Assembly (NCBI RefSeq): GCF_000711715.1
Contig: NZ_JONN01000001.1
Span: 1,984,501 to 2,048,500 of the forward strand
DNA length: 64,000 nucleotides
DNA from: Sphingomonas astaxanthinifaciens DSM 22298
GTDB lineage: Bacteria; Pseudomonadota; Alphaproteobacteria; Sphingomonadales; Sphingomonadaceae
Reading direction: 5' to 3'
A program made the translations under genes and the position numbers. Below are positions 1-64,000 of the stretch, piece after piece. The notes beneath the pieces were generated by a model that was given only the letters and a program-made list of their open reading frames with translations, made no database searches and was not told where the DNA came from. How positions within the stretch are numbered: the first letter of the stretch is position 1; each line of letters begins with the position of its first letter.

Positions 1-459
1 GGGAAGGATCTGGCGCTTCACCTCGACCCCGTTGAGGATGAGCCGACCGCCGCGAACCTCGACGGTATCGCCGGGCAGGCCGATGACGCGCTTGATATAG
101 TCCTCGCGAAGATGCGGCGGGGTGACGATCACGATGTCGCCGCGCTCGGGCATCCGGCCGAACAGGCGGCCCTTCTGCTCGGGCCAGAGGTGGAAGCTCG
201 GGGACACCCACGACCAGCCATAGGGATATTTGCTGACCACCAGCCGATCGCCCTTGAGCAGGGCGGGCATCATCGATTCGGACGGGATGTAGAAGGGCTT
301 GGCGACGAGGCTGTGGAACACCAGCACCGCGACCAGGACCCAGAACAGGCCCTTGATCTCACGCCAGAGGGCCGATTCCTTCGGCTTGGTCTCGGTGGCG
401 GCAGCCGGGGCCGGCGGCGGCGCCGCGGGCTCGACCTGGTTGACGAGGGTATCGCTCAC
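1..459 (-). CDS. lepB: Signal peptidase I, 3' end off the left edge
   Basis: Inner-membrane serine protease that removes signal peptides from exported proteins. Only the first 153 codons lie in the window. Visible features are an Ala/Pro-rich cytoplasmic head, one membrane segment at about residues 37-52, the catalytic serine box PSESMMP (Ser61) and the box DYIKRVIGLPGD with the general-base lysine. The GTG start directly follows the acpS stop (TGAGTG), so it is probably translationally coupled to acpS at the end of a pyrE-pdxJ-acpS-lepB run. Family assignment is firm; the C-terminal part cannot be seen. Confidence 0.95.
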   Translation of the reverse strand, partial: MSDTLVNQVEPAAPPPAPAAATETKPKESALWREIKGLFWVLVAVLVFHSLVAKPFYIPSESMMPALLKGDRLVVSKYPYGWSWVSPSFHLWPEQKGRLFGRMPERGDIVIVTPPHLREDYIKRVIGLPGDTVEVRGGRLILNGVEVKRQILP

Positions 460-870
460 TCAAGACTCCGGCAGGGGTACGGCTTCGAGGATGACGAAGG
501 CCTGCGCCCACGGATGGTCGTCGGTCATCGTCAGATGCACACGCATGGCGTGGCCCGCAGGGGTGAGCGCGTCAAGCCGCTCGGCCGCCCCGCCGGTCAG
601 TTGCAGAGTGGGCGCGCCACTTGGCAGATTGGCGACCCCGATGTCCTTCATGAAGACGCCGCGCTTGAAGCCGGTCCCGACCGCCTTGGAGAAGGCCTCC
701 TTGGCGGCGAAGCGCTTGGCCAAGGTGCCGGCGGCGGTGAACGGGCGGCGGGCGGCCTTGGCGCGCTCGCGCTCGGTGAAGACGCGATGGAGGAAGCGGT
801 CGCCGAAGCGGTCGAGCGACGCCTGGATCCGCTCGATGTTGCAGAGGTCGGAGCCGAGCCCGACGATCAC
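460..870 (-). CDS. acpS: Holo-[acyl-carrier-protein] synthase
   Basis: Transfers 4'-phosphopantetheine from CoA to the serine of acyl carrier protein, activating it for fatty acid synthesis. The 136-residue product has the AcpS signature: [12 protein letters not shown] at the N-terminus (metal-binding Asp at position 8) and [15 protein letters not shown] at about residues 53-67, which contributes the second metal ligand. Length is normal for the trimeric bacterial AcpS type. The GTG start overlaps the pdxJ stop as GTGA, showing a tight operon. No anomaly seen. Confidence 0.95.
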
Positions 871-1601
871 CGCGCGCTGTCCATGAGGTCGCGCATCCGG
901 CGGATGCTGGCTTCGAGGCCGACGAAGATCGCCTCGCCGATCAGGAAATGGCCGATGTTGAGCTCGGCGACCTGCGGGATGGCGGCGATCGGCACGACAT
1001 TGGCGAAGGTCAGGCCGTGGCCGGCGTGGGGCTCGATCCCGTTCTTGGCGGCCAGCGCGGCGGCATCGGCAAGCCGCTTCAGCTCGGCTTCGCGGCCGCC
1101 CTCGGCGAGATGGGCGTAGCGGCCGGTGTGAAGCTCGACGACGGGCGCGCGCAGGGCGACCGCAGCCTCGATCTGCGCGGGCTCGGGCTCGATGAAGAGC
1201 GAGACGCGGATGCCCGCCGCGCCGAGCTCGTCGCAGAAGCGGGCGAGATGCTCGCGCTTGGCCGCCGCGTCGAGCCCGCCCTCGGTGGTCCGCTCCTCGC
1301 GCTTCTCGGGAACGATGCAGGCGGCGTGGGGCCGGGTCGCGAGCGCGATCCGCAGCATCTCGTCGGTCGCCGCCATCTCGAGGTTGAGGGGAAGCGCAAT
1401 CTCGTTCTTGAGGCGGACGAGGTCGTCGTCGCGGATATGGCGACGATCTTCGCGAAGGTGCGCGGTGATCCCCTGCGCGCCCGCCGCCTCGGCCGCATGG
1501 GCGGCGCGGACAGGGTCAGGAAAGTCGCCCCCGCGCGCATTCCGGATGGTCGCGACATGGTCGATGTTGACGCCAAGGCGGAGCGGTGCGGCGGTGGCCA
1601 T
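867..1601 (-). CDS. pdxJ: Pyridoxine 5'-phosphate synthase
   Basis: Condenses 1-deoxyxylulose 5-phosphate with 3-amino-2-oxopropyl phosphate to make pyridoxine 5'-phosphate in the DXP-dependent vitamin B6 pathway; cytoplasmic TIM barrel. Family landmarks are [17 protein letters not shown] near the start, [20 protein letters not shown], and the glycine-rich HAGHGLTF plus ELNIGH near the C-terminus. The ATG chosen gives 244 residues, the usual family size. A TTG at 1637, touching the pyrE stop, would add 12 residues and cannot be excluded. The stop overlaps the acpS start. Confidence 0.93.
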
Positions 1602-1637
1602 GAGCGGGGAGATGGCAGCGGGGAGCGGGTTGTTCAA

Positions 1638-2222
1638 TCAGGCCGCGGCGCGGCTGCCGGGCTTGATCGCGGGAATCGCGGCAAGCTCGGGCGGAAGCGC
1701 GTCGGCGGCGTAGGTGGGTACGTCGAGACGGATCAGGGGCGTGAAGGGGACGCCGAGGTCGGCGGTGCCGTTCGAGCGGTCGACCAAAGCGGCGGCCGCG
1801 ATCACCTCGCCGCCGGCCTCGGTGATGGCCCGGATCGCCTCGCGGCTGGAGAGGCCGGTGGTGACGACGTCCTCGACGAGCAGGACCTGCGTGCCGGGGT
1901 CGAGGCGGAAGCCGCGGCGAAGCTCGAAGGTGCCGGTCGGGCGCTCGACGAACATCGCGGGGAGGCCGAGGGCGCGGCCCATTTCATGGCCGATGATGAC
2001 CCCGCCCATCGCTGGCGACACGACCGCCTGCAACCGCGCGCGGAGCGCGGGATCGATCTTGTCGGCCAGCGCACTGGCCAGCCGTCCGGCCCGGCGCGGG
2101 TCCATCAGCACCCTCGCACATTGGAGGTATCGCGGCGAGCGAAGCCCCGAGGAGAGGATGAAATGGCCTTCGAGAAGCGCTTCCGCGGCGCGAAACTCGT
2201 CGAGAATATCCTGTTCGGTCAT
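1638..2222 (-). CDS. pyrE: Orotate phosphoribosyltransferase
   Basis: Joins orotate to PRPP to give orotidine 5'-phosphate, the fifth step of pyrimidine synthesis. The 194-residue product has the PRPP-binding loop [14 protein letters not shown] at about residues 113-126, the flexible-loop region [15 protein letters not shown], and the N-terminal [14 protein letters not shown] seen in OPRTases of the PyrE/TrmH-like length class. It is the first gene of the minus-strand run toward lepB and is divergent from ctaC. Pyrimidine and B6/fatty-acid functions are unrelated, so the grouping looks like conserved alphaproteobacterial gene order, not a pathway. Confidence 0.94.
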
Positions 2223-2306
2223 TGCCTTGGCCCTCGCGCCCCACTATCCCGACGGGGCTTTTCTGAGGGCGCGTCTTACGCCGCGCCGACGGGCACAGAC
2301 AAGCGC

Positions 2307-2335
2307 TTGAGACTGCGGGAACCCCTGCCTATAAG
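2307..2335 (+). promoter_or_regulatory. Sigma70-type promoter for ctaC-ctaD
   Basis: TTGAGA and TATAAG separated by exactly 17 bases in the pyrE/ctaC intergenic region, pointing toward ctaC. Transcription would begin near 2342, giving a leader of about 58 bases. This is one of the best matches to the housekeeping consensus in the window. Inferred from sequence only. Confidence 0.6.
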
Positions 2336-2399
2336 GCCGCCGATTTCAGGCGGCCCGGGAGGGGTCGTCCGATGGCTTGAACCTGTGACCGGGGTCGTG

Positions 2400-3503
2400 A
2401 TGAACGTGAGAAATTGGCTGATCGCGCTTGCTGCAGCTGGCATGGTGCCGGCGGCGGCCCAAGGACAACAAGCGCCGACGGCCGCCCCGCAACAGGCGGC
2501 GGCGACGCCGGCCGGTCCGAACGCGGCGGCCGCCAACCCGTCGGCGACCCCGGCGGCGACCGATCCGACCCCGGGTGCCAGCGCGGTCGCGCCGGCCACG
2601 GGCGCCGCGCCGGCCTTCGATTATGCCAAGCCCACCCCCGGCATTGGCCAGCCCGACGGCCGCGCGGGTCTGCAGGACCAGTTCACCCCGGTCGGTCGCG
2701 AAGCCTCGGCCTTCCACAACAACTGGCTGCTGGTGCTGTGCGCCGCGATCAGCCTGCTCGTCCTCGCGCTCCTGGTGTGGACCATCCTGCGCTATCGCCG
2801 CGGGGCCAATCCGACCCCGAGCCGGACCAGCCACAACACTGCGGTCGAGGTCGCCTGGACCCTGCTTCCGGTGCTCGTCCTGGTCGCGATCGCGGTTCCC
2901 TCGATCCGCCTCATCCGCCACCAGTACAGCCCGCCGCCGGCGGACCTCACCATCAAGGTGGTCGGCAACCAGTGGTACTGGACCTACCAGTATCCGGACA
3001 ATGGCGGCTTCGAGATCGTCTCGAACATGCTCAAGGAAAAGGGCGAGGCCGCGGCCGGCACCCGCTTCCGCACCGACGACGACGGCCCGCGCCTGCTCGC
3101 GGTCGACGAGCGGATGGTGATCCCGGCCGGCAAGGTCGTGAAGTTCATCGTCACCTCGAACGACGTCATCCACAGCTTCGCCATGCCCGCCTTCTGGACC
3201 AAGACCGACGCCAATCCGGGAATCCTCAACGAGACCTGGGTCAAGGTCGACCGTCCGGGCGTCTATTTCGGCCAGTGCAGCGAGCTGTGCGGCGCGCGCC
3301 ACGGCTTCATGCCGATCGCGATCGAGGTGGTGTCGCCTGAGCGCTTCGCCCAGTGGGTCGCGCTGAAGGGTGGGACGATGCCGGGCGCTACCCCGGCCGC
3401 CGCTCCGGACAGCACCGCGGCGACCACCGTCAGCCCGGCCGCCGCGCCGACCGCCGCCGCCCCCGCCAATTCCTCGGCCCCCGCGGCCGGCGCTGCCAAT
3501 TAA
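2400..3503 (+). CDS. ctaC: Cytochrome c oxidase subunit II
   Basis: CuA-carrying subunit of the aa3-type terminal oxidase; takes electrons from cytochrome c on the periplasmic side. The 367-residue product starts with a signal peptide ending about AAAQG, then an Ala/Pro-rich linker, two membrane helices (about residues 115-135 and 155-172), the aromatic NQWYWTYQYP patch, and the CuA site: His258, Cys293, Glu295, Cys297, His301 and Met304. A second Ala/Pro tail of about 40 residues follows the CuA domain and is unusually low in complexity. The ATG start follows the promoter at 2307-2335. It is 18 bases from ctaD. Confidence 0.97.
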   Translation: MNVRNWLIALAAAGMVPAAAQGQQAPTAAPQQAAATPAGPNAAAANPSATPAATDPTPGASAVAPATGAAPAFDYAKPTPGIGQPDGRAGLQDQFTPVGREASAFHNNWLLVLCAAISLLVLALLVWTILRYRRGANPTPSRTSHNTAVEVAWTLLPVLVLVAIAVPSIRLIRHQYSPPPADLTIKVVGNQWYWTYQYPDNGGFEIVSNMLKEKGEAAAGTRFRTDDDGPRLLAVDERMVIPAGKVVKFIVTSNDVIHSFAMPAFWTKTDANPGILNETWVKVDRPGVYFGQCSELCGARHGFMPIAIEVVSPERFAQWVALKGGTMPGATPAAAPDSTAATTVSPAAAPTAAAPANSSAPAAGAAN

Positions 3504-5204
<1,701 letters not shown>

Positions 5205-5228
5205 TCCGCGGCAGCCTCTGACGAGACC

Positions 5229-5268
5229 AAGGCCCGTCCTGCAAAGCGCAGGGCGGGCCTTTCTCTTT
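5229..5268 (+). terminator. Rho-independent terminator after ctaD
   Basis: A 14-base-pair stem (AAGGCCCGTCCTGC / GCAGGGCGGGCCTT, with one G-U pair) and a 5-base loop, followed by TTCTCTTTT. It lies 25 bases after the ctaD stop and separates the subunit II-I unit from the M28 peptidase gene. Confidence 0.85.
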
Positions 5269-5324
5269 TGAACCACGCGCAATCAGCGGGTTGCGCGCGC
5301 CGCTGCACCCGTCATCCTCGCGCG

Positions 5325-6935
5325 ATGCGTAACCTCCTCCTCCCGCTCGCCGCCGTCGCCCTCGTCGCCGCCGGTCCGATCGACCCGGCGCGGATCAAGG
5401 CCGATGTGAAGATGCTCTCGTCCGATGCCTTCGACGGGCGCGGGCCGGGCGAAAAAGGTGAGGCGGCGACGATCGCCTATCTCGCCCGGCAGATGGCCGG
5501 GGCCGGGCTCGCGCCGGCGGGAGAGGACGGAGGCTGGTTTCAGAAGGTGCCGCTGGTGCGCCTCGACACACTCCCGGGCGGCACCGCGACAATTCGGTTG
5601 CGGGGCCAAGCCGCGGTGCTCCGCGACGGGCCCGACCTCGACATCAACCCGACCAACGCCGGCGTGACCGACGTGCGCGATGCGCCGCTGGTGTTCGCGG
5701 GCTGGGGGGCGCCGGATCCCAAGCGCGGGTGGGATGCCTTCGAGGGCGTCGATGTTCGCGGCAAGGTCGTGGTCATGCTGGCCGGCGACCCCGACCTCGA
5801 GGGCGGCAAGGATCTCGGCTTCGGGGGACGCGCGCTGGCCTTCGCCGGGCGGGGCGGGGTCAAGACCGCGGCGGCGCTCAAGGCCGGCGCGCTCGGCGTG
5901 CTCTTCATCCACGAGGAAGCGGCCTATTCTTGGCCCTATGCGCAGGTCGGGGGAAGCATCCGCGTGCCGTCGCTCACTTATGCGCCGCTCAAGCCCAATC
6001 CGCTGCAGTTCAGCGCGATCGTGCGGGGCGGGGCGGTCGTGCCGCTGCTGGCGCGGATGGGCTATGGCCTGCCGCGGCTGAAGACGCTGGCGCGGACCCC
6101 GGCCTTCCGCGCGTTCAAATTGCCCGGGTCGATCAGCGTTCGCGCGACCAACAGGGCCACGCCCGTCGTCAGCCACAATGTCGTCGGCATGCTCAAAGGC
6201 GCCGAACGGCCGAACGAATATGTGCTGTACGGCGCGCACTGGGATGCCAACGGCCACAACGGTCCCGACGCGCGCGGGGACAGCATCCGCAACGGCGCGG
6301 TCGACAATGCGACCGGCACGGCAGAGCTGCTCGAGGTGGCGCGCGCCTTCGCGGCAGGCAAGCGACCGGCCCGCTCGATCGTGTTCGCCGCCTGGACGAG
6401 CGAGGAAAAGGGCCTGCTCGGCGCCGAATGGTTCGCGCAGCATCCGCTGATTCCGCTCGCCCGGACCGCAGCGGTGATCAACCTCGATCCGCACGTGGTG
6501 CTGCCCGCCGCGCGCAACCTCGAGCTGATCGGTCCGGGCCAGTCGGGCCTTGAGGCGCTGCTCGGCCAGGCGGCGGCGGAGCAGGGACTTCGGGTCGATC
6601 CCGAGCCGAACCCCGAAGCAGGCTGGTACTTCCGCTCGGACCATTTGCCTTTCGCCCAGCGCGGGGTGCCGGCGCTGGCCTTTCGTGCGGGCCGCGACCT
6701 CAAGGTCGGAGGCCTCGCGGCGGGACAGCGGGTCGTCGGTGCGTATAACGCCCGCTGCTACCACCAGCCGTGCGACCAGTTCGATCCGCGCTGGACCTTC
6801 GCCGGCACCGCGCAGGAAGCGCTGGCCGCCTGGCGGGTTGGGCAGATGGTCGCCGACAGCCGGCAATGGCCGGGCTGGCTTCCGGGCGCACCCTGGGCGG
6901 CGGCGCAGGAGGCAAGCGCGGCCGAGCGCCGCTAG
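5325..6935 (+). CDS. Exported M28-family zinc metallopeptidase
   Basis: Predicted secreted or periplasmic aminopeptidase of family M28 with an inserted protease-associated (PA) domain. The 536-residue product has a signal peptide (MRNLLLPLAAVALVAAG), a PA-like region at about residues 110-260, and the two-zinc catalytic core: GAHWDANG (His305, Asp307), VDNATGTAELLE, TSEEKGLLGAEWF (catalytic Glu), and INLDPHV. The ATG chosen places the signal peptide at the N-terminus; an upstream in-frame start would add a charged head. It sits inside the interrupted cox region. Its TAG stop shares CTAG with the convergent HD-GYP gene. Substrate unknown. Confidence 0.88.
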   Translation: MRNLLLPLAAVALVAAGPIDPARIKADVKMLSSDAFDGRGPGEKGEAATIAYLARQMAGAGLAPAGEDGGWFQKVPLVRLDTLPGGTATIRLRGQAAVLRDGPDLDINPTNAGVTDVRDAPLVFAGWGAPDPKRGWDAFEGVDVRGKVVVMLAGDPDLEGGKDLGFGGRALAFAGRGGVKTAAALKAGALGVLFIHEEAAYSWPYAQVGGSIRVPSLTYAPLKPNPLQFSAIVRGGAVVPLLARMGYGLPRLKTLARTPAFRAFKLPGSISVRATNRATPVVSHNVVGMLKGAERPNEYVLYGAHWDANGHNGPDARGDSIRNGAVDNATGTAELLEVARAFAAGKRPARSIVFAAWTSEEKGLLGAEWFAQHPLIPLARTAAVINLDPHVVLPAARNLELIGPGQSGLEALLGQAAAEQGLRVDPEPNPEAGWYFRSDHLPFAQRGVPALAFRAGRDLKVGGLAAGQRVVGAYNARCYHQPCDQFDPRWTFAGTAQEALAAWRVGQMVADSRQWPGWLPGAPWAAAQEASAAERR

Positions 6936-8275
6936 GCCAGGCTCGCCTTGAGGATCGCGAGGCAGTCGGGGTCGATCGCGGTGCCCGACGCCACCTCCAT
7001 GGTCCGCAGCGCTTCCTCGACGGGCAGCGCGGGGCGGTAGGGCCGGTCGGACACCAGGGCGTCGTAGATGTCGCAGGTCGTGATGATACGCGTCTCGCGA
7101 CCGATCGCGGCGGCGGGCAAGGCGAGCGGATAGCCGGTCCCGTCAAGGCGTTCGTGGTGTGCGGCGGCGACGTCGGCGAGGTCGGCCAGCGCGCCGATCC
7201 TGCCGAGAATGGCGCGGGTATGAGTGGTGTGGGTGCGCATCTCGGCCCATTCGCGCTCGTCGAGCTCGCCCGGCTTCTCGAGGATGGCGCTGGAAACGCC
7301 AAGCTTGCCGACGTCGTGAAGCACGGCCGCTCGCCGGAGCCAGCGGGCGCGTCCGGGCGACAGGCCGAGGCCCTGCGCCATGCGCGCGCTGAGGTCGCCG
7401 ACGCGCCGTGAGTGGCCGGCGGTGAAGGGGCTCTTGGCGTCGATCACCTGCCCGAAGGCGTTGGCAATGGCGTCGAGATAGTCGTCGTCGAGCCGGTCGC
7501 CGTCCTCGGCGGGAGCCAGGCGGACGACGCGCGTCTCGATGGTGGGCGAGGCGAGCGCGGTCCAGAAACTGTGGTGGCGCGCTGCGCTCTCGAGCGCCCG
7601 GACGAGTTCGGGATCGAACCAGATGCCGCTCCGCCGCTGCGCTTCCTCGAGCGCCGCCGAGGCACCGGCGTGGCCGTGGAAGACGTCGACGACCTGGGCG
7701 AGGAGGGCGATGCGCGAGAAGAGCGGGATGGCGCCGGCCTCGAGGCGGCCCGGGCGGCCCGACCCGTTCCAGTGCTCGTCGAGATGGTAGATGCCGTCGC
7801 AGACCGCGTTCGAGAATCGCAGGGTGCGGGCGATGTCGGCGCCGCGGGTGCAGCGCGAGACGATCATTTCCTGTGCGATCGCGTCGCCGTTCCTGAGGAT
7901 GTTTCCGATCGCCGAAACGCGGCGACCGAGCGGACGACCCCGCGCGGTCTTGCTGAAGACGAAGTGAAGCGTCGCGGCGAGGCTGGTGCCGACCGTCTTG
8001 TAGCCCTGCTTGAAGGCACGATCGTCGGCTTCGTAGAGTTCGCAGATCCGGGCCGCGTTGCTGCTGCAGCCGAGGTCCTTGAGGAGGAGGGTATAATAAA
8101 GGTCGCCGAGCTCGGCCGGGGACAGGCCGAGCTCGCGGCCCACCTGCATTCCGATCCAGCAGGCGCGGATGCAGTGGCCGGCGGGTTGTCCCTCGGTCAG
8201 GTCGAGCGCGTAGCTGAAGGCGGCGATCACGTCCGCGCGGGTGGCGGTGGGGATCGCGATATTCTGGTGCAGCAT
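6932..8275 (-). CDS. Tandem HD-GYP domain phosphohydrolase
   Basis: Soluble 447-residue protein with two HD-GYP-like halves. The C-terminal half (about residues 275-445) has the complete set: GHSRRV, HDVGK (His320, Asp321), and HHERLDGTGYP, which in this family hydrolyses cyclic di-GMP or related cyclic dinucleotides. The N-terminal half is degenerate: the expected HD pair reads KD (LLLKDLG) and the GYP motif reads HWNGSGRP, so it is probably regulatory or a dimerisation unit. No sensor or membrane segment is seen. Convergent with the M28 peptidase. A 57-base gap separates its start from the cyclophilin stop on the same strand. Confidence 0.85.
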   Translation of the reverse strand: MLHQNIAIPTATRADVIAAFSYALDLTEGQPAGHCIRACWIGMQVGRELGLSPAELGDLYYTLLLKDLGCSSNAARICELYEADDRAFKQGYKTVGTSLAATLHFVFSKTARGRPLGRRVSAIGNILRNGDAIAQEMIVSRCTRGADIARTLRFSNAVCDGIYHLDEHWNGSGRPGRLEAGAIPLFSRIALLAQVVDVFHGHAGASAALEEAQRRSGIWFDPELVRALESAARHHSFWTALASPTIETRVVRLAPAEDGDRLDDDYLDAIANAFGQVIDAKSPFTAGHSRRVGDLSARMAQGLGLSPGRARWLRRAAVLHDVGKLGVSSAILEKPGELDEREWAEMRTHTTHTRAILGRIGALADLADVAAAHHERLDGTGYPLALPAAAIGRETRIITTCDIYDALVSDRPYRPALPVEEALRTMEVASGTAIDPDCLAILKASLA

Positions 8276-8332
8276 TGCCGCAGGTTAGTTTCCGCCGGTT
8301 AAGCGAAAGCTATGCGGACGTGGTTAAGGTCC

Positions 8333-8950
8333 TCAGGGCCCGACCCGGCGGACGGTGCGAATCGCCACCGGCGTGGCGAACATCTGGCCCTTCATCGCCC
8401 CCGCACCCTTGTTGGGATCGGTCGGCTCGGCGAAGATCGCCTTCACCACGTCCATGCCCTCGACGACATGGCCGAAGGGGGCAAAGTCGTCGCCGAAGGG
8501 GATCGGGCCAAGCGTGATGAAGAAGTCGGCGCGGGCGGTGCCGGGGCCGGCATTGGCCATGAGAATGGTGCCCGCTTCATGCGCGATTCCCGTTTTGCTC
8601 GACGGTTCGTGCGCGATCGGCGGGAAGAGCAGCTTCACGTCCTTGGTGATGCCGCCCTGGATGAGGCCGTTGTCGTCGCCATAGGGCATGGCCCGGTAGA
8701 AGCTGATCCCGTCGAAGCGCTTGGCGTCGATGTAGCGCAGGAAATTCCTGGTCGTCACCGGGGCCCGGCCGGCGTCGAGCGCGACCACGATCCGGCCCTT
8801 GGCGGTGTCGAGGACGACATTCACCTGGCCCTGGTGGACAACCATGTCGGCAACGGGTTTCTCGCCCGGCTTGGGCGGAACGGGCATCGCCGAGGCGGGC
8901 GCGGCGGCGAGGAACAAGCTGCTGATTGCAAGCGCGAATCGGATCGACAT
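8333..8950 (-). CDS. Exported cyclophilin-type peptidyl-prolyl isomerase
   Basis: Periplasmic cyclophilin that speeds up prolyl cis-trans isomerisation during folding of exported proteins. The ATG chosen gives a 205-residue product with a clear signal peptide (MSIRFALAISSLFLAAAPASA). Cyclophilin landmarks are VALDAGRAPVTTRNFLRYID, FDGISFYRAMP, IQGG, ANAGPGTARADFFITLG and FGHVVEGMDVV. The active-site Arg-Ala region (FYRAMP) is kept, while the segment between it and the core motif is variable. The start is divergent from ctaB. Confidence 0.9.
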   Translation of the reverse strand: MSIRFALAISSLFLAAAPASAMPVPPKPGEKPVADMVVHQGQVNVVLDTAKGRIVVALDAGRAPVTTRNFLRYIDAKRFDGISFYRAMPYGDDNGLIQGGITKDVKLLFPPIAHEPSSKTGIAHEAGTILMANAGPGTARADFFITLGPIPFGDDFAPFGHVVEGMDVVKAIFAEPTDPNKGAGAMKGQMFATPVAIRTVRRVGP

Positions 8951-9042
8951 GGGGCTTTCTAACCGGTCCTTGGTGACCCGGATATGAAGACCCAAGACTC
9001 GGCTTTCGTTCCCGCGACTTAGCCCCTATATGCGCCCCATCC

Positions 9043-9942
9043 ATGAGCACCGCTGTCCAGACCCACGAGCTTCCGGCCGACTGGCGCGACCTGTTCGCGC
9101 TGACCAAGCCGCGCGTGATGACGCTCGTCGTCTTCACCGGCCTGGCGGGTCTGCTCGCCGCGCCGACGACCATGCACCCGGTGCTGGCCTTCACTGCCGT
9201 CCTCTGCATCGCGCTCGGCGCGGGCGGGGCGGGGGCACTCAACATGTGGTACGAGGCCGACCTCGACGCCAAGATGAAGCGGACCGCCAAGCGCCCGCTT
9301 CCCGGTGGGCGGCTCGATCCGCAGACCGCCTTCCAGTTCGCGGTCGGCCTCTCGGCGGGCAGCGTGGTGCTGATGGACCTCGCGGCCAATCACCTCGCGG
9401 CGCTGATCCTCGCCTTCTCGATCTTCTTCTACGTCGGCATCTACACCGTCTGGCTGAAGCGCCGCACCCCGCAGAACATCGTCATCGGCGGGGCCGCCGG
9501 GGCCTTCCCGCCGCTGATCGGCTGGGTCGCGGCGACCGGCAAGGTCGAACTTCTGCCGGTGCTCCTGTTCCTCAACATCTTTCTGTGGACGCCGCCGCAT
9601 TTCTGGGCGCTGTCGCTGTTCGTGAAGACCGATTACGCCAATGCCGGCGTGCCGATGCTGCCGGTGGTGGCGGGCTTCGAGAGCACCCGGCGGCAGATCG
9701 CGCTCTATAGCCTGCCGATGGCGGCGGTGGCGATCGCCCCCTGGCCGCTTGGCCTGACTGGGCCGATCTACGGCGTGGTGGCAAGCCTGCTCAGCGCCTA
9801 TTTCGTCTTCCTCAGCCTGCGCGTCCTCGCCAACAAAGCGACCGAGCCGGCCGGCATGGGCCCCGAGAAGGCGCTGTTCAAATTCTCGATCCTCTACCAG
9901 TTCGCCATTTTCGGCGTGCTCGTCGTGGACCGCTTCCTGTGA
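9043..9942 (+). CDS. ctaB: Protoheme IX farnesyltransferase
   Basis: Polytopic membrane enzyme that adds a farnesyl group to haem b to form haem o, the precursor of haem a for the cytochrome oxidase. The 299-residue product has about eight or nine membrane helices, [17 protein letters not shown] at the start and the prenyl-diphosphate-binding motif [21 protein letters not shown] at about residues 68-88. It opens the second half of the cox cluster. Its stop overlaps the next start as GTGA. Confidence 0.96.
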
Positions 9943-10070
9943 GCCGGCCCGAGGACGAAGTGGTGCGCGCCCGGCAGCGCAAGGCGGCGCGGGTGACCGC
10001 GATGCTGCTGTTCGCCTTCATCGCGCTGACCTTCTTCGTCACTATCGCCAAGATGACGGTGAACCAGTGA
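9939..10070 (+). CDS. CoxF-like small membrane protein
   Basis: A 43-codon gene starting with GTG (GTGA overlap with ctaB) and ending in a GTGA overlap with ctaG. The protein has a charged head (about 20 residues, rich in Arg and Glu) and a single membrane helix ([17 protein letters not shown]), ending MTVNQ. Small single-helix proteins occupy this same slot between ctaB and ctaG in many alphaproteobacterial cox operons and are called CoxF-like. Overlaps at both ends strongly support it as a real gene; its exact function is not known to me. Confidence 0.8.
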
Positions 10071-10630
10071 CCTCGGCGACGGCCGACCTCGCCCGGCGCA
10101 ACCGCGTCGTCGCGGGGCGAGCCGTCCTGTTCGTGCTGTTCATGATCGGTCTCGCCTACGCGAGCGTGCCGCTCTACCGGATCTTCTGCCAGGCGACGGG
10201 TTTTGGCGGGACCCCGATGCGGGCGTCCGCCGCTCCGGGTGCGCAGGCGTCGCTGGCGCCGGTCGGGGTGCGCTTCGACGCCAATGTCAGCCCGGCGATG
10301 CCATGGGACTTCAAGCCCGAGACCCGGCTGACGCGGGTGGTCCCGGGGGCGCGGATCGTGACCTATTTCACCGCGCACAATCTCACCGCGCGCGAGACCA
10401 CAGGCACGGCGAGCTTCAACGTCTCGCCCGCCCAGGCGGGCCAGTATTTCAGCAAGCTCGAATGCTTCTGCTTCACCGAGCAGACGCTGAAGCCCGGTCA
10501 GCGCGTGCAGATGCCGGTGGTGTTCTTCGTCGATCCGAAGATCCGCACCGACCCCGCCACGGCCTCGATCGACGAGATCACCTTGTCCTACACCTTTTAT
10601 CCGGTGGAAAAGCGCGCCGAGGCTCGCTAG
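10067..10630 (+). CDS. ctaG: Cytochrome c oxidase assembly protein CtaG/Cox11
   Basis: Membrane-anchored copper chaperone that delivers copper to the CuB site of subunit I. The 187-residue protein has one N-terminal membrane helix (AVLFVLFMIGLAYASVPLY), the RIFCQATGFGGT segment just outside the membrane, and the copper-binding CFCF motif (Cys133, Cys135) within a beta-sandwich domain ending in ITLSYTFYP. The GTG start is coupled to the small upstream gene. Position between ctaB and ctaE is the classical one. Confidence 0.96.
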   Translation: MTSATADLARRNRVVAGRAVLFVLFMIGLAYASVPLYRIFCQATGFGGTPMRASAAPGAQASLAPVGVRFDANVSPAMPWDFKPETRLTRVVPGARIVTYFTAHNLTARETTGTASFNVSPAQAGQYFSKLECFCFTEQTLKPGQRVQMPVVFFVDPKIRTDPATASIDEITLSYTFYPVEKRAEAR

Positions 10631-10671
10631 AGCGCGGGCCGCAAACTCACGAATTCTCAGTCCGAGGACCC

Positions 10672-11502
10672 ATGGCCGCGACCCGCAACCATCCCTACCA
10701 CATCCTTCCGCCGAGCCTGTGGCCGCTGATCGGTGCCTTTTCGGGCCTCGCGCTCACCGCCGGCGGCGTGCTCACCATGCACGACAATCCCTACGGCAAG
10801 TTCGTGCTTCTGGCGGGCGCGCTCGGTGTGCTGCTGACCATGTTCAGCTGGTGGCGCGACGTCGTCCACGAGAGCCACGCCGGTGATCACACCCCGATCG
10901 TGCAGCTTCACCTGCGCTACGGGATGATCCTGTTCATCGCCTCGGAAGTGATGTTCTTCCTCGCCTGGTTCTGGGCCTTCTTCGACAATGCCCTCTTCCC
11001 GAGCGCGGTCGATGCGATCGGCGGCGTGTGGCCGCCCAAGGACCAGCCGGTCATCAACCCGCTGGGCTTCCCGCTGCTCAACACGCTGATCCTGCTCTGC
11101 TCGGGCACAACCGTGACCTGGGCGCATCACAGCCTGATCAACAACGACCGCAAGGGCCTCGAGACCGGCCTCCTGCTGACGATCCTGCTCGGCATCCTGT
11201 TCAGCTCGATCCAGGCGTATGAATATGCCCATGCGCCGTTCGGTTTCACCACGACCAGCGGCGGCAACGTCTATGGCTCGACCTTCATGATGGCGACCGG
11301 CTTCCACGGCGCGCACGTGCTGATCGGGACCATCTTCCTGATCGTCTGCTACATCCGCGCCAAGCGCGGCGACTTCACCCCGCAGAAGCACTTCGGCTTC
11401 GAGGCGGCGGCCTGGTACTGGCACTTCGTCGACGTCGTCTGGCTGTTCCTGTTCGTCTCCATCTACCTGTGGGGCGGCTGGGGCGCCGAGTGGCACGGCT
11501 AA
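10672..11502 (+). CDS. ctaE: Cytochrome c oxidase subunit III
   Basis: Third core subunit of the aa3 oxidase, 276 residues and seven predicted membrane helices. Hallmarks are NHPYHILPPSLWPL at the N-terminus, WWRDVVHESHAGDHT, RYGMILFIASEVMFFLAWFWAFF, the GFHGAHVLIGT motif and FEAAAWYWHFVDVVWLFLFV at the end. It starts 41 bases after ctaG and its last codons overlap the DUF983 gene. Confidence 0.97.
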   Translation: MAATRNHPYHILPPSLWPLIGAFSGLALTAGGVLTMHDNPYGKFVLLAGALGVLLTMFSWWRDVVHESHAGDHTPIVQLHLRYGMILFIASEVMFFLAWFWAFFDNALFPSAVDAIGGVWPPKDQPVINPLGFPLLNTLILLCSGTTVTWAHHSLINNDRKGLETGLLLTILLGILFSSIQAYEYAHAPFGFTTTSGGNVYGSTFMMATGFHGAHVLIGTIFLIVCYIRAKRGDFTPQKHFGFEAAAWYWHFVDVVWLFLFVSIYLWGGWGAEWHG

Positions 11503-11858
11503 ACGGGCTCGAGGGACCGGCGGGCGATGCGCTCGCCGGCCGCTGTCCTGCCTGTCACCAGGGCCGGCTGTTCGCCGGCCCTGTTCGTTTTGCCGCCCGC
11601 TGCGAGCGCTGCGGGACGGACTTCAGCCAGTATAATGTCGGTGACGGGCCGGCGGCCTTCCTGATCCTTGGGGTGGGCGCGATCCTGGTGGTGGCCGCAC
11701 TGATGGTGGACATCGCCTTCGAGCCGCCCTGGTGGGTGCACCTCGTGTGGATCCCGCTCGGCCTCGCGCTGACCTTGGGCGGGCTCAGGGTCGCCAAGGC
11801 CTGGCTGCTGGGCGCCGAATATCGCCATGCCGCGCATGAAGGGCGGCTGGTCAAGTGA
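11490..11858 (+). CDS. DUF983 membrane protein
   Basis: A 122-residue DUF983 protein. It has two CxxC pairs near the N-terminus (CPAC at the start, CERC about 20 residues later), which look like a small zinc or copper knuckle, then two membrane helices. DUF983 genes regularly sit in alphaproteobacterial cox operons between ctaE and surf1, so a role in oxidase biogenesis is likely but unproven. The chosen GTG overlaps the ctaE end by 13 bases and has a G-rich stretch upstream; another GTG at 11469 is possible. The stop overlaps the surf1 start. Confidence 0.85.
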   Translation: MARLNGLEGPAGDALAGRCPACHQGRLFAGPVRFAARCERCGTDFSQYNVGDGPAAFLILGVGAILVVAALMVDIAFEPPWWVHLVWIPLGLALTLGGLRVAKAWLLGAEYRHAAHEGRLVK

Positions 11859-12460
11859 GGCGCGTCCCCCTCGTCGCGACGCTGGTCGTCCTCCTCGCGG
11901 TCGCCGCCATGGTCGGGCTCGGCCTGTGGCAGGTCGGACGGGCGAAGGAGAAGGAAGCCTTGCTGGCGCGATTCGAGCGCAATGTCGGGGCGCCGCGGAC
12001 CGCGGTCACGCCCGGGCTCGACCTCTCCGGCAACCTGCTGCGCCCCGTTTCGCTCGACTGCGCTCGCGGGTCGGCGACGCGCCTCGCCGGGGCGGGCAAA
12101 TATGGCTTTCGGGTGATCGCCGAGTGCACCAATGGGTCGCTCGGCCGCGCCATCGCCGTGCAATTGGGCACCACGGCGCGGCCGACCCCGACCCCGGCCT
12201 GGCCGGGCGGCAGGGTGGAAGGCTATCTTGGCCTCGCCCCCGACAGCCGCTCGCTGCTTCGCCTGCTGACCGATCATCGCCCGGCCGAGACGATGATCGT
12301 CGCCGATCCGCCGCTCGCGGGCCTTGCCGCCAATCCGGGCCCTGACCTGTCGTCCATCCCCAACAACCATCGCAGCTATGCGGTGCAGTGGTTCGCCTTC
12401 GCGGCCATCGCGCTCGTCATCTACGCGCTGGCGCTCCGGTCGCGGTGGCGGCGGGCATGA
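11855..12460 (+). CDS. SURF1-family oxidase biogenesis protein
   Basis: Membrane protein of the SURF1/Shy1 family, which helps insert haem a into cytochrome oxidase. The 201-residue product has one helix at each end, the N-terminal GLGLWQVGRAKEKEAL motif, and the C-terminal PNNHRSYAVQWFAFAAIALVIY block typical of the family. The GTG start overlaps the DUF983 stop and the stop overlaps the M16 start as ATGA. It is on the short side for SURF1 because the periplasmic domain between the helices is compact. Confidence 0.92.
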   Translation: MRRVPLVATLVVLLAVAAMVGLGLWQVGRAKEKEALLARFERNVGAPRTAVTPGLDLSGNLLRPVSLDCARGSATRLAGAGKYGFRVIAECTNGSLGRAIAVQLGTTARPTPTPAWPGGRVEGYLGLAPDSRSLLRLLTDHRPAETMIVADPPLAGLAANPGPDLSSIPNNHRSYAVQWFAFAAIALVIYALALRSRWRRA

Positions 12461-13683
12461 GCGCGGTCACCCACCTCGCCAACGGCCTGACGGTCATCAC
12501 CCGGCCGATGCCCGGACTCGAGACCGCGAGCATCGCCCTGTTCGCCGACGTCGGCTCCCGCCACGAGGAGGCGCGGGTCAACGGCCTTGCGCATCTGTTC
12601 GAGCATATGGTGTTCAAGGGCGCCGGCGGGCGTTCGGCCCGGCAGATCAGCGAGGCGATCGAAGACGTCGGCGGCGAACTCAATGCCTGCACCGAGCGTG
12701 ACCAGACGAGCTTCACCGCCGCGGTGCTGGGCGAGCACGTGCCCCTTGCCGTCGAATTGCTCGGCGACCTCGTCAGCCGTCCGCAGTTCGACGCCGCCGA
12801 GCTCGGGCGCGAGGCCGAGGTGGTGCTGCAGGAGCTGGCCGAGGCCGAGGACACGCCGTCGGACATCATCTTCGACCAGCTATGGAGCGCGGCCTTCGCC
12901 GATCAGCCGCTCGGCCGCTCGATCCTCGGCAGCCAGGAAAGCGTCCGCGCGATCACCGTCGAGGACCTCTTCGCCTGGCGCGACGCGCATTACCGGGGCG
13001 GCGCGATGGTCCTGTCGGCGGCCGGCGCGGTCCAGCATGAGCAAGTCGTCGCGCTCGCCGAGCGGCATCTCGGCGGGCTCGAGGCGGGCAGGGGTCCCGA
13101 GCCCGCAGCCGCGACTTTTACCGCGCGAGCGCGGCGCGGACGCGCCAAGGCCGACCAGGCGCAGCTCACGCTCGCGCACGAGGCGCCGGGGATCCGCTCG
13201 GAGGATTATCTGGCCGCGCGGCTGTTTGCCGATATCGCCGGAGGCGGCGCCTCGTCGCGCCTGTTCCAGGCGGTGCGCGAGGAACGCGGCCTGGCCTATA
13301 CCGTCAGCGCCGGGCTTCATCCGCATGACGAAATCGGTCTGCTTCACGTCCATGCCGCGACGGCGCGCGACCGGGGCCATGCCGCAAGGGCACTCATCGC
13401 CGAGGTCCTCCGGGACACGGCAGCGACGCTCGACCAGCGCGAACTCGACCGCGCGCGGACGCAGGTCCGGGCGGGGCAGGCGATGAGCCTCGAGACGCCG
13501 TGGGGCCAGGCGGCGCAGGCCGCGCGGCAATGGCTGACCTATGGCCGGCTGATCCCGCGTTCGGAATTGCTTGCCCGCCTCGATGCGCTCGACGTCGCGC
13601 AGGTCCGCGCGGCCGGTGCGGCGATGCTGGCGAGCGCGCCGGCCGAGGCGACGCTGGGTCTCCCGGCGGCGAAGGCGGCATGA
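12457..13683 (+). CDS. M16-family zinc peptidase
   Basis: Mitochondrial-processing-peptidase-like protein of 408 residues. The inverted zinc motif HLFEH is at residues 46-50 (His46, catalytic Glu49, His50), and the distal Glu lies in the ELNACTERDQTSF/EAEVVLQEL region, so it should be active. A second, non-catalytic M16 half with GGGASSRLFQAVREERGLAY follows at about residues 265-285. No signal peptide is seen. An M16 peptidase downstream of the cox/surf1 genes is common in alphaproteobacteria; its substrate is unknown. Coupled by ATGA to both neighbours. Confidence 0.92.
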   Translation: MSAVTHLANGLTVITRPMPGLETASIALFADVGSRHEEARVNGLAHLFEHMVFKGAGGRSARQISEAIEDVGGELNACTERDQTSFTAAVLGEHVPLAVELLGDLVSRPQFDAAELGREAEVVLQELAEAEDTPSDIIFDQLWSAAFADQPLGRSILGSQESVRAITVEDLFAWRDAHYRGGAMVLSAAGAVQHEQVVALAERHLGGLEAGRGPEPAAATFTARARRGRAKADQAQLTLAHEAPGIRSEDYLAARLFADIAGGGASSRLFQAVREERGLAYTVSAGLHPHDEIGLLHVHAATARDRGHAARALIAEVLRDTAATLDQRELDRARTQVRAGQAMSLETPWGQAAQAARQWLTYGRLIPRSELLARLDALDVAQVRAAGAAMLASAPAEATLGLPAAKAA

Positions 13684-14543
13684 CGGGTCTCGACGTCATC
13701 GTCGCCGAGCCGTGGGCGGACTGGGGCCTCGTCGACAGCGGCGGCGGCATGAAGCTCGAGCGCTTTGGCCGCTATACCGTCGCCCGGCCCGAGCCGCAGG
13801 CAATGTGGGACAAGGCGCAGGACGACTGGGACCCGGATGCGACCTTCGTTCCCGGCAGCGACGAGGATGGCGGCGGCCGCTGGGTCCTCCACCGCCAGAT
13901 GCCGCGGGGCTGGAACCTGCAGCGCGACGGTGTGCGGTTCGAGGCGAGCCTGACCCCGTTCCGCCACCTCGCTTTCTTCCCTGACATGGCCCCGCAATGG
14001 GACTGGATGCGCGCGCGCGCCGACGGGGCCGAAGTGATGAACCTGTTCGGCTATACTGGGGTCGGGACCCTGCTGCTCAGCGAGGCGGGGGCGAAGCTGA
14101 CCCATGTCGACGCCAGCAAGAAAAGCGTCGAGCAGGGCAAGGAGAATGCGATCCTGTCGGGACTCGCCGATCGCCCGATCCGCTGGCTGGTCGACGACGC
14201 CGCCAAATTCACCGCGCGCGAGGTAAGGCGCGGGCGGCGCTATGACGGCATCCTGCTCGATCCGCCCAAGTTCGGACGCGGGCCGACCGGGGAGACCTGG
14301 CGGCTGGAGGAGAATCTCGGGCCCCTGATCGAGGATTGCGGCCGGCTGCTGGACGAGAACAGCCGCTTCCTCGTGCTCACGGTCTATGCGGTCCGGATGA
14401 GCGCGCTCAGCCTCGGCGAACTGCTGCGGCAGAAGCTCGGCCATCTCGGCGGACGGGTTGAGGTCGGCGAGATGGCGATGCGCGAGGAACGGCGCGGACT
14501 GCTGCTGCCGACCGCTCTCTTCGCTCGCTGGGTCCGGGATTAG
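13680..14543 (+). CDS. Class I SAM methyltransferase, RlmI-like without PUA domain
   Basis: The 287-residue protein resembles the catalytic half of the RlmI/COG1092 group, which methylates cytosine in 23S rRNA. Visible motifs are the SAM-binding VMNLFGYTGVGTLLLSEAGA at about residues 117-136, THVDASKKSVEQGKEN, and the catalytic LLDPPKFGRG. It lacks the N-terminal PUA RNA-binding domain found in RlmI and instead has a short beta-rich head, so the RNA target is uncertain. It ends the cox-linked run and shares TTAG with convergent ccmB. Confidence 0.82.
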   Translation: MTGLDVIVAEPWADWGLVDSGGGMKLERFGRYTVARPEPQAMWDKAQDDWDPDATFVPGSDEDGGGRWVLHRQMPRGWNLQRDGVRFEASLTPFRHLAFFPDMAPQWDWMRARADGAEVMNLFGYTGVGTLLLSEAGAKLTHVDASKKSVEQGKENAILSGLADRPIRWLVDDAAKFTAREVRRGRRYDGILLDPPKFGRGPTGETWRLEENLGPLIEDCGRLLDENSRFLVLTVYAVRMSALSLGELLRQKLGHLGGRVEVGEMAMREERRGLLLPTALFARWVRD

Positions 14544-15175
14544 GTTCTCGCGGCGCGCATCGCCGCACCGGCGACGAAGGGTGCCCCCACCAGCAGGAAC
14601 AGGCTGACCGCGGCCTCCAACTGGAGCGCGCCGGCCTTGGGATCGCCCGCGGCCGAGGCGGCGAAGATCAGCAGGGGAATGGCCAGTGGAAGCAGCAGCA
14701 GGCTGCCGAGCGCCGACGACTGGCGCAGGCCCGAGGTCAGGCTCGCCACCGCCACCGCCAGTGCGGCGAGGCCGGGAGTGCCGACCGCGAGGGTGACGAG
14801 GGTCCGCGTGATGGCTTCGGCGGGCAGGCCGAGCAGGACCGACCCGGGCACGGCCGCGACGAGCAGCGGCGGGCCGAAGCTCAGCCAGTGGGCGATGATC
14901 CGGGCGAGGGCGACTTCCTCCATCTTGAGGCCCGAGAGCGCGAGCTGGTCGAGGACACCGGCGGCGCGGTCGGGCTCGACCAGCCGCTCGACCGGGAGGA
15001 GCGCGGCGGTCAGCGCGGCAACCCACAGCAGGCCGGGGCCTACCCGCGCAAGAAGCTTCGCGTCGGGGCCGACGGCAAACGGCACGAGCGCGGCGACCAG
15101 CAGGAAGAAGAGCAAGGGCAGAAGCGCGCTCCCGCCGAGCGCGCGGCGAAGATCGCGGAGGATGAGGCGGCCCAT
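14540..15175 (-). CDS. ccmB: Haem exporter membrane subunit CcmB
   Basis: Membrane subunit of the CcmAB transporter used in system I cytochrome c maturation; CcmAB drives release of haem-loaded CcmE. The 211-residue product has six predicted membrane helices, the typical LPVERLVEPDRAAGVLDQLALS segment after the first two and a glycine-rich SLTSGLRQSSALGSLLLLPLAIPLLIF stretch later. The ATG overlaps the ccmA stop (TGATG). ccmC and the other ccm genes are not in this window. Confidence 0.93.
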   Translation of the reverse strand: MGRLILRDLRRALGGSALLPLLFFLLVAALVPFAVGPDAKLLARVGPGLLWVAALTAALLPVERLVEPDRAAGVLDQLALSGLKMEEVALARIIAHWLSFGPPLLVAAVPGSVLLGLPAEAITRTLVTLAVGTPGLAALAVAVASLTSGLRQSSALGSLLLLPLAIPLLIFAASAAGDPKAGALQLEAAVSLFLLVGAPFVAGAAMRAART

Positions 15176-15735
15176 CACGGCTGGAGCCCTCGCTCGGTCC
15201 AGGCGGCGCCCGGAAGGGGCTGGTGCGAGGCCGCCAAGACCCCCCCGCCGCCCTCGAGGTGCCGCGCGATCATGACTCCCAGCCGCTCCACGGCGGCGCT
15301 GTCGAGGCCGTTGGCCGGTTCGTCGAGCAGCCACAGGCGCGCCCCCGACACGGCCACGCGGGCCAGCGAGGCGCGGCGGAGTTGTCCGGTCGAGAGATAA
15401 CGAACCGGGACCTCGCCCAGCTCTTCGAGCCCGACCTGCTCGAGGGCTTCGGCAACCACCGTCCCCGGAGCCGCCCAGAAGGCGAGCGCTTGGGCGAGGC
15501 TCCGCTCGGGATCGAGCGCGGGCCGCTCGTCGGCAAGGGCAAGCGGAGCCGCCGTCACCGTCCCGGCGAGCGGGGCGAGCAGGCCGGCCGCGACCCGAAG
15601 CAGGCTCGACTTGCCAGTCCCGTTGGGGCCGGTCACCAGCACCGCCTCGCCCGCCTCGATGGTCAGCGACAGGCCCTCGAACAGCAGCCGTCCGCCGCGC
15701 CAGCAGGCGATATCGTGGAGCGCGAGCAGGCTCAT
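15175..15735 (-). CDS. ccmA: Haem exporter ATP-binding subunit CcmA
   Basis: ABC ATPase partner of CcmB in cytochrome c maturation. The 186-residue protein has Walker A (GPNGTGKSS, about residues 36-44), an ABC signature in the form LSTGQLRRASLAR, Walker B (LWLLDEPANGLD) and the switch histidine (AASHQ). Length and the LSTGQ variant of the signature agree with CcmA. The start overlaps the upstream zincin stop as ATGA. Confidence 0.94.
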   Translation of the reverse strand: MSLLALHDIACWRGGRLLFEGLSLTIEAGEAVLVTGPNGTGKSSLLRVAAGLLAPLAGTVTAAPLALADERPALDPERSLAQALAFWAAPGTVVAEALEQVGLEELGEVPVRYLSTGQLRRASLARVAVSGARLWLLDEPANGLDSAAVERLGVMIARHLEGGGGVLAASHQPLPGAAWTERGLQP

Positions 15736-16136
15736 TCGTGCTCCGCGGCCTCCTCGAGCGCGTGCATGTCCTCGTCGCTGAGCCCGAAGTGGTGGCCGAT
15801 CTCGTGGATCAGCACATGGGCAACGAGATGCTCGAGGCTGTCCTCGCCTTCCATCCACTCGAGCAGGATCGGCGCTCGGTAAAGGAAGACCTGGTCGGGG
15901 AAGCGGCCGCTCTCGTCGACGCTTCGCTCGGTCAGCGGGCGGCCCACGTAAAGGCCGGTGAGGTCGTAGGGATCCTCGATCCCCATCTCGGCCAGGATTT
16001 CCTCCTCGGCGAATTCCTCGATCCGCAGGACGATCTCGCGGGCGGTGGCGGCAAAGGGCTCGGGAAGACGATCGAGCGACTGGCGCGCGATCGCCTCGAT
16101 CTCTTCGAAGGACGGGGCGGGACCGAAAGCGCGCAT
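15732..16136 (-). CDS. Zincin-like metallopeptidase family protein
   Basis: A 134-residue cytoplasmic protein of the small zincin family (PF06262-like). The metal motif HEIGHHFGLSDEDMHALE is near the C-terminus, with two histidines and the catalytic glutamate of HExxH and a downstream acidic ligand. The N-terminal half is acidic and helical. Such genes often neighbour ccm or tRNA genes in alphaproteobacteria, but the substrate is unknown. The ATG chosen gives MRAFGPAPSFEEIE; an upstream start would add 12 residues. Confidence 0.85.
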   Translation of the reverse strand: MRAFGPAPSFEEIEAIARQSLDRLPEPFAATAREIVLRIEEFAEEEILAEMGIEDPYDLTGLYVGRPLTERSVDESGRFPDQVFLYRAPILLEWMEGEDSLEHLVAHVLIHEIGHHFGLSDEDMHALEEAAEHE

Positions 16137-16177
16137 CGCGCAACGGTGTAGCGGCTGGCTCCAAGCTGCCAAGCGGG

Positions 16178-16206
16178 TTGTTCCCGCGCGCGCCAGCCCC
16201 TAAGAG
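16178..16206 (+). promoter_or_regulatory. Promoter for tRNA-Ser(GGA)
   Basis: TTGTTC and TAAGAG with a 17-base spacer. The predicted start, near 16213, is about 21 bases before the mature tRNA 5' end. The intervening sequence would form the precursor leader. Inferred by eye. Confidence 0.45.
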
Positions 16207-16233
16207 CCCGCGCTTCCAGGCAATGGAAATTGC

Positions 16234-16324
16234 GGAGCGGTGGCCGAGTGGTCGAAGGCGCTCGCCTGGAAAGTGAGTATACGGCAAAACCGTATCGAGG
16301 GTTCGAATCCCTCCCGCTCCGCCA
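16234..16324 (+). tRNA. tRNA-Ser (anticodon GGA)
   Basis: Complete class II tRNA of 91 bases including an encoded CCA. The acceptor stem is GGAGCGG / CCGCTCC with discriminator G. The anticodon loop CTGGAAA puts GGA at 16268-16270, reading UCC/UCU. A long variable arm (TATACGG...CCGTATC) and the GAGGG-TTCGAAT-CCCTC T-arm are typical of serine tRNAs. Confidence 0.97.
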
Positions 16325-16333
16325 CTTCCCTCC

Positions 16334-18247
16334 TTATCGGACGACCAGCTTGTCGAGCTCCTGCGTCACCAGCGGGTGATAGAGCGGACGTGCGCGCGGG
16401 TAGATGCGGAGCGCGATCGGCCGGCCCCAGGCTCTGTCGTCCATCAGCGTCTTGAACAGCGGACGCACGAACTTGCGACGGCCCTGCCCCTCGAGGAAGC
16501 GCTCGAGCGCCGGGACGGCGGGGTCGTAACGGTTGGCGACGGCGAGGGTCAGCCAGGCGAACAGCACTTCCTGGTTGCCGGTCTCGTCGAGGCGCCAGGC
16601 GCGCTCGAGCGCGTCGAGCCGCGGGCGCGCCTGCTGGCGGGGCAGCTTGTTGAGGAACCGCAGCCGCTCGTCGGTGGTCCAGCGCGACCAGGCCGCCGGC
16701 AAGGTCCCGGTGGCGGTGAAGGTGGCGACCGCGCCATCGACCTCGGCAAAGGCGCTGGGATCGGCCGGCACCGCATTGTCGGGAATGCCCGTGCCATAGA
16801 CCCACCGGTCGAGCTCGAGCCGGCGCTCGAGGCGGGCGTCACCACGGACCAGTTCGCGGCGCAGGTCGGCGAGGAACATGGCGCTGGTCACCGGCTTGAA
16901 GGCATGGCGGTCGAACCAGCCGCGGAGGAAGGTGTCGAACCGTGCGCGGCCGAGGTTCGCCTCGAGCATCCGCAGGAACGCGGACCCCTTTTCATAAGCG
17001 ATGTGGGTCAGGCCGTCGTCGGGGTGACGTCCCTTGAGGTCGATGTGGAGCCGCGTGTCGGGCCCCTGCGGACCGCCATTGTCGGTCACCGCGGCGTCGA
17101 GCGCGTCGATCCCGAGCGCGACCTGCTGGCGGGCGACCTTGGGGCCGTAAAGCTGCTCGACGATCCGCCGCTCGGCGTAAGTGGTGGTGCCCTCGTTGAG
17201 CCAGAAATCGGCCCAGGTGGCGTTGGTCGCGAGATTGCCCGACCAGCTGTGCGCAAGCTCGTGCGCGATCAGGCTGACCAGGCTCTTGTCCCCGGCGATA
17301 AAGGTCGGGGTGAGGAAGGTGAGGGTCGGATTCTCCATCCCGCCGAAGGGGAAGGAGGGCGGCAGCACGATCATGTCGTAGCGGCCCCAGCGATAGGGAC
17401 CGAACAGGCGCTCGGCCGCGGTCACCATCTTTTCGGTGTCCTCGAGTTCGCGCGCCGCGGCCGGAAGGGTCGCGGGCTCGGCCCAGACCCCGGTGCGCGG
17501 GCCCAGCGGCTGGAACTTGAGGTCCCCGACCGCGATCGCGATGAGATAGGGCGCGACGGGCTTGTCCATCGCAAAGCGGAAGGTGCGCGTGCCATTGGCT
17601 GACGTCGCGGGCGAAGGGGCCGTGCGGACACCGCCGCCCGGTGCACTCATCACCGCGGTCAGGGGCGCCGGCACGCGGATCGTCGCCGACCAGCTCTGGC
17701 GGATGCCGGGCGAATCCTGGGTCGGGATCCAGCTGCGGTTGAGGATCGACTGGCCCTGGCTGAACAGGAACGGAGCCTTCTTGCCGGCGGTCTGCGCCGG
17801 GGTCAGCCACTGCAGTGCCTCGGCGTCGCGGGCGACATAGGCGATCCGCACCTTGCGGGTGCGGGGACCGAGCTGGATCGTCAGCGGACGGCCGAGCTCG
17901 GGCGTGCCTTGACCGAAAGCGAAGGCGAGCGGTCGGCCGGTCTCGGCATCGTTGACCTTGGTCACCCGATAGCCCTTGCTGTCGAGCACCAGCGCGCGCG
18001 CGCCGGGGCGGCGCTGGACGTCGAGCGTCGCGCTCCCCGCGACCGATCGGCGGGCGAAATCGACGTTGAGGTCGAGCGCGACATGGGTGACGCGCGCCTC
18101 GCGCGGGCGGGCGAAGCTGTGCGGATCGACGGCATCGGCGGTGGCGAGCACAGGCGCGACGGCCGGAGCGGCATGCGGCTGGGCCGAAGCCATGGCGGGA
18201 ACGGTCATGGCGAGCGCCGAGGCGAGCAAAAGGGCGGTTCGGGTCAT
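16334..18247 (-). CDS. Exported M1-family aminopeptidase
   Basis: Zinc aminopeptidase of family M1 (leukotriene A4 hydrolase / aminopeptidase N type), 637 residues with a signal peptide ending about AMASAQ. Key motifs are GGMENPTLTFLTPT (substrate-binding GxMEN), HELAHSW (His329, Glu330, His333) and NEGTTTYAERR with the third zinc ligand. A C-terminal HEAT-like helical domain follows at about residues 500-637. It probably trims peptides in the periplasm. It lies alone between the tRNA and the divergent LytS-type kinase. The C-terminus comes within 10 bases of the tRNA. Confidence 0.93.
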   Translation of the reverse strand: MTRTALLLASALAMTVPAMASAQPHAAPAVAPVLATADAVDPHSFARPREARVTHVALDLNVDFARRSVAGSATLDVQRRPGARALVLDSKGYRVTKVNDAETGRPLAFAFGQGTPELGRPLTIQLGPRTRKVRIAYVARDAEALQWLTPAQTAGKKAPFLFSQGQSILNRSWIPTQDSPGIRQSWSATIRVPAPLTAVMSAPGGGVRTAPSPATSANGTRTFRFAMDKPVAPYLIAIAVGDLKFQPLGPRTGVWAEPATLPAAARELEDTEKMVTAAERLFGPYRWGRYDMIVLPPSFPFGGMENPTLTFLTPTFIAGDKSLVSLIAHELAHSWSGNLATNATWADFWLNEGTTTYAERRIVEQLYGPKVARQQVALGIDALDAAVTDNGGPQGPDTRLHIDLKGRHPDDGLTHIAYEKGSAFLRMLEANLGRARFDTFLRGWFDRHAFKPVTSAMFLADLRRELVRGDARLERRLELDRWVYGTGIPDNAVPADPSAFAEVDGAVATFTATGTLPAAWSRWTTDERLRFLNKLPRQQARPRLDALERAWRLDETGNQEVLFAWLTLAVANRYDPAVPALERFLEGQGRRKFVRPLFKTLMDDRAWGRPIALRIYPRARPLYHPLVTQELDKLVVR

Positions 18248-18400
18248 TCGGGCTCCTAGAAGGCAAGCCGCCCTAACTCCGAATGAACAAAGGGAAAAGC
18301 ATGGTCGAGGCAGACACCAGACCGCGCGGGTCGGCGAACCGCTCGCATCGCGCGGCCTGCGGCCCTATATGTCGGGGGATGCGCAGCAATCGCACCGCCG

Positions 18401-19567
18401 ATGGCAACCGATAGCGCCACGCTTGCCCCCGCCGAGCCGCGGGTCCGCCGACCGCGCGCGCTGACCCCGCGGCGAGGGCCGATCGCGCGCACGGTCGGGC
18501 TCGACGCGCCCTTTTTCGCCGACAAGAACCGCGCCTTCTGGATGCTCCAGTCGGCGGGCTGGACCGGCTATTTCGTGCTCCGGACGCTGTCGGGCATCGC
18601 CAATGCGGTGCCGGCGATGTTCGTCGTCCACACGCTGCTGCTGACCGCGACCGGCTATTCGCTGACCCTGCTGCTGGGCTCGCTCTACCGCCGGCTGATC
18701 GTGATGCGTGCGCTCTACACGGTGATCCTCAGCCTTGCGGCGGTGGTGGTCGCCTCGGCCGCCTTTTCGATCATCGAGACCTGGAGCCACGCGACCTTCG
18801 TCAAGCCCGGGGCGAGCCCGGTCGGGGTCCAGTGGTTCGGCGCGATCCTCCTCAATTTCGCGCTGCTCGCGGCCTGGTCGGCGCTCTATTACGGGATCAA
18901 CTATTACCTGCTGCTGGAAGAGGAGATCGACCAGCGCGCCCGGCTCGAAAGCCAGGCCTCGATCGCCCAGCTGGCGATGCTGCGCTACCAGCTCAATCCG
19001 CATTTCCTGTTCAACACGCTGAACAGCATCTCGACCCTCGTCCTGCTGAAGCAGACCGAGCGGGCCAATGCGATGCTGGCGCGGTTGAGCAGCTTCCTGC
19101 GCTATACGCTCGCCAATGAGCCGACCGCGCAGGTCACGCTCGCGCAGGAGGTGGAGACACTGAAGCTCTATCTCGAGATCGAGAAGATGCGCTTCGAGGA
19201 TCGCCTCCGGCCGCATTTCCGGATCGAGGCGCAGACCATCGGCGCGCGGCTGCCGAGCCTGCTGCTCCAGCCGCTGATCGAGAATGCGATCAAATATGCG
19301 GTGACCCCGAGCGAGACCGGGGCCGACATCTGGATCACCGCCATTCCGCACGGCGATTATGTGCGGATCGAAGTCGCCGACAACGGGGCCGGGGGGCAGG
19401 ACGCGCTGGTCGCGACCCAGTCGACCGGAGTCGGTCTGGCGAACACCCGCGACCGTCTGGCGCAAGCCTATGGCGAGCGGCACCGCTTCGCGACAGGCAA
19501 GAACGAACATGGGGGGTTCAGCGTTACCGTGGAAATCCCGCTCGACGCCCGACCGCTGACGGGCTGA
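18401..19567 (+). CDS. LytS/YehU-type sensor histidine kinase
   Basis: Membrane sensor kinase of the His_kinase (PF06580) class, 388 residues. After a basic cytoplasmic head of about 45 residues come four predicted membrane helices (about 50-170), a short coiled linker, the phosphoacceptor region YQLNPHFLFNTLNSIS (His201) and an HATPase domain with ENAIKYAV, DNGAGG and GVGLANTRDRL. It is followed by a LytTR regulator 28 bases downstream, the normal partner for this kinase type. The signal sensed is not evident. Confidence 0.93.
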   Translation: MATDSATLAPAEPRVRRPRALTPRRGPIARTVGLDAPFFADKNRAFWMLQSAGWTGYFVLRTLSGIANAVPAMFVVHTLLLTATGYSLTLLLGSLYRRLIVMRALYTVILSLAAVVVASAAFSIIETWSHATFVKPGASPVGVQWFGAILLNFALLAAWSALYYGINYYLLLEEEIDQRARLESQASIAQLAMLRYQLNPHFLFNTLNSISTLVLLKQTERANAMLARLSSFLRYTLANEPTAQVTLAQEVETLKLYLEIEKMRFEDRLRPHFRIEAQTIGARLPSLLLQPLIENAIKYAVTPSETGADIWITAIPHGDYVRIEVADNGAGGQDALVATQSTGVGLANTRDRLAQAYGERHRFATGKNEHGGFSVTVEIPLDARPLTG

Positions 19568-19595
19568 GGAGCGGCACGAAAATTGAAGGACCTGC

Positions 19596-20399
19596 ATGAC
19601 GATCCGAACCATCCTCGTCGATGACGAGCCCCTGGCGACCCAGGGCCTGCTGCTGCGCCTCGAGGCGCATGACGATGTCGAGGTGATCGCTACCGCCAAC
19701 AATGGCCGCGAGGCGATCCGCGCGATCAAGACCCACAAGCCCGACCTCGTCTTCCTCGACATCCAGATGCCGGGCTTCGACGGCTTTTCGGTGATCCAGG
19801 GGCTGATGGACGTCGATCCGCCTCTCTTTGTCTTCGTGACGGCCTATTCGGAGCATGCCTTGCGCGCCTTCGAAGTGCAGGCGGTCGACTATCTCGAGAA
19901 GCCGGTGCTCGAAGACCGCCTCGCCAGCACCATGGAGCGGGTCCGCCAGCGACTCGCCGAGCGGCAGGCCGCGAGCCATGCCGAGCGGCTGGCCGAGGCC
20001 TTGGCCGAGCATGCCCCCGAAGCGGCCGAGGAACTAACCGACGGCGCACCCGCCGACCCGGCGCCGGGCCGCTTCGAGAAGATGATCAACATCAAGGACC
20101 AGGGGCAGATCTTCCGGGTCGATGTGGACACAATCGAGCGGATCGACGCCGCCGGCGACTACATGTGCATCCAGACCGGCGACAACACGCTGATCCTGCG
20201 CGAGACGATGAAGGACCTCGAGAAACGCCTCGACCCGCGCCGCTTCCAGCGGGTGCACCGCTCGACGATCGTCAACCTCGACCTCGTCCGGCAGGTGAAG
20301 CCGCACACCAATGGCGAATGCTTCCTGGTGTTGAACTCGGGCGCGCAGGTGAAGGTCAGCCGCTCCTACCGGGACGTGGTGGCGCGCTTCGTCCACTGA
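19596..20399 (+). CDS. LytTR-family response regulator
   Basis: DNA-binding response regulator of 267 residues. The receiver domain (1-120) has the acidic pair at Asp9/Asp10, the phosphoacceptor Asp55 (LVFLDIQMPG) and Lys in the EKPV motif. A charged, Ala/Glu-rich linker of about 45 residues follows. The LytTR domain (about 165-267) contains DQGQIFRVDVDTIERIDAAGDY and the FQRVHRSTIVNLDLV segment. It forms a two-component pair with the LytS-type kinase. Target promoters cannot be assigned. Confidence 0.94.
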   Translation: MTIRTILVDDEPLATQGLLLRLEAHDDVEVIATANNGREAIRAIKTHKPDLVFLDIQMPGFDGFSVIQGLMDVDPPLFVFVTAYSEHALRAFEVQAVDYLEKPVLEDRLASTMERVRQRLAERQAASHAERLAEALAEHAPEAAEELTDGAPADPAPGRFEKMINIKDQGQIFRVDVDTIERIDAAGDYMCIQTGDNTLILRETMKDLEKRLDPRRFQRVHRSTIVNLDLVRQVKPHTNGECFLVLNSGAQVKVSRSYRDVVARFVH

Positions 20400-20452
20400 T
20401 TCCGGCCCCGCCCGGGGTTTGGCGGGAACGGGGCTTGCGGTAGACTGCGCCC

Positions 20453-22768
20453 ATGGACCGGGTCGATCAGCAGCGCGCGGCGGAGGGTTTCGACTTCAGC
20501 CGGGTGCTGTCGATCGCCGACGCGCTGCCGATGCCACTGGCGCTCGTCGACCACGACGAGCGCTATCTTTTCTGCAACCGGTCGCTCGCCGAATTCTTCG
20601 AGGTCTCGCGCAGCGCGATCCTCGGGAAGACGGTTCGCGAGCTCCTCGGCGAGGCGGCCTATCGGGTCCGCAAGGACCTGCTCAAGGCGGCGCTCGGCGG
20701 CGAGCGGCAATGGTTCGCGGCCTCCTTCGACCATCCCACGCGCGGCCCGATCGCGCTTCAGACCGAATATCTGCCGCAGTTCGTCGGTGGGGTGGTCACC
20801 GGCGTCGTCATCATCGTCCAGGACGTGACCGAGCAGCGGGTCGCCGAGCGCGCGATGCGCGAATCCGAGGCGCGCTTCCGGCGGATCGCCAATTCGGCGC
20901 CCGTGATCATGTGGGTGACCCGGCTCGACCGGCATCGCGAATTCGTCAACGACGCCTATCTCGACTTTACCGGGATTGGGCCTGACGAGGTCAACTCGCA
21001 CCGGTGGGAGAGCTGGATCCATCCCGAGGATCTCGAGCGGATCGTCGCCGAGAGCCGGGCCGGCGAAGCGACCCGCAAGCCCTTCACGCTCGAGGCGCGC
21101 TATCGGCGGGCCGATGGCGAATATCGCTGGCTCCGCTCGGTCTCGAGCCCCCGTTTCGGTCCCGACGGGGAGCTGGTCGGTTTTATCGGTGCGGCCTTCG
21201 ACGTCACGCCGGCCAAGCTCGGCGAGTTTCAGCTCAAGGCCGAGGTCGAGGCCCGGACCGCCGCGTTGTCGGCAAGCGAATCGCGCTTCCGTGCGGTCTT
21301 CGACACCGCGCTCGAGATGATCTCGCTGCTCACCGTCGAAGGCGACTATCTCGAGGTCAATCGCACCGCGCTCGAGGCGATGGGCTGCACCGCCGAGGAG
21401 ATTGTCGGGCGCAAGGCCTGGGAGCTGCCGCCGGTCGCGGGCAATCCCGAGGCCGAGGCGACCATCCGCTCGCTGATCGCCGCGGGGGCGGCGGGGCTGA
21501 CCAGCCAGGCCGAGGTCAATGTCACCATCGCCGGCACGACCCAGACCCATGTGACCTCGATCAAGCCGGTGCTCGGCGACGATGGAAAGCCCGTCTATCT
21601 CGTCGGCGAAGCGCGCGACGTGACCGAGCTGCGCGGCGCGCAGGAGCAGCTTCGCCAGAGCCAGAAGATGGAGGCGCTCGGCCAGCTGACCGGCGGGATC
21701 GCCCATGATTTCAACAATCTCCTGACGGTGGTGGTGGGCGGGCTCGACCTCATCACCAAGCGGACAACCGATCCCAAGCTCGAACGCTATGCCAGGAATG
21801 CGCTCGAAGCGGCCGAGCGGGGGGCCCGCCTGACCGCGCAACTGCTCGCCTTCAGCCGGGTCCAGCGGCTCGAGGTGCGGCCGACCTACGTCGCGCCGCT
21901 GATCGAGAACATGCGCCCGCTGCTGCGCAACGTGCTCGGCCCGGGGATTGAGAAGCGCTTCTCGCTCGACGAGGAGCGGATGCCGGTGCTGGCCGATCCG
22001 ACCCAGCTCGAACTGGCGGTGCTCAACCTCGCGATCAATGCCCGCGACGCGATGCCTGGAGGGGGCCTGCTCACCTTCCGTACCCGTAAGGTCGTGATCG
22101 AGACCGACCCCGAACTCGAACCCGGCGACTATATCGAGCTCAGCATCGCCGACACCGGGACGGGAATGCCGCCAGAGGTCGTCGAACGCGCCTTCGAGCC
22201 CTTCTTCACAACCAAGGACGTCGGCCATGGGACCGGGCTCGGCCTGTCGATGGTCTATGGCGTCGCGCGGCAGTCGGGCGGCACCGCGCGGATCGAGAGC
22301 CGCCCCGGCGAAGGCACCACGGTACTGCTATATTTCCGCCGGTCCGAGGCCGGCACCGAGACCGCCGAGCCGGTGGCGCAGCGAACCGACGATCAGGGGC
22401 CCGCCGCGGCGAAAGGGCGGGTCCTCGTGGTCGACGACGATCCCGATGTGCGCGGTTTCATCGTCGCCAGCCTCGAGGACCAGGGTTATTCGGTGCGCGA
22501 AGCCGCAGATGGAGCCGCCGGGCTCGCCGAATACCGTGCCGGGGCCCCTGATCTCGTCATCCTCGATTATCTGATGCCGGGGATGTCGGGGGCGGACGTC
22601 GCGCTCAATATTCGCGCCAGCCGACCTGACCAGCCCATCCTGTTCGTCTCGGGCTACAGCGAGACCGACGCGATTCGCGCGGCCGCGCCCGATGCCCCCC
22701 TGCTCGCCAAACCGTTCCGCTCCGACGCGCTGGGCGCGGCGGTGCGCAAGCTCCTGGTCGGGGCCTAG
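20453..22768 (+). CDS. PAS-domain hybrid histidine kinase with receiver
   Basis: Cytoplasmic hybrid kinase of 771 residues with no membrane helix. Order: three PAS domains (about 20-125, 135-265, 275-400, the second a PAS_3 type with DGEYRWLRS), a HisKA domain with [11 protein letters not shown] (His418), an HATPase domain ([29 protein letters not shown]), and a C-terminal receiver with Asp705 ([13 protein letters not shown]). It starts 53 bases after the LytTR gene; the gap holds a GC-rich hairpin without a T-tract. Shares CTAG with the convergent GGDEF-EAL gene. Confidence 0.93.
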
Positions 22769-25098
22769 CTCGCCATCTTGCGGGCGCCCAGGCCGACCAC
22801 GAGCTGGTTGGCGCGCTCGTAGGAGAGCGGCTTGCCGAAGAGATAGCCCTGGATGGTGTCGCAGCCGAGTTCGCGCATGCGCTCGAAATCCTCGGCGGTC
22901 TCGACGCCCTCGGCGGTGACCGACATGCGGAAGTCCTTGGCGAGCTGCACGATCGACTTGATGATCGCGACATTGCCCGGACGGGTGCCGGCGTCGCGGA
23001 CGAAGCTGCCGTCGATCTTCAGTTTGTGGAAGACCGCCTTGTTCAAGTATCCGATCGAGGAATAGCCGGTCCCGAAGTCGTCGAGCGCGATCCCGACGCC
23101 GAGCGCGCGCAGCCGCCCGAGGATGTCGAGGCTGCGGCTCGAGCTGTCGAGGAACACCCCTTCGGTCACCTCGAGCTCGATCCGGTTGCCGGGCAGCCGG
23201 TGGCGGGCCAGCGCCTGGCTGACCACGTTGGGCAGGTTGGGCAGGATGATCTGCTTGGGACTGACGTTCAGCGCGACCGTGATCGGCTCGGGCCAGCTGG
23301 CGGCGGCGCGGCAGGCCTCCTCGATGATGAATTCGCCAAGCGGGCCCATCAGGCCGCATTCCTCGGCCACGGGGATGAAGACGTTGGGCGGCACGAAACC
23401 GCGCCGCGGGTGATTCCACCGGACCAGCGCCTCGAAACCGATCAGCTTCTGGTTCTTGGCGCTGACCAGCGGCTGGAAAGCGAGGTGGAACTGGCGCGAT
23501 TCGAGCGCGGCGCGCAGGTCGGCCTCGAGCCGGACCCGGTCCTCCTGCTCGCTCTGCAGCTCGGAGCTGAAATAGCGCACCACGCCGCGACCCGCGTCCT
23601 TCGCCTGGTAGAGCGCAAGGTCGGCCTTGAGGATGAGGTCGTCGACCGTCGCCCCGTCGATCGGGCCGAAGGCGCAGCCGACCGACACGCCGATTCGAAT
23701 TTCGGTCCCGTCGATGAGGAAGGGCTCGCCGATGGCGACGATGATCCGGTCGGCCAGCTGCTCGATCTTCTTGCGGCTCTGCGCGTCGGGGATGACGATC
23801 GCGAATTCGTCGCCGCCGAGGCGCCCGACATGGCCGTCGCTCGCGACCTCGTCGCACAGCCGCTTGGCGACCGCCTGGAGGACGGCATCGCCCTTGGGGT
23901 GGCCAAAGGTGTCGTTGACCGGCTTGAACCCGTCGAGGTCGAGAAACATGATCGCGCAAGGCACGTTGCCGGCCGTCGCGGCGCGCAGCGCTTCGCCCAG
24001 GAGCTGGCGGACACGACCGCGATTGGGCAGCCCCGAGAGCACGTCGACATTCGCCAGGTGGGTCAGCCGCTCCTGCGTGTGGCGAACGTCGGTGATGTCG
24101 AGGCCGACCCCGCGGAAGCCCTCGAACCGCCCGGCGGTGTCGATGATCGGATCGCCCGACAGGGAGATCCAGCGATTGCCGCGCGCGGTCTTCAGCTCCA
24201 TCTCGAGATTGGTGAAGGGCTGCTTGTCGAGCAGCACCCGGCCGAGATCGGCATGGCCGCCGAGGAGGGCAGGCAGCGAATGGCCGAGGATCTGGTTGGA
24301 CGGGCGGCCGATCAGCGCGCCCATTCGGCTCGAGATGTAGGCGACGCGATTCTCGCCATCGACCTGCCACAGCCAGCCCACGCCGCGCTGCTCATATTCC
24401 TGCAGCAGCAGCGAGGCGCTCTCGGACTGCGAGCCCATGTCGGCATTGGTCTTGAGCTGCCCCGCCGCCCAGCGCGCGACGGTGAGCACGCCGACGATCG
24501 CCACGCCCAGCACGAACAGCATCGCCAGCAACTGCTGGAAGGAGACGGTCGACTGCATCAGCAGCAGCGCACCCGACAGGCCGGCGGTGAAGGCGCTCAT
24601 CCAGGCGACCGCGCAGGCGAAGATCACGACGAGGCCGAGCCCCGCGATGCCGACACCGGCGATCAGCGTACCGGCGATGATCTGGCCGCCGCTGTCGAGC
24701 TGGGGGAAGAGATAGAGCGGAAGGCTGAGCCAGGCGGCCGCTCGGACCACCACGTCGGCGATCATCTGCCACTGAGGCACCGAATGGCCGGCGCGGCCGA
24801 CGCAGGTGACGGCCTGGCTCTGGCTCCAGCGCATCGCGAGGACATTGAGGCCCGAGACCGCGACCAGCCAGCCGACCAGCCAGGTCGCCTGAGTCGCGCC
24901 CCACAGCGCCGCGCAGAAGAGCAAGGCGGCGGCGATGTTGGTCAAGGCGAGGAACGGCGCGAGCTGGCCGCGGGCAATCAGCTGCGCATCCTTGAGCGGC
25001 GAGCTTTCCGTCCCGCTGTCGCGGGCGAACCCTGCCGATTCGCCGTCCGGAAGGCGGGCGGCAATCATGCGCTTGTAGCGGTCGGGGGCCTCGTACAT
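22765..25098 (-). CDS. Membrane GGDEF-EAL cyclic di-GMP enzyme
   Basis: Cyclic di-GMP metabolising protein of 777 residues. Six predicted membrane helices (about 50-215) are followed by a PAS domain (about 240-350), a GGDEF domain with an intact GGDEF at 428-432 and an EAL domain with intact EAL at 556-558 plus NVSPKQ, ELEVTEG, DDFGTGYSS and AEGVET. Both active sites look complete, so it could make and break cyclic di-GMP. The inhibitory RxxD motif before GGDEF reads VASD, so product inhibition at that site is unlikely. Which activity dominates cannot be told. Confidence 0.94.
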   Translation of the reverse strand: MYEAPDRYKRMIAARLPDGESAGFARDSGTESSPLKDAQLIARGQLAPFLALTNIAAALLFCAALWGATQATWLVGWLVAVSGLNVLAMRWSQSQAVTCVGRAGHSVPQWQMIADVVVRAAAWLSLPLYLFPQLDSGGQIIAGTLIAGVGIAGLGLVVIFACAVAWMSAFTAGLSGALLLMQSTVSFQQLLAMLFVLGVAIVGVLTVARWAAGQLKTNADMGSQSESASLLLQEYEQRGVGWLWQVDGENRVAYISSRMGALIGRPSNQILGHSLPALLGGHADLGRVLLDKQPFTNLEMELKTARGNRWISLSGDPIIDTAGRFEGFRGVGLDITDVRHTQERLTHLANVDVLSGLPNRGRVRQLLGEALRAATAGNVPCAIMFLDLDGFKPVNDTFGHPKGDAVLQAVAKRLCDEVASDGHVGRLGGDEFAIVIPDAQSRKKIEQLADRIIVAIGEPFLIDGTEIRIGVSVGCAFGPIDGATVDDLILKADLALYQAKDAGRGVVRYFSSELQSEQEDRVRLEADLRAALESRQFHLAFQPLVSAKNQKLIGFEALVRWNHPRRGFVPPNVFIPVAEECGLMGPLGEFIIEEACRAAASWPEPITVALNVSPKQIILPNLPNVVSQALARHRLPGNRIELEVTEGVFLDSSSRSLDILGRLRALGVGIALDDFGTGYSSIGYLNKAVFHKLKIDGSFVRDAGTRPGNVAIIKSIVQLAKDFRMSVTAEGVETAEDFERMRELGCDTIQGYLFGKPLSYERANQLVVGLGARKMAS

Positions 25099-25153
25099 CG
25101 GTTCGGTCAGACTCCTGTCCGAGCCTGCTAGCCTCGCGAGGGTTTAGAGCGAG

Positions 25154-26149
25154 TTAAGAAGTCCCGCCCGAAAGCTGGTCGGGGTCGAGGCGCGGGCTTC
25201 CCGTCCCGGCCTGTTCCGCGGCCCTGATGGCCTCTGCGATCCTGATGTTCACGGGGGTCGGCACGCCGAGCGCCGCGCCCCTGCGGATGATCGCTCCCTG
25301 CAGTTCGTCGATCTCGGTCGGCCGGCGTTTCTCGAGGTCCTCCCACATCGAGGAGCGGGCGGTGCGGTCGATGCGGACCCCGCGCTTGCTCAGTTGGCGG
25401 AAGAGAAAGTTCGGCAGCCGGAGCATCCGCGGCATCCGCTGGACGGGCACCTTGCTCATGCTCCAGGGCGTGATCCCCGCGGCGCGAAAAACGGCGAGGG
25501 CTTCCTCTTGGGCGGCGGCGAACAAGCGACGCCAGCGCCGATCCCCGAGCTGCTCGGCCAGCGTCAGCCCGGACAAGGCATTGAGCGCATTGTTGAGATT
25601 GTAGAGGAGCTTGCCCGCCAGCACCGCGCCCATGTCGGGATGCTGGAGAAAATCGAGATGCGGCGCGGCGAGCGGCGGGGCGCCGGCCTCGACCACCACC
25701 GGCCCCGACGTCCCGCGATGAAACTGGCCGGGCCCGCGATGGAGCACGTTGAAGCTCACCATGCCTGCGAAGACCGGCCGGCCGGGAAGCGCCTTGCGCA
25801 GCAGTTCGGCGTTGGCGAGCCCGTTCTGCAGGCTGACGACCGCGGCCTCCGGCGGCGCATGCGCGGCGATCAGCGCGCCCATCTCGGCGGTCGCGCCGCT
25901 CTTCACGGTGACGAGGATGGTGCGAGCGCCAGCGAAGGCTAAGGCGGGGTCGGTGGCGAGGGTCACGACCGACGGGTCGACCCGTTCCGCCCAGCCCTCG
26001 AAGCTGGTGAGCGAAAGGCCTGCCGTCTCGACTTCCTCGGCGATCCGCGGGCGCGCAAGAAAGGTGACCTCGGCCCCGCCTTTCGCCAGCAAGCCGCCGA
26101 CGAAACAGCCGATGCTCCCGGCGCCGGCGATGACGATCTTATGGCCCAT
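25154..26149 (-). CDS. 2-dehydropantoate 2-reductase family protein
   Basis: NADP-dependent reductase resembling PanE/ApbA, which reduces ketopantoate to pantoate in pantothenate synthesis. The 331-residue product has the Rossmann motif IVIAGAGSIGCFVGGLLAKGG, TVKSG, QNGL (about residues 110-120), the catalytic-lysine region (GKLLYNLNNALNAL) and the C-terminal SSMWEDLEKRRPTEIDELQG motif. The ATG chosen puts MGHKIVIAG at the N-terminus. Because PanE-like paralogues act on other 2-oxoacids, the exact substrate is open. Divergent from the trp leader region. Confidence 0.85.
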   Translation of the reverse strand: MGHKIVIAGAGSIGCFVGGLLAKGGAEVTFLARPRIAEEVETAGLSLTSFEGWAERVDPSVVTLATDPALAFAGARTILVTVKSGATAEMGALIAAHAPPEAAVVSLQNGLANAELLRKALPGRPVFAGMVSFNVLHRGPGQFHRGTSGPVVVEAGAPPLAAPHLDFLQHPDMGAVLAGKLLYNLNNALNALSGLTLAEQLGDRRWRRLFAAAQEEALAVFRAAGITPWSMSKVPVQRMPRMLRLPNFLFRQLSKRGVRIDRTARSSMWEDLEKRRPTEIDELQGAIIRRGAALGVPTPVNIRIAEAIRAAEQAGTGSPRLDPDQLSGGTS

Positions 26150-26178
26150 TGGCCGTGTCGTGGCGGGGTCCCGGGCGG

Positions 26179-26207
26179 TTGACAAGTCGGGCTCCGGCCG
26201 GGATGAA
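26179..26207 (+). promoter_or_regulatory. Candidate promoter of the trp-aro operon
   Basis: A perfect TTGACA, 17 bases, then GATGAA (a weak -10). The predicted start falls at about 26214-26215, exactly at the GTG of the Trp leader peptide. That would make the leader leaderless, as reported for rhizobial trpL. A GAAGG five bases before the GTG could alternatively act as a ribosome site if transcription starts further upstream. Confidence 0.45.
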
Positions 26208-26214
26208 GGCGCCC

Positions 26215-26277
26215 GTGAGCAAGCAGTGGCACCAGTGGTGGGGTCCCAAGGCGGCGGCGCGATGGCGCTGGCGGTGA
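26215..26277 (+). CDS. trpL: Tryptophan leader peptide (attenuator)
   Basis: A 20-codon reading frame, MSKQWHQWWGPKAAARWRWR, with five Trp codons, two of them adjacent, ending in TGA 80 bases before trpD. Tryptophan is otherwise rare, so the density is a strong sign of a leader peptide whose translation speed reports charged tRNA-Trp. GTG is the chosen start; an in-frame ATG at 26203 would add MKAP. Downstream lie an inverted pair CTGGCGGTGA / TCACCACCAG (26268-26277 with 26288-26297, one mismatch) and the terminator at 26313-26339. No match to a described leader was checked. Confidence 0.85.
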   Translation: MSKQWHQWWGPKAAARWRWR

Positions 26278-26312
26278 ACTGAACGCGTCACCACCAGTTT
26301 GAAGGCCAAGCG

Positions 26313-26339
26313 ACCCGCCCCTCACGTGGCGGGTTTTTT
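26313..26339 (+). terminator. Intrinsic attenuator of the trp-aro operon
   Basis: Stem ACCCGCC / GGCGGGT, 8-base loop, then TTTTTT, ending 18 bases before the trpD ATG. The 5' arm (CCGCC, 26315-26319) can also pair with GGCGG at 26270-26274 inside the leader peptide, giving a possible antiterminator. The exact switch between pairings needs folding calculations. Confidence 0.82.
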
Positions 26340-26357
26340 CATGTCCCGGAAAGACCC

Positions 26358-27428
26358 ATGAGCCCCACTGCCCAATATACCGCGATCATTCCCGCCGAGC
26401 CCCCGGTCGACACCGGCCCGGTCCCCAATCCGCTGCCGCGCCTGCTCGCAGGCGAGGACCTGAGCGCCGACGAGGCGCAGCATTTGTTCGAGCGGCTCGT
26501 GCTCGGCCGCCTCGAGCCGGGCGAGATCGGGGGCATGCTAATCGCGCTCCGGATGAAGGGCGAGACGCCCGAGGAGATGATCGGCGCCGCCCAGGCGCTG
26601 CTCGCCGCCGCTACCCCGTTCGAACGGCCGGGCGAACTGTTCGCCGATTGCTGCGGAACGGGCGGCGACGGGGCGGGGACGATCAACGTCTCGACCGCGG
26701 CCGGACTGGTCGCGGCCGCGGCGGGCCTTCCGATCGCCAAGCACGGCAATCGCTCGGTTTCGAGCCGGTGCGGTTCCGCCGATGTGCTGGAAGCCCTCGG
26801 GGCAAGGCTCGAGCTGACCCCCGACGAAGCGCGGCGCGTGCTCGACCAGACTGGCTTCACCTTCCTCTTCGCCCCCGCCTATCATCCAGGGATGAAGCAT
26901 GCGGCGCTGGTCCGCCGGCAATTGAGCGTGCGGACGGTGATGAATCTCCTCGGCCCCTGCGTGAACCCGGCCAGGCCCCCGGTGCAATTGCTCGGCGTCG
27001 CCGATCCGCGGCTCCTCCGCCGGATCGCGCAGGTGCTCCAGGCCTTGGGAGTCAGCCAGGCCCTGGTCGTCCACGGCAGCGGGCTCGACGAGGTCGCACT
27101 CCACGCCGACACCCGCGCCATCCGGCTGGCGAACGGCGAACTCGAGGAGCTGGTCCTGACCCCCGAGGAAGTCGGATTCGAGCGGACCGCGCTCGTCGCG
27201 CTCGAAGGCGGCGATCCTGCGGTCAATGCCGCACGGTTGAAGGACCTGCTCGAGGGAAGCGGCTCACTCGCCGAGCAGCAGGCGGTGTCGCTCAATGCCG
27301 GCGCCCTGCTGTGGACCGCCGGCCTCGCCCCGGACTTCGCGGCGGGCTGCGTCAAGGCCTTGGACGTGCTTCGCTCGGGCGCGGCCGGCCGGACCCTCGC
27401 CGCCTTCGTCGAGGCCAGCCGTGGCTGA
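26358..27428 (+). CDS. trpD: Anthranilate phosphoribosyltransferase
   Basis: Transfers the phosphoribosyl group of PRPP to anthranilate, second step of tryptophan synthesis. The 356-residue product has an N-terminal helical domain, the PRPP loop CCGTGGDGAGTINVSTAAGLV, KHGNRSVSSRCGSADVLEALG, and NLLGPCVNPARPP. A head of about 25 residues before the conserved PLPRLLAGEDLS is longer than usual. It is the first enzyme gene after the Trp attenuator; trpE and trpG are not upstream here, so anthranilate synthase must be encoded elsewhere. The stop overlaps the next start (GTG...TGA, 8 bases). Confidence 0.96.
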   Translation: MSPTAQYTAIIPAEPPVDTGPVPNPLPRLLAGEDLSADEAQHLFERLVLGRLEPGEIGGMLIALRMKGETPEEMIGAAQALLAAATPFERPGELFADCCGTGGDGAGTINVSTAAGLVAAAAGLPIAKHGNRSVSSRCGSADVLEALGARLELTPDEARRVLDQTGFTFLFAPAYHPGMKHAALVRRQLSVRTVMNLLGPCVNPARPPVQLLGVADPRLLRRIAQVLQALGVSQALVVHGSGLDEVALHADTRAIRLANGELEELVLTPEEVGFERTALVALEGGDPAVNAARLKDLLEGSGSLAEQQAVSLNAGALLWTAGLAPDFAAGCVKALDVLRSGAAGRTLAAFVEASRG

Positions 27429-28767
27429 CGTCCTCGCCGAGATTGTCGCGCACAAGCGGCAGGAAGTCGCAGCCCGGTTGCGCGGCTTCGACGCAAGCGG
27501 GATCGCGCCGACCACGCGCAGCCTTCGCGCCGCGCTGGCCCGGCCGGGCGCGCGCTTCATCATGGAAGTGAAGCGCGCCTCGCCCTCGGGCCATCGCTCG
27601 GTCCATTCGATCGAAACCGCAATTCGTGCTTATGCCGGGGTCGCCGACGGAGTCAGCGTGCTCACCGACGAGCGCTTCTTCGCGGGCTCCTTCGCCGCGC
27701 TGGAGACCGTCCGCGCGCGTTTCGACGGGCCGATCCTCGCCAAGGATTTCGTGGTCGTTCCCGCGCAGGTTGCCGAAGCCCGCCGGCACGGCGCCGACGC
27801 GGTGCTGTGCATGCTCTCGGTGCTCGGCGACGAGGAAGCGCAGGGCGTGATGGCCGAGGCGGCGAGGCTCGGCATGGACGTGCTGGTCGAGGTCCATGAC
27901 GAGGCCGAGCTCGACCGCGCACTGGCGCTCGGTGCGACCCTTGTCGGGATCAACAACCGCGACCTCAAAACCCTCAAGACCGACCTTGCGGTGACCGAGC
28001 GGATGGCGGCGAAGGTGCCGGACTCGGTGACGCTGGTCAGCGAATCGGGGATTGCCGCGCGCGGCGACGTCGAGCGGCTGTCGCGCCATGCCGACGCCTT
28101 CCTGGTCGGCTCCTCGCTGATGGCCGCCGACGATCCCTTCGAGGCGGCGCGGGCGCTGGTGTTCGGGCGGGTCAAGGTCTGCGGGCTGACGCGAGTCGAG
28201 GACGTCGAGGCCGCCGCCGCATCGGGGGCGACTCATGCCGGGATCATCCTCGTTCGCGGCACGCCGCGCGCGGTGGACCGTGAGACGGCGCTTGCGCTCG
28301 CGGCGACCGCGCGGGACGCGGGCCTCAAGCCCGTCGGCGTGTTCCGCGACGACGAGCCGCGCGACGTCGCCCGCGCCGCGGCGACGGCGGGCTTGTTCGC
28401 GGTCCAGCTTCACGGCCATGAGGACGCCGCGCACGTCGCCATGCTGCGCAATGGTTTTTCGGGCGAAATCTGGACCGTCGGCTTCGAGGATCGCGGCGGC
28501 GACCGCCTCGTGTTCGACAGCCCCGGCGGCGGGACCGGGCGCCCCTGTGACTGGGGGGCGGTCGCCAAGCACCCCGCGAAGACGAGAGCCTTCCTCGCCG
28601 GCGGAATCGGGCCCGACAATGCCCGCGCCGCGCAAGACACGGGGGTCTATGGCCTCGACGCCAGCTCCCGGCTCGAAGCCGCGCCCGGAATCAAGGACCA
28701 CGCCCAAATCGCCGCGCTGTTCGACGCGCTGCGCCTCCCCGACCGGAGACAGAATGATGAAGCATGA
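27421..28767 (+). CDS. trpCF: Fused TrpC-TrpF bifunctional enzyme
   Basis: Single 448-residue protein joining indole-3-glycerol-phosphate synthase (about residues 1-248) and phosphoribosylanthranilate isomerase (about 250-445). The TrpC half has [45 protein letters not shown] and VSESGIA. The TrpF half starts [12 protein letters not shown] and contains [16 protein letters not shown], and the C-terminal LAGGIGPDN and [10 protein letters not shown]. The same fusion order occurs in enteric bacteria, while many alphaproteobacteria keep separate genes. GTG start overlaps trpD; the 3' end overlaps trpB by 14 bases. Confidence 0.95.
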
Positions 28768-29938
28768 CGGACGCTTTGGCCGCTTCGGCGGCTGCTTCGT
28801 GCCCGAGATCCTCGTACCCGCGCTCGAACAGCTCGAGGGCGCCTTCCTCGAGGCCGAGTCCGACCCCGCCTTTCGCGCCGAGCTCGACCAGCTCCTCGCC
28901 ACCTACGCGGGCCGCCCGACCCCGCTGACCCGCTGCCGCAATCTGGCCGCCGACACGCCCGCGCGCATTTACCTAAAGCGCGAGGACCTGCTTCACGGCG
29001 GCGCGCACAAGACCAACCAGGTGCTCGGCCAGGCACTGCTGGCGAAGCGGATGGGCAAGCGCCGCCTGATCGCCGAGACCGGGGCGGGCCAGCACGGCGT
29101 CGCGACCGCGCTGGCCGGCGCGCTGTTCGGGCTCGAGACCGAGATCTACATGGGTGCCGACGACGTCGCGCGGCAGCAGCTGAACGTCTTCCGCATGGAG
29201 CTGATGGGGGCCAGGGTCATCCCCGTCACCGCCGGCGACCGGACCTTGAAGGACGCGGTCAACGAGGCATTGCGCGACTGGACTGCGAGCTTCGCCCACA
29301 CCCACTATCTCCTCGGCACCGCGGCCGGCCCGCATCCCTTCCCGACCATGGTCCGCCAGTTCCAGCGGGTGATCGGCAAGGAAGCGCGCGCCCAGGTGCT
29401 GGAGGTCGAGGGCCGGCTTCCGGACGTGGTCGCGGCGTGCGTCGGCGGCGGTTCCAACGCCATCGGCATGTTCGCCGACTTCATCGAGGACGACGGCGTC
29501 CGCCTCGTCGGCTGCGAAGCGGCGGGCAAGGGGCTCCACGGTCACGAGCATGGCGCGACCATCCTCAAGGGCACGCCCGGCATCCTTCACGGGACCGAGA
29601 CGCTGCTGCTGCAGGATCGCGACGGGCAGATTGCCGACACATGGTCGATGTCGGCCGGGCTCGATTATCCCGGAGTCGGCCCCGAGCATGCCTATCTCCG
29701 CGAGATCGGCCGTGCCGATTATGTCGGCGTGACCGACGCCGACGCGCTCGATGCCTTCCAGGCGCTGGCTCGCTCCGAGGGCATCATCCCCGCCTTCGAG
29801 AGCGCCCACGCCATCGCGCATGCGCTGAAGCTCGCCGCCGAGGCGACCCGCGAGACCGTCATTGTGGTCAACCTGTCGGGCCGCGGCGACAAGGACATGG
29901 CGAGCGCGGTCAAGCTGCTGAAAGGCGACCAGGCATGA
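28754..29938 (+). CDS. trpB: Tryptophan synthase beta chain
   Basis: PLP enzyme that joins indole and serine to make tryptophan, working as an alpha2-beta2 complex with TrpA. The 394-residue product has [13 protein letters not shown] at the start, [15 protein letters not shown] with the PLP lysine Lys86, [10 protein letters not shown], the phosphate-binding [12 protein letters not shown] and ending [11 protein letters not shown]. Two adjacent ATGs (28754, 28757) are possible starts. Coupled to trpA by ATGA. Confidence 0.97.
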
Positions 29939-30732
29939 GCCGCTACGACGAGATGTTCGCGCGGCTGAAGCAGCGCCATGAGGGCGCCTTCGGCGGCTTC
30001 CTGATGCTCGGCGATCCCGACAAGGCGACCAGCGCCCTGCTCCTCGACGCCCTGGTCGAAGGCGGTGCGGACATGATCGAGGTCGGCATCCCGTTCAGCG
30101 ATCCGGTCGCCGACGGCCCGGTCATCCAGGCCGCGTCCGAGCGCGCGCTGCGCTCGGGGATGAAGGTCGACGACAGTTTCGACCTCATCCGTGACCTGCG
30201 CGCCCGGCACCCGGCAATTCCGATCGGGATCCTCACCTACGCCAACATCCTCCACGCCCGCGGACGCGAACGGTTCATGGCCGATGCGGCCGCGGCCGGC
30301 GCCGATTCGGTGCTGGTCGCCGACGTCCCCAGCCTCGAGGCCGTGCCCTACAGTGAGGCCGCCAGGGCCGCCGGGCTCGAACTCGTCATGATCGCCGCCC
30401 CCAATACCCCGCCGCCGGTGCTCGCGCGCATCTCCGCGCTGTCGGGCGGCTATACCTATTGCGTCGCCCGCGCGGGGGTGACGGGAACGAGCGACACACT
30501 CGCGCTCGACCATGAGGCGCTGTTCGCCGGTCTGGCGGAGGCGGGGGCCCCGCCGCCGATCCTCGGCTTCGGGATCTCGACCCCGGAACAGGTCGCCGAT
30601 GCCCTCGCCAGCGGGGCGGCGGGCGTGATCGCCGGCTCGGCGCTGGTGAAGTGCGGCGCCGACCCGGCGGCCCTCGCCAGCCTTGTCAGCGGGCTCAAGC
30701 GCGCTACTGCCCTGCCCAACCAGGAGAGGTAG
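29935..30732 (+). CDS. trpA: Tryptophan synthase alpha chain
   Basis: Cleaves indole-3-glycerol phosphate to indole and glyceraldehyde 3-phosphate, passing indole to TrpB. The 265-residue TIM barrel carries [10 protein letters not shown], the catalytic glutamate in [36 protein letters not shown] and GVTGTSD, plus the phosphate site GFGIS and VIAGSALVK. The end is followed five bases later by the SDR gene, so transcription very likely continues beyond the trp genes. Confidence 0.97.
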
Positions 30733-30737
30733 GAAGA

Positions 30738-31613
30738 ATGGCCGTTTCGCTTGCAGGTCGCATCGCCATCGTCACCGGCGCCGGGGGCGGCCTCGGCCGG
30801 ACCCATGCGCTGCTGCTGGCGCGGGCGGGGGCCAAGGTGTTCGTCAACGACATCCCCCAGTCGCTCGCCCAGGCCGAAGGCGTGGTCGAGGAGATCCGGG
30901 CCGCGGGCGGCGCGGCCGAGGCCTTCGGGGCCAGCGTCACCGACGAGGCCGCGGTCGCCGAGATGGCCGCGCGTGCGGGCACGGTCGACATCCTCGTCAA
31001 CAATGCCGGCATCCTGCGCGACAAGAGCTTCGCCAAGATGAGCCTCGACGAATTCCGGCTCGTCATGGACGTTCACCTGATGGGCAGCGTCATCTGCACC
31101 AAGGCGGTGTGGAACGGAATGCGCGAGCGCAACTACGGCCGCATCGTCATGACCACGAGCTCGAGCGGGCTCTACGGCAATTTCGGCCAGAGCAATTACG
31201 CCGCCGCCAAGATGGCGCTGGTCGGCCTGATGCAGACGCTCTCGATCGAGGGCGCCAAGAACAACATCAAGGTCAATTGCCTCGCCCCGACGGCGCGCAC
31301 GGCAATGACCGAGAACCTCCTTCCACCCCAGGCGCTCGAGCTGCTGAAGCCCGATTATGTCAGCCCGGCGCTGCTCGCGTTGGTCGCCGACAATGCGCCG
31401 AGCCGGACCATCCTTGCCGCCGGCGCGCAGGGGGTCGAGCAGGCGCATGTCACACTGACCAGGGGCATTTCGATCAAGGGCATGGACGACATCGAGGCCG
31501 CCTCGGCGATCCTCGACCGGATGGCCGAGATCGGCGATCCCGCCACCGCGACCATCCCCGCCTCGGGGCTCGAACAGGGCCAGGTCGAACTCGGCAAGGC
31601 GCTCGGCGCCTGA
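30738..31613 (+). CDS. SDR-family oxidoreductase in the trp-aro operon
   Basis: Short-chain dehydrogenase of 291 residues. It has TGAGGGLG (cofactor glycine motif), NNAGILRDKSF and the catalytic triad region TSSSGLYGNFGQSNYAAAKMALVG with Tyr and Lys spaced YxxxK. The sequence is closest in style to the (3R)-hydroxyacyl-CoA dehydrogenase unit of peroxisomal multifunctional enzyme type 2, including the extra C-terminal segment after residue 190. A good ribosome site (AGGAAG) precedes the ATG. It lies five bases after trpA and two before the DAHP synthase; no link to aromatic synthesis is obvious. Confidence 0.85.
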   Translation: MAVSLAGRIAIVTGAGGGLGRTHALLLARAGAKVFVNDIPQSLAQAEGVVEEIRAAGGAAEAFGASVTDEAAVAEMAARAGTVDILVNNAGILRDKSFAKMSLDEFRLVMDVHLMGSVICTKAVWNGMRERNYGRIVMTTSSSGLYGNFGQSNYAAAKMALVGLMQTLSIEGAKNNIKVNCLAPTARTAMTENLLPPQALELLKPDYVSPALLALVADNAPSRTILAAGAQGVEQAHVTLTRGISIKGMDDIEAASAILDRMAEIGDPATATIPASGLEQGQVELGKALGA

Positions 31614-31615
31614 CG

Positions 31616-32704
31616 ATGGGTGAGACCTGGCATCCGGCGAGCTGGCGAACGCGCCCCGCGGCGCAGCAGCCTGTCTATGCCGATACCGCGCGTCTTGCCG
31701 AGGTCGAGGCCGAACTTGGCCGCGAAGCCCCGCTGGTCGCGCGCGAGGCGGTCGAGCGCTTGCGCCTGGCGCTGGCGGACTGTGCCGCCGGGCGCGCGCT
31801 GCTTCTCCAGGGCGGTGACTGCGCCGAGACCTTCGCCGAGGCCGATGTCTCGGGCCTCGCGGCATTGTTCGACGCGCTGGCCGCGCCGCTCCCGCTTCCT
31901 GCCGTTCGCCTCGCCCGCCTCGCCGGGCAATATGCCAAGCCGCGCACGGTCGAGGGCGAAGTGTGGCGCGGCGAGATCGTCAATAGCCGCGACGCGCTAG
32001 CCCCCGATGCCGAGCGGATGCGGCAGGCCCTCGCCCATGCGCGAGCAACGCTCGCGCGGGTGCCGGCGGCGCTCTTCGTGAGCCACGAGGCCCTGCTCCT
32101 GCCGTACGAACAGGCGCAGGTGCGGCACGGTGCGGACGGACGCTGGTGGAGCGGTTCGGGACACCTGCTGTGGGTCGGTGAGCGGACCCGGCAGATCGAC
32201 GGCGCGCATGTCGAATTTGCCGCCGGCCTCGCCAATCCGATCGGCGTGAAGCTCGGCGCCATCGATGCTGATGCACTGCGCGCGCTGGTGGACCGGCTCG
32301 ACCCCGATCACGAGCCGGGTCGCTTGACCCTGATCGCGCGCATGGGGCCCGACATCGCCAGCCGGCTTCCCGGACTGATGCGTGCCCTCCGGCAGGAGGG
32401 GCGGCAGCCGCTCTGGATCAGCGACCCACTCCACGGCAATACCGAGCGCGGCGGAGTCCGGAAGGTCCGCCAACTCTCAGCAATCCTGCGCGAGGTCGAC
32501 GAATTCGTCGCCATTGCCCGCGCCGAAGGGGTGCATCCGGGCGGGCTCCATCTCGAAATGACTCCCGAGGATGTTGCCGAATGCAGCGGCGAGGACGAGG
32601 GCGAGGGCTGGACCAGCGCCTGCGATCCGCGGCTCAATCCGCGCCAGGCCGCGCGGGTAGTGCGCGCCTTCGTCACCGCGCTCGAACAGCGAGACGCGGC
32701 CTGA
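31616..32704 (+). CDS. Short class II DAHP synthase
   Basis: 3-deoxy-D-arabino-heptulosonate 7-phosphate synthase, first step of the shikimate pathway, class II. At 362 residues it is about 100 shorter than the usual class II enzyme. Catalytic landmarks are all present: LLLQGGDCAETF (metal Cys), RLAGQYAKPR, SHEALLL, WVGERTRQIDGAHVEF, GVKLG, DPLHGNT (metal His), HLEMTPEDVAEC (metal Glu) and SACDPRLN (metal Asp). The missing part is the long helical insert before SHEA and most of the N-terminal extension, which carry feedback sites in the Mycobacterium tuberculosis enzyme. It may therefore escape allosteric control, like the short type IIB enzymes. Confidence 0.88.
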   Translation: MGETWHPASWRTRPAAQQPVYADTARLAEVEAELGREAPLVAREAVERLRLALADCAAGRALLLQGGDCAETFAEADVSGLAALFDALAAPLPLPAVRLARLAGQYAKPRTVEGEVWRGEIVNSRDALAPDAERMRQALAHARATLARVPAALFVSHEALLLPYEQAQVRHGADGRWWSGSGHLLWVGERTRQIDGAHVEFAAGLANPIGVKLGAIDADALRALVDRLDPDHEPGRLTLIARMGPDIASRLPGLMRALRQEGRQPLWISDPLHGNTERGGVRKVRQLSAILREVDEFVAIARAEGVHPGGLHLEMTPEDVAECSGEDEGEGWTSACDPRLNPRQAARVVRAFVTALEQRDAA

Positions 32705-33987
32705 AACTGCGCGCGCTCCCCGGCGGTCCGCTCGGCGGCCGCTTCCCCGTGCCGGGCGACAAGAGCCTGTCGCACCGGGCGCTGATTGTCGGCGCGCTGG
32801 CGGCGGGCGAGACCGTCATTGCCGGCCTGCTCGAAAGCGCCGATGTCCTCGCGACCGCCACGGCGCTGCGTGCATTCGGGGCGCGGGTCGAGCATTTCGG
32901 GCCGGGCCGCTGGCGGGTGATCGGGGGCGCATGGCAAAGCCCGGCGGTGCCGATCGACTGCGGCAATAGCGGGACCTCGGTCCGGTTGCTGATGGGCGCG
33001 GCGGCGGGGCAGGGGGTGACCGCGACCTTCATCGGCGACGCCAGCCTGTCGAAGCGGCCGATGCGCCGGGTCAAGGCGCCGCTCGAGGCGATGGGGGCCG
33101 TGTTCGAAGGCGGCGACACGCTGCCGCTGACCGTCTCCGGCCCGGTCTGTCAGGGTATCGCACACGTCAACGTGCCGGCGAGCGCGCAGGTCAAGTCGGC
33201 GGTGCTGCTTGCGGGGCTCGGGACGGAGCAGCCGGTCGAGGTCGCCGAACCGGTGCCGAGCCGCGACCATAGCGAGATCATGCTCGCCGAATTCGGCGCC
33301 GAGGTTATTCGCGAGGGGAACGTCGTGCGGCTGGGCGCGAACAGGCGCCTGTCGGGTCGGCTGGTCACCATTGCCGGCGATCCGTCGTCCGCCGCTTTTG
33401 CGCTTGGTGCGGCGGCTATCGTGCCGGGCAGCGAGGTGACGGTCGAAAACGTGCTTCTCAATCCGCATCGCTCGGGCTTCGTCATGGCCTTGCAGCGGAT
33501 GGGTGCCGACCTCGCGATGAGCAATATCCGCGGCCAGAATGGCGAGACGATCGGCGACGTCCGGGTCCGCTTCGGGCCGCTATTCGGGGCCGAATTCACG
33601 GCCGAGGAAATTCCCTCGATGGTCGACGAGATCCCGATCCTCGCGGTGGTCGCGGCCGGCGCGCGGGGAGAGACCCGGATCGAGGGATTGGACGAGCTTC
33701 GCCACAAGGAAAGCGACCGGCTGGCGCTGATGGCCGAGGGGCTTGCCGCCTGCGGTGTCGAGGCCTTCGCCGAGGGCGACGCGCTGGTGGTGCGCGGCGG
33801 TCCGATCCGCGGCGAGGCCGAGGTTCGCACCGAGGGCGACCACCGGATCGCGATGAGCCACCTCGTGCTGGGACTCGCGGCCGAGCAGCCAGTTACCGTC
33901 GACGAGGCCGAGATGATCGCCACCAGCTTTCCGACCTTCCGCGAGGCGATGCGAGGGATCGGTGCGAAAATCGAGGAAGTGGCATGA
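32701..33987 (+). CDS. aroA: EPSP synthase, class II, probable CTG start
   Basis: Adds enolpyruvate to shikimate 3-phosphate. Landmarks include [67 protein letters not shown] and [25 protein letters not shown] and SAQVK mark the class II (CP4-like) group. Where CP4 has its tolerance alanine, this protein has glycine (GNSGTS). No ATG, GTG or TTG exists at the right place. A CTG overlapping the DAHP synthase stop (CTGA) puts the conserved Lys at position 21, matching the family. The only canonical in-frame alternative, ATG at 32581, would add a 40-residue Arg-rich head. Confidence 0.9.
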
Positions 33988-34895
33988 GCTGGAACAGCTT
34001 TGGACGGCTCTTCCGCTTCACCACCTGGGGCGAGAGCCATGGGCCCGCGATCGGGGTGGTGGTCGACGGCTGCCCGCCGGGCCTCGCGCTCGACGAAGGC
34101 CATGTGCAGGCCTTTCTCGACGCGCGGCGGCCGGGGACGGGCCGGAACGTCTCGCCGCGGCAGGAGCCCGACCGGGTGCGGATCCTGTCGGGGTTGTTCG
34201 AGGGACGTACGACCGGAACGCCGATCGCGATGATGATCGAGAATGTCGACGCGCGGTCGAAGGATTATGCCGGCCTGCCGCCGCGGCCCGGCCATGCCGA
34301 TGCCGCCTATGACGCCAAATATGGCTTCCGCGATCCGCGCGGCGGCGGGCGGGCGAGTGCCCGGGAAACCGCGATGCGGGTCGCGGCGGGCGCGGTGGCG
34401 CGGCTGGTGATCCCCGAGGTGACGATCACGGCCCGCGTGACGGAGATCGGCGGGGAGGCGGACCCGGCCAAGTGGGACTCGCTGCTCGACGAAGCGCGGA
34501 GCAACCAGGATAGTCTCGGCGCGATCATCGAATGCGTCGCCGAGGGCGTGCCCGCGGGCTGGGGAGCGCCCATCTATGCCAAGCTCGATTCCGAGCTGGC
34601 CGCGGCCTGCATGGGGATCAATGCCGTCAAGGGCGTCGAGATCGGCGAGGGCTTCGCCGCTGGCCGGGCGCGGGGCCGGGAGAGCCTAGCCGCGATGCAG
34701 GCCAGCGGGATCGACGGCGGCATCTCGACCGGGCAGCCGATCCGGCTCCGGGTCGCGTTCAAGCCGACCAGCAGCATCGGCATCGGCGGCCGCCACGACC
34801 CTTGCGTAGGGATCCGCGGCGCGCCGGTGGTGGAGGCGATGGTGGCGCTGGTGCTGGCGGACCAGAAATTACTGCACCGCGGGCAGTGCGGCTGA
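33984..34895 (+). CDS. aroC: Chorismate synthase, unusually short
   Basis: FMN-dependent final step to chorismate. The 303-residue product starts [20 protein letters not shown] and has the other signatures: [28 protein letters not shown] and [18 protein letters not shown], ending HRGQCG. It is about 50 residues shorter than typical AroC. Two internal segments are missing in frame: the SNxAGGI-containing stretch before [10 protein letters not shown], and the RxTVD-type stretch between KPTSSI and GRHDPC. All remaining motifs keep order and frame, so this is not a frameshift. Whether the enzyme is fully active is uncertain. ATGA overlap with aroA. Confidence 0.88.
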
Positions 34896-34968
34896 GGCGA
34901 AGGGCGAAACTTCGCAAAGTTCGCGCCTGGAAGAGTCGGTGGGAGGCCGAAGGACTCGAATTGTCAAA

Positions 34969-34987
34969 GAACGGTAGAGAACCGTTC
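34969..34987. other. Hairpin between convergent aroC and paaD
   Basis: GAACGGT-5-ACCGTTC inverted repeat in the 131-base gap between the two stops. Read on the minus strand it is followed by TTTG, so it could be a weak terminator for paaD. The gap is clearly less GC-rich than its neighbours, and on the minus strand also carries TTGACA. Confidence 0.4.
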
Positions 34988-35026
34988 CGGTACAAAATCA
35001 GATGAAATCCTACTTTGCAAGTGGGC

Positions 35027-35467
35027 TCAGTGACACTTGAAGCGGTCGAAGGGCTCGAGGCAGTCGCGGCAGCGCCACTGGCTCTTGCAGGGGGTCGAGC
35101 CGAAGCGGCTGACTTCCTCGACCGCTGACGAGCCGCACTGCGGGCAGGCGACTTCGCCCGAAGGCAGCGGCGGGGCGATGCCGTAGCGGCGGAGCTTTTC
35201 GCGGCCTTCGGGCGTGATCCACTCGGTGGTCCACGGCGGGGCGATGACGGTCTCGATCGCAGTCGACCGATAGCCCGCGGCATCGAGCGCGGCGCGGATC
35301 GACTGTTCGATGAAGAGCGTCGCCGGGCAGCCCGAATAGGTCGGCGTGATGACGACCTTGTCGGGCGAGACGGCGCGGACGATGCCGAGTTCGACCACCG
35401 AGACAGCGGGGATCTCGGGATCGGGGACGTGCGCCAGAACGTCCCACAGGGCCTGTTCCGTTGTCAT
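35027..35467 (-). CDS. paaD: Phenylacetyl-CoA epoxidase subunit PaaD
   Basis: DUF59-type accessory protein of the 1,2-phenylacetyl-CoA epoxidase complex, thought to help load its metal centre. The 146-residue product has VPDPEIPAVSVVELGIVR, TPTYSGCPAT, PPWTTEWITPEGREKLRRYGIAPP, and a C-terminal zinc-ribbon-like CPQCGS...CKSQWRCRDC...FKCH. No other paa epoxidase subunit is in the window. Its ATG lies inside a palindromic repeat (35464-35530) that separates it from the thiolase, so the promoter and translation signals may derive from that element. Confidence 0.9.
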   Translation of the reverse strand: MTTEQALWDVLAHVPDPEIPAVSVVELGIVRAVSPDKVVITPTYSGCPATLFIEQSIRAALDAAGYRSTAIETVIAPPWTTEWITPEGREKLRRYGIAPPLPSGEVACPQCGSSAVEEVSRFGSTPCKSQWRCRDCLEPFDRFKCH

Positions 35468-35530
35468 TGCGAGCCGGAGGCGAAGCAATCCATCGAGGAC
35501 ATATGGATTGCTTCGCTTCGCTCGCAATGA
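35464..35530. repeat. Palindromic repeat, family A
   Basis: Long imperfect hairpin with outer arms TCATTGCGAG / CTCGCAATGA and inner arms GCGAAGCAATCCAT / ATGGATTGCTTCGC. This TCATTGCGAG...GAAGCAATCC pattern is a familiar intergenic repeat of alphaproteobacteria. The left arm supplies the start codon region of paaD. Confidence 0.85.
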
Positions 35531-35540
35531 CGGGACATCG

Positions 35541-36743
35541 TCACACCCGCTCGATCACCATGGCGATGCCCTGGCCGACGCCGATGCACATGGTGGCAAG
35601 CGCGTAGCGGCCGCCGGTCTCGCGCAGCTGGAGCGCGGCGGTGCCGGCGAGGCGCGCGCCGCTCATGCCCAAGGGGTGGCCGAGCGCGATCGCGCCGCCA
35701 TTGGGGTTCACGCGGGGGTCGTCGTCGGCAAGGCCGAGCTCGCGCAGTACGGCGAGACCCTGGGCGGCGAAGGCCTCGTTCAGTTCGATGACGTCCATCT
35801 GGTCGAGGGTGAGGCCGAGGCGGGCGAGGAGCTTGGTGGTGGCGGGCGCGGGGCCGATGCCCATGATGCGCGGCGCCACGCCCGCGACCGCGGTGCCGAG
35901 AACGCGCGCGACGGGTGTGAGGCCGTGGCGCTTGGCGGCCTCTTCCGAGGCGATCAGCAAGGCAGCGGCGCCATCGTTGACGCCGCTCGCGTTGCCGGCG
36001 GTGACGGTGCCGTCCTTGCGCACGATCGGTTTCAGCGCCGCAAGCTTGTCGAGGCCGGTGAGGCGCGGGTGCTCGTCCTTGTCGACCGTCGTCACCTCAC
36101 CCTTGCGGCCGGGGATGGCGACGGGGACGATTTCGGAAGCGAGGCGGCCATTGGCCTGCGCCGCGGCGGCCTTTTCCTGGCTGCGCTGGGCGAAGGCGTC
36201 CTGGTCCTCGCGATTGACCTTGAAATCGTCGGCGACGTTTTCGGCGGTGCTCGGCATGGTGTCGTCGCCATAAGCGTCGCGGAGCTTCGGGTTGACGAAG
36301 CGCCAGCCGATGGTGGTGTCGTAGATTTCGGCGTTGCGGTCGAAGGCCGATTGCGCCTTGGGCAGGACGAAGGGCGCGCGGCTCATGCTCTCGGAGCCGC
36401 CGGCGATGATGAGGTCGGCTTCGCCCGAGCGGATGGTGCGCGCGGCCATGGCGACCGCATCGAGGCCCGAACCGCACAGGCGATTGAGGGTGACGCCGCC
36501 GCTGTCCTGGGGGAGACCGGCGAGGAGCCCCGCCATGCGCGCGAGGTTGCGATTGTCCTCGCCCGCCTGGTTGGCGCAGCCGAGGATGATGTCGTCGAGC
36601 GCGGCCCAGTCGACGCCCTCGTTCCGCTCCTTGAGCGCGCGGACCGGAAGCGCGGCGAGATCGTCCGCGCGGACCGAGGAGAGCGCGCCGCCGTAGCGGC
36701 CGATCGGGGTGCGGATGTAGTCGCAGATGAAGGCGTCGGGCAT
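35541..36743 (-). CDS. Acetyl-CoA acyltransferase, 3-oxoadipyl-CoA thiolase type
   Basis: Thiolase of 400 residues. It has the active-site cysteine in NRLCGSGLDAV (about residue 90), GGSESMSRAPFVLPKA, NEAFAAQGLAVLRELG, GGAIALGHPLGMSGAR and the second cysteine in ATMCIGVGQGIA. The 400-residue length, DAFICDYIRTPIGRYGGALSSVRADDLAALP start and RxMGIGPAPAT segment are those of PcaF/PaaJ, which split 3-oxoadipyl-CoA to succinyl-CoA and acetyl-CoA. PaaD downstream supports a phenylacetate or beta-ketoadipate role. Other 3-oxoacyl-CoA substrates remain possible. Confidence 0.9.
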   Translation of the reverse strand: MPDAFICDYIRTPIGRYGGALSSVRADDLAALPVRALKERNEGVDWAALDDIILGCANQAGEDNRNLARMAGLLAGLPQDSGGVTLNRLCGSGLDAVAMAARTIRSGEADLIIAGGSESMSRAPFVLPKAQSAFDRNAEIYDTTIGWRFVNPKLRDAYGDDTMPSTAENVADDFKVNREDQDAFAQRSQEKAAAAQANGRLASEIVPVAIPGRKGEVTTVDKDEHPRLTGLDKLAALKPIVRKDGTVTAGNASGVNDGAAALLIASEEAAKRHGLTPVARVLGTAVAGVAPRIMGIGPAPATTKLLARLGLTLDQMDVIELNEAFAAQGLAVLRELGLADDDPRVNPNGGAIALGHPLGMSGARLAGTAALQLRETGGRYALATMCIGVGQGIAMVIERV

Positions 36744-36756
36744 GATCTCATTTTCT

Positions 36757-36860
36757 CGTTCGTGCTGAGCGAAGTCGAAGCACGCTTCGCATCCGTCCTT
36801 CGACTTCGCTCAGGACTAACGAAGCCTCTCCGTCCCTCGACTTCGCTCGGGACTAACGGG
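36757..36860. repeat. Palindromic repeat, family B, compound copy
   Basis: Left arm CGTTCGTGCTGAGCGAAGTCGAAG followed by two right arms: CTTCGACTTCGCTC (from 36798) and CCTCGACTTCGCTC (from 36835), each ending GGACTAACG. The 14-base arms GAGCGAAGTCGAAG / CTTCGACTTCGCTC pair perfectly. The copy at 50990-51059 belongs to the same family. It fills the gap between hppD and the thiolase gene. Confidence 0.85.
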
Positions 36861-36872
36861 GTGGGGCGGCGA

Positions 36873-37961
36873 TTAGTCCGCCGAAATCACCCCGCGGCGG
36901 ATCTGGTCGAGTTCGATGCTCTCGAACAGGGCCTTGAAATTGCCCTCGCCGAAGCCCTCGTTCCCCTTGCGCTGGATGAGCTCGTAGAAGATCGGGCCGA
37001 TGACGTTCTGGGTGAAGATCTGGAGCAGCAGGCCCTGGCCTTCGGTCGGCGCGCCGTCGACGAGGATCTTGCGCTTCTTCAGCTCGTCCAGCGGCTCGCC
37101 GTGACCCTTCACGCGCTCGTCGAGCAGGTCGTAATAAGTGTCGATCGTGTCCTGGAAGGGGATGCCGCGGGCCGAGAGGATGTCGACGCTGGCATAGATG
37201 TCGTCGGTGCCGAGCGCGATGTGCTGGATGCCCTCGCCCTTATATTCGCGGAGGAATTCCTCGATCTGGCTCTTGTCGTCCTGGCTCTCGTTCAAGGGGA
37301 TGCGGATCTTGCCGCAAGGGCTCGTCATCGCCTTGGAGAAGAGGCCGGTGACCTTGCCCTCGATGTCGAAGTAGCGGATCTCGCGGAAGTTGAAGAGCTT
37401 CTCGTAGAAGTCGGCCCAGACGACCATCCGCCCGCGCTGGACGTTGTGGGTGAGGTGGTCGAGGTAGACGAGGTGGCTGGCCGCCTTGGCCATCGCGTCC
37501 TCGTAACCCGGCAGATAGTCGAAATTGGCGGCATAGGCGTCGCCACGGTCGCCATATTGGTCGACGAGATAGAGGAGCGAGCCGCCGATCCCCTCGATCG
37601 CGGGCCAGCCGAGGCCCTTGGCCGTCACGTCGGTGGCGCCGAGCGACAGGGCGCGCGCGTGGGCGGCGGCGGCGTCCTTGACCCGGAACGCCATGGCGAC
37701 CGCGCTCGGACCATGCTCCTTCGAGAAGTCGGCGGCGTGGCTCTCGTCCTGGGCGTTGATCAGGAAGTTGATGTCACCCTGGCGGTGGAGGGTAATGTCC
37801 TGCGTCTTGTGGCGCGCGATCGCGGGGAAGCCCAATTTGTCGAACAGGTCGCGCAGCAGCTTGGGCTCGGGCGCGGCATATTCGACGAATTCGAATCCGT
37901 CGGTGCCCATCGGATTTTCGAGCCCGAGCGGACCCTTTTCGAGGGTGGCGGTGGTGGCCAT
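36873..37961 (-). CDS. hppD: 4-hydroxyphenylpyruvate dioxygenase
   Basis: Iron(II) enzyme that turns 4-hydroxyphenylpyruvate into homogentisate in tyrosine breakdown. The 362-residue product has two vicinal-oxygen-chelate halves. Iron ligands are visible in YLDHLTHNV (first His), GIQHIALGTDDI (second His) and FYELIQRKGNEGFGEGNF (Glu). PLGLENPMGTDGFEFVEY marks the N-terminus. The ATG has an excellent ribosome site (AAGGAG, seven bases away), which decides the start. It is divergent from phhB, whose product supports phenylalanine hydroxylase. Confidence 0.97.
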   Translation of the reverse strand: MATTATLEKGPLGLENPMGTDGFEFVEYAAPEPKLLRDLFDKLGFPAIARHKTQDITLHRQGDINFLINAQDESHAADFSKEHGPSAVAMAFRVKDAAAAHARALSLGATDVTAKGLGWPAIEGIGGSLLYLVDQYGDRGDAYAANFDYLPGYEDAMAKAASHLVYLDHLTHNVQRGRMVVWADFYEKLFNFREIRYFDIEGKVTGLFSKAMTSPCGKIRIPLNESQDDKSQIEEFLREYKGEGIQHIALGTDDIYASVDILSARGIPFQDTIDTYYDLLDERVKGHGEPLDELKKRKILVDGAPTEGQGLLLQIFTQNVIGPIFYELIQRKGNEGFGEGNFKALFESIELDQIRRGVISAD

Positions 37962-38032
37962 CACATATCTCCTTGATTGCCTTGTCCCCTGCGCCGGGCG
38001 TAGCGGCATTTCAAGATGACGGAGGTCGAGTG

Positions 38033-38269
38033 ATGGGCTGGGAAGAACGGGATGGCGCGCTGGTGAAGAGCTTCACCTTCGAGGATTTCGCCACGGCCTT
38101 CGCCTTCCTGACCCGGATCGCCTTCCATGCCGAAAAGGTCGACCACCATCCCGAGTTCACGAGCGTGTGGAACCGGGTCGACTTCCGCCTGACCAGCCAC
38201 GATGCGGGCGGGGTGACCGACCGCGACCATGATTTGGCCGCGGTGATCGACGCCCTCGCCGCTCAGTAG
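38033..38269 (+). CDS. phhB: Pterin-4a-carbinolamine dehydratase
   Basis: Regenerates the tetrahydropterin cofactor used by phenylalanine hydroxylase. The 78-residue product has the family pattern HAEKVDHHPEFTSVWNRVDFRLTSHDAGGVTDRDHDLA, including the active-site histidines of the HHP motif. It is shorter than the 100-120 residues common in the family, because the N-terminal strand and helix are trimmed. GGAGG lies 8 bases before the ATG. Its 3' end overlaps a convergent 50-codon gene by 7 bases; phhA follows 390 bases on. Confidence 0.92.
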   Translation: MGWEERDGALVKSFTFEDFATAFAFLTRIAFHAEKVDHHPEFTSVWNRVDFRLTSHDAGGVTDRDHDLAAVIDALAAQ

Positions 38270-38415
38270 GGCCGGCCGGTCAGCTTCTTGTTCTTGTTGG
38301 CGCCGATCACGGCCCCGACGATCCCGCCGATGATCGGGCCGACGATCGGCAGGGGAATGGCGATGACGGCGCCCACGGCGGCATATTTGGCGATGCGCTT
38401 GCCTTCGTCGGTCAT
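38263..38415 (-). CDS. Small glycine-rich membrane peptide, 50 residues
   Basis: A 50-codon frame between phhB and the phhA leader. The product has a charged head (MTDEGKRIAKYA), a long hydrophobic Gly/Ile/Pro-rich segment with GxxxG-like spacing (residues 13-39) and a basic tail (NKNKKLTGRPY). It resembles small glycine-zipper membrane proteins. The clean head-helix-tail structure and a convergent overlap with phhB support it as real. Function unknown. Confidence 0.6.
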   Translation of the reverse strand: MTDEGKRIAKYAAVGAVIAIPLPIVGPIIGGIVGAVIGANKNKKLTGRPY

Positions 38416-38467
38416 GGAAGTGCGGTCCTTGGCTAGTGTGTTAGGCGACTAAGATGGTACGCAAGGG

Positions 38468-38497
38468 CCTGAATGGAAGGGCCAGCTTCCATTCAGG
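38468..38497. promoter_or_regulatory. Perfect 12-bp inverted repeat upstream of the phhA leader
   Basis: CCTGAATGGAAG, six bases, CTTCCATTCAGG. It is centred about 40 bases before the ATG of the Tyr leader peptide. If transcription starts at that ATG (TTAAGC at 38509-38514 is correctly spaced as a -10), the palindrome would overlap a poor -35 at the usual position of a class II activator site. It could instead be a structured 5' leader of a transcript that starts further upstream. Confidence 0.5.
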
Positions 38498-38521
38498 CGG
38501 TTCGTGCGTTAAGCCGTTCCC

Positions 38522-38581
38522 ATGACCAACCGCGTCGCCAGCACTGCTTATTATTATCCCGCCACGGTGGGGATGAGCTGA
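38522..38581 (+). CDS. Tyrosine leader peptide upstream of phhA
   Basis: A 19-codon frame, MTNRVASTAYYYPATVGMS, with three consecutive TAT codons (38549-38557) and a TGA 78 bases before the phhA ATG. CCCGCC / GGTGGG (38558-38563 with 38566-38571) can form a pause-type hairpin just after the Tyr codons. GGTGGGG (38566-38572) can alternatively pair with CCCCGCC, the 5' arm of the terminator. This is the classical leader-attenuator arrangement. No ribosome site is evident, so it may be leaderless. I know of no described Tyr attenuator at phhA. Confidence 0.75.
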   Translation: MTNRVASTAYYYPATVGMS

Positions 38582-38609
38582 CGCGCGCTTAAAACGCACG
38601 GTTTCACCG

Positions 38610-38642
38610 CCCCGCCAGACCCACGGTCCGGCGGGGTTTTTT
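38610..38642 (+). terminator. Intrinsic attenuator upstream of phhA
   Basis: Stem CCCCGCC-A-GACC / GGTC-C-GGCGGGG with a three-base loop, followed by TTTTTT, ending 17 bases before phhA. It is too strong to be incidental and would stop most transcripts unless the upstream GGTGGGG captures its 5' arm. Confidence 0.85.
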
Positions 38643-38659
38643 GTGTTCGGAGAGTTTCG

Positions 38660-39415
38660 ATGTTCAATGCTTTCGAGGAAATTGGCGGCGGCGGCGGGAG
38701 CGGCTGGGCCGCGCATGTCGTCGACCAGAAGTGGGCCCACTTCACCGCCGAGGATCATGAGACCTGGGACATCCTGTACGCCCGGCAGACGGCGCTGCTC
38801 GACGGGCTGATCGTCGAGCGCTTCTTCGACGGACTGGCGGCGCTGGGCCTGGGCGACGGGGGGATCCCCGAACTCGGTGCGCTGAACGCCCGGCTGCTGC
38901 CGCTGACCGGATGGCGCTGCGTCGCGGTGGCGGGGCTGGTGCCCGACGACTCCTTTTTCGCGATGTTGGCGGCCCGGGTGTTTCCGATCGGCAATTTCAT
39001 CCGGACCCGGGCGCAACTCGACTATCTCGAGGAGCCCGACTGCTTCCACGACATCTATGGCCATGTGCCGATGCTGGCGGACAAGGGCGTGGCCGACGCG
39101 ATGCAGCGCTTCGGCGAGACCGGCGTCAGGGCGATCGCGCAAGGGCAGGGCGACAAGGTCGCGCGGCTTTACTGGCACACGATCGAGTTCGGGCTGGTGC
39201 GCGAGAATGGCGCGGTGCGGATCCTTGGCGCGGGGCTGGCGTCGAGCTTCGGCGAGGCGGCGAAGAGCCTCGACGATCCCGCGATCGAGCGGCGCCGGTT
39301 TACGCCGGAGAGCGCGGTCGCGACGGCTTACCGGCACGACGCGATGCAGCCGCTCTACCTCGTCGCGGACGACATGGGCGCCGTGGTCGCGGCGCTCCGG
39401 GGGCCGTTGCCCTGA
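38660..39415 (+). CDS. phhA: Phenylalanine 4-monooxygenase
   Basis: Tetrahydropterin- and iron-dependent enzyme that converts phenylalanine to tyrosine. The 251-residue product has the facial triad in FHDIYGH (His130, His135) and WHTIEFGL (Glu176), the YARQTALLDG and VFPIGNFIRTRAQLDYLEEPD segments, and no regulatory ACT domain, as is normal in bacteria. Location beside phhB and hppD would suggest catabolism, but the Tyr-codon attenuator before it suggests it is also (or mainly) a source of tyrosine. Confidence 0.96.
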   Translation: MFNAFEEIGGGGGSGWAAHVVDQKWAHFTAEDHETWDILYARQTALLDGLIVERFFDGLAALGLGDGGIPELGALNARLLPLTGWRCVAVAGLVPDDSFFAMLAARVFPIGNFIRTRAQLDYLEEPDCFHDIYGHVPMLADKGVADAMQRFGETGVRAIAQGQGDKVARLYWHTIEFGLVRENGAVRILGAGLASSFGEAAKSLDDPAIERRRFTPESAVATAYRHDAMQPLYLVADDMGAVVAALRGPLP

Positions 39416-39442
39416 CCGGCGCGACTGCCTAACCCACGGCTC

Positions 39443-39877
39443 ATGAGCATCTGGCACAGCGACGACTTCGATCCCGACGCGGCGAGCGCCTTCGGCGACA
39501 GCAGCATGCCCGGGCATCTCGGCATCCGCATCACCGCGCGGGGCGAGAATTGGCTCGAGGCGACGATGCCGGTCGACCGGCGGACGCACCAGCCGTTCGG
39601 GCGGCTGCACGGCGGGGCGAGCGTGGCCCTGGCCGAGACGGTGGCGTCGGTGGCGGGCTTCATGACGGTCGATCCGGCGGAAAAGGCGACGGTCGGGTTG
39701 GAGATCAACGCCAATCATATCCGCCCCGTGCGCGACGGGATCGTGACCGCGCGCGCCATCGCCGAGGCGATCGGACGGACCACACAGGTGTGGACCATCA
39801 GGATCACCGACGAGCGGGACAAGCTCGTCTGCCTGTCCCGGATCACGCTGGCGGTGATCCCGGTCAACCAGGCCTAG
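39443..39877 (+). CDS. PaaI-type hotdog thioesterase
   Basis: Acyl-CoA thioesterase of the hotdog fold, 144 residues. Motifs are TMPVDRRTHQPFGRLHGGASVALAETVASVAG (catalytic Gly-rich HGG and the Glu in LAE) and EINANHIRPVRDG. Members hydrolyse aromatic or isochorismate-type CoA thioesters (PaaI, YdiI, EntH). Starting 27 bases after phhA, it probably shares the phhA transcript, fitting a role in aromatic CoA metabolism. Its stop shares CTAG with the convergent hydrolase. Confidence 0.87.
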   Translation: MSIWHSDDFDPDAASAFGDSSMPGHLGIRITARGENWLEATMPVDRRTHQPFGRLHGGASVALAETVASVAGFMTVDPAEKATVGLEINANHIRPVRDGIVTARAIAEAIGRTTQVWTIRITDERDKLVCLSRITLAVIPVNQA

Positions 39878-40617
39878 GGGCGAAGCCGGGGAAGGAGGCC
39901 GCGCTCGGCGAGGAAGGCGCTGGTGGCCTCCACCACCTGCGCGGCGCCGGGGCGGGTCACGACGAAGCCCAAATGATTGCAGTCGAGCTCGACCGCGGCG
40001 TCGCGCTCCTCCTCGAGCCCGTAGGCAGAGCGGGGAGCGACGATCCCGTCCTGGCTCGACCACAGGGCCAGCGTCGGCGCGGGCGGCTTGCCGACCGAGC
40101 GTGCGATCGGCGGCGCGTGGACCGAATGGCCCGCGACCTTCTCGTAGAGCTGCCAGGCATTGTTCCATGTCGGCTCGCCCGAGAAGGGGGAGCCGAGGGT
40201 GACCACCGCGCGAATGTCGTCCGGCCGGCGAAAGGCGAGCTCGCGGGCATAGACCCCGCCGAGGCTCCAGCCGACCAGAAGGACCGGCTTGCCCGTGCCC
40301 TTGCGGACCAGCTTGTCGAGGCGGCGTTCGAGGCGCTCGAGCGTGTCCTCGCGAGCACCGAGGTTGACCCCGGCCTTCCAGCCATGGACCCGCCAGCCGG
40401 CGGCGGCGAAGGCCTGGCGCAGCACGAGGGTCGAGCGGTCGTGGGCGAGGAAGCCAGGGACGACGAGGCAGCGCGGACCGTCGGGCGGACCAAGCGGGGT
40501 CGGTTTTACCAGCAGCCGCCACGTGCGCGGCAGCATGGTCGCGATTTCCCGGACCCGCAGCCGCGCGGGCGGCGGCTGGCAGTCGGGATCGGCCCGGGTC
40601 AGGTCAGAGGTATTCAC
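39874..40617 (-). CDS. Alpha/beta hydrolase
   Basis: Predicted serine hydrolase of 247 residues. The nucleophile elbow is VGWSLGGVYA (GxSxG), the oxyanion segment CLVVPGFLAHDRST lies upstream, an acidic residue is in ALWSSQDGIV and the histidine is in NHLGFV. This fits esterase or lipase-like enzymes of the lecithin-acyltransferase-like sort, with no signal peptide. GTG start overlaps the serS 3' end by 14 bases, so it is likely cotranscribed with serS. Substrate unknown. Confidence 0.85.
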   Translation of the reverse strand: MNTSDLTRADPDCQPPPARLRVREIATMLPRTWRLLVKPTPLGPPDGPRCLVVPGFLAHDRSTLVLRQAFAAAGWRVHGWKAGVNLGAREDTLERLERRLDKLVRKGTGKPVLLVGWSLGGVYARELAFRRPDDIRAVVTLGSPFSGEPTWNNAWQLYEKVAGHSVHAPPIARSVGKPPAPTLALWSSQDGIVAPRSAYGLEEERDAAVELDCNHLGFVVTRPGAAQVVEATSAFLAERGLLPRLRP

Positions 40618-41863
40618 CGCCCATCAACGGCTGAAGCGCCTTCGGGAGCCGCACGCGGCCGTCCTCGGTCTGGTGATTCTCGAGCAGGGGCACGAGAATC
40701 CGCGGGGAAGCGAGCGCGGTGTTGTTGAGCGTGTGGGCGAAGCGGACCTTGCCCTCGCTGTCGCGGTAGCGAAGGTTGGCGCGGCGGGCCTGCCAGTCGT
40801 GCAGGGTCGAGCAGCTGTGGGTCTCGCGATACTTGGCCAAGCTCGGCACCCAGCTCTCGATGTCGTTCATGCGATATTTGCCGAGCCCCATGTCGCCGGT
40901 CGAAGTCTCGATCACCTGATAGGGGATCTCGAGGTCGGTCAGCAGCTCTTCGGCGAGGGCGAGGAGCCTGGCGTGCCAGTCGGCCGAGACCGCCTCGTCG
41001 GCCTCGCAGATCACATATTGCTCGACCTTCACGAACTGGTGGACGCGCAGCAGGCCGCGGACGTCGCGGCCGGCGCTTCCGGCTTCGCGGCGGAAACAGG
41101 GAGAATAGCCGGCGTAGAGGATCGGGCCGTTCGAAAGATCGAGGATTTCGCCGGTGTGGAGCGAGGTCAGCGCGACCTCGGCGGTGCCTGCGAGCCACAG
41201 GTCGTCGTTGGGAAGCTGGTAGGTTTCCTCGCGGTGGCCTGGGAACTGGCCCTGGCGGACGAAGGCATCCTCGCGGACCAGCGCGGGAACGGTGATCGGC
41301 GTGAAGCCGGCGGCGGCGATCTTCTGCAGCGCCCAGCTCATCAGCACGGTCTCGAGGATCGCGAGCCGGCCCTTAAGGCAATATTGGCGGCTGCCGGCAA
41401 CCTGGACGATCCGGCTGAGGTCGGCCCAGTCGTTCTTCTCGATGAGTTCGACATGGTCGCGCGGGGTGAAGCCGAAGTCGGGGAGCGCGCCCTCGGTCCG
41501 GACGACGACGTTGCTGTTTTCATCGGGGCCGACCGGCGCACCCGGATAGGGAATGTTGGGCAGTTTGAGGAGCATGTCGCGGAGCGCCTGCTCCTTGTCG
41601 GCCATGCCCGCCTCGAGTTCGGACGCCTGCGCGCCGGCTTCCTTGGCGCGGCGGCCCAGTTCGGCCTTTTCCTCTGGCGCAGCGGTCTTGAAGCCGGCCG
41701 AGATAGCGTTGCGCTCGGCCCGCAGGCGATCGATCTCGGCCTTCGCGCCCCGCACCTCGGCGTCGAGCGCGAGCAGCGTGTCGAGGTCGACGGCGACGTT
41801 CTTCTGTGTCGCGGCGAGGGCGACCGCGTCGCGGTTCTGGCGGATGAAGGCGAGGTCCAGCAT
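40604..41863 (-). CDS. serS: Seryl-tRNA synthetase
   Basis: Charges tRNA-Ser; both tRNA-Ser genes in this window are its substrates. The 419-residue product has an N-terminal antiparallel coiled coil (about residues 30-105, rich in Ala, Glu and Arg) that grips the long variable arm, and the class II catalytic core with motif 2 (CFRREAGSAGRDVRGLLRVHQFVKVEQY) and motif 3 (NNTALASPRILVPLLENHQTEDGRVRLPKAL). Standard length and no missing motif. A palindromic repeat lies just upstream of its start. Confidence 0.98.
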   Translation of the reverse strand: MLDLAFIRQNRDAVALAATQKNVAVDLDTLLALDAEVRGAKAEIDRLRAERNAISAGFKTAAPEEKAELGRRAKEAGAQASELEAGMADKEQALRDMLLKLPNIPYPGAPVGPDENSNVVVRTEGALPDFGFTPRDHVELIEKNDWADLSRIVQVAGSRQYCLKGRLAILETVLMSWALQKIAAAGFTPITVPALVREDAFVRQGQFPGHREETYQLPNDDLWLAGTAEVALTSLHTGEILDLSNGPILYAGYSPCFRREAGSAGRDVRGLLRVHQFVKVEQYVICEADEAVSADWHARLLALAEELLTDLEIPYQVIETSTGDMGLGKYRMNDIESWVPSLAKYRETHSCSTLHDWQARRANLRYRDSEGKVRFAHTLNNTALASPRILVPLLENHQTEDGRVRLPKALQPLMGGEYL

Positions 41864-41910
41864 GGGGGCGCGGGATGGGGGAAATCGCGCCTCTTCGCAA
41901 CCTGCTTGGC

Positions 41911-41993
41911 CCCGAGGTCGGGCTTGACCCGGGCTCCCGCTTTCTTTCAGGCAAGGAGAAGAAGCGGGATCCCGGATCAGGTCCGGGATGACG
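41911..41993. repeat. Palindromic repeat, family C
   Basis: Hairpin with arms CCGGGCTCCCGCTT (41929-41942) and AAGCGGGATCCCGG (41962-41975, one mismatch), flanked by CTTGACCC and GGTCCGGGATGACG. It resembles the well-known sphingomonad intergenic repeat with AAGCGGGATCCCGGATCAGGTCCGG. It separates divergent serS and the DUF808 gene. Confidence 0.8.
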
Positions 41994-42012
41994 ATTGCAA
42001 AGGACCCGACAC

Positions 42013-42978
42013 TTGCCCTCTGGACTGATCGCGCTGCTCGACGATGTCGCCACCCTGACCAAGCTGGCCGCCTCCAGCATGGACGATATCGGCGCCGCGG
42101 TCGGCAAGGCCGGGTCCAAGGCCGCGGGCGTGGTGATCGACGATACGGCGGTGACCCCGCGCTACGTCACCGGCCTCAGCCCCGACCGCGAGCTTCCGAT
42201 CATCGGCAAGATCGCGCTCGGCAGCCTCAAGAACAAGCTGCTGATCATCCTGCCGGTGGCACTGCTGCTGTCGTGGCTGGGGCAGAAGATCGGCTTCGAC
42301 CTCATCACCCCGCTGCTAATGGTCGGCGGTGCCTATCTCTGCTTCGAGGGCGCTGAGAAATTGTGGGAAAAGGTCGCGGGCGACCACCACGCCACCGACG
42401 AGCTGCTCGAATGCGACGATCCCGCCGAGCTCGAGAAGCGGCAGGTGGCGGGGGCGATCCGGACCGACTTCATTCTCTCGGCCGAGATCATGGTGATCGC
42501 GCTCGCGGCGCTCGAACTCGATGCGTTGTGGCTCGAGGCGGTGGTGCTGGCGGTGGTCGGGATCGCCATCACGGTGATGGTCTACGGGACCGTCGGGCTG
42601 ATCGTGAAGCTTGACGACATCGGGCTCCACCTCTGCCGTCGGGGCGGGGCGAGCGCGGGTTTCGGCCGGGCGCTGGTGCGGGGCGTGCCCAAGCTCCTGG
42701 CGGCGCTGTCGGTGGTGGGCACGGCGGCGATGCTGTGGGTGGGCGGGCAGATCCTCCTCCACGGGATGGAAGTGCTTCATGTCGGCGAGGCGCTGCCGCA
42801 CTTCACCCACGAGCTGGCGAAAAGCGTCGCGGCCTCAATCGGTTTCTTGGCCGGCGCGTGGGAATGGCTCCTCAATGCCTTGTTCGGGGCGATCGTCGGG
42901 ATGATCGTCGGCGGAATCATCGTCGCGCTCCTCCATGCATTGCCCAAGCGCAAGCCCGCGGTCGAAGCCAAGGCATGA
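42013..42978 (+). CDS. DUF808 membrane protein
   Basis: Polytopic membrane protein of 321 residues in the DUF808 (YedI-like) family. The conserved start is PSGLIALLDDVATLTKLAASSMDDIGAA, then KAAGVVIDDTAVTPRYVTGLSPDRELPII, then several hydrophobic helices and an internal DDPAELEKRQVAGAIRTDFILSAEIM segment. The TTG start has AGGA nine bases upstream and matches family starts; another TTG at 41995 is inside the repeat flank and less likely. Function of the family is not known. Coupled to crcB by ATGA. Confidence 0.88.
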   Translation: MPSGLIALLDDVATLTKLAASSMDDIGAAVGKAGSKAAGVVIDDTAVTPRYVTGLSPDRELPIIGKIALGSLKNKLLIILPVALLLSWLGQKIGFDLITPLLMVGGAYLCFEGAEKLWEKVAGDHHATDELLECDDPAELEKRQVAGAIRTDFILSAEIMVIALAALELDALWLEAVVLAVVGIAITVMVYGTVGLIVKLDDIGLHLCRRGGASAGFGRALVRGVPKLLAALSVVGTAAMLWVGGQILLHGMEVLHVGEALPHFTHELAKSVAASIGFLAGAWEWLLNALFGAIVGMIVGGIIVALLHALPKRKPAVEAKA

Positions 42979-43349
42979 CCGGCGCCGTCCTCGTCTTCCT
43001 CGGAGGCGGGATCGGGGCGGTGCTCCGCCATGGCGCCAACCGACTGGGAATGATGCTGTTCGGGACGGGCTTTCCGGTCGCAACGCTCGCGGTCAACGTC
43101 GTGGGATCATTGCTGATGGGGATGCTTGCAGCGAACCTTGCGGAGGGGCCGGCGGCGAGCCAGCAGTTGCGCCTGTTCCTCACCACCGGTGTGCTCGGCG
43201 GGTTCACGACCTTTTCGGCGTTCAGCCTCGACGCCCTGACCCTGTGGCAGCGAGGGCAGCCCGGGTTGGCGGCGGCTTATGTGGCGGGCTCGGTCTTCCT
43301 GTCGCTCGCGGCAGTGGGGGCCGGCTTCGTGCTCGGGCGCGCGCTCTAG
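42975..43349 (+). CDS. crcB: Fluoride channel CrcB/Fluc
   Basis: Dual-topology fluoride export channel, 124 residues and four membrane helices. Signature motifs: GGGIGAVLRHGANR, PVATLAVNVVGSLLMG (the pore Asn) and TTGVLGGFTTFSAFSLDAL (the GFxTTFSTF phenylalanine box). No fluoride riboswitch fits upstream because it overlaps the DUF808 gene. Shares CTAG with convergent pagL. Confidence 0.95.
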   Translation: MTGAVLVFLGGGIGAVLRHGANRLGMMLFGTGFPVATLAVNVVGSLLMGMLAANLAEGPAASQQLRLFLTTGVLGGFTTFSAFSLDALTLWQRGQPGLAAAYVAGSVFLSLAAVGAGFVLGRAL

Positions 43350-43858
43350 GGCCGCCAGTTCAGGCGCATGCCGATATTGTCGATGCCGGGATTCTGGCGG
43401 CCGAAGATCTGCGCGTGGCTGAAATGCACCCAGCTTGCCTCGAGGCTGAGGCGGTCGGTGAGCGCGGCGCCGACCGCAAGCTCGGGCTCGAACAGGACGC
43501 GGCTGCCGAAGGCGAGACGGTCGGGCTGGCGTGTGTTGGCGGCCGAGCCGTCGTGGACCGCGATTCCGAGGCCGGGGCGGACGTAGATCTTGTCGCCGAA
43601 GCGGGCCGAAAGGCCGGCGGCGAGGAAATTGGTGTCGCCGGACGTGTTGAGCGAGCCGAACACATAAGGCTGGAGCGGGGTCTTGCCGATCCGATTGCCG
43701 CGGATGCCGAGGCTGAGGTCGGTCCCGCCCTCGCGATCGCTGTCGAGGCTGAGCGGCGTGTGGACGCCGTGGGCGTGGACGCCGGCGAAGATCTCGGTCG
43801 CCGGGGCGGGGGCCGGAAGGGCGGCGATCATGGCCGCGGAGACGAGAAGCAGGCGCAT
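43346..43858 (-). CDS. PagL-type lipid A 3-O-deacylase
   Basis: Outer-membrane beta-barrel of the acyloxyacyl hydrolase/PagL family, which removes the 3-position acyl chain of lipid A. The 170-residue product has a signal peptide (ending about APAPAT) and alternating hydrophobic strands. The C-terminal active-site segment is SWVHFSHAQIFGRQNPGIDNIGMRL, with the His145 and Ser147 pair typical of the catalytic site, and ends with an aromatic strand (RLNWRP). A terminal Phe is not present. Confidence 0.87.
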   Translation of the reverse strand: MRLLLVSAAMIAALPAPAPATEIFAGVHAHGVHTPLSLDSDREGGTDLSLGIRGNRIGKTPLQPYVFGSLNTSGDTNFLAAGLSARFGDKIYVRPGLGIAVHDGSAANTRQPDRLAFGSRVLFEPELAVGAALTDRLSLEASWVHFSHAQIFGRQNPGIDNIGMRLNWRP

Positions 43859-43925
43859 GGCATTCCAATCACTTGGGGACAGCTTGCGTTCCGTTGCGGC
43901 AAGCAGGCTGAAGGAGAGATGATCG

Positions 43926-44480
43926 TCAGGCGCCCGCCTGCCAGTGGCGGATGGCGTCGTTCGGCGCGACCAGCATCCAGATATTGAGGGTGAGGTTGTC
44001 GCGGATGATCGCGAGGGGCACGAGCTCGAGCACGAGCACGATCATCACGCTCGCCCAGACCGGCAGGCGTTTGGCGAGCAGGAAGCCGGCGATCATCAGC
44101 AGGATGTCGCTGACCGAGTTGAGGATGGAGTCGCCGCGATAGCCGAGTGCGATGGTCGCCTCGCGGTAGCGGTTGATGATGACGGGCGAATTCTCGACCA
44201 GCTCCCAGGCGGATTCGACGATGGTCGCGAGGAGCAGGCGCTGCTCGGGCTTCTTCGGTCGGCCGATCGTGTGGAGAATGGCATAGAAAAGGAAGCCATG
44301 GATGATGTGGCTGGCGCTGTACCAGTCGAAGATCATCTGGCTTTGCTTGGGACCGACCGGGCCCCACAGCTGGATGAGCCCGCCCTTGTAGAGCGGCGGG
44401 CGGCCCATCAGCCACAGGATCGCAGCGGTGCCGAGGACCACGCACAGGGCCGCGAGCAGCGGCCGGACATTCTTGTTCAC
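43926..44480 (-). CDS. DUF2585 membrane protein
   Basis: Membrane protein of 184 residues with about five helices. It has the DUF2585 pattern: LWGPVGPKQSQMIFDWYSASHIIHGFLFY, ESAWELVENSPVIINRYREATIALGYRGDSILNSVSDIL, and DNLTLNIWMLVAP. The Glu-rich WELVENSP centre looks like a membrane-embedded active or ligand site, but the family has no known function. GTG start overlaps the stop of the metal exporter gene, so the two are probably cotranscribed. Confidence 0.85.
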   Translation of the reverse strand: MNKNVRPLLAALCVVLGTAAILWLMGRPPLYKGGLIQLWGPVGPKQSQMIFDWYSASHIIHGFLFYAILHTIGRPKKPEQRLLLATIVESAWELVENSPVIINRYREATIALGYRGDSILNSVSDILLMIAGFLLAKRLPVWASVMIVLVLELVPLAIIRDNLTLNIWMLVAPNDAIRHWQAGA

Positions 44481-45370
44481 TGACACTCCACGGTGAGATG
44501 GGCGATCCGGCGGTCGCTGCCGAGACGGCGGCGAATCTCGTCGGGGGTGGTGCCCGAAGCACAGACGATCGCGGCATAGCGATTGGGGCCGACGGTCCAC
44601 AGGTGCCAGTCGTTGACCCTGACGTCGCCGGCGCCCTCGACCTTGCGGCGGAGCTCGGCCGAGAGCGCCTCGTCGGGAACCCGGTCGAGCAGGATGCGCG
44701 AGGTCTGGCCGAGGAGGATGACACTCCAGCGCATGATGATCAGGGCGCCGAGGATGCCGACCGCGGCGTCGGCCCAGCGCCAGCCGAGTTGCCAGGCGGC
44801 GAGCAGGGCGACGATCGCGGTGACGCTGGTGACCGCGTCGGCGATGACGTGCAAATAGGCCGAGCGGAGATTGAGGTCGGCGCCATGGTCGTGGGCGTGG
44901 TGGTCATGATCGTGGCCGTGGTCGGAGTGGCCATGGCCGTGACCAAGGATCAGCGCGCAGGCGAGGTTGATGACCAGACCGAGCGCGGCGACCAGCAGGG
45001 CTTCGGGATAGTCGACCTGCTCGGGGTGGAGCAGGCGAAGCACGCTTTCGCCGAGGATCCCCGCGCCGACGGCAAGCAGGACCAGCGCCGAGGCGAAGCC
45101 GGCGAGGGTCCCGACCTTGCCCGTGCCCCAGGCGAAGCGCGGGTCGTTGGCGCAGCGGCTGGCATAGGAATAAGCGAAGACCGAGATCGCCAGCGACAGG
45201 CTGTCGGTCGCCATGTGCCAACCATCGGCCACCAGCGCCATCGAGCCGGTGATGGTGCCGAAGGTGATTTCGGTGACGGTGGTGATCGCGGTCAGGCCGA
45301 CCACCCAGCGGGTCCGCCGGGCGTTGCGCTCGTGCGAGGCGCCGAGGAAATCGTGGCTGTGGTCGTCCAT
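44477..45370 (-). CDS. dmeF: Cation diffusion facilitator with His-rich loop
   Basis: Inner-membrane divalent-metal exporter of the CDF family, closest in style to DmeF (cobalt/nickel and related ions). The 297-residue protein has six helices, TM2 with ADGWHMATDSLSLAIS (HxxxD), TM5 with HVIADAVTSVTAIVAL (HxxxD), and between them a loop of about 20 residues dense in His and Asp (GHGHGHSDHGHDHDHHAHDH). A cytoplasmic domain ends the protein. Specificity among Co, Ni, Zn and Cd cannot be fixed by eye. Confidence 0.9.
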   Translation of the reverse strand: MDDHSHDFLGASHERNARRTRWVVGLTAITTVTEITFGTITGSMALVADGWHMATDSLSLAISVFAYSYASRCANDPRFAWGTGKVGTLAGFASALVLLAVGAGILGESVLRLLHPEQVDYPEALLVAALGLVINLACALILGHGHGHSDHGHDHDHHAHDHGADLNLRSAYLHVIADAVTSVTAIVALLAAWQLGWRWADAAVGILGALIIMRWSVILLGQTSRILLDRVPDEALSAELRRKVEGAGDVRVNDWHLWTVGPNRYAAIVCASGTTPDEIRRRLGSDRRIAHLTVECQ

Positions 45371-45437
45371 CTTCCTGCTTGGCTAGGGGAGGCGTCCGGG
45401 CTTGCCAAGGCGCGAGCGAGGGGCAATCACCCGCGCC

Positions 45438-46415
45438 ATGCTGCGTGCTTATGGTCCGAACTGCGACGGCTCCGTCATCATGACGACCGGCTCGATCCCG
45501 CCCGAGGCGACCTGGATCGACCTCGAGGAACCGACCCGCGAGGAGGAACGGATGGTCGAGCAATCGGTCGGCTTCGCCGTGCCGACCCGCGACGACATGG
45601 TCGAGATCGAGCCCTCGAGCCGGCTGATCGAGCGCGACGGCGGGCTGATGATGACGATGAGCGTGCTGTTCGGGGTCCAAGAAGGCGATCCGCAGAGCGA
45701 GCCGATCAGCTTCGTCCTCAAGGCCGGCAAGCTGGTGACCGTCCGCTACGTCTCGCCCAAGCCGTGGCTCGCCTTTTCCAACGAAGCGCGTCACATGCCC
45801 GTGCTCGTCCAGGACGCGGCGACCGCGCTGGTCCGGCTGCTCGATGCGATCATCAGCCGGCTTGCGGACGAGCTGGAGGCCAGCGGGGCGGCGATCGAGC
45901 GGATCTCGCGCGACACCTTCAGCGCCTCGCGGGTCGCCGAGCAGCGGATCCCGGCGCGCAGCCTCGAGGGATTGCTCAACGATATCGGCACGGTCCAGCA
46001 GCTGGTCGCGAAGATTCGCGAGACCGCGGTCAGCACCGCGCGGGCGCTGACCTTCCTCGCCGCGTCTGACCGGATGCATGCGCACGAATGCACCCGCCAC
46101 CGCGAGCAGATCACCAGCCTGATGACCGACGTCGCGGCGCTCACCGACCACAGCGCCTACCAGAGCTCGCAGCTGACCTTCCTGCTCGACGCCAGCCTCG
46201 GCCTCATCAGCATCGAGCAGAATGCGGCGATGAAATTGTTCAGCTGGGCAGCGCTGGTGTTCCTGCCCCCGACGCTGATCGCGGGCATCTACGGCATGAA
46301 TTTCAAGCACATGCCCGAGCTCGACTGGCTCTACGGCTATCCGATGGCGCTGACGCTGATCCTCTTGAGCGCGGTGCTGCCGCTGTGGATCCTGCGAAAG
46401 CGGGGCTGGATCTAG
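45438..46415 (+). CDS. corA: CorA-family magnesium/divalent cation channel
   Basis: Inner-membrane pentameric channel for Mg2+ and Co2+. The 325-residue product has a large N-terminal cytoplasmic alpha/beta domain, a long stalk helix (about 180-265) and two membrane helices at the C-terminus joined by the signature loop YGMNFKHMPEL. The MLRAYGPNCDG start was chosen because an upstream start adds a charged head not typical for CorA. Divergent from the dmeF-type exporter, forming a metal-ion pair. Its stop shares CTAG with a convergent small gene. Confidence 0.94.
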   Translation: MLRAYGPNCDGSVIMTTGSIPPEATWIDLEEPTREEERMVEQSVGFAVPTRDDMVEIEPSSRLIERDGGLMMTMSVLFGVQEGDPQSEPISFVLKAGKLVTVRYVSPKPWLAFSNEARHMPVLVQDAATALVRLLDAIISRLADELEASGAAIERISRDTFSASRVAEQRIPARSLEGLLNDIGTVQQLVAKIRETAVSTARALTFLAASDRMHAHECTRHREQITSLMTDVAALTDHSAYQSSQLTFLLDASLGLISIEQNAAMKLFSWAALVFLPPTLIAGIYGMNFKHMPELDWLYGYPMALTLILLSAVLPLWILRKRGWI

Positions 46416-46609
46416 TCCTGGAGGAGAAAGGCCGAGCCGCGCGACATGCTGGCGGGGTCGGCAGGGGTCGCGGGCGCGGTACCGGCAATGCGGCGGGCGA
46501 AGGCGATACGTGCCATGCTGTCGTCGCCGAGCGGCCGGCCGAAGCGTCCGCGTTCGGCGCGCTCAAAGGCGGCGAGACGGCGATCGAAGGCTTGGCTGGT
46601 GAACGACAT
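46412..46609 (-). CDS. Hypothetical 65-residue protein
   Basis: Small frame whose stop shares CTAG with corA, as in the other convergent pairs of this window. That and a GAAG ribosome site eight bases before the ATG support it. The product is soluble and basic, with MSFTSQAFDRRLAAFERAERGRF as the only ordered-looking region and an Ala/Pro/Ser-rich tail. I do not recognise a family. A longer upstream start is possible. Confidence 0.5.
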   Translation of the reverse strand: MSFTSQAFDRRLAAFERAERGRFGRPLGDDSMARIAFARRIAGTAPATPADPASMSRGSAFLLQD

Positions 46610-46746
46610 GACCGGCTTCCCCGCATACGGACGGTGCGCGGATGACGCGCGCCAGACTCGTCCCAACCCCCGGAAGGCCCGCGAGTTCCCGATCGAAGTG
46701 ATTCTTTTCAACGGATTATCGCGCCGATCGGGGTCGCTGCGAAACT

Positions 46747-47235
46747 ATGCCGGCGATGGATTGTTCAGCCGCCGTAATGGCTCGCGAAAAAAATCTTCTC
46801 GTCCGGCTCGGCGATCGCCTGTCCGACCTCGTGTCGCGGCTGTTTGCGCACCCGGCGATGCAGATTGGGGTCATCATTTTCTGCGTGGCCTGGTTCGGCC
46901 TCGGCTTCCACGTCGAGGGGCTGACCGCGGCGCTGTCCGTGCTGGCGATCACGCTTACCCAGATGGTGCTGAACGGCCAGTACGACCGCGAATCCGAGGC
47001 GCACCGCCGCGACGTCGCGATGCACGCCAAGCTCGACGAGCTGATCAAGGCGACTCATCGCGCCCGCGACGAGATGGTCGGGATCGAGGAGCAGCTCGAC
47101 GAGGAGGAAATCCAGGAGCTTCGCGAGGAAGCCAAGCAGCTGGTCGAGGAAGCTGCCAGGCAGACCAACGAGGTGGCCGACGGGGAAAAGGCCAAGCGCG
47201 CGATCGAGCGCGTCGGGGACGGCCGAGCCGGCTGA
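46747..47235 (+). CDS. Low-affinity iron permease family protein
   Basis: A 162-residue membrane protein of the low-affinity iron permease family. Two helices (about residues 40-75) are followed by QYDRESEAHRRDVAMHAKLDELIKATHRARDEMVGIEEQLDEEE, the charged coiled-coil tail that defines the group. The family name comes from yeast Fet4-like similarity; iron transport by the bacterial members is not firmly shown. Starts at 46747 or 46777 (MAREKNLLVRL) are both possible; neither has a clear ribosome site. Lies upstream of acnA. Confidence 0.82.
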   Translation: MPAMDCSAAVMAREKNLLVRLGDRLSDLVSRLFAHPAMQIGVIIFCVAWFGLGFHVEGLTAALSVLAITLTQMVLNGQYDRESEAHRRDVAMHAKLDELIKATHRARDEMVGIEEQLDEEEIQELREEAKQLVEEAARQTNEVADGEKAKRAIERVGDGRAG

Positions 47236-47299
47236 GCCGATCGCCTTTGCCGGGCCGGGCAGAGCTTGCTAAGGGCCCGCGCAACCCCACCATCCAGCA

Positions 47300-49989
<2,690 letters not shown>

Positions 49990-49990
<1 letters not shown>

Positions 49991-50256
49991 TGGAGCGCCT
50001 GTTCGTGGATGTCGCAGGGTGGGCCGCCGCCCTGCTCATCCTTGGCGGCTATGCGCTGCTTACGGCGGGCAAGCTGACCGCGCGCTCGCCCGCCTACCAG
50101 TGGATGAACGTGCTCGGCGCGATCGGGTTCGTGATCAACTCGGGCTACTTCAAGGCCTGGCCGTCGGCGGTGCTGAACGTGATCTGGGCGGCAATCGGCA
50201 TTGTCGCGCTGATCCGCATCGCCTCCACGCGGCGGCGCGAGGGGGTGGCCGCCTAG
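49990..50256 (+). CDS. CBU_0592-type small membrane protein
   Basis: An 88-residue protein with three hydrophobic helices: DVAGWAAALLILGGYALL, AYQWMNVLGAIGFVINS and VLNVIWAAIGIVALIRIA. The Tyr-Gln/Asn pattern (YQWMNVLGAIGFVINSGYFKAWPSAVLNVIW) is that of the CBU_0592 family, whose function is unknown. Its ATG overlaps the acnA stop, so it is cotranscribed with aconitase. Shares CTAG with convergent ygfZ. Confidence 0.82.
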
Positions 50257-50951
50257 GCGATCGCTGCGGCGAGCCAGTCGGGGAGGGGCAGGCCGGCAAG
50301 GTCGTCCACCCGGCGATGCTCCACCGCAAGGCTGAGCTCGGGGTAGAAGGCTTTGGTGCGCGGGCCGGGCTCGGCTGCCGCGACCACGACGAGGCGGCGA
50401 TTGACCTTCTGCCGCCAGTTCATCCGCGCGGTATTCTCCTGCCCGACGTAACAGCCCTTGGTGAAGCTGACGCCGTTCAGCTCGGCCGCATTGCATTCGA
50501 GCCAGAGGAGGTCGCCGAGCTCGGCCCGGCCCTCGCAGACGCCGTGGCGCAGGCGGTGGGCAAGCCAGCCGGACGCGGCCTCGTCGGCCGGGGCGAGCCA
50601 GCGCCGGCCAAGCGCGGGGAGGCGCGGATCGGGGACGCCCTGATCGCCGTCGGGCGCCCAATGGACGGCCAGCGCCCCGTCGCGCGCGATTTCAATGGGT
50701 CGGCGCAGGCGATACATGCGGAGGCGCTTCGCCAGCTCGTCGGCGGCTGCGGCTTTGCAATCGACCAGCAGATCGTCGCCGTCCGCCCAGACGAGGAAGT
50801 CGAACAGGCACTTGCCCTGCGCGCTCAACAGCCCTGCCCAGACCGGCAGCGCGCCGCTCACGTCGCTGGTGACGAGCCCCTGGAGGAAGCCGCGGACGTC
50901 CTCGCCCGAAAGGCGGATCAGGGCTCGGTCGGTGAGGGTGGTCGCGGGCAT
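50253..50951 (-). CDS. ygfZ: Folate-binding YgfZ/IBA57-type protein
   Basis: Tetrahydrofolate-binding protein needed for assembly or repair of some Fe-S enzymes. The 232-residue product has the defining KGCYVGQENTARM motif (with the conserved Cys) at about residues 164-176 and an N-terminal GCV_T-like fold (DVRGFLQGLVTSDVSG...AQGKCLFDFLVW). Its position next to acnA, an Fe-S enzyme dependent on this pathway in other organisms, is suggestive. The start is divergent from pyrC across a palindromic repeat. Confidence 0.92.
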   Translation of the reverse strand: MPATTLTDRALIRLSGEDVRGFLQGLVTSDVSGALPVWAGLLSAQGKCLFDFLVWADGDDLLVDCKAAAADELAKRLRMYRLRRPIEIARDGALAVHWAPDGDQGVPDPRLPALGRRWLAPADEAASGWLAHRLRHGVCEGRAELGDLLWLECNAAELNGVSFTKGCYVGQENTARMNWRQKVNRRLVVVAAAEPGPRTKAFYPELSLAVEHRRVDDLAGLPLPDWLAAAIA

Positions 50952-50989
50952 GGGGCTTAGCTAAGGACTGCCAACAGAAAGAAACAGAC

Positions 50990-51059
50990 CCCGTTCGTGC
51001 CGAGCGAAGTCGAAGCACGGTGGCGCGAGCGCCCTTCGACGTCGCTCAGGGCGAACGGG
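50990..51059. repeat. Palindromic repeat, family B, complete copy
   Basis: Hairpin with outer arms CCCGTTCG / CGAACGGG and inner arms GAGCGAAGTCGAAG (51002-51015) / CTTCGACGTCGCTC (51034-51047, one mismatch). Same family as 36757-36860. It ends 15 bases before the pyrC start, so it forms most of the pyrC 5' leader. Confidence 0.88.
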
Positions 51060-51073
51060 AGTGGGGAGCAAAG

Positions 51074-52108
51074 TTGACCGACCGCATCACCATCCGCCGC
51101 CCCGACGACTGGCATCTCCACCTGCGCGACGGCGCGATGCTCGAGGCGGTGGCGCCCTACAGCGCGCGGCAGTTCGCGCGGGCGATCATCATGCCCAACC
51201 TCGTGCCCCCGGTGACGACGGTGACGGCAGCGAGCGCCTATCGGGAGCGGATCCGGGCGGCGGCAGGACCGGGCTTCGAGCCGCTGATGACCTGCTATCT
51301 GACCGACAGCATCGATCCCGACGAACTCGAGCGCGGCCATGCCGCGGGCGTGTGGGTCGCGGCCAAGCTCTATCCGGCGGGGGCGACGACCAACAGCCAC
51401 AGCGGCGTCACGGACGTGCGCAACATCGCTCCCGCGCTCGAGCGGATGCAGCGGATCGGCATGGTGCTGTGCGTCCATGGCGAAGTGACCGATCCCGAGA
51501 TCGACATCTTCGACCGCGAGGCGGTGTTCCTCGAGCGGGTGCTGACCCCGGTCATGCGCGACTTTCCGGGGCTGAAGATCGTGCTCGAGCATATCACCAC
51601 CGCCGACAGTGCCGACTTCGTGGCGGCCGCCGGACCCAGGCTCGCCGCGACGATCACCCCGCAGCATCTCCACCTCAACCGCAACGCTTTGTTCGCCGGG
51701 GGGCTGCGGCCCCACGCTTATTGCCTGCCGGTGGTGAAGCGCGAGCGGCACCGGCTGGCGGTTCGGGCGGCGGCGGTGTCGGGCAGCCCCAAATTCTTCC
51801 TCGGCACCGATAGCGCGCCGCACCTCAGGGAAGCCAAGGAAAGCGGCTGCGGCTGCGCGGGCATCTTCAACGCGCCGCATGCGCTCGAAAGCTATCTGGC
51901 CGTGTTCGACGAGGAAGATGCGATCGACCGGTTCGAAGGCTTTGCCGCCGAGCATGGTCCGCGCTTCTACGGGCTGCCGCTGAACGAGGGGACGTTGACG
52001 CTCGAGCGGTCCGCAATCGAGGTCTCCGCCAGCGTGCCCGCGGCGGGATCGACGCTCACTCCCTTCCATGCCGGCGAAACGCTCGGCTGGCGGCTGGTCG
52101 GGGCCTAG
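51074..52108 (+). CDS. pyrC: Dihydroorotase
   Basis: Zinc enzyme of pyrimidine synthesis that interconverts carbamoyl aspartate and dihydroorotate. The 344-residue product is the PyrC (E. coli-like) class: RRPDDWHLHLRDG (His-x-His), AAKLYPAGATTNSHSGV with the carboxylated lysine, VLEHITTADSADFV, TPQHLHLNRNALF, and FLGTDSAPHLREAKE with the catalytic Asp. The TTG start has GGGGAG six bases upstream; a further upstream GTG would translate the palindromic repeat and is less likely. Confidence 0.96.
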   Translation: MTDRITIRRPDDWHLHLRDGAMLEAVAPYSARQFARAIIMPNLVPPVTTVTAASAYRERIRAAAGPGFEPLMTCYLTDSIDPDELERGHAAGVWVAAKLYPAGATTNSHSGVTDVRNIAPALERMQRIGMVLCVHGEVTDPEIDIFDREAVFLERVLTPVMRDFPGLKIVLEHITTADSADFVAAAGPRLAATITPQHLHLNRNALFAGGLRPHAYCLPVVKRERHRLAVRAAAVSGSPKFFLGTDSAPHLREAKESGCGCAGIFNAPHALESYLAVFDEEDAIDRFEGFAAEHGPRFYGLPLNEGTLTLERSAIEVSASVPAAGSTLTPFHAGETLGWRLVGA

Positions 52109-52857
52109 GCCGGCGGGGTGCCCCGGCCATCGGGGCCAAGCACCGCGTGGAAATGATCCTCGACCGCGCGGTAGCAGTCGCAGCTGACGCGCAGGAGGCC
52201 GGCCCGGTCGATGACCTGGATGGCGCCGCGGCGATAGGCGATCAGCCCCTGCTCCTGGAGCACGCGCGCGACCGCATTGACGGTGGTGCGCTGGACCCCG
52301 AGCAGGCCGGCGAGGCTTTCCTGGGTCAACGCGAGCCGGTCGCTGGCGGCGCGGTCCTGGGCATGGAGCAGCCAGCGTGCGGCGCGGGCCTCGATCGGGT
52401 GGAAGGCGTTGCACGCGACCGACTGCATGACCTGCGACAGCAAGGCGTCCGAGTAGCGGCAGAAGAGGTTGCGCAGATGCGCGCTCTCCTGCTTCGCCTG
52501 TTCGAGCACGGCCATCGGGACCGCGACGGCGGGCCCGGGCAGCTGGACGAGCGCGCGGGTGAAGGCAGGAGCGTGGCCGCAGCTGATGATCCCGCCGACC
52601 GCCCCCTCGCGGCCGATGGCGGCGACCTCGACCGAGCGCCCGCCCGACAGCTCGCGCTGCATCGAGATCATCAGGCCGTCGAACGGAAACAGGCTGCGGC
52701 GGGTGACGTCGCCGGTCTCGAGCACGATGTCCCCGCCGTCAAAGCTGATCAGCTCGGCGTGCGGCTCGAGCAGGGCGCGCTCCTCGGCCGACAGCGCGGC
52801 GAGAAGCCGGTTGCCGGCAAAGGCTTGCTCGAGATTCGCCGCAGAATGGATGTCCAT
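52105..52857 (-). CDS. Crp/Fnr-family transcriptional regulator
   Basis: A 250-residue regulator with an N-terminal cyclic-nucleotide-binding-like beta-barrel (ERALLEPHAELISFDGGDIVLETGDVTRRSLFPFDG) and a C-terminal winged helix (LTQESLAGLLGVQRTTVNAVARVLQEQGLIAYRRG). The FNR-type N-terminal cysteine cluster is absent and the cAMP phosphate-binding cassette is not conserved, so the effector is unknown. Cysteines near the C-terminus (VSCDCYRAVEDHF) may sense redox state, but that is only a guess. ATG chosen; a GTG at 52887 would add 10 residues. Confidence 0.88.
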   Translation of the reverse strand: MDIHSAANLEQAFAGNRLLAALSAEERALLEPHAELISFDGGDIVLETGDVTRRSLFPFDGLMISMQRELSGGRSVEVAAIGREGAVGGIISCGHAPAFTRALVQLPGPAVAVPMAVLEQAKQESAHLRNLFCRYSDALLSQVMQSVACNAFHPIEARAARWLLHAQDRAASDRLALTQESLAGLLGVQRTTVNAVARVLQEQGLIAYRRGAIQVIDRAGLLRVSCDCYRAVEDHFHAVLGPDGRGTPPA

Positions 52858-52992
52858 CGGAAGATCCAAGGCCCCGCACACTCCCACTGGGGACGGCGCC
52901 CCTGCGGCCGTCCCAACCCCCCGGCGGGAAGCATTACGCTAGTGTTCCGATATGAAGCAACAGCTTATTTTAGAAGCACTTAGGCCGAGTTT

Positions 52993-53012
52993 TGTGTCGG
53001 CTTGCCGACACA
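52993..53012. promoter_or_regulatory. 20-base perfect palindrome upstream of the Crp/Fnr gene
   Basis: TGTGTCGG-CTTG-CCGACACA, an exact inverted repeat about 140 bases before the regulator start and 70 bases before the tRNA promoter. It could be an operator (perhaps autoregulatory) or a hairpin; it does not match the FNR or CRP consensus. Confidence 0.45.
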
Positions 53013-53079
53013 CTTGAGCGGCGAACGCGCGGCTGCTGGTTGTGAAACGGCACCTTCTTCACGATGGTTTGCAATCTAG

Positions 53080-53108
53080 TTGAACCCTGCGAAGTCGTCG
53101 GCTAAGCG
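53080..53108 (+). promoter_or_regulatory. Promoter for tRNA-Ser(GCT)
   Basis: TTGAAC and TAAGCG with a 17-base spacer, predicted start near 53115, about 13 bases before the mature tRNA. Inferred by eye. Confidence 0.45.
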
Positions 53109-53127
53109 CTGGCCGGCCGATGCATCC

Positions 53128-53220
53128 GGAGACGTGGGTGAGTGGCTGAAACCAGCGGTTTGCTAAACCGCCGTACGGTGAATTACCGTACCGAGGGTTC
53201 GAATCCCTCCGTCTCCGCCA
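53128..53220 (+). tRNA. tRNA-Ser (anticodon GCT)
   Basis: Complete 93-base class II tRNA with encoded CCA. Acceptor stem GGAGACG / CGTCTCC, discriminator G, anticodon loop TTGCTAA (GCT at 53162-53164, reading AGC/AGU), long variable arm (GTACGG...CCGTAC), and GAGGG-TTCGAAT-CCCTC T-arm. Confidence 0.97.
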
Positions 53221-53253
53221 GTCCCGTTGCTGTTACCGGCCTGACCGGCCCGC

Positions 53254-53823
53254 TCACGCCGCGGGCTGGTCCTGGACCTGGAGCTTGGCGAAGAGCAGCT
53301 TCATGGTCATCTTCACCGTGGTTTCCTGAAGGTCGAGGCGACGCGCGATCTCGCGGCTCGACTGGCCGGCCTTGATCCCCTGCAGCACCTGCTCCTGGCG
53401 CGGGGTGAGCTGGACCGCCGGGGCCCCCGCCGCCTCGTTGCCGGGCACCCAGGTCGAGCCCCTGGCCGAGACTATGTTGGTGAGCTCGATCCGCAATTCC
53501 TCGACCGGCATGCTCTTCGACAGGAAGGCGGCCGCCCCGCACCGCAGCGCGGTCGAGGCGACGGTTGCGCTGGCGGTCCCCGAGAAGAGGGCGACCGGCT
53601 TGCCTTCGTTGGCCGCGATCACTTCGCGCAGCCCGTCGAGTCCGTCCATGCCGGGCAAGTGAAAATCGAGCAGGACGATGTCGAAGGGCCCGAGGTGGCG
53701 AATGGTGCGGAGCGCCGAGGGAACGTCCTCGGCCTCGTCGATCTCCCAGCTGGGGTCGCTGCGCAGGTAGGCGCACAGCGCGCCGCGCAGCATTTCGTGA
53801 TCGTCGACGATCAACAGCTTCAT
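53254..53823 (-). CDS. LuxR/NarL-type response regulator
   Basis: A 189-residue regulator. The receiver domain (1-120) has the acidic pair at Asp7/Asp8 (IVDDHE), the phosphoacceptor Asp in DIVLLDFHLPGMDG (about residue 53) and Lys in SKSMPVEEL. The C-terminal helix-turn-helix is LTPRQEQVLQGIKAGQSSREIARRLDLQETTVKMTMK. The start overlaps the stop of the upstream hybrid kinase (ATGA), so the two form a two-component unit. The gene ends 33 bases from tRNA-Ser(GCT), which faces it. Confidence 0.93.
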   Translation of the reverse strand: MKLLIVDDHEMLRGALCAYLRSDPSWEIDEAEDVPSALRTIRHLGPFDIVLLDFHLPGMDGLDGLREVIAANEGKPVALFSGTASATVASTALRCGAAAFLSKSMPVEELRIELTNIVSARGSTWVPGNEAAGAPAVQLTPRQEQVLQGIKAGQSSREIARRLDLQETTVKMTMKLLFAKLQVQDQPAA

Positions 53824-55829
53824 TTCTGGTCTTCCCCATCCGGTCCGGGAAGCACCGACGCCACCGCACGCGGGAGGTGGAGGTGCAGGTTGGTCTTGGA
53901 GGTGATCGCCGCGAACATCTTGCGCGCGGCGGCCGAGATGACGAGGTCCTCCGCCACCGCGGAGCAGAGCACGATCGGGATTTCGGGGCGGAGCTGGCGG
54001 GCGGCGGTGGCGAATTCGACGCCATTCATCTGCGGCATGTCGAAGTCGACCACGATGGCGTCCCAGCGGGCGCCGCGGTCGCGCAGCACGTCGAGGCCGT
54101 CGGCCGGCGACAGGCAGGGGCAGACCTCGGCGCCGGCGCGCTCGAGGTGCAGGGCGATCAAGTCGAGCAAAGCAGGATTGTCGTCGATCGAGAGGATCGC
54201 GCGGCCGGCCAGCGAGATGTGGTCGACCGGAGCCTCGGGCTGCGCGTCGGGGGTGGAGCGGCGCTCGATCGGCCACGCGATGTCGAAGCAGCAGCCGGCG
54301 GTGGAGGAGCGGACGTAGATCGCCCCGCCGGCCTCGGTCACCAGCTTGGAGACGACGCTGAGGCCGAGACCGGTGCCGCTGTCCTTCTTGCGGCTGACGA
54401 AGGGGTCGAAGATCCGGTCGAGCACGTCGGGCGCGATTCCGCTGCCATCGTCCTCCACCCGGACCACCGCGAAGCGGCCGCTCGGCATCACTCCGACCGC
54501 CGGGGCGCCGTCGAAATCACCGCTGCTACCCTCGCGATAGCTGAGAAGGATCTGGCCGGGACCGTCGGGCGAAAGCGCGTCACGGGCATTGGTGCACAGG
54601 TTCATCAGCACCTGCATGAATTCGCTCTCGTCGGCATCGATGGCGATCGGCTCGTCCGGGAGCTCGACCGTGACCGAATGGCCCGGGCGCAGGCTGACCT
54701 CGATCAGCTCGGCGACTTCGCGGACGACGCGCGACAGGTCCACCGACTGGTGTTCGGAGACCCGCCGCTCGGGGCGAAGGATCTTGCGCAGGAGCTTGCC
54801 GGCAGCATTGGCCGCGCTCTGGATGCGGTGGACCTGGGCGTTGTCAGCGCCGCCATCCTGTTCGAGCGCGGCGGCCGAGGCGGTGATCACCGCCATCAGA
54901 TTGTTGAAGTCGTGGGCCATGCCCGAGACGACCCGGCCGATCATTTCCTGGCGCTCGGCGATGAGCAATTGCTCGCGGGTGCGGATCCGCTCGCGCAGCG
55001 CGCGCTGCCGTTCGCCGATGTCGCGGGTGGTGCAGACGATGCCGCCATTGGCGCCGGCGGACAGCGTGACCTCCTGCTCGATCAGGTGGCCGTCGCGGTG
55101 GCGGCCAAAGGCGTGACCGCGCCACGAGCCCTGCGCGCCGACCGCGGGCATCGCCTCGGTCACGATCCGCTCGGCCTCATTCGCATCGTAAAGGCGGGAC
55201 CAGTGCAATCCGATCGCGTCCTTGGCGCTGGCATAGCCGAACAGCCTGGCATGGGCCGTGTTCATGAAGATGAAGTGGCCCTCGGCATCGGTGATCGCGA
55301 TCCCGTCGTTGGTCGCCTCGATCGCCTGCATCTGCTCCTCGAGCCGGAGGGCGTAAGCGTTGCGTTCGTCTTCGAGCGCCTTGCGGGCGGAGATGTCGCG
55401 CATGATCGCGGCGAACCCCGCCGGGATGTCGGTGCCGGGCTCGGTCCACATGGTCAGCGACAGCTCGACCGGGAGCGGCTCGCCCTCCTTGCGGAGCGCG
55501 GTCACCTCAACCGCCTTGCCGACCAGCCGCGGCTCGCCGCCCTTCATCACCCGGTCCATGCCCGCGACATGGGCCTCACGCATCGCCGGGGGGATGATGA
55601 GGTGCAGCGACTGGCCGATCGCCTCCGCACGGGTCCAGCCGAACATCGCCTCCGCGCCGTGGTTCCAGTAAGCGATCCGGTTCTCGCGATCGACGGCGAC
55701 GAAGGCGTCGCGGGTCGTCTCGGCGATCAGGTGCGACAGCATTTCGGCGTCGAGCCCGACCAGCGCGATCGACGCGCCGTCGGTGAGGCTGCGCGCGCCG
55801 GGAAGGGAGATACGCTGTTGCAGGGTCAC
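53820..55829 (-). CDS. Cytoplasmic PAS hybrid histidine kinase
   Basis: A 669-residue hybrid kinase without membrane segments. Order: two PAS domains (about 30-155 and 160-285, the first with RENRIAYWNHGAEAMFGW), HisKA with SGMAHDFNNLM (His306), HATPase with NLCTNARDAL, DDGSGIAP and GTGLGLSVVSKL, and a receiver with phosphoacceptor Asp595 (VVDFDMPQMNG). It probably phosphorylates the coupled LuxR-type regulator. GTG start chosen because no ATG fits upstream of the first PAS domain. A GGAAC element on this strand lies about 165 bases upstream. Confidence 0.92.
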   Translation of the reverse strand: MTLQQRISLPGARSLTDGASIALVGLDAEMLSHLIAETTRDAFVAVDRENRIAYWNHGAEAMFGWTRAEAIGQSLHLIIPPAMREAHVAGMDRVMKGGEPRLVGKAVEVTALRKEGEPLPVELSLTMWTEPGTDIPAGFAAIMRDISARKALEDERNAYALRLEEQMQAIEATNDGIAITDAEGHFIFMNTAHARLFGYASAKDAIGLHWSRLYDANEAERIVTEAMPAVGAQGSWRGHAFGRHRDGHLIEQEVTLSAGANGGIVCTTRDIGERQRALRERIRTREQLLIAERQEMIGRVVSGMAHDFNNLMAVITASAAALEQDGGADNAQVHRIQSAANAAGKLLRKILRPERRVSEHQSVDLSRVVREVAELIEVSLRPGHSVTVELPDEPIAIDADESEFMQVLMNLCTNARDALSPDGPGQILLSYREGSSGDFDGAPAVGVMPSGRFAVVRVEDDGSGIAPDVLDRIFDPFVSRKKDSGTGLGLSVVSKLVTEAGGAIYVRSSTAGCCFDIAWPIERRSTPDAQPEAPVDHISLAGRAILSIDDNPALLDLIALHLERAGAEVCPCLSPADGLDVLRDRGARWDAIVVDFDMPQMNGVEFATAARQLRPEIPIVLCSAVAEDLVISAAARKMFAAITSKTNLHLHLPRAVASVLPGPDGEDQK

Positions 55830-56129
55830 GGGCGGACTTGCTCGATCGGAGGACGGACAGCTCCATATTAGAGGATAATCGGGCAGGCCGGCCAATCGGC
55901 CGCCATTTTGTCGCGACCGGGCGGGGCGGTTCAGCCGAGGCTCAGTCGAAGGCGCCCAAGCGAAAGTTAAATCGTTGGAATCAAGAGGCTTGTTCCGGGC
56001 CCGGAACCGGTTGCGAATGACTCGCGTTGGGGGGTCGCTGGCCATGGCAGTTCGGCGTTTCAAGCGCGGTCGAACACCGCCCTCGATACGTTGCCGCATG
56101 GTCGCCGACATACCATCGGGAGAAAGCAT
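55830..56129. other. 300-base intergenic region between kinase and lipoprotein genes
   Basis: Divergent regulatory region with no supported gene. It holds a 16-base palindrome GTTCCGGGCCCGGAAC (55992-56007) whose two halves are opposed GGAAC elements, the general-stress-type promoter described next, and a ribosome site (GGGAG) before the lipoprotein ATG. Several short frames here have no coding signature. Confidence 0.6.
56003..56028 (+). promoter_or_regulatory. Sigma-EcfG-type (general stress) promoter
   Basis: GGAAC, 17 bases, CGTT: an exact fit to the alphaproteobacterial general-stress sigma factor consensus (GGAAC-N16/17-CGTT). Predicted start near 56035, about 95 bases before the glycine-zipper lipoprotein ATG. 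On the other strand the same palindrome gives GGAAC-17-CGAT toward the hybrid kinase, a one-base mismatch. Confidence 0.65.
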
Positions 56130-56702
56130 ATGAAGAAGACACTGATCGCACTTGCGGCTGCCAGCTCGCTGTCGCTCGGCGCTTGCGCCACCACGTCGAA
56201 TGATACCCTTGCCGACGCCGCCACCGGCGCCGCCGTCGGTGCCGTGGGCGGTGCCGCCGTGGGCGCCGTGGTCCCGGGCGTAAGCACCATCACCGGTGCC
56301 GCCGTGGGCGCCGCCATCGGCGGTCTCGCCGGCGCGGTCTGGGCCGACAACAACAATGACGGCTATGCCGACGGCTATGTCCAGAACGGGCAATATTATG
56401 CCGGCCAGCCGAGCGGCTGGGATTCGACCCTCGGTCGGGTCGCCACCGGTGCGGCCGGCGGTGCGGTCCTCGGCGGCGTGGCCGGCGCGGTGATCCCGGG
56501 CGTCAGCGTCCTCGAGGGCGCGGTGGCCGGTGCGGTCGTCGGCGGTCTTGCCGGCGCGATCTGGGCCGACCAGGATCGTGACGGCCGGGTCGACGGTTAC
56601 GTCCAGAACGGCCAGTATTACCCGGGTGCCCCGGCGCAGTCGAACACGGGCACCTACAGCCAGCCGACCTCGACTCCGACCCGGAGCGGCGAGCGCGGCT
56701 AA
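56130..56702 (+). CDS. Duplicated glycine-zipper lipoprotein with DxDxDG loops
   Basis: A 190-residue predicted lipoprotein: signal peptide with lipobox LGAC (lipidated Cys at about 20), then two copies of a roughly 65-residue unit. Each unit has a Gly/Ala/Val glycine zipper of about 35 residues (GAAVGAVGGAAVGAVVPGV...IGGLAGA type) ending in WAD, an Asp/Asn-rich loop (NNNDGYADGY; DQDRDGRVDGY) and the shared VQNGQYY. The loops look like DxDxDG calcium-binding sites. The tail is Ser/Thr/Pro-rich. Likely anchored to the outer membrane and stress-induced. The ATG has GGGAG upstream. Confidence 0.82.
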   Translation: MKKTLIALAAASSLSLGACATTSNDTLADAATGAAVGAVGGAAVGAVVPGVSTITGAAVGAAIGGLAGAVWADNNNDGYADGYVQNGQYYAGQPSGWDSTLGRVATGAAGGAVLGGVAGAVIPGVSVLEGAVAGAVVGGLAGAIWADQDRDGRVDGYVQNGQYYPGAPAQSNTGTYSQPTSTPTRSGERG

Positions 56703-56711
56703 GGAGCCTTG

Positions 56712-58010
56712 ATGAACCACTTGCGTAACCTGAGTGGCTTTCGTGCCGGGCGCTTCATGCGCCCGGCACTTGTTTGTGCGGCGCTGCTTGCCGCCACGAC
56801 CCCGCTTGCCCCGGCCGCGGCCAGCGCGAGCATCGCCACGACCGCCGCCGCGCAAGGCGGCTCCCTGTTCTTCGGCGCGCGGAGCGGCGAGGCCGCGAAC
56901 GAGCTGATCCGGCTGCTCGACTCCGCCAAGGTCGATGGCCTCAATCCCAAGCGCTACAAGAGCCGCGACCTGTCGAGATTCGCGCGCGCGGCCTTCGGCG
57001 GCGATGCGAACGCGGTCGCCCGTGCCGACCGGGCGCTGAGCGACGCCTTCGTCCGCTATGCGCAGGACCTTCGCCGCGCGCCCAATATCGGCGTCATCTA
57101 CGTCGACAATGAGCTTCGCCCCCAGGCTCCCTCCGCGGCCGCGCTGCTGCAGGGAGCGGCCGCCGCGCCCGACCTTGCCGCCTACATGCGCAACATGGGC
57201 TGGATGCATCCTTATTACGCGCAGCTGCGGCGCCAGCTGACCGACAACCGCCTCGATCCGCGCACGCGCGGGCTGGTGCAGGTCAACCTCCAGCGCGTCC
57301 GCAGCCTGCCGGCAAGCGGTCGCTACGTGCTGGTCAATACCGCCGCGCAGCGCCTGTTCATGATCGACAACAACCAGACGGTCGACATGATGCGGGTGGT
57401 GGTCGGCAAGCCGATCTACCCGACCCCGATGATGGCGGCCTACATCCGCTACGCCTCGCTCCGCCCCTATTGGAACGTGCCGAGCGACCTCGCCGCCGAG
57501 CGCATCGCGCCCAATGTGGTGAAGGGCGGGCTGCCCTACCTCAAGGCCAAGGGCTACCAGGTCCTGTCCGACTGGTCCGACAAGGCGAAGATCGTCAATC
57601 CGGCGAGCGTCGACTGGGCGGCGGTGGCGGCGGGCAGGAAGGAAGTCCGCCTGCGCCAGCTGCCGGGACCCTCGAACAGCATGGGCGACATGAAGTTCAT
57701 GTTCCCCAATGCGCAGGGCATCTATCTTCACGACACGCCGCAGGACGAATTGTTCGGCGAAGCCTCGCGGCTGTTCAGCGGCGGCTGCGTGCGATTGGAG
57801 GCCGCGAGCCGGCTCGGCGCCTGGCTCTATGGCAAGCCGCTTCGTCCCAAGGGCGCCGCGCCCGAGCAGAAGGTGCCCCTGGCGACCCCGGTCCCGGTCT
57901 ACCTCACCTATCTGACGGCGGTGCCGAGCGGGAATGAGGTCGCCGTCTACGACGACATCTACAAGCGCGACACGATGCCGGGGCCGCGCGCCAAACTCGC
58001 CCGCGGCTAG
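56712..58010 (+). CDS. YcbB-type L,D-transpeptidase
   Basis: Exported L,D-transpeptidase that makes 3-3 crosslinks in peptidoglycan. The 432-residue product has a signal peptide, an N-terminal helical (DUF-type) scaffold (SAKVDGLNPKRYKSRDL, DNELRP), a domain with ERLFMIDNNQ-like strand pattern, and the catalytic YkuD core: GIYLHDTP (His340) and FSGGCVRLE (Cys359). AAGGAG five bases before the ATG sets the start. It begins ten bases after the stress-type lipoprotein gene, so the two are probably cotranscribed as an envelope stress unit. Shares CTAG with the tonB-like gene. Confidence 0.93.
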   Translation: MNHLRNLSGFRAGRFMRPALVCAALLAATTPLAPAAASASIATTAAAQGGSLFFGARSGEAANELIRLLDSAKVDGLNPKRYKSRDLSRFARAAFGGDANAVARADRALSDAFVRYAQDLRRAPNIGVIYVDNELRPQAPSAAALLQGAAAAPDLAAYMRNMGWMHPYYAQLRRQLTDNRLDPRTRGLVQVNLQRVRSLPASGRYVLVNTAAQRLFMIDNNQTVDMMRVVVGKPIYPTPMMAAYIRYASLRPYWNVPSDLAAERIAPNVVKGGLPYLKAKGYQVLSDWSDKAKIVNPASVDWAAVAAGRKEVRLRQLPGPSNSMGDMKFMFPNAQGIYLHDTPQDELFGEASRLFSGGCVRLEAASRLGAWLYGKPLRPKGAAPEQKVPLATPVPVYLTYLTAVPSGNEVAVYDDIYKRDTMPGPRAKLARG

Positions 58011-58732
58011 TCGCGGTCCCAGGTCGCGACATAGCGCAGGGCGACCGCAACCGGCCGCCCGGCCGTGTCGCGCGCGGGCTCCCAGCGGGTGCGTGACAGG
58101 AGACGGCAAAGCTCGCCGTCGAGGGCGGGGGTGCCGGAGGTCGAATAAGGCTGACAGCGGCTGACCCGTCCGTCCGCGCCGACCTCGAGCGCGAGCACCG
58201 CCTGGCCGCGCGGCGCACCATAGCCCCGGATCCGGCGATAGTCGCCGCGGCTGAGATTGCCCGAGACGAGCCGGGCATTGCTGCCGAGGCCGCCGCCGGG
58301 GCCGCTGCCAGACCCGCCGTTGCCGCCGCCACCGGTGCCGTCGCCGCTGCCGTTCGCGCCGCGCCCGGGCCCCGCGACCTGGCCCGCGCCGGCATTGGAC
58401 GCGCTGGCGGTGTCGGGCGCGCTTTCGCGGGCCGTGGGGAGCGGCGGGGGAACGGGAAGGCGGACGGGCGGGGGCGGGAGGACCACCGGGGCCGGCTTGG
58501 CCTCGAGATCGGGCGCCCCGGCCTCGCGCTTCGCCGCGCTGTCGTCGGCCGCGGCCGGTGGCGGCGGCGGCGGGGGTGGCGGCGCGACGTCGAAAGTCGT
58601 GATCGCCTCGCTCACCCGGCGGATGGGGTCGCCGGCGAGACCGAGGACCAGCCCGGCACCGAGCGCAAGATGCAGCCCCGCGACGAGCGCGATCGTCTTC
58701 TTGCGGTCGGTCCTCTGCGGCTGCCAGGGCAT
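58007..58732 (-). CDS. TonB-like energy transducer
   Basis: TonB-family protein of 241 residues: basic N-terminus, one membrane helix (TIALVAGLHLALGAGLVLGLAG), a Pro-rich stretch with a run of nine prolines, a Gly/Ser/Asn linker and a C-terminal TonB domain (RGQAVLALEVGADGRVSRCQPYSTSGTPALDGELCRLLSRTRWEPA). It would pass proton-motive-force energy to outer-membrane receptors such as the one encoded just upstream. ATG chosen; a GTG at 58747 adds five residues. Confidence 0.88.
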   Translation of the reverse strand: MPWQPQRTDRKKTIALVAGLHLALGAGLVLGLAGDPIRRVSEAITTFDVAPPPPPPPPPAAADDSAAKREAGAPDLEAKPAPVVLPPPPVRLPVPPPLPTARESAPDTASASNAGAGQVAGPGRGANGSGDGTGGGGNGGSGSGPGGGLGSNARLVSGNLSRGDYRRIRGYGAPRGQAVLALEVGADGRVSRCQPYSTSGTPALDGELCRLLSRTRWEPARDTAGRPVAVALRYVATWDRD

Positions 58733-58774
58733 GCCGGCGGAACGCACGAACGTCCCGCCGGCTTCATGTCCCGA

Positions 58775-61330
58775 CTAGAAGCGGGCGCCCAGCCGGATGC
58801 CCATGGTCCGCGGCGTGCCCGGGGTGATCACGGGGCGCAAACAGCTGCCGCAGTTCGAGCCCACCGACAGGTCATTCAATTTGTCGAACACATTGTTGAC
58901 GAAGAATTCGGCCTCGAACTTGCGGAAGTCGAGCCCGGCGGTGAAGTCGACCAGGGTCGAGCCGCGGATCCGGCCGAGATAGTCGTTGGGATTGACGATG
59001 TCGCCCGTGCCGACGAGCTGGATCGCCTGGCGAAGCGTCGCCGCGGCCGAGCTCTGGTGCGCGACCCCGACCTGGACGTGCCCCTTGTAGGAGGCGACCG
59101 GGAAGGCATAGCGCGCCGTCGCCGAGGCCTTGAAACGCGGGGTGACCGGCAGGCGCGTGCCCTTGGGCGCCGAGACGAAGCTGGCATCGCAGGGGGCGAC
59201 GTCGCCGACGCCCGAGCAGATGGTCTTCAGCGTCTTGGCGTCGGTATAGGCCGCCGCGGCATTGAGGGTCAGGCCGCCGCCGACATAGCTGATGTCGCTC
59301 TCGATGCCCTTGATCCGCGCGTCGGAGCCGTTGCGGATTTCGGTGAAGCTGTTCTCGCCGAGGAAGCTGTACTGGAACTTCTTCCACTTCTGCGTGAACA
59401 CCGCGCCGTTCCAGCGCACCGCATTGTCGGCGAGGCTGACCTTCCAGCCCGCCTCGAAGTTGGTCAGGTAATCGGGATCGTAGGGCGGGACGGTGGCGCG
59501 GCGGTTGATGCCGCCCGGCCGGAAGCCGCGGGACCAGGTGCCGTAGAACATCAGCCCTTCGGAAGGCTTGTACTGGACGTTCAGGCGATGGGTGAAGCCG
59601 TCGCCCTTGTTCCGCTTGGGCACCAGCTTGCCGTTCTTGAAGTCGGCGAGGTTGGTGCAGAAGGTGCCGGGAATCCGCCCGTCGGTGATGATCGCCGCCG
59701 GATTGGGATTGTCGCGGAAGATCTGCCCCGTGGTGGTGTAGCAACCCGCGACACCGGTCCGGCTGCTGCCGGCGCCGTTGTAGGGCGGGCCGTTGAAGTC
59801 GCGGCCGAAGCCGAAGAAGCCGTAGAGCGAGTTGTCGAACTTGAAGAGGCGCCCACCGGCGGTGAGCGTGATCTTCGAGCCGATGTCCTGGCTGATCTCG
59901 CCGAACAGCGCGTAATCCTTGTCGATGCGCTCCTGGCGGGTCAGCCACAGGGTCTCCGGCCGGCCGTTGACCGACAGGTTCGGGGCGAGGCCGTCGATGA
60001 TATAGTCCTGGAAGATCTGGTTCGACTGGCGCTGGAAGAAGGCGCCCGCGATGAACCGCGTCGAAGCCGTTGAGGGCGACGCGATCCGCAGCTCCTGGCT
60101 CATCTTCTTGAAGTGGTCGCTGGCCTCGATCCGCTGGCGCGGGTCGATGTAATTGCCGGCGCTGTCCTGGAAGTAGAAATAAGCGAGGCCGCCGAGACCC
60201 GCCTCGGAATAGAGGTCGTCATAGGTATCGGCATAATCGGTATAGTCGGTGAGGCTGGCTGTCTTCCGGTCGAGGTAGGCGCCGGCGTAGGTCAGGTCCC
60301 AGTTGCCGATCTTGCCCTCGACCGTCAGCGCGGCCTGGACGAACTCGTCGTTGCGGAATTCGTCGAAGAAGCGGTCGGTCTTGAGCTCGCCGAGGTCGGG
60401 ATAATAGCCGAAATAGCCGTCCGACTTCATGTTCTGGTATAGGACGGTCGGCGTGACGGTCCAGTTGTCGTCGAGGTCGACCTTCAATGCCGCGCGGCCG
60501 CCATAGGTGGTGAGCTTGTTCAGGTCCTTGCCGACGTAAGGCGCATTGTCGGCGACCACGACCGGCACCGGCGAACCGAGCAGGTCGGCGGCATTCTCAT
60601 AATAGGTGCGCGGGCGGCGGATGTTGTCGATGTAGCCCGCGTCATGCTGCCAGAAGCCGACGCCGCGGAAGGCGATGCGGTCGGTGACGGGGAGGTTGAT
60701 CATGCCCTCGAGCTTGCCGCCCCAGTCGCCGTGCGCGACCTTGTTGACCTCGCCGTCGATGCGGCCGCTGGTCACGCCCAGCTGCGGCTTGTTGGTGATG
60801 ATGCGGATGGTGCCGGCCTGGCTCGACGCGCCGTAGAGCGTGCCCTGCGGGCCGGCGAGGCTCTCGATCCGCGCGACGTCGTAGATGTGAACGTCGAGAG
60901 TGCCGCCAATGGTCGTGACCGGCTGCTCGTCGAGATAGGTGCCGACGCTCGGCAGCGAGCCCGAGTGGTTGCCGTCGCCGCCGGTCGCGACGCCGCGCAT
61001 GTAGACCACGGTCACGCCCGGCTGCGCGGTCTGGAAGGAGACCGAGGGCAGCTGCTTGGTATATTCCTCGAAATTGGCGATGCCGAGCTGGTCGAGCCGG
61101 CGGGTGCCGATCGCCTGGATCGAGATCGGCACGTTCTGGAGATTCTCCTCGCGCTTCTGCGCGGTGACCACGATCTCGCTGGTGTCGGCCTCCTGCCCGT
61201 CGCTGGCGGCCTGCGCCTCGGGGGTGGGCGGCGTGTCATTGGGACCGCTCTGAGCGAAGGCCGGCTGACTGAGCGCGGTGCCGGCAAGCAGAGCAAGCGC
61301 CAGCCGAGCCGGCGCGCCGTGAAGCTTCAT
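58775..61330 (-). CDS. TonB-dependent outer-membrane receptor
   Basis: An 851-residue receptor: signal peptide ending SQPAFA, TonB box region (EIVVTAQKREENLQNVPISIQAIG), plug domain with VVYMRGVATGG and GPQGTLYGASSQAGTIRIITNKP, and a 22-strand beta-barrel ending in GARF with a C-terminal Phe. The sequence style is that of sphingomonad receptors often called FyuA-like or ligand-unknown. An unusual feature is the long QSGPNDTPPTPEAQAASDGQEAD spacer before the TonB box. The neighbouring TPR-sulfotransferase gene lies 52 bases upstream on the same strand. Ligand not predictable. Confidence 0.94.
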   Translation of the reverse strand: MKLHGAPARLALALLAGTALSQPAFAQSGPNDTPPTPEAQAASDGQEADTSEIVVTAQKREENLQNVPISIQAIGTRRLDQLGIANFEEYTKQLPSVSFQTAQPGVTVVYMRGVATGGDGNHSGSLPSVGTYLDEQPVTTIGGTLDVHIYDVARIESLAGPQGTLYGASSQAGTIRIITNKPQLGVTSGRIDGEVNKVAHGDWGGKLEGMINLPVTDRIAFRGVGFWQHDAGYIDNIRRPRTYYENAADLLGSPVPVVVADNAPYVGKDLNKLTTYGGRAALKVDLDDNWTVTPTVLYQNMKSDGYFGYYPDLGELKTDRFFDEFRNDEFVQAALTVEGKIGNWDLTYAGAYLDRKTASLTDYTDYADTYDDLYSEAGLGGLAYFYFQDSAGNYIDPRQRIEASDHFKKMSQELRIASPSTASTRFIAGAFFQRQSNQIFQDYIIDGLAPNLSVNGRPETLWLTRQERIDKDYALFGEISQDIGSKITLTAGGRLFKFDNSLYGFFGFGRDFNGPPYNGAGSSRTGVAGCYTTTGQIFRDNPNPAAIITDGRIPGTFCTNLADFKNGKLVPKRNKGDGFTHRLNVQYKPSEGLMFYGTWSRGFRPGGINRRATVPPYDPDYLTNFEAGWKVSLADNAVRWNGAVFTQKWKKFQYSFLGENSFTEIRNGSDARIKGIESDISYVGGGLTLNAAAAYTDAKTLKTICSGVGDVAPCDASFVSAPKGTRLPVTPRFKASATARYAFPVASYKGHVQVGVAHQSSAAATLRQAIQLVGTGDIVNPNDYLGRIRGSTLVDFTAGLDFRKFEAEFFVNNVFDKLNDLSVGSNCGSCLRPVITPGTPRTMGIRLGARF

Positions 61331-61382
61331 GATGTCCCCCCTATTCTCAACCGGCGTATTGCTGCCGCGACGGCGGGCAATG

Positions 61383-63002
61383 TCAACTGCGCTCCACAGT
61401 CTTTCCGGGTTGCTGTGGCGGCGGTGCGTCAGGATAATGGTCGATCACGGCCCCTAGCGCGTCGCGGAGCGGCTGCAGATGCGCGTCGTAGGCCCGCCAT
61501 TCCTCGGCGGCGTCGCGATAGATCGGACGGCGGACCTGTTCGCTGCTGGGGGTGCGGACCGCGCGCTCGGTCTTGTGGAAGTCGAGGCAGGCGGGCTCGA
61601 ACGGAAGGCCCGCGCGGTCGAGCAGGCGGCGAATGTTGGCCTCGGGGTCGGCGACCATTTCCTCGTAGACGACGCGGATCACCCGCCCGGGAAGCACGCG
61701 GTCGACATGCCCCATCAACCGGACATAGTCGGCGTAATAATGGCCCATGTCGGCGAGGTCGTAGGTGAAGGCCTGGCCGCGCGCGAAATGCTGGCGGAAG
61801 TTCGACAGGCAGCAGCCGAGCGGGTGGCGGCGGGCGTCGACGATCGTCGCGTTGGGCAGGATCAGGTGGATGAAGGGCGTGAACAGCCAGTTGTTCGGCA
61901 GCTTGTCGATGAAGCGCGGCTTCGCCGTCCGGCGCTGCACCGCGGTGCGCTCGAGATATTCCTGGCCGAGCGCAGCCAGCTCGTCCGCGGACCAGTCGGC
62001 GACCGAGCGCGGATAGCCGCGCTTCCTGCGCGCCAGCGCGGGGAGGTCGGGAAGCTCGGTGGTGCCCTCGACCTGGCTGTGGCTGGCGAGGATCTGCTCG
62101 AGCAGGGTCGAGCCGGAGCGCGGCATGCCGAGGATGAAGATGGGATCGGCGGCCGCGCAGCCGGCGCCGGTGCGCGCGGCGAAGAAATCGGCGGTGAAGG
62201 TCTCGATGCTGGCGTCGACGATCGTGCTGGTGTCGGCGGCGCGATAGGGCTGGTGCTCGCGGCGGCGGGCGTTGGCGGCGGCATAATAGCCGAAGGCGCG
62301 GTCATGTTGCCCGAGGTCGTGATGGGCCTTGCCGAGCGCGAACTCGAGGTGGAAGCGGTCCTCGGGCGTGATGTCCGCGGCCTCGAGCGCCGCGCCCATG
62401 GCGGCGAGGTCGTCGTCGTCGAAGCGGACGGTCTTGAGGTTGGCGAGGCTCCACCAGGCTTCGCCGAGGGTGGGGCGGAGGGCGATCGCCTCGCGATAGG
62501 CGGCGATGCCCTCGTCGAGCCGGCCGACGGTCTTGAGCATGTGGCCGAGGCTGAGCCAGACCTTGGGCTGCCCCGGAATTTCCTCGAGCACCTTGCGATA
62601 GGTGTCGATCGCCGTTTCGAAGTCGCCGAGCCGGCCGAGCGTCGCCGCCTTGAGGTTGAGGTGGTTCGGCGTCTCGGGCTCGTGGTCGAGGAGCTCGTCG
62701 AGCAGCGGCAAAGCTTCCTGCGGACGGCCGAGGCGGCCGAGCACGAGCGCGAGGTTGGCGCGGGCGGCCTGGAAACCGGGGGCGACGGCGAGCGCATGGC
62801 GGAGCAGTGCCTCGCTGTCGTGGAGGCGGCCGATCCGGCCTGCGACCTCGGCCAGCATCCTGAGCGCGCGCGGATCGTCGGAGTTGGTCCGCAGCCGGGC
62901 CTTGAGCAGCCGCTCGGCGATGTCGAGCCGGTTTCGGTTCATCGCCATCGCAGCCTCGATGAGGTCCTGCGGCCAATGGTTTGGAATGGATGCGGAAGTC
63001 AC
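61383..63002 (-). CDS. TPR-repeat sulfotransferase
   Basis: Two-part protein of 539 residues from the GTG chosen. The N-terminal half (about 20-260) has tetratricopeptide repeats with regular Leu/Ala/Gly/Pro spacing (LRMLAEVAGRIGRLHDSEALLRHALAVAPG). The C-terminal half is a sulfotransferase-fold domain with the PAPS-binding loop ILGMPRSGSTLLEQILASH, DARRHPLGCCLSNF, and VYEEMVADPEANIRRLL. Such TPR-sulfotransferases sit beside TonB-dependent receptors in many sphingomonads; the substrate is unknown. A GTG at 63104 would extend it by 34 residues. Confidence 0.85.
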   Translation of the reverse strand: MTSASIPNHWPQDLIEAAMAMNRNRLDIAERLLKARLRTNSDDPRALRMLAEVAGRIGRLHDSEALLRHALAVAPGFQAARANLALVLGRLGRPQEALPLLDELLDHEPETPNHLNLKAATLGRLGDFETAIDTYRKVLEEIPGQPKVWLSLGHMLKTVGRLDEGIAAYREAIALRPTLGEAWWSLANLKTVRFDDDDLAAMGAALEAADITPEDRFHLEFALGKAHHDLGQHDRAFGYYAAANARRREHQPYRAADTSTIVDASIETFTADFFAARTGAGCAAADPIFILGMPRSGSTLLEQILASHSQVEGTTELPDLPALARRKRGYPRSVADWSADELAALGQEYLERTAVQRRTAKPRFIDKLPNNWLFTPFIHLILPNATIVDARRHPLGCCLSNFRQHFARGQAFTYDLADMGHYYADYVRLMGHVDRVLPGRVIRVVYEEMVADPEANIRRLLDRAGLPFEPACLDFHKTERAVRTPSSEQVRRPIYRDAAEEWRAYDAHLQPLRDALGAVIDHYPDAPPPQQPGKTVERS

Positions 63003-63104
63003 CCGGCGGACGATGGAGCGGCGCCGTCCGGCGTGCAAGCCGGTCCCCGAGTCGCGGCGGCATGGGGCAGAAAATCGCGGCTTCTTCCCGTTTCGGGACG
63101 CCAC

Positions 63105-63589
63105 TCAAAAGATTCTTGGGATGGCCGCCCGAGTCAGTGGAACGACAACATCCGGATCGGGTGGCATTAAACAAAAATCCTTAACATACCGTAAATGTCC
63201 TGTCCGGCCGTGGGAGGCGCAGGAAATGGCCGGGTAATGACGATTCCAATCTGCACCGTTTACTCGCGTATCTCGGCCAATCAGGAAAGACTAGCCGCAA
63301 TTAGCTTCGAATAATGCGATATGAAAAACGCTTTTTGATTGGCATGTCTCAAAACGTTAACCAAACAAGACTTGCCGCGAGGACCGTGAAAGGGGCGCCC
63401 CAGACTCGCGGATCGGAGCCGCTGACTTGCCAATGACATCAATGTCGTGGTTCTTTTCCTCGTTACACGCGAACTGGGGCTCCGTCGTTAACCTTGGCCA
63501 TTCAACGGCATTCGGCAGACTCTCGGTAAACGCATGGGCACTGGGGACCGGTGGTGGGGACCATCGGCCAACCGATCGAAGGGTGAAAG
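63105..63589. other. AT-rich gene-free region upstream of the adhesin
   Basis: About 485 bases with no supported gene. From 63130 to 63420 the base composition is clearly lower in GC than the rest of the window. It contains two GTTAACC boxes (63357-63363 and 63487-63493), which resemble CtrA half-sites, and a weak AAAAACGCTTTTT repeat. It is most likely the promoter region of the adhesin. Confidence 0.5.
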
Positions 63590-64000
63590 ATGCGCTACGA
63601 AGATGCTTCGCTGTCCGGGTCGTTTCAGGACCAAGGGCCGACCGCGCGGGACGATGCCGACCAGCTGGCCGCGGGTGACCGCGGGCCGGCCACAGGCAAT
63701 GTGATCACCGGCGCCGGGACCGAGACGGGCGCGGCCGGGGCCGATACCGCGGCGGGTGCCAAGGTCACCGCCGTGGCCGGTGCCGCCGGCAGCGACAGCA
63801 GCTTCGCGGGCGGACGCCTCCAGGTCGAGGGCGAGCATGGGACGCTCACCCTCAACGCGCGGGGCGACTACAGCTACACCGCCAAGGCGAACACGCCCGA
63901 AAACAGCCGCGACACCTTCACCTACACCCTGGCCGACGCCTCGGGGGCGACCAGCCAGGCCCGGCTGACTATCGAGATCGGCAAGACCCAGGCGGTCGTG
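63590..64000 (+). CDS. VCBS-repeat adhesin, 5' end only
   Basis: First 137 codons of a gene that runs off the right edge. After a hydrophilic head of about 35 residues (MRYEDASLSGSFQDQGPTARDDADQLAAG) comes a Gly/Ala/Thr-rich repeat of the VCBS/bacterial Ig-like type: GRLQVEGEHGTLTLNARGDYSYTAKANTPE...DTFTYTLADASGATSQARLTIEI. Such repeats build long, often calcium-dependent, surface adhesins secreted by type I systems; no signal peptide is seen, which fits that. GAAGGG lies seven bases before the ATG. Confidence 0.85.
   Translation, partial: MRYEDASLSGSFQDQGPTARDDADQLAAGDRGPATGNVITGAGTETGAAGADTAAGAKVTAVAGAAGSDSSFAGGRLQVEGEHGTLTLNARGDYSYTAKANTPENSRDTFTYTLADASGATSQARLTIEIGKTQAVV

Follow-up and report, generated by a model that had tools for sequence, protein, structure and literature searches.

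The locus examined here lies in a stretch of 64,000 nucleotides (the window), in which phhA, a gene for phenylalanine hydroxylase, stands directly behind a short frame with tandem tyrosine codons and a hairpin followed by a run of T. The question it raises is whether this arrangement couples the expression of phhA to the supply of tyrosine. Comparison of the sequences makes it very probable that a ribosome-mediated transcription attenuator senses charged tRNA-Tyr here and controls a biosynthetic phhA. The features concerned are as follows.

38033..38269, + strand: phhB, pterin-4a-carbinolamine dehydratase, from family matches, with a putative start
38486..38513, + strand: putative promoter-like block, with a -35-like CTTCCA (38486-38491) and a -10-like GTTAAG (38508-38513)
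38522..38581, + strand: leader peptide frame MTNRVASTAYYYPATVGMS, 19 codons plus TGA, from the window sequence
38549..38557, + strand: TAT TAT TAT, three tandem Tyr codons, the proposed tRNA-Tyr sensing site, from the sequence
38566..38572, + strand: antiterminator 5' strand GGTGGGG, within the leader frame, 3' of the Tyr codons and 5' of the stop, from pairing and from compensatory changes in relatives
38603..38616, + strand: antiterminator 3' strand, made up of TTCACCG and of CCCCGCC, which also forms the terminator 5' arm, from sequence and folding
38610..38642, + strand: intrinsic terminator CCCCGCCAGACC-CAC-GGTCCGGCGGGG (38610-38636) with six T (38637-38642), from sequence and fold
38649..38652, + strand: Shine-Dalgarno-like GGAG before phhA, from the sequence
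38660..39415, + strand: phhA, phenylalanine 4-monooxygenase (Biopterin_H), the controlled gene, from NCBIfam and Pfam matches

The leader frame is placed between phhB and phhA on the + strand, begins with the ATG at 38522 and ends with the TGA at 38579-38581. The initial annotation, made from the letters alone, had described it as a 19-codon frame with three consecutive TAT codons, and this description is base-exact with the right coordinates. When 38440-38659 was shuffled 5000 times with dinucleotides preserved, no shuffle placed a terminator in register behind a Tyr-rich frame, and scanning of both strands of the window returned this as the single such place. The promoter-like block, which gave no sigma-70 consensus match in a consensus scan, would place the transcription start close to the leader ATG, so that the RNA would be nearly leaderless; a comparable block is seen by eye upstream of the leaders of relatives (27 relatives compared). 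Just 5' of the leader there is also a perfect 12-bp inverted repeat, CCTGAATGGAAG-N6-CTTCCATTCAGG (window 38468-38497), and because its CTTCCATTCAGG arm shares bases with the promoter-like block, the repeat may represent an operator or a pair of back-to-back promoters.

An intrinsic terminator was found between the leader frame and phhA. Its arms, CCCCGCC (38610-38616) and GGCGGGG (38630-38636), form a stem with one mismatch, A38617 against C38629, between seven outer and four inner pairs; the hairpin alone folds with −23.0 kcal/mol, and 17 bases (38643-38659) separate the T-run from the phhA ATG at 38660. The terminator of these arms with six T residues, 17 bases before phhA, had been proposed at the outset, and it is correct to the base, possible and relevant. 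A consensus terminator scan of 38000-39000, the rule of which demands an unbroken stem and a loop of 3-8, reported none, because the stem is broken by the one mismatch. Over the full 171 nt, folding is only slightly more stable than in shuffled sequences (z −1.88; 9 of 200 shuffles fold as well), and Rfam covariance models gave no match at gathering score between 37500 and 39800; the candidate RF02232 (sX13) was rejected at 23 bits versus a gathering score of 50 (E 0.13).

Conservation of the arrangement was monitored in three sets of genomes. A pattern-based search of 84,980 species, each represented by one genome, yielded 29 phhA loci, of which 18 are from sphingomonads; several genomes of this named set are metagenome drafts, and it overlaps the genus set. 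By the same rule, a Tyr-codon leader with a terminator precedes phhA at 18 of 18 named sphingomonad loci versus 0 of 11 other named loci. Within the genus, 71 genomes were searched and phhA was detected in 65, where the Tyr leader and terminator stand before 66 of the 69 copies, all copies being examined. The three leaderless copies are both those of G285, which has a prephenate dehydrogenase, and the second of G269, a genome that bears the leader on one of its two phhA copies.

The phhA product matches TIGR01267 with an E value of 1.1e-70 (237.7 bits, below the curated cut-off of 264.75) and PF00351 with 4.7e-42. Since phhB lies upstream of the switch, it would not be controlled by it; at 14 of the 18 named sphingomonad loci a phhB-like match precedes the leader in the same orientation, and hppD was detected near phhA at 7 of them, up to 3 kb on each side. 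The initial annotation had named hppD and phhB as nearby degradation genes. The presence of hppD holds, and tyrosine can therefore also be degraded; the function of phhB is pterin cofactor recycling, and it does not count as a degradation gene itself. A hotdog thioesterase frame (window 39443-39877) follows phhA by 27 bases on the same strand and might be co-read with it; it was not found near phhA at the 18 named loci.

As a check on a biosynthetic role of PhhA, the initial annotation had suggested looking in the genome for a prephenate/arogenate dehydrogenase gene. The window genome (2.53 Mb, 99.97% complete) has no match to PF02153, as predicted, whereas 14 of 14 control genomes matched. 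PhhA is therefore the only tyrosine route recognised in it, which supports the suggestion that the organism uses phenylalanine hydroxylation to supply tyrosine; from the family match of phhA and the missing dehydrogenase, the controlled gene would make the very amino acid that is proposed to be sensed. Prephenate dehydratase (PF00800; 14 of 14 controls matched) was likewise not found in the window genome, nor was an SBP_bac_3 domain of the cyclohexadienyl dehydratase kind (12 of 14 controls matched), which we take to be the domain carried by that enzyme. As the dehydratase is also absent, phenylalanine may be imported by the organism. An enzyme that family searches fail to recognise may exist for tyrosine or phenylalanine. 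PF00800 was detected in 14 of the 71 genus genomes. By eye, a chorismate synthase-like protein is encoded at window 33984-34895, though the genome is without prephenate dehydratase and dehydrogenase.

PF02153 exceeded its cut-off in none of the 17 genomes that carry the 18 named sphingomonad loci (two have weak matches below it) and in all four non-sphingomonad genomes tested, of the 11 loci. It did so in four of the 71 genus genomes, with eight more having weak matches below the cut-off. Sixty-one of the 65 genus genomes with phhA have no dehydrogenase over cut-off, and all 61 have the leader; G272 (complete) and G316 (70% complete) go against the rule by having both leader and dehydrogenase. 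At L148 and L185 of G269, a leaderless phhA copy stands beside a prephenate dehydrogenase split over two frames, and a prephenate dehydratase is encoded within a few kb; together these may be an aromatic cluster that was acquired or is decaying. No phenylalanine hydroxylase and no prephenate dehydrogenase was detected over cut-off in G283, G292 and G295 of the genus (99-100% complete; G283 has a weak dehydrogenase match below the cut-off), in three incomplete genus genomes, or in G053 and G129, nearly complete genomes of another genus of the family. The genomes without both enzymes are predicted to be those of tyrosine auxotrophs.

Across the family, 239 genomes were drawn evenly; 202 of them contained Biopterin_H and 210 contained PF02153, the latter over cut-off in 208, and this dehydrogenase search matched 13 of 14 control genomes. 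Upstream regions were scanned at 27 phhA loci from genomes lacking a dehydrogenase over cut-off (not counting the window) and at 57 from genomes with one, strands being assigned by tblastn; three genomes of the latter group (G021, G029 and G149) have one further phhA copy each outside the 57, and at L116 (G079), also among the 57, the match is broken and starts only at residue 87, so that less true upstream sequence is covered. The leader was detected at 8 of the 27 loci, in three genera (g1, g45 and g54), and at 0 of the 57. When the window is included, the counts are 9 of 28 versus 0 of 57 (Fisher p 1.7e-5, with relatedness not controlled). The looser rule that was used for the genus again gave 8 of 27, and 1 of 57; this sole match, L113, was rejected, as it does not resemble the leaders, having a lone Tyr codon and, 46 nt further on, a hairpin that is weak and interrupted. 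The other 19 of the 27 loci are leaderless and all belong to other genera (G010, G018 and G190 among them are under 90% complete), and a short Tyr-rich frame within 900 nt was seen at 1 of these 19 versus 6 of the 57. Loss of the dehydrogenase therefore does not require the leader: in the genomes compared, the leader goes with the loss and is not required by it. L072-L086, L032 and L043 are loci of other family genera without prephenate dehydrogenase, where phenylalanine hydroxylase occurs without a Tyr leader.

The occurrence of a Tyr frame and a terminator before phhA in dehydrogenase-less bacteria suggests that phhA is probably on when tyrosine is short. Transcription would start near the leader ATG. 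When tyrosine is plentiful, the ribosome would clear the three Tyr codons, reach the stop and cover the 3' end of the leader frame; with this end covered, the terminator would form and phhA would not be transcribed. When tRNA-Tyr is uncharged, the ribosome would stall at the Tyr codons, and GGTGGGG could pair with the spacer and the terminator 5' arm before the 3' arm is made. RNA polymerase would then read on into phhA, and PhhA would convert phenylalanine to tyrosine. The parts required, their geometry and their conservation are seen in the sequences, as are the alternative pairing described below and the lack of a recognisable dehydrogenase. From these we infer the stalling, the antitermination and the response to tyrosine.

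The pairing of GGTGGGG (38566-38572) with CCCCGCC (38610-38616), which the initial annotation had put forward, is possible and relevant. The accompanying hairpin of CCCGCC (38558-38563) with GGTGGG can also form in the window, but it is not kept in relatives, as judged by eye. Folding revealed a further pairing available in the window beyond those first proposed, that of CGGTG with CACCG. Among the relatives compared, the 3' end of the leader frame pairs with bases just before or in the terminator 5' arm, and the search for covarying stems in homologues, suggested as a check, gave compensatory changes in this frame-end helix: GCGGTGG/CCACCGC, GAGGTTG/CAACCTC, GAGGCTG/CAGCCTC, GCGATGG/CCATCGC and CAGGTG/CACCTG. 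The frame end paired with its own spacer and 5' arm yields a mean of −18.4 kcal/mol versus −15.7 with swapped partners (0 of 20000 permutations as low), and helices of seven out of seven pairs occur in 39 of 68 leaders versus at most 25 in 2000 swaps; in these swap tests the best register was picked in both real and swapped pairs, and common descent was not controlled. RNAalifold on 18 leaders was uninformative, since leaders whose terminator is shorter by one C were misaligned, and a covariance model was therefore not built.

The two ribosome states were compared in a folding model, in which the stall is set at the first Tyr codon and a ribosome reach of 11 nt is assumed; 68 of the 69 leaders were used, L176 being dropped as its terminator arm was not matched. 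With the ribosome stalled and the terminator 3' arm absent, the 5' arm in the window is paired with a probability of 1.00 (−21.5 kcal/mol). When the ribosome has instead reached the stop, the arm is mostly free (0.28), and a structure of −3.2 kcal/mol is left. For the full-length RNA at equilibrium the terminator wins in both ribosome states (1.00 for the stalled state in the window), and only 8 of 68 leaders give a value below 0.5 when the ribosome is stalled. As the terminator wins at equilibrium despite the stalled ribosome, the switch would have to be kinetic. The E. coli trp leader, taken as a control, behaves like that of the window in this model, also at equilibrium, and the equilibrium result is therefore no argument against attenuation; unlike both, the E. 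coli pheL control retains its antiterminator at equilibrium.

When stalled, 31 of the 68 leaders, including that of the window, have the 5' arm paired with a probability above 0.5; the other 37 have 0.5 or less, and there the conserved helix abuts the arm more than it occupies it. For about half of the leaders, where the compensated helix lies immediately 3' of the stalled ribosome and ends against the base of the terminator without competing with its stem, it is conceivable, though unlikely, that antitermination is not by exclusive pairing, and that the stalled ribosome docks at the hairpin base or RNA polymerase, or that the lowest pairs next to the U-run are denied. The compensated helices provide material on the distance from a terminator within which a helix can still defeat it. 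Docking or denial, if true, would represent another mode of operation for a leader-peptide attenuator.

Like the trp attenuators of E. coli and S. meliloti (trpL-trpE), the phhA leader combines a short frame, tandem codons for the regulated amino acid and alternative antiterminator and terminator pairings. It differs from them in having Tyr and not Trp codons, in controlling a monooxygenase better known from degradation, in keeping no pause hairpin among relatives (by eye), and in the position of the antiterminator 5' strand inside the leader frame. According to passages of PMC7298713, the S. meliloti trpL RNA starts at its own ATG, as seems likely for the phhA leader, and acts in trans. Attenuation could accordingly be real at phhA with the leader serving mainly as a trans-acting peptide or small RNA, in the manner of rnTrpL/peTrpL in Sinorhizobium meliloti. 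Such a role is very unlikely and a purely trans-acting RNA was rejected, as the peptide is variable in sequence and length outside the Tyr codons and the pairing region, and the attenuator anatomy is in cis to phhA.

The composition of the leaders bears on which residue is sensed. Homologues keep the Tyr codons along with the frame, the point on which the initial annotation had made its proposal depend. Tyr accounts for 178 of 966 codons (18.4%) in the last 14 codons of 69 distinct leaders and is the commonest residue; it is written as 156 TAT and 22 TAC, and therefore the amino acid is kept and not the letters. Within this stretch, 68 of the 69 leaders have at least one Tyr (in L163 the Tyr codon stands 15 codons from the stop, and this leader was scored as having none). 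The last Tyr is exactly seven codons from the stop in 53 of the 68, and the spacing from stop to stem is 25-35 nt. It is less probable still that the leader senses slow translation generally, or proline or some other residue, in place of tRNA-Tyr. Such a reading could draw on Pro, found in the last 14 codons of 45 of the 69 leaders and often directly after the Tyr run, and on Ala, which at 17.7% of codons and 69 of 69 leaders is as widespread as Tyr. However, 24 of the 69 leaders have no Pro in these codons, the position of the last Tyr is fixed, Tyr is otherwise a rare residue and Ala is common in G+C-rich genomes; proline sensing was therefore rejected.

Least probable, and also rejected, is the reading that the hairpin simply ends transcripts arriving from upstream (phhB or read-in), that the short frame in front of it is fortuitous and that phhA is expressed by leakage: phhB does lie upstream on the same strand and the terminator is strong, but the 66 of 69 genus loci share the Tyr frame with its spacing to stop and stem and keep the pairing of the frame's 3' end, and the 17 bases from the T-run to the ATG are too short for a promoter.

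The proposed attenuator sensing charged tRNA-Tyr was also compared with reported control of aromatic genes. Of the sources consulted, PMC1173090 is presumably Song et al. 2005 and PMC2965389 presumably Naville and Gautheret 2010. The aroR leader before aroF of Corynebacterium glutamicum is alike in being an aromatic leader that acts by attenuation and contains a Tyr codon (Phe-Tyr-Phe); as far as sections of a review go, it responds to Phe, and tyrosine supply is without effect (PMC11802643). Parts of the same source describe leader-peptide control of E. coli pheA and pheST, and parts of PMC8632094 that of aroF by the uORFC-13-1 motif (Acholeplasma); these have Phe codons and other genes. As regards phhA in gammaproteobacteria and others, portions of PMC1173090, PMC5343134 and PMC3223726 report transcription-factor control as a degradation gene, by PhhR/TyrR (possibly Lrp/AsnC); PMC1173090, in the portion concerned, lists putative attenuators before tyrA and describes phhA as PhhR-controlled. 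A term search of the main text of PMC2965389 returned neither tyrosine nor phhA. Within the open-licence PMC literature, including PMC9100643, the portions covered gave no tyrosine-responding leader-peptide attenuator and no phhA attenuator. According to parts of the GapMind paper (PMC7311316), phenylalanine hydroxylase supplies tyrosine in Dyella japonica, Legionella and Echinicola, the first two of which appear to be without prephenate/arogenate dehydrogenase. Those hydroxylases are biosynthetic, as phhA appears to be here; they belong to other lineages, and the parts concerned mention no attenuator.

By its anatomy and conservation, the element before phhA is a leader-peptide attenuator, a known kind of control, in which the amino acid would here be tyrosine and the gene phhA. 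A gene usually filed under phenylalanine breakdown would thereby come under a biosynthetic control logic, which would provide a sequence signature of biosynthetic phenylalanine hydroxylase. It would do so in a bacterial group where most genomes are without recognised enzymes for both tyrosine and phenylalanine, and where the mode of supply would be one familiar from animals. If docking or denial were true for the leaders named above, its setting would be bacteria that may depend, like animals, on imported phenylalanine for all of their tyrosine.
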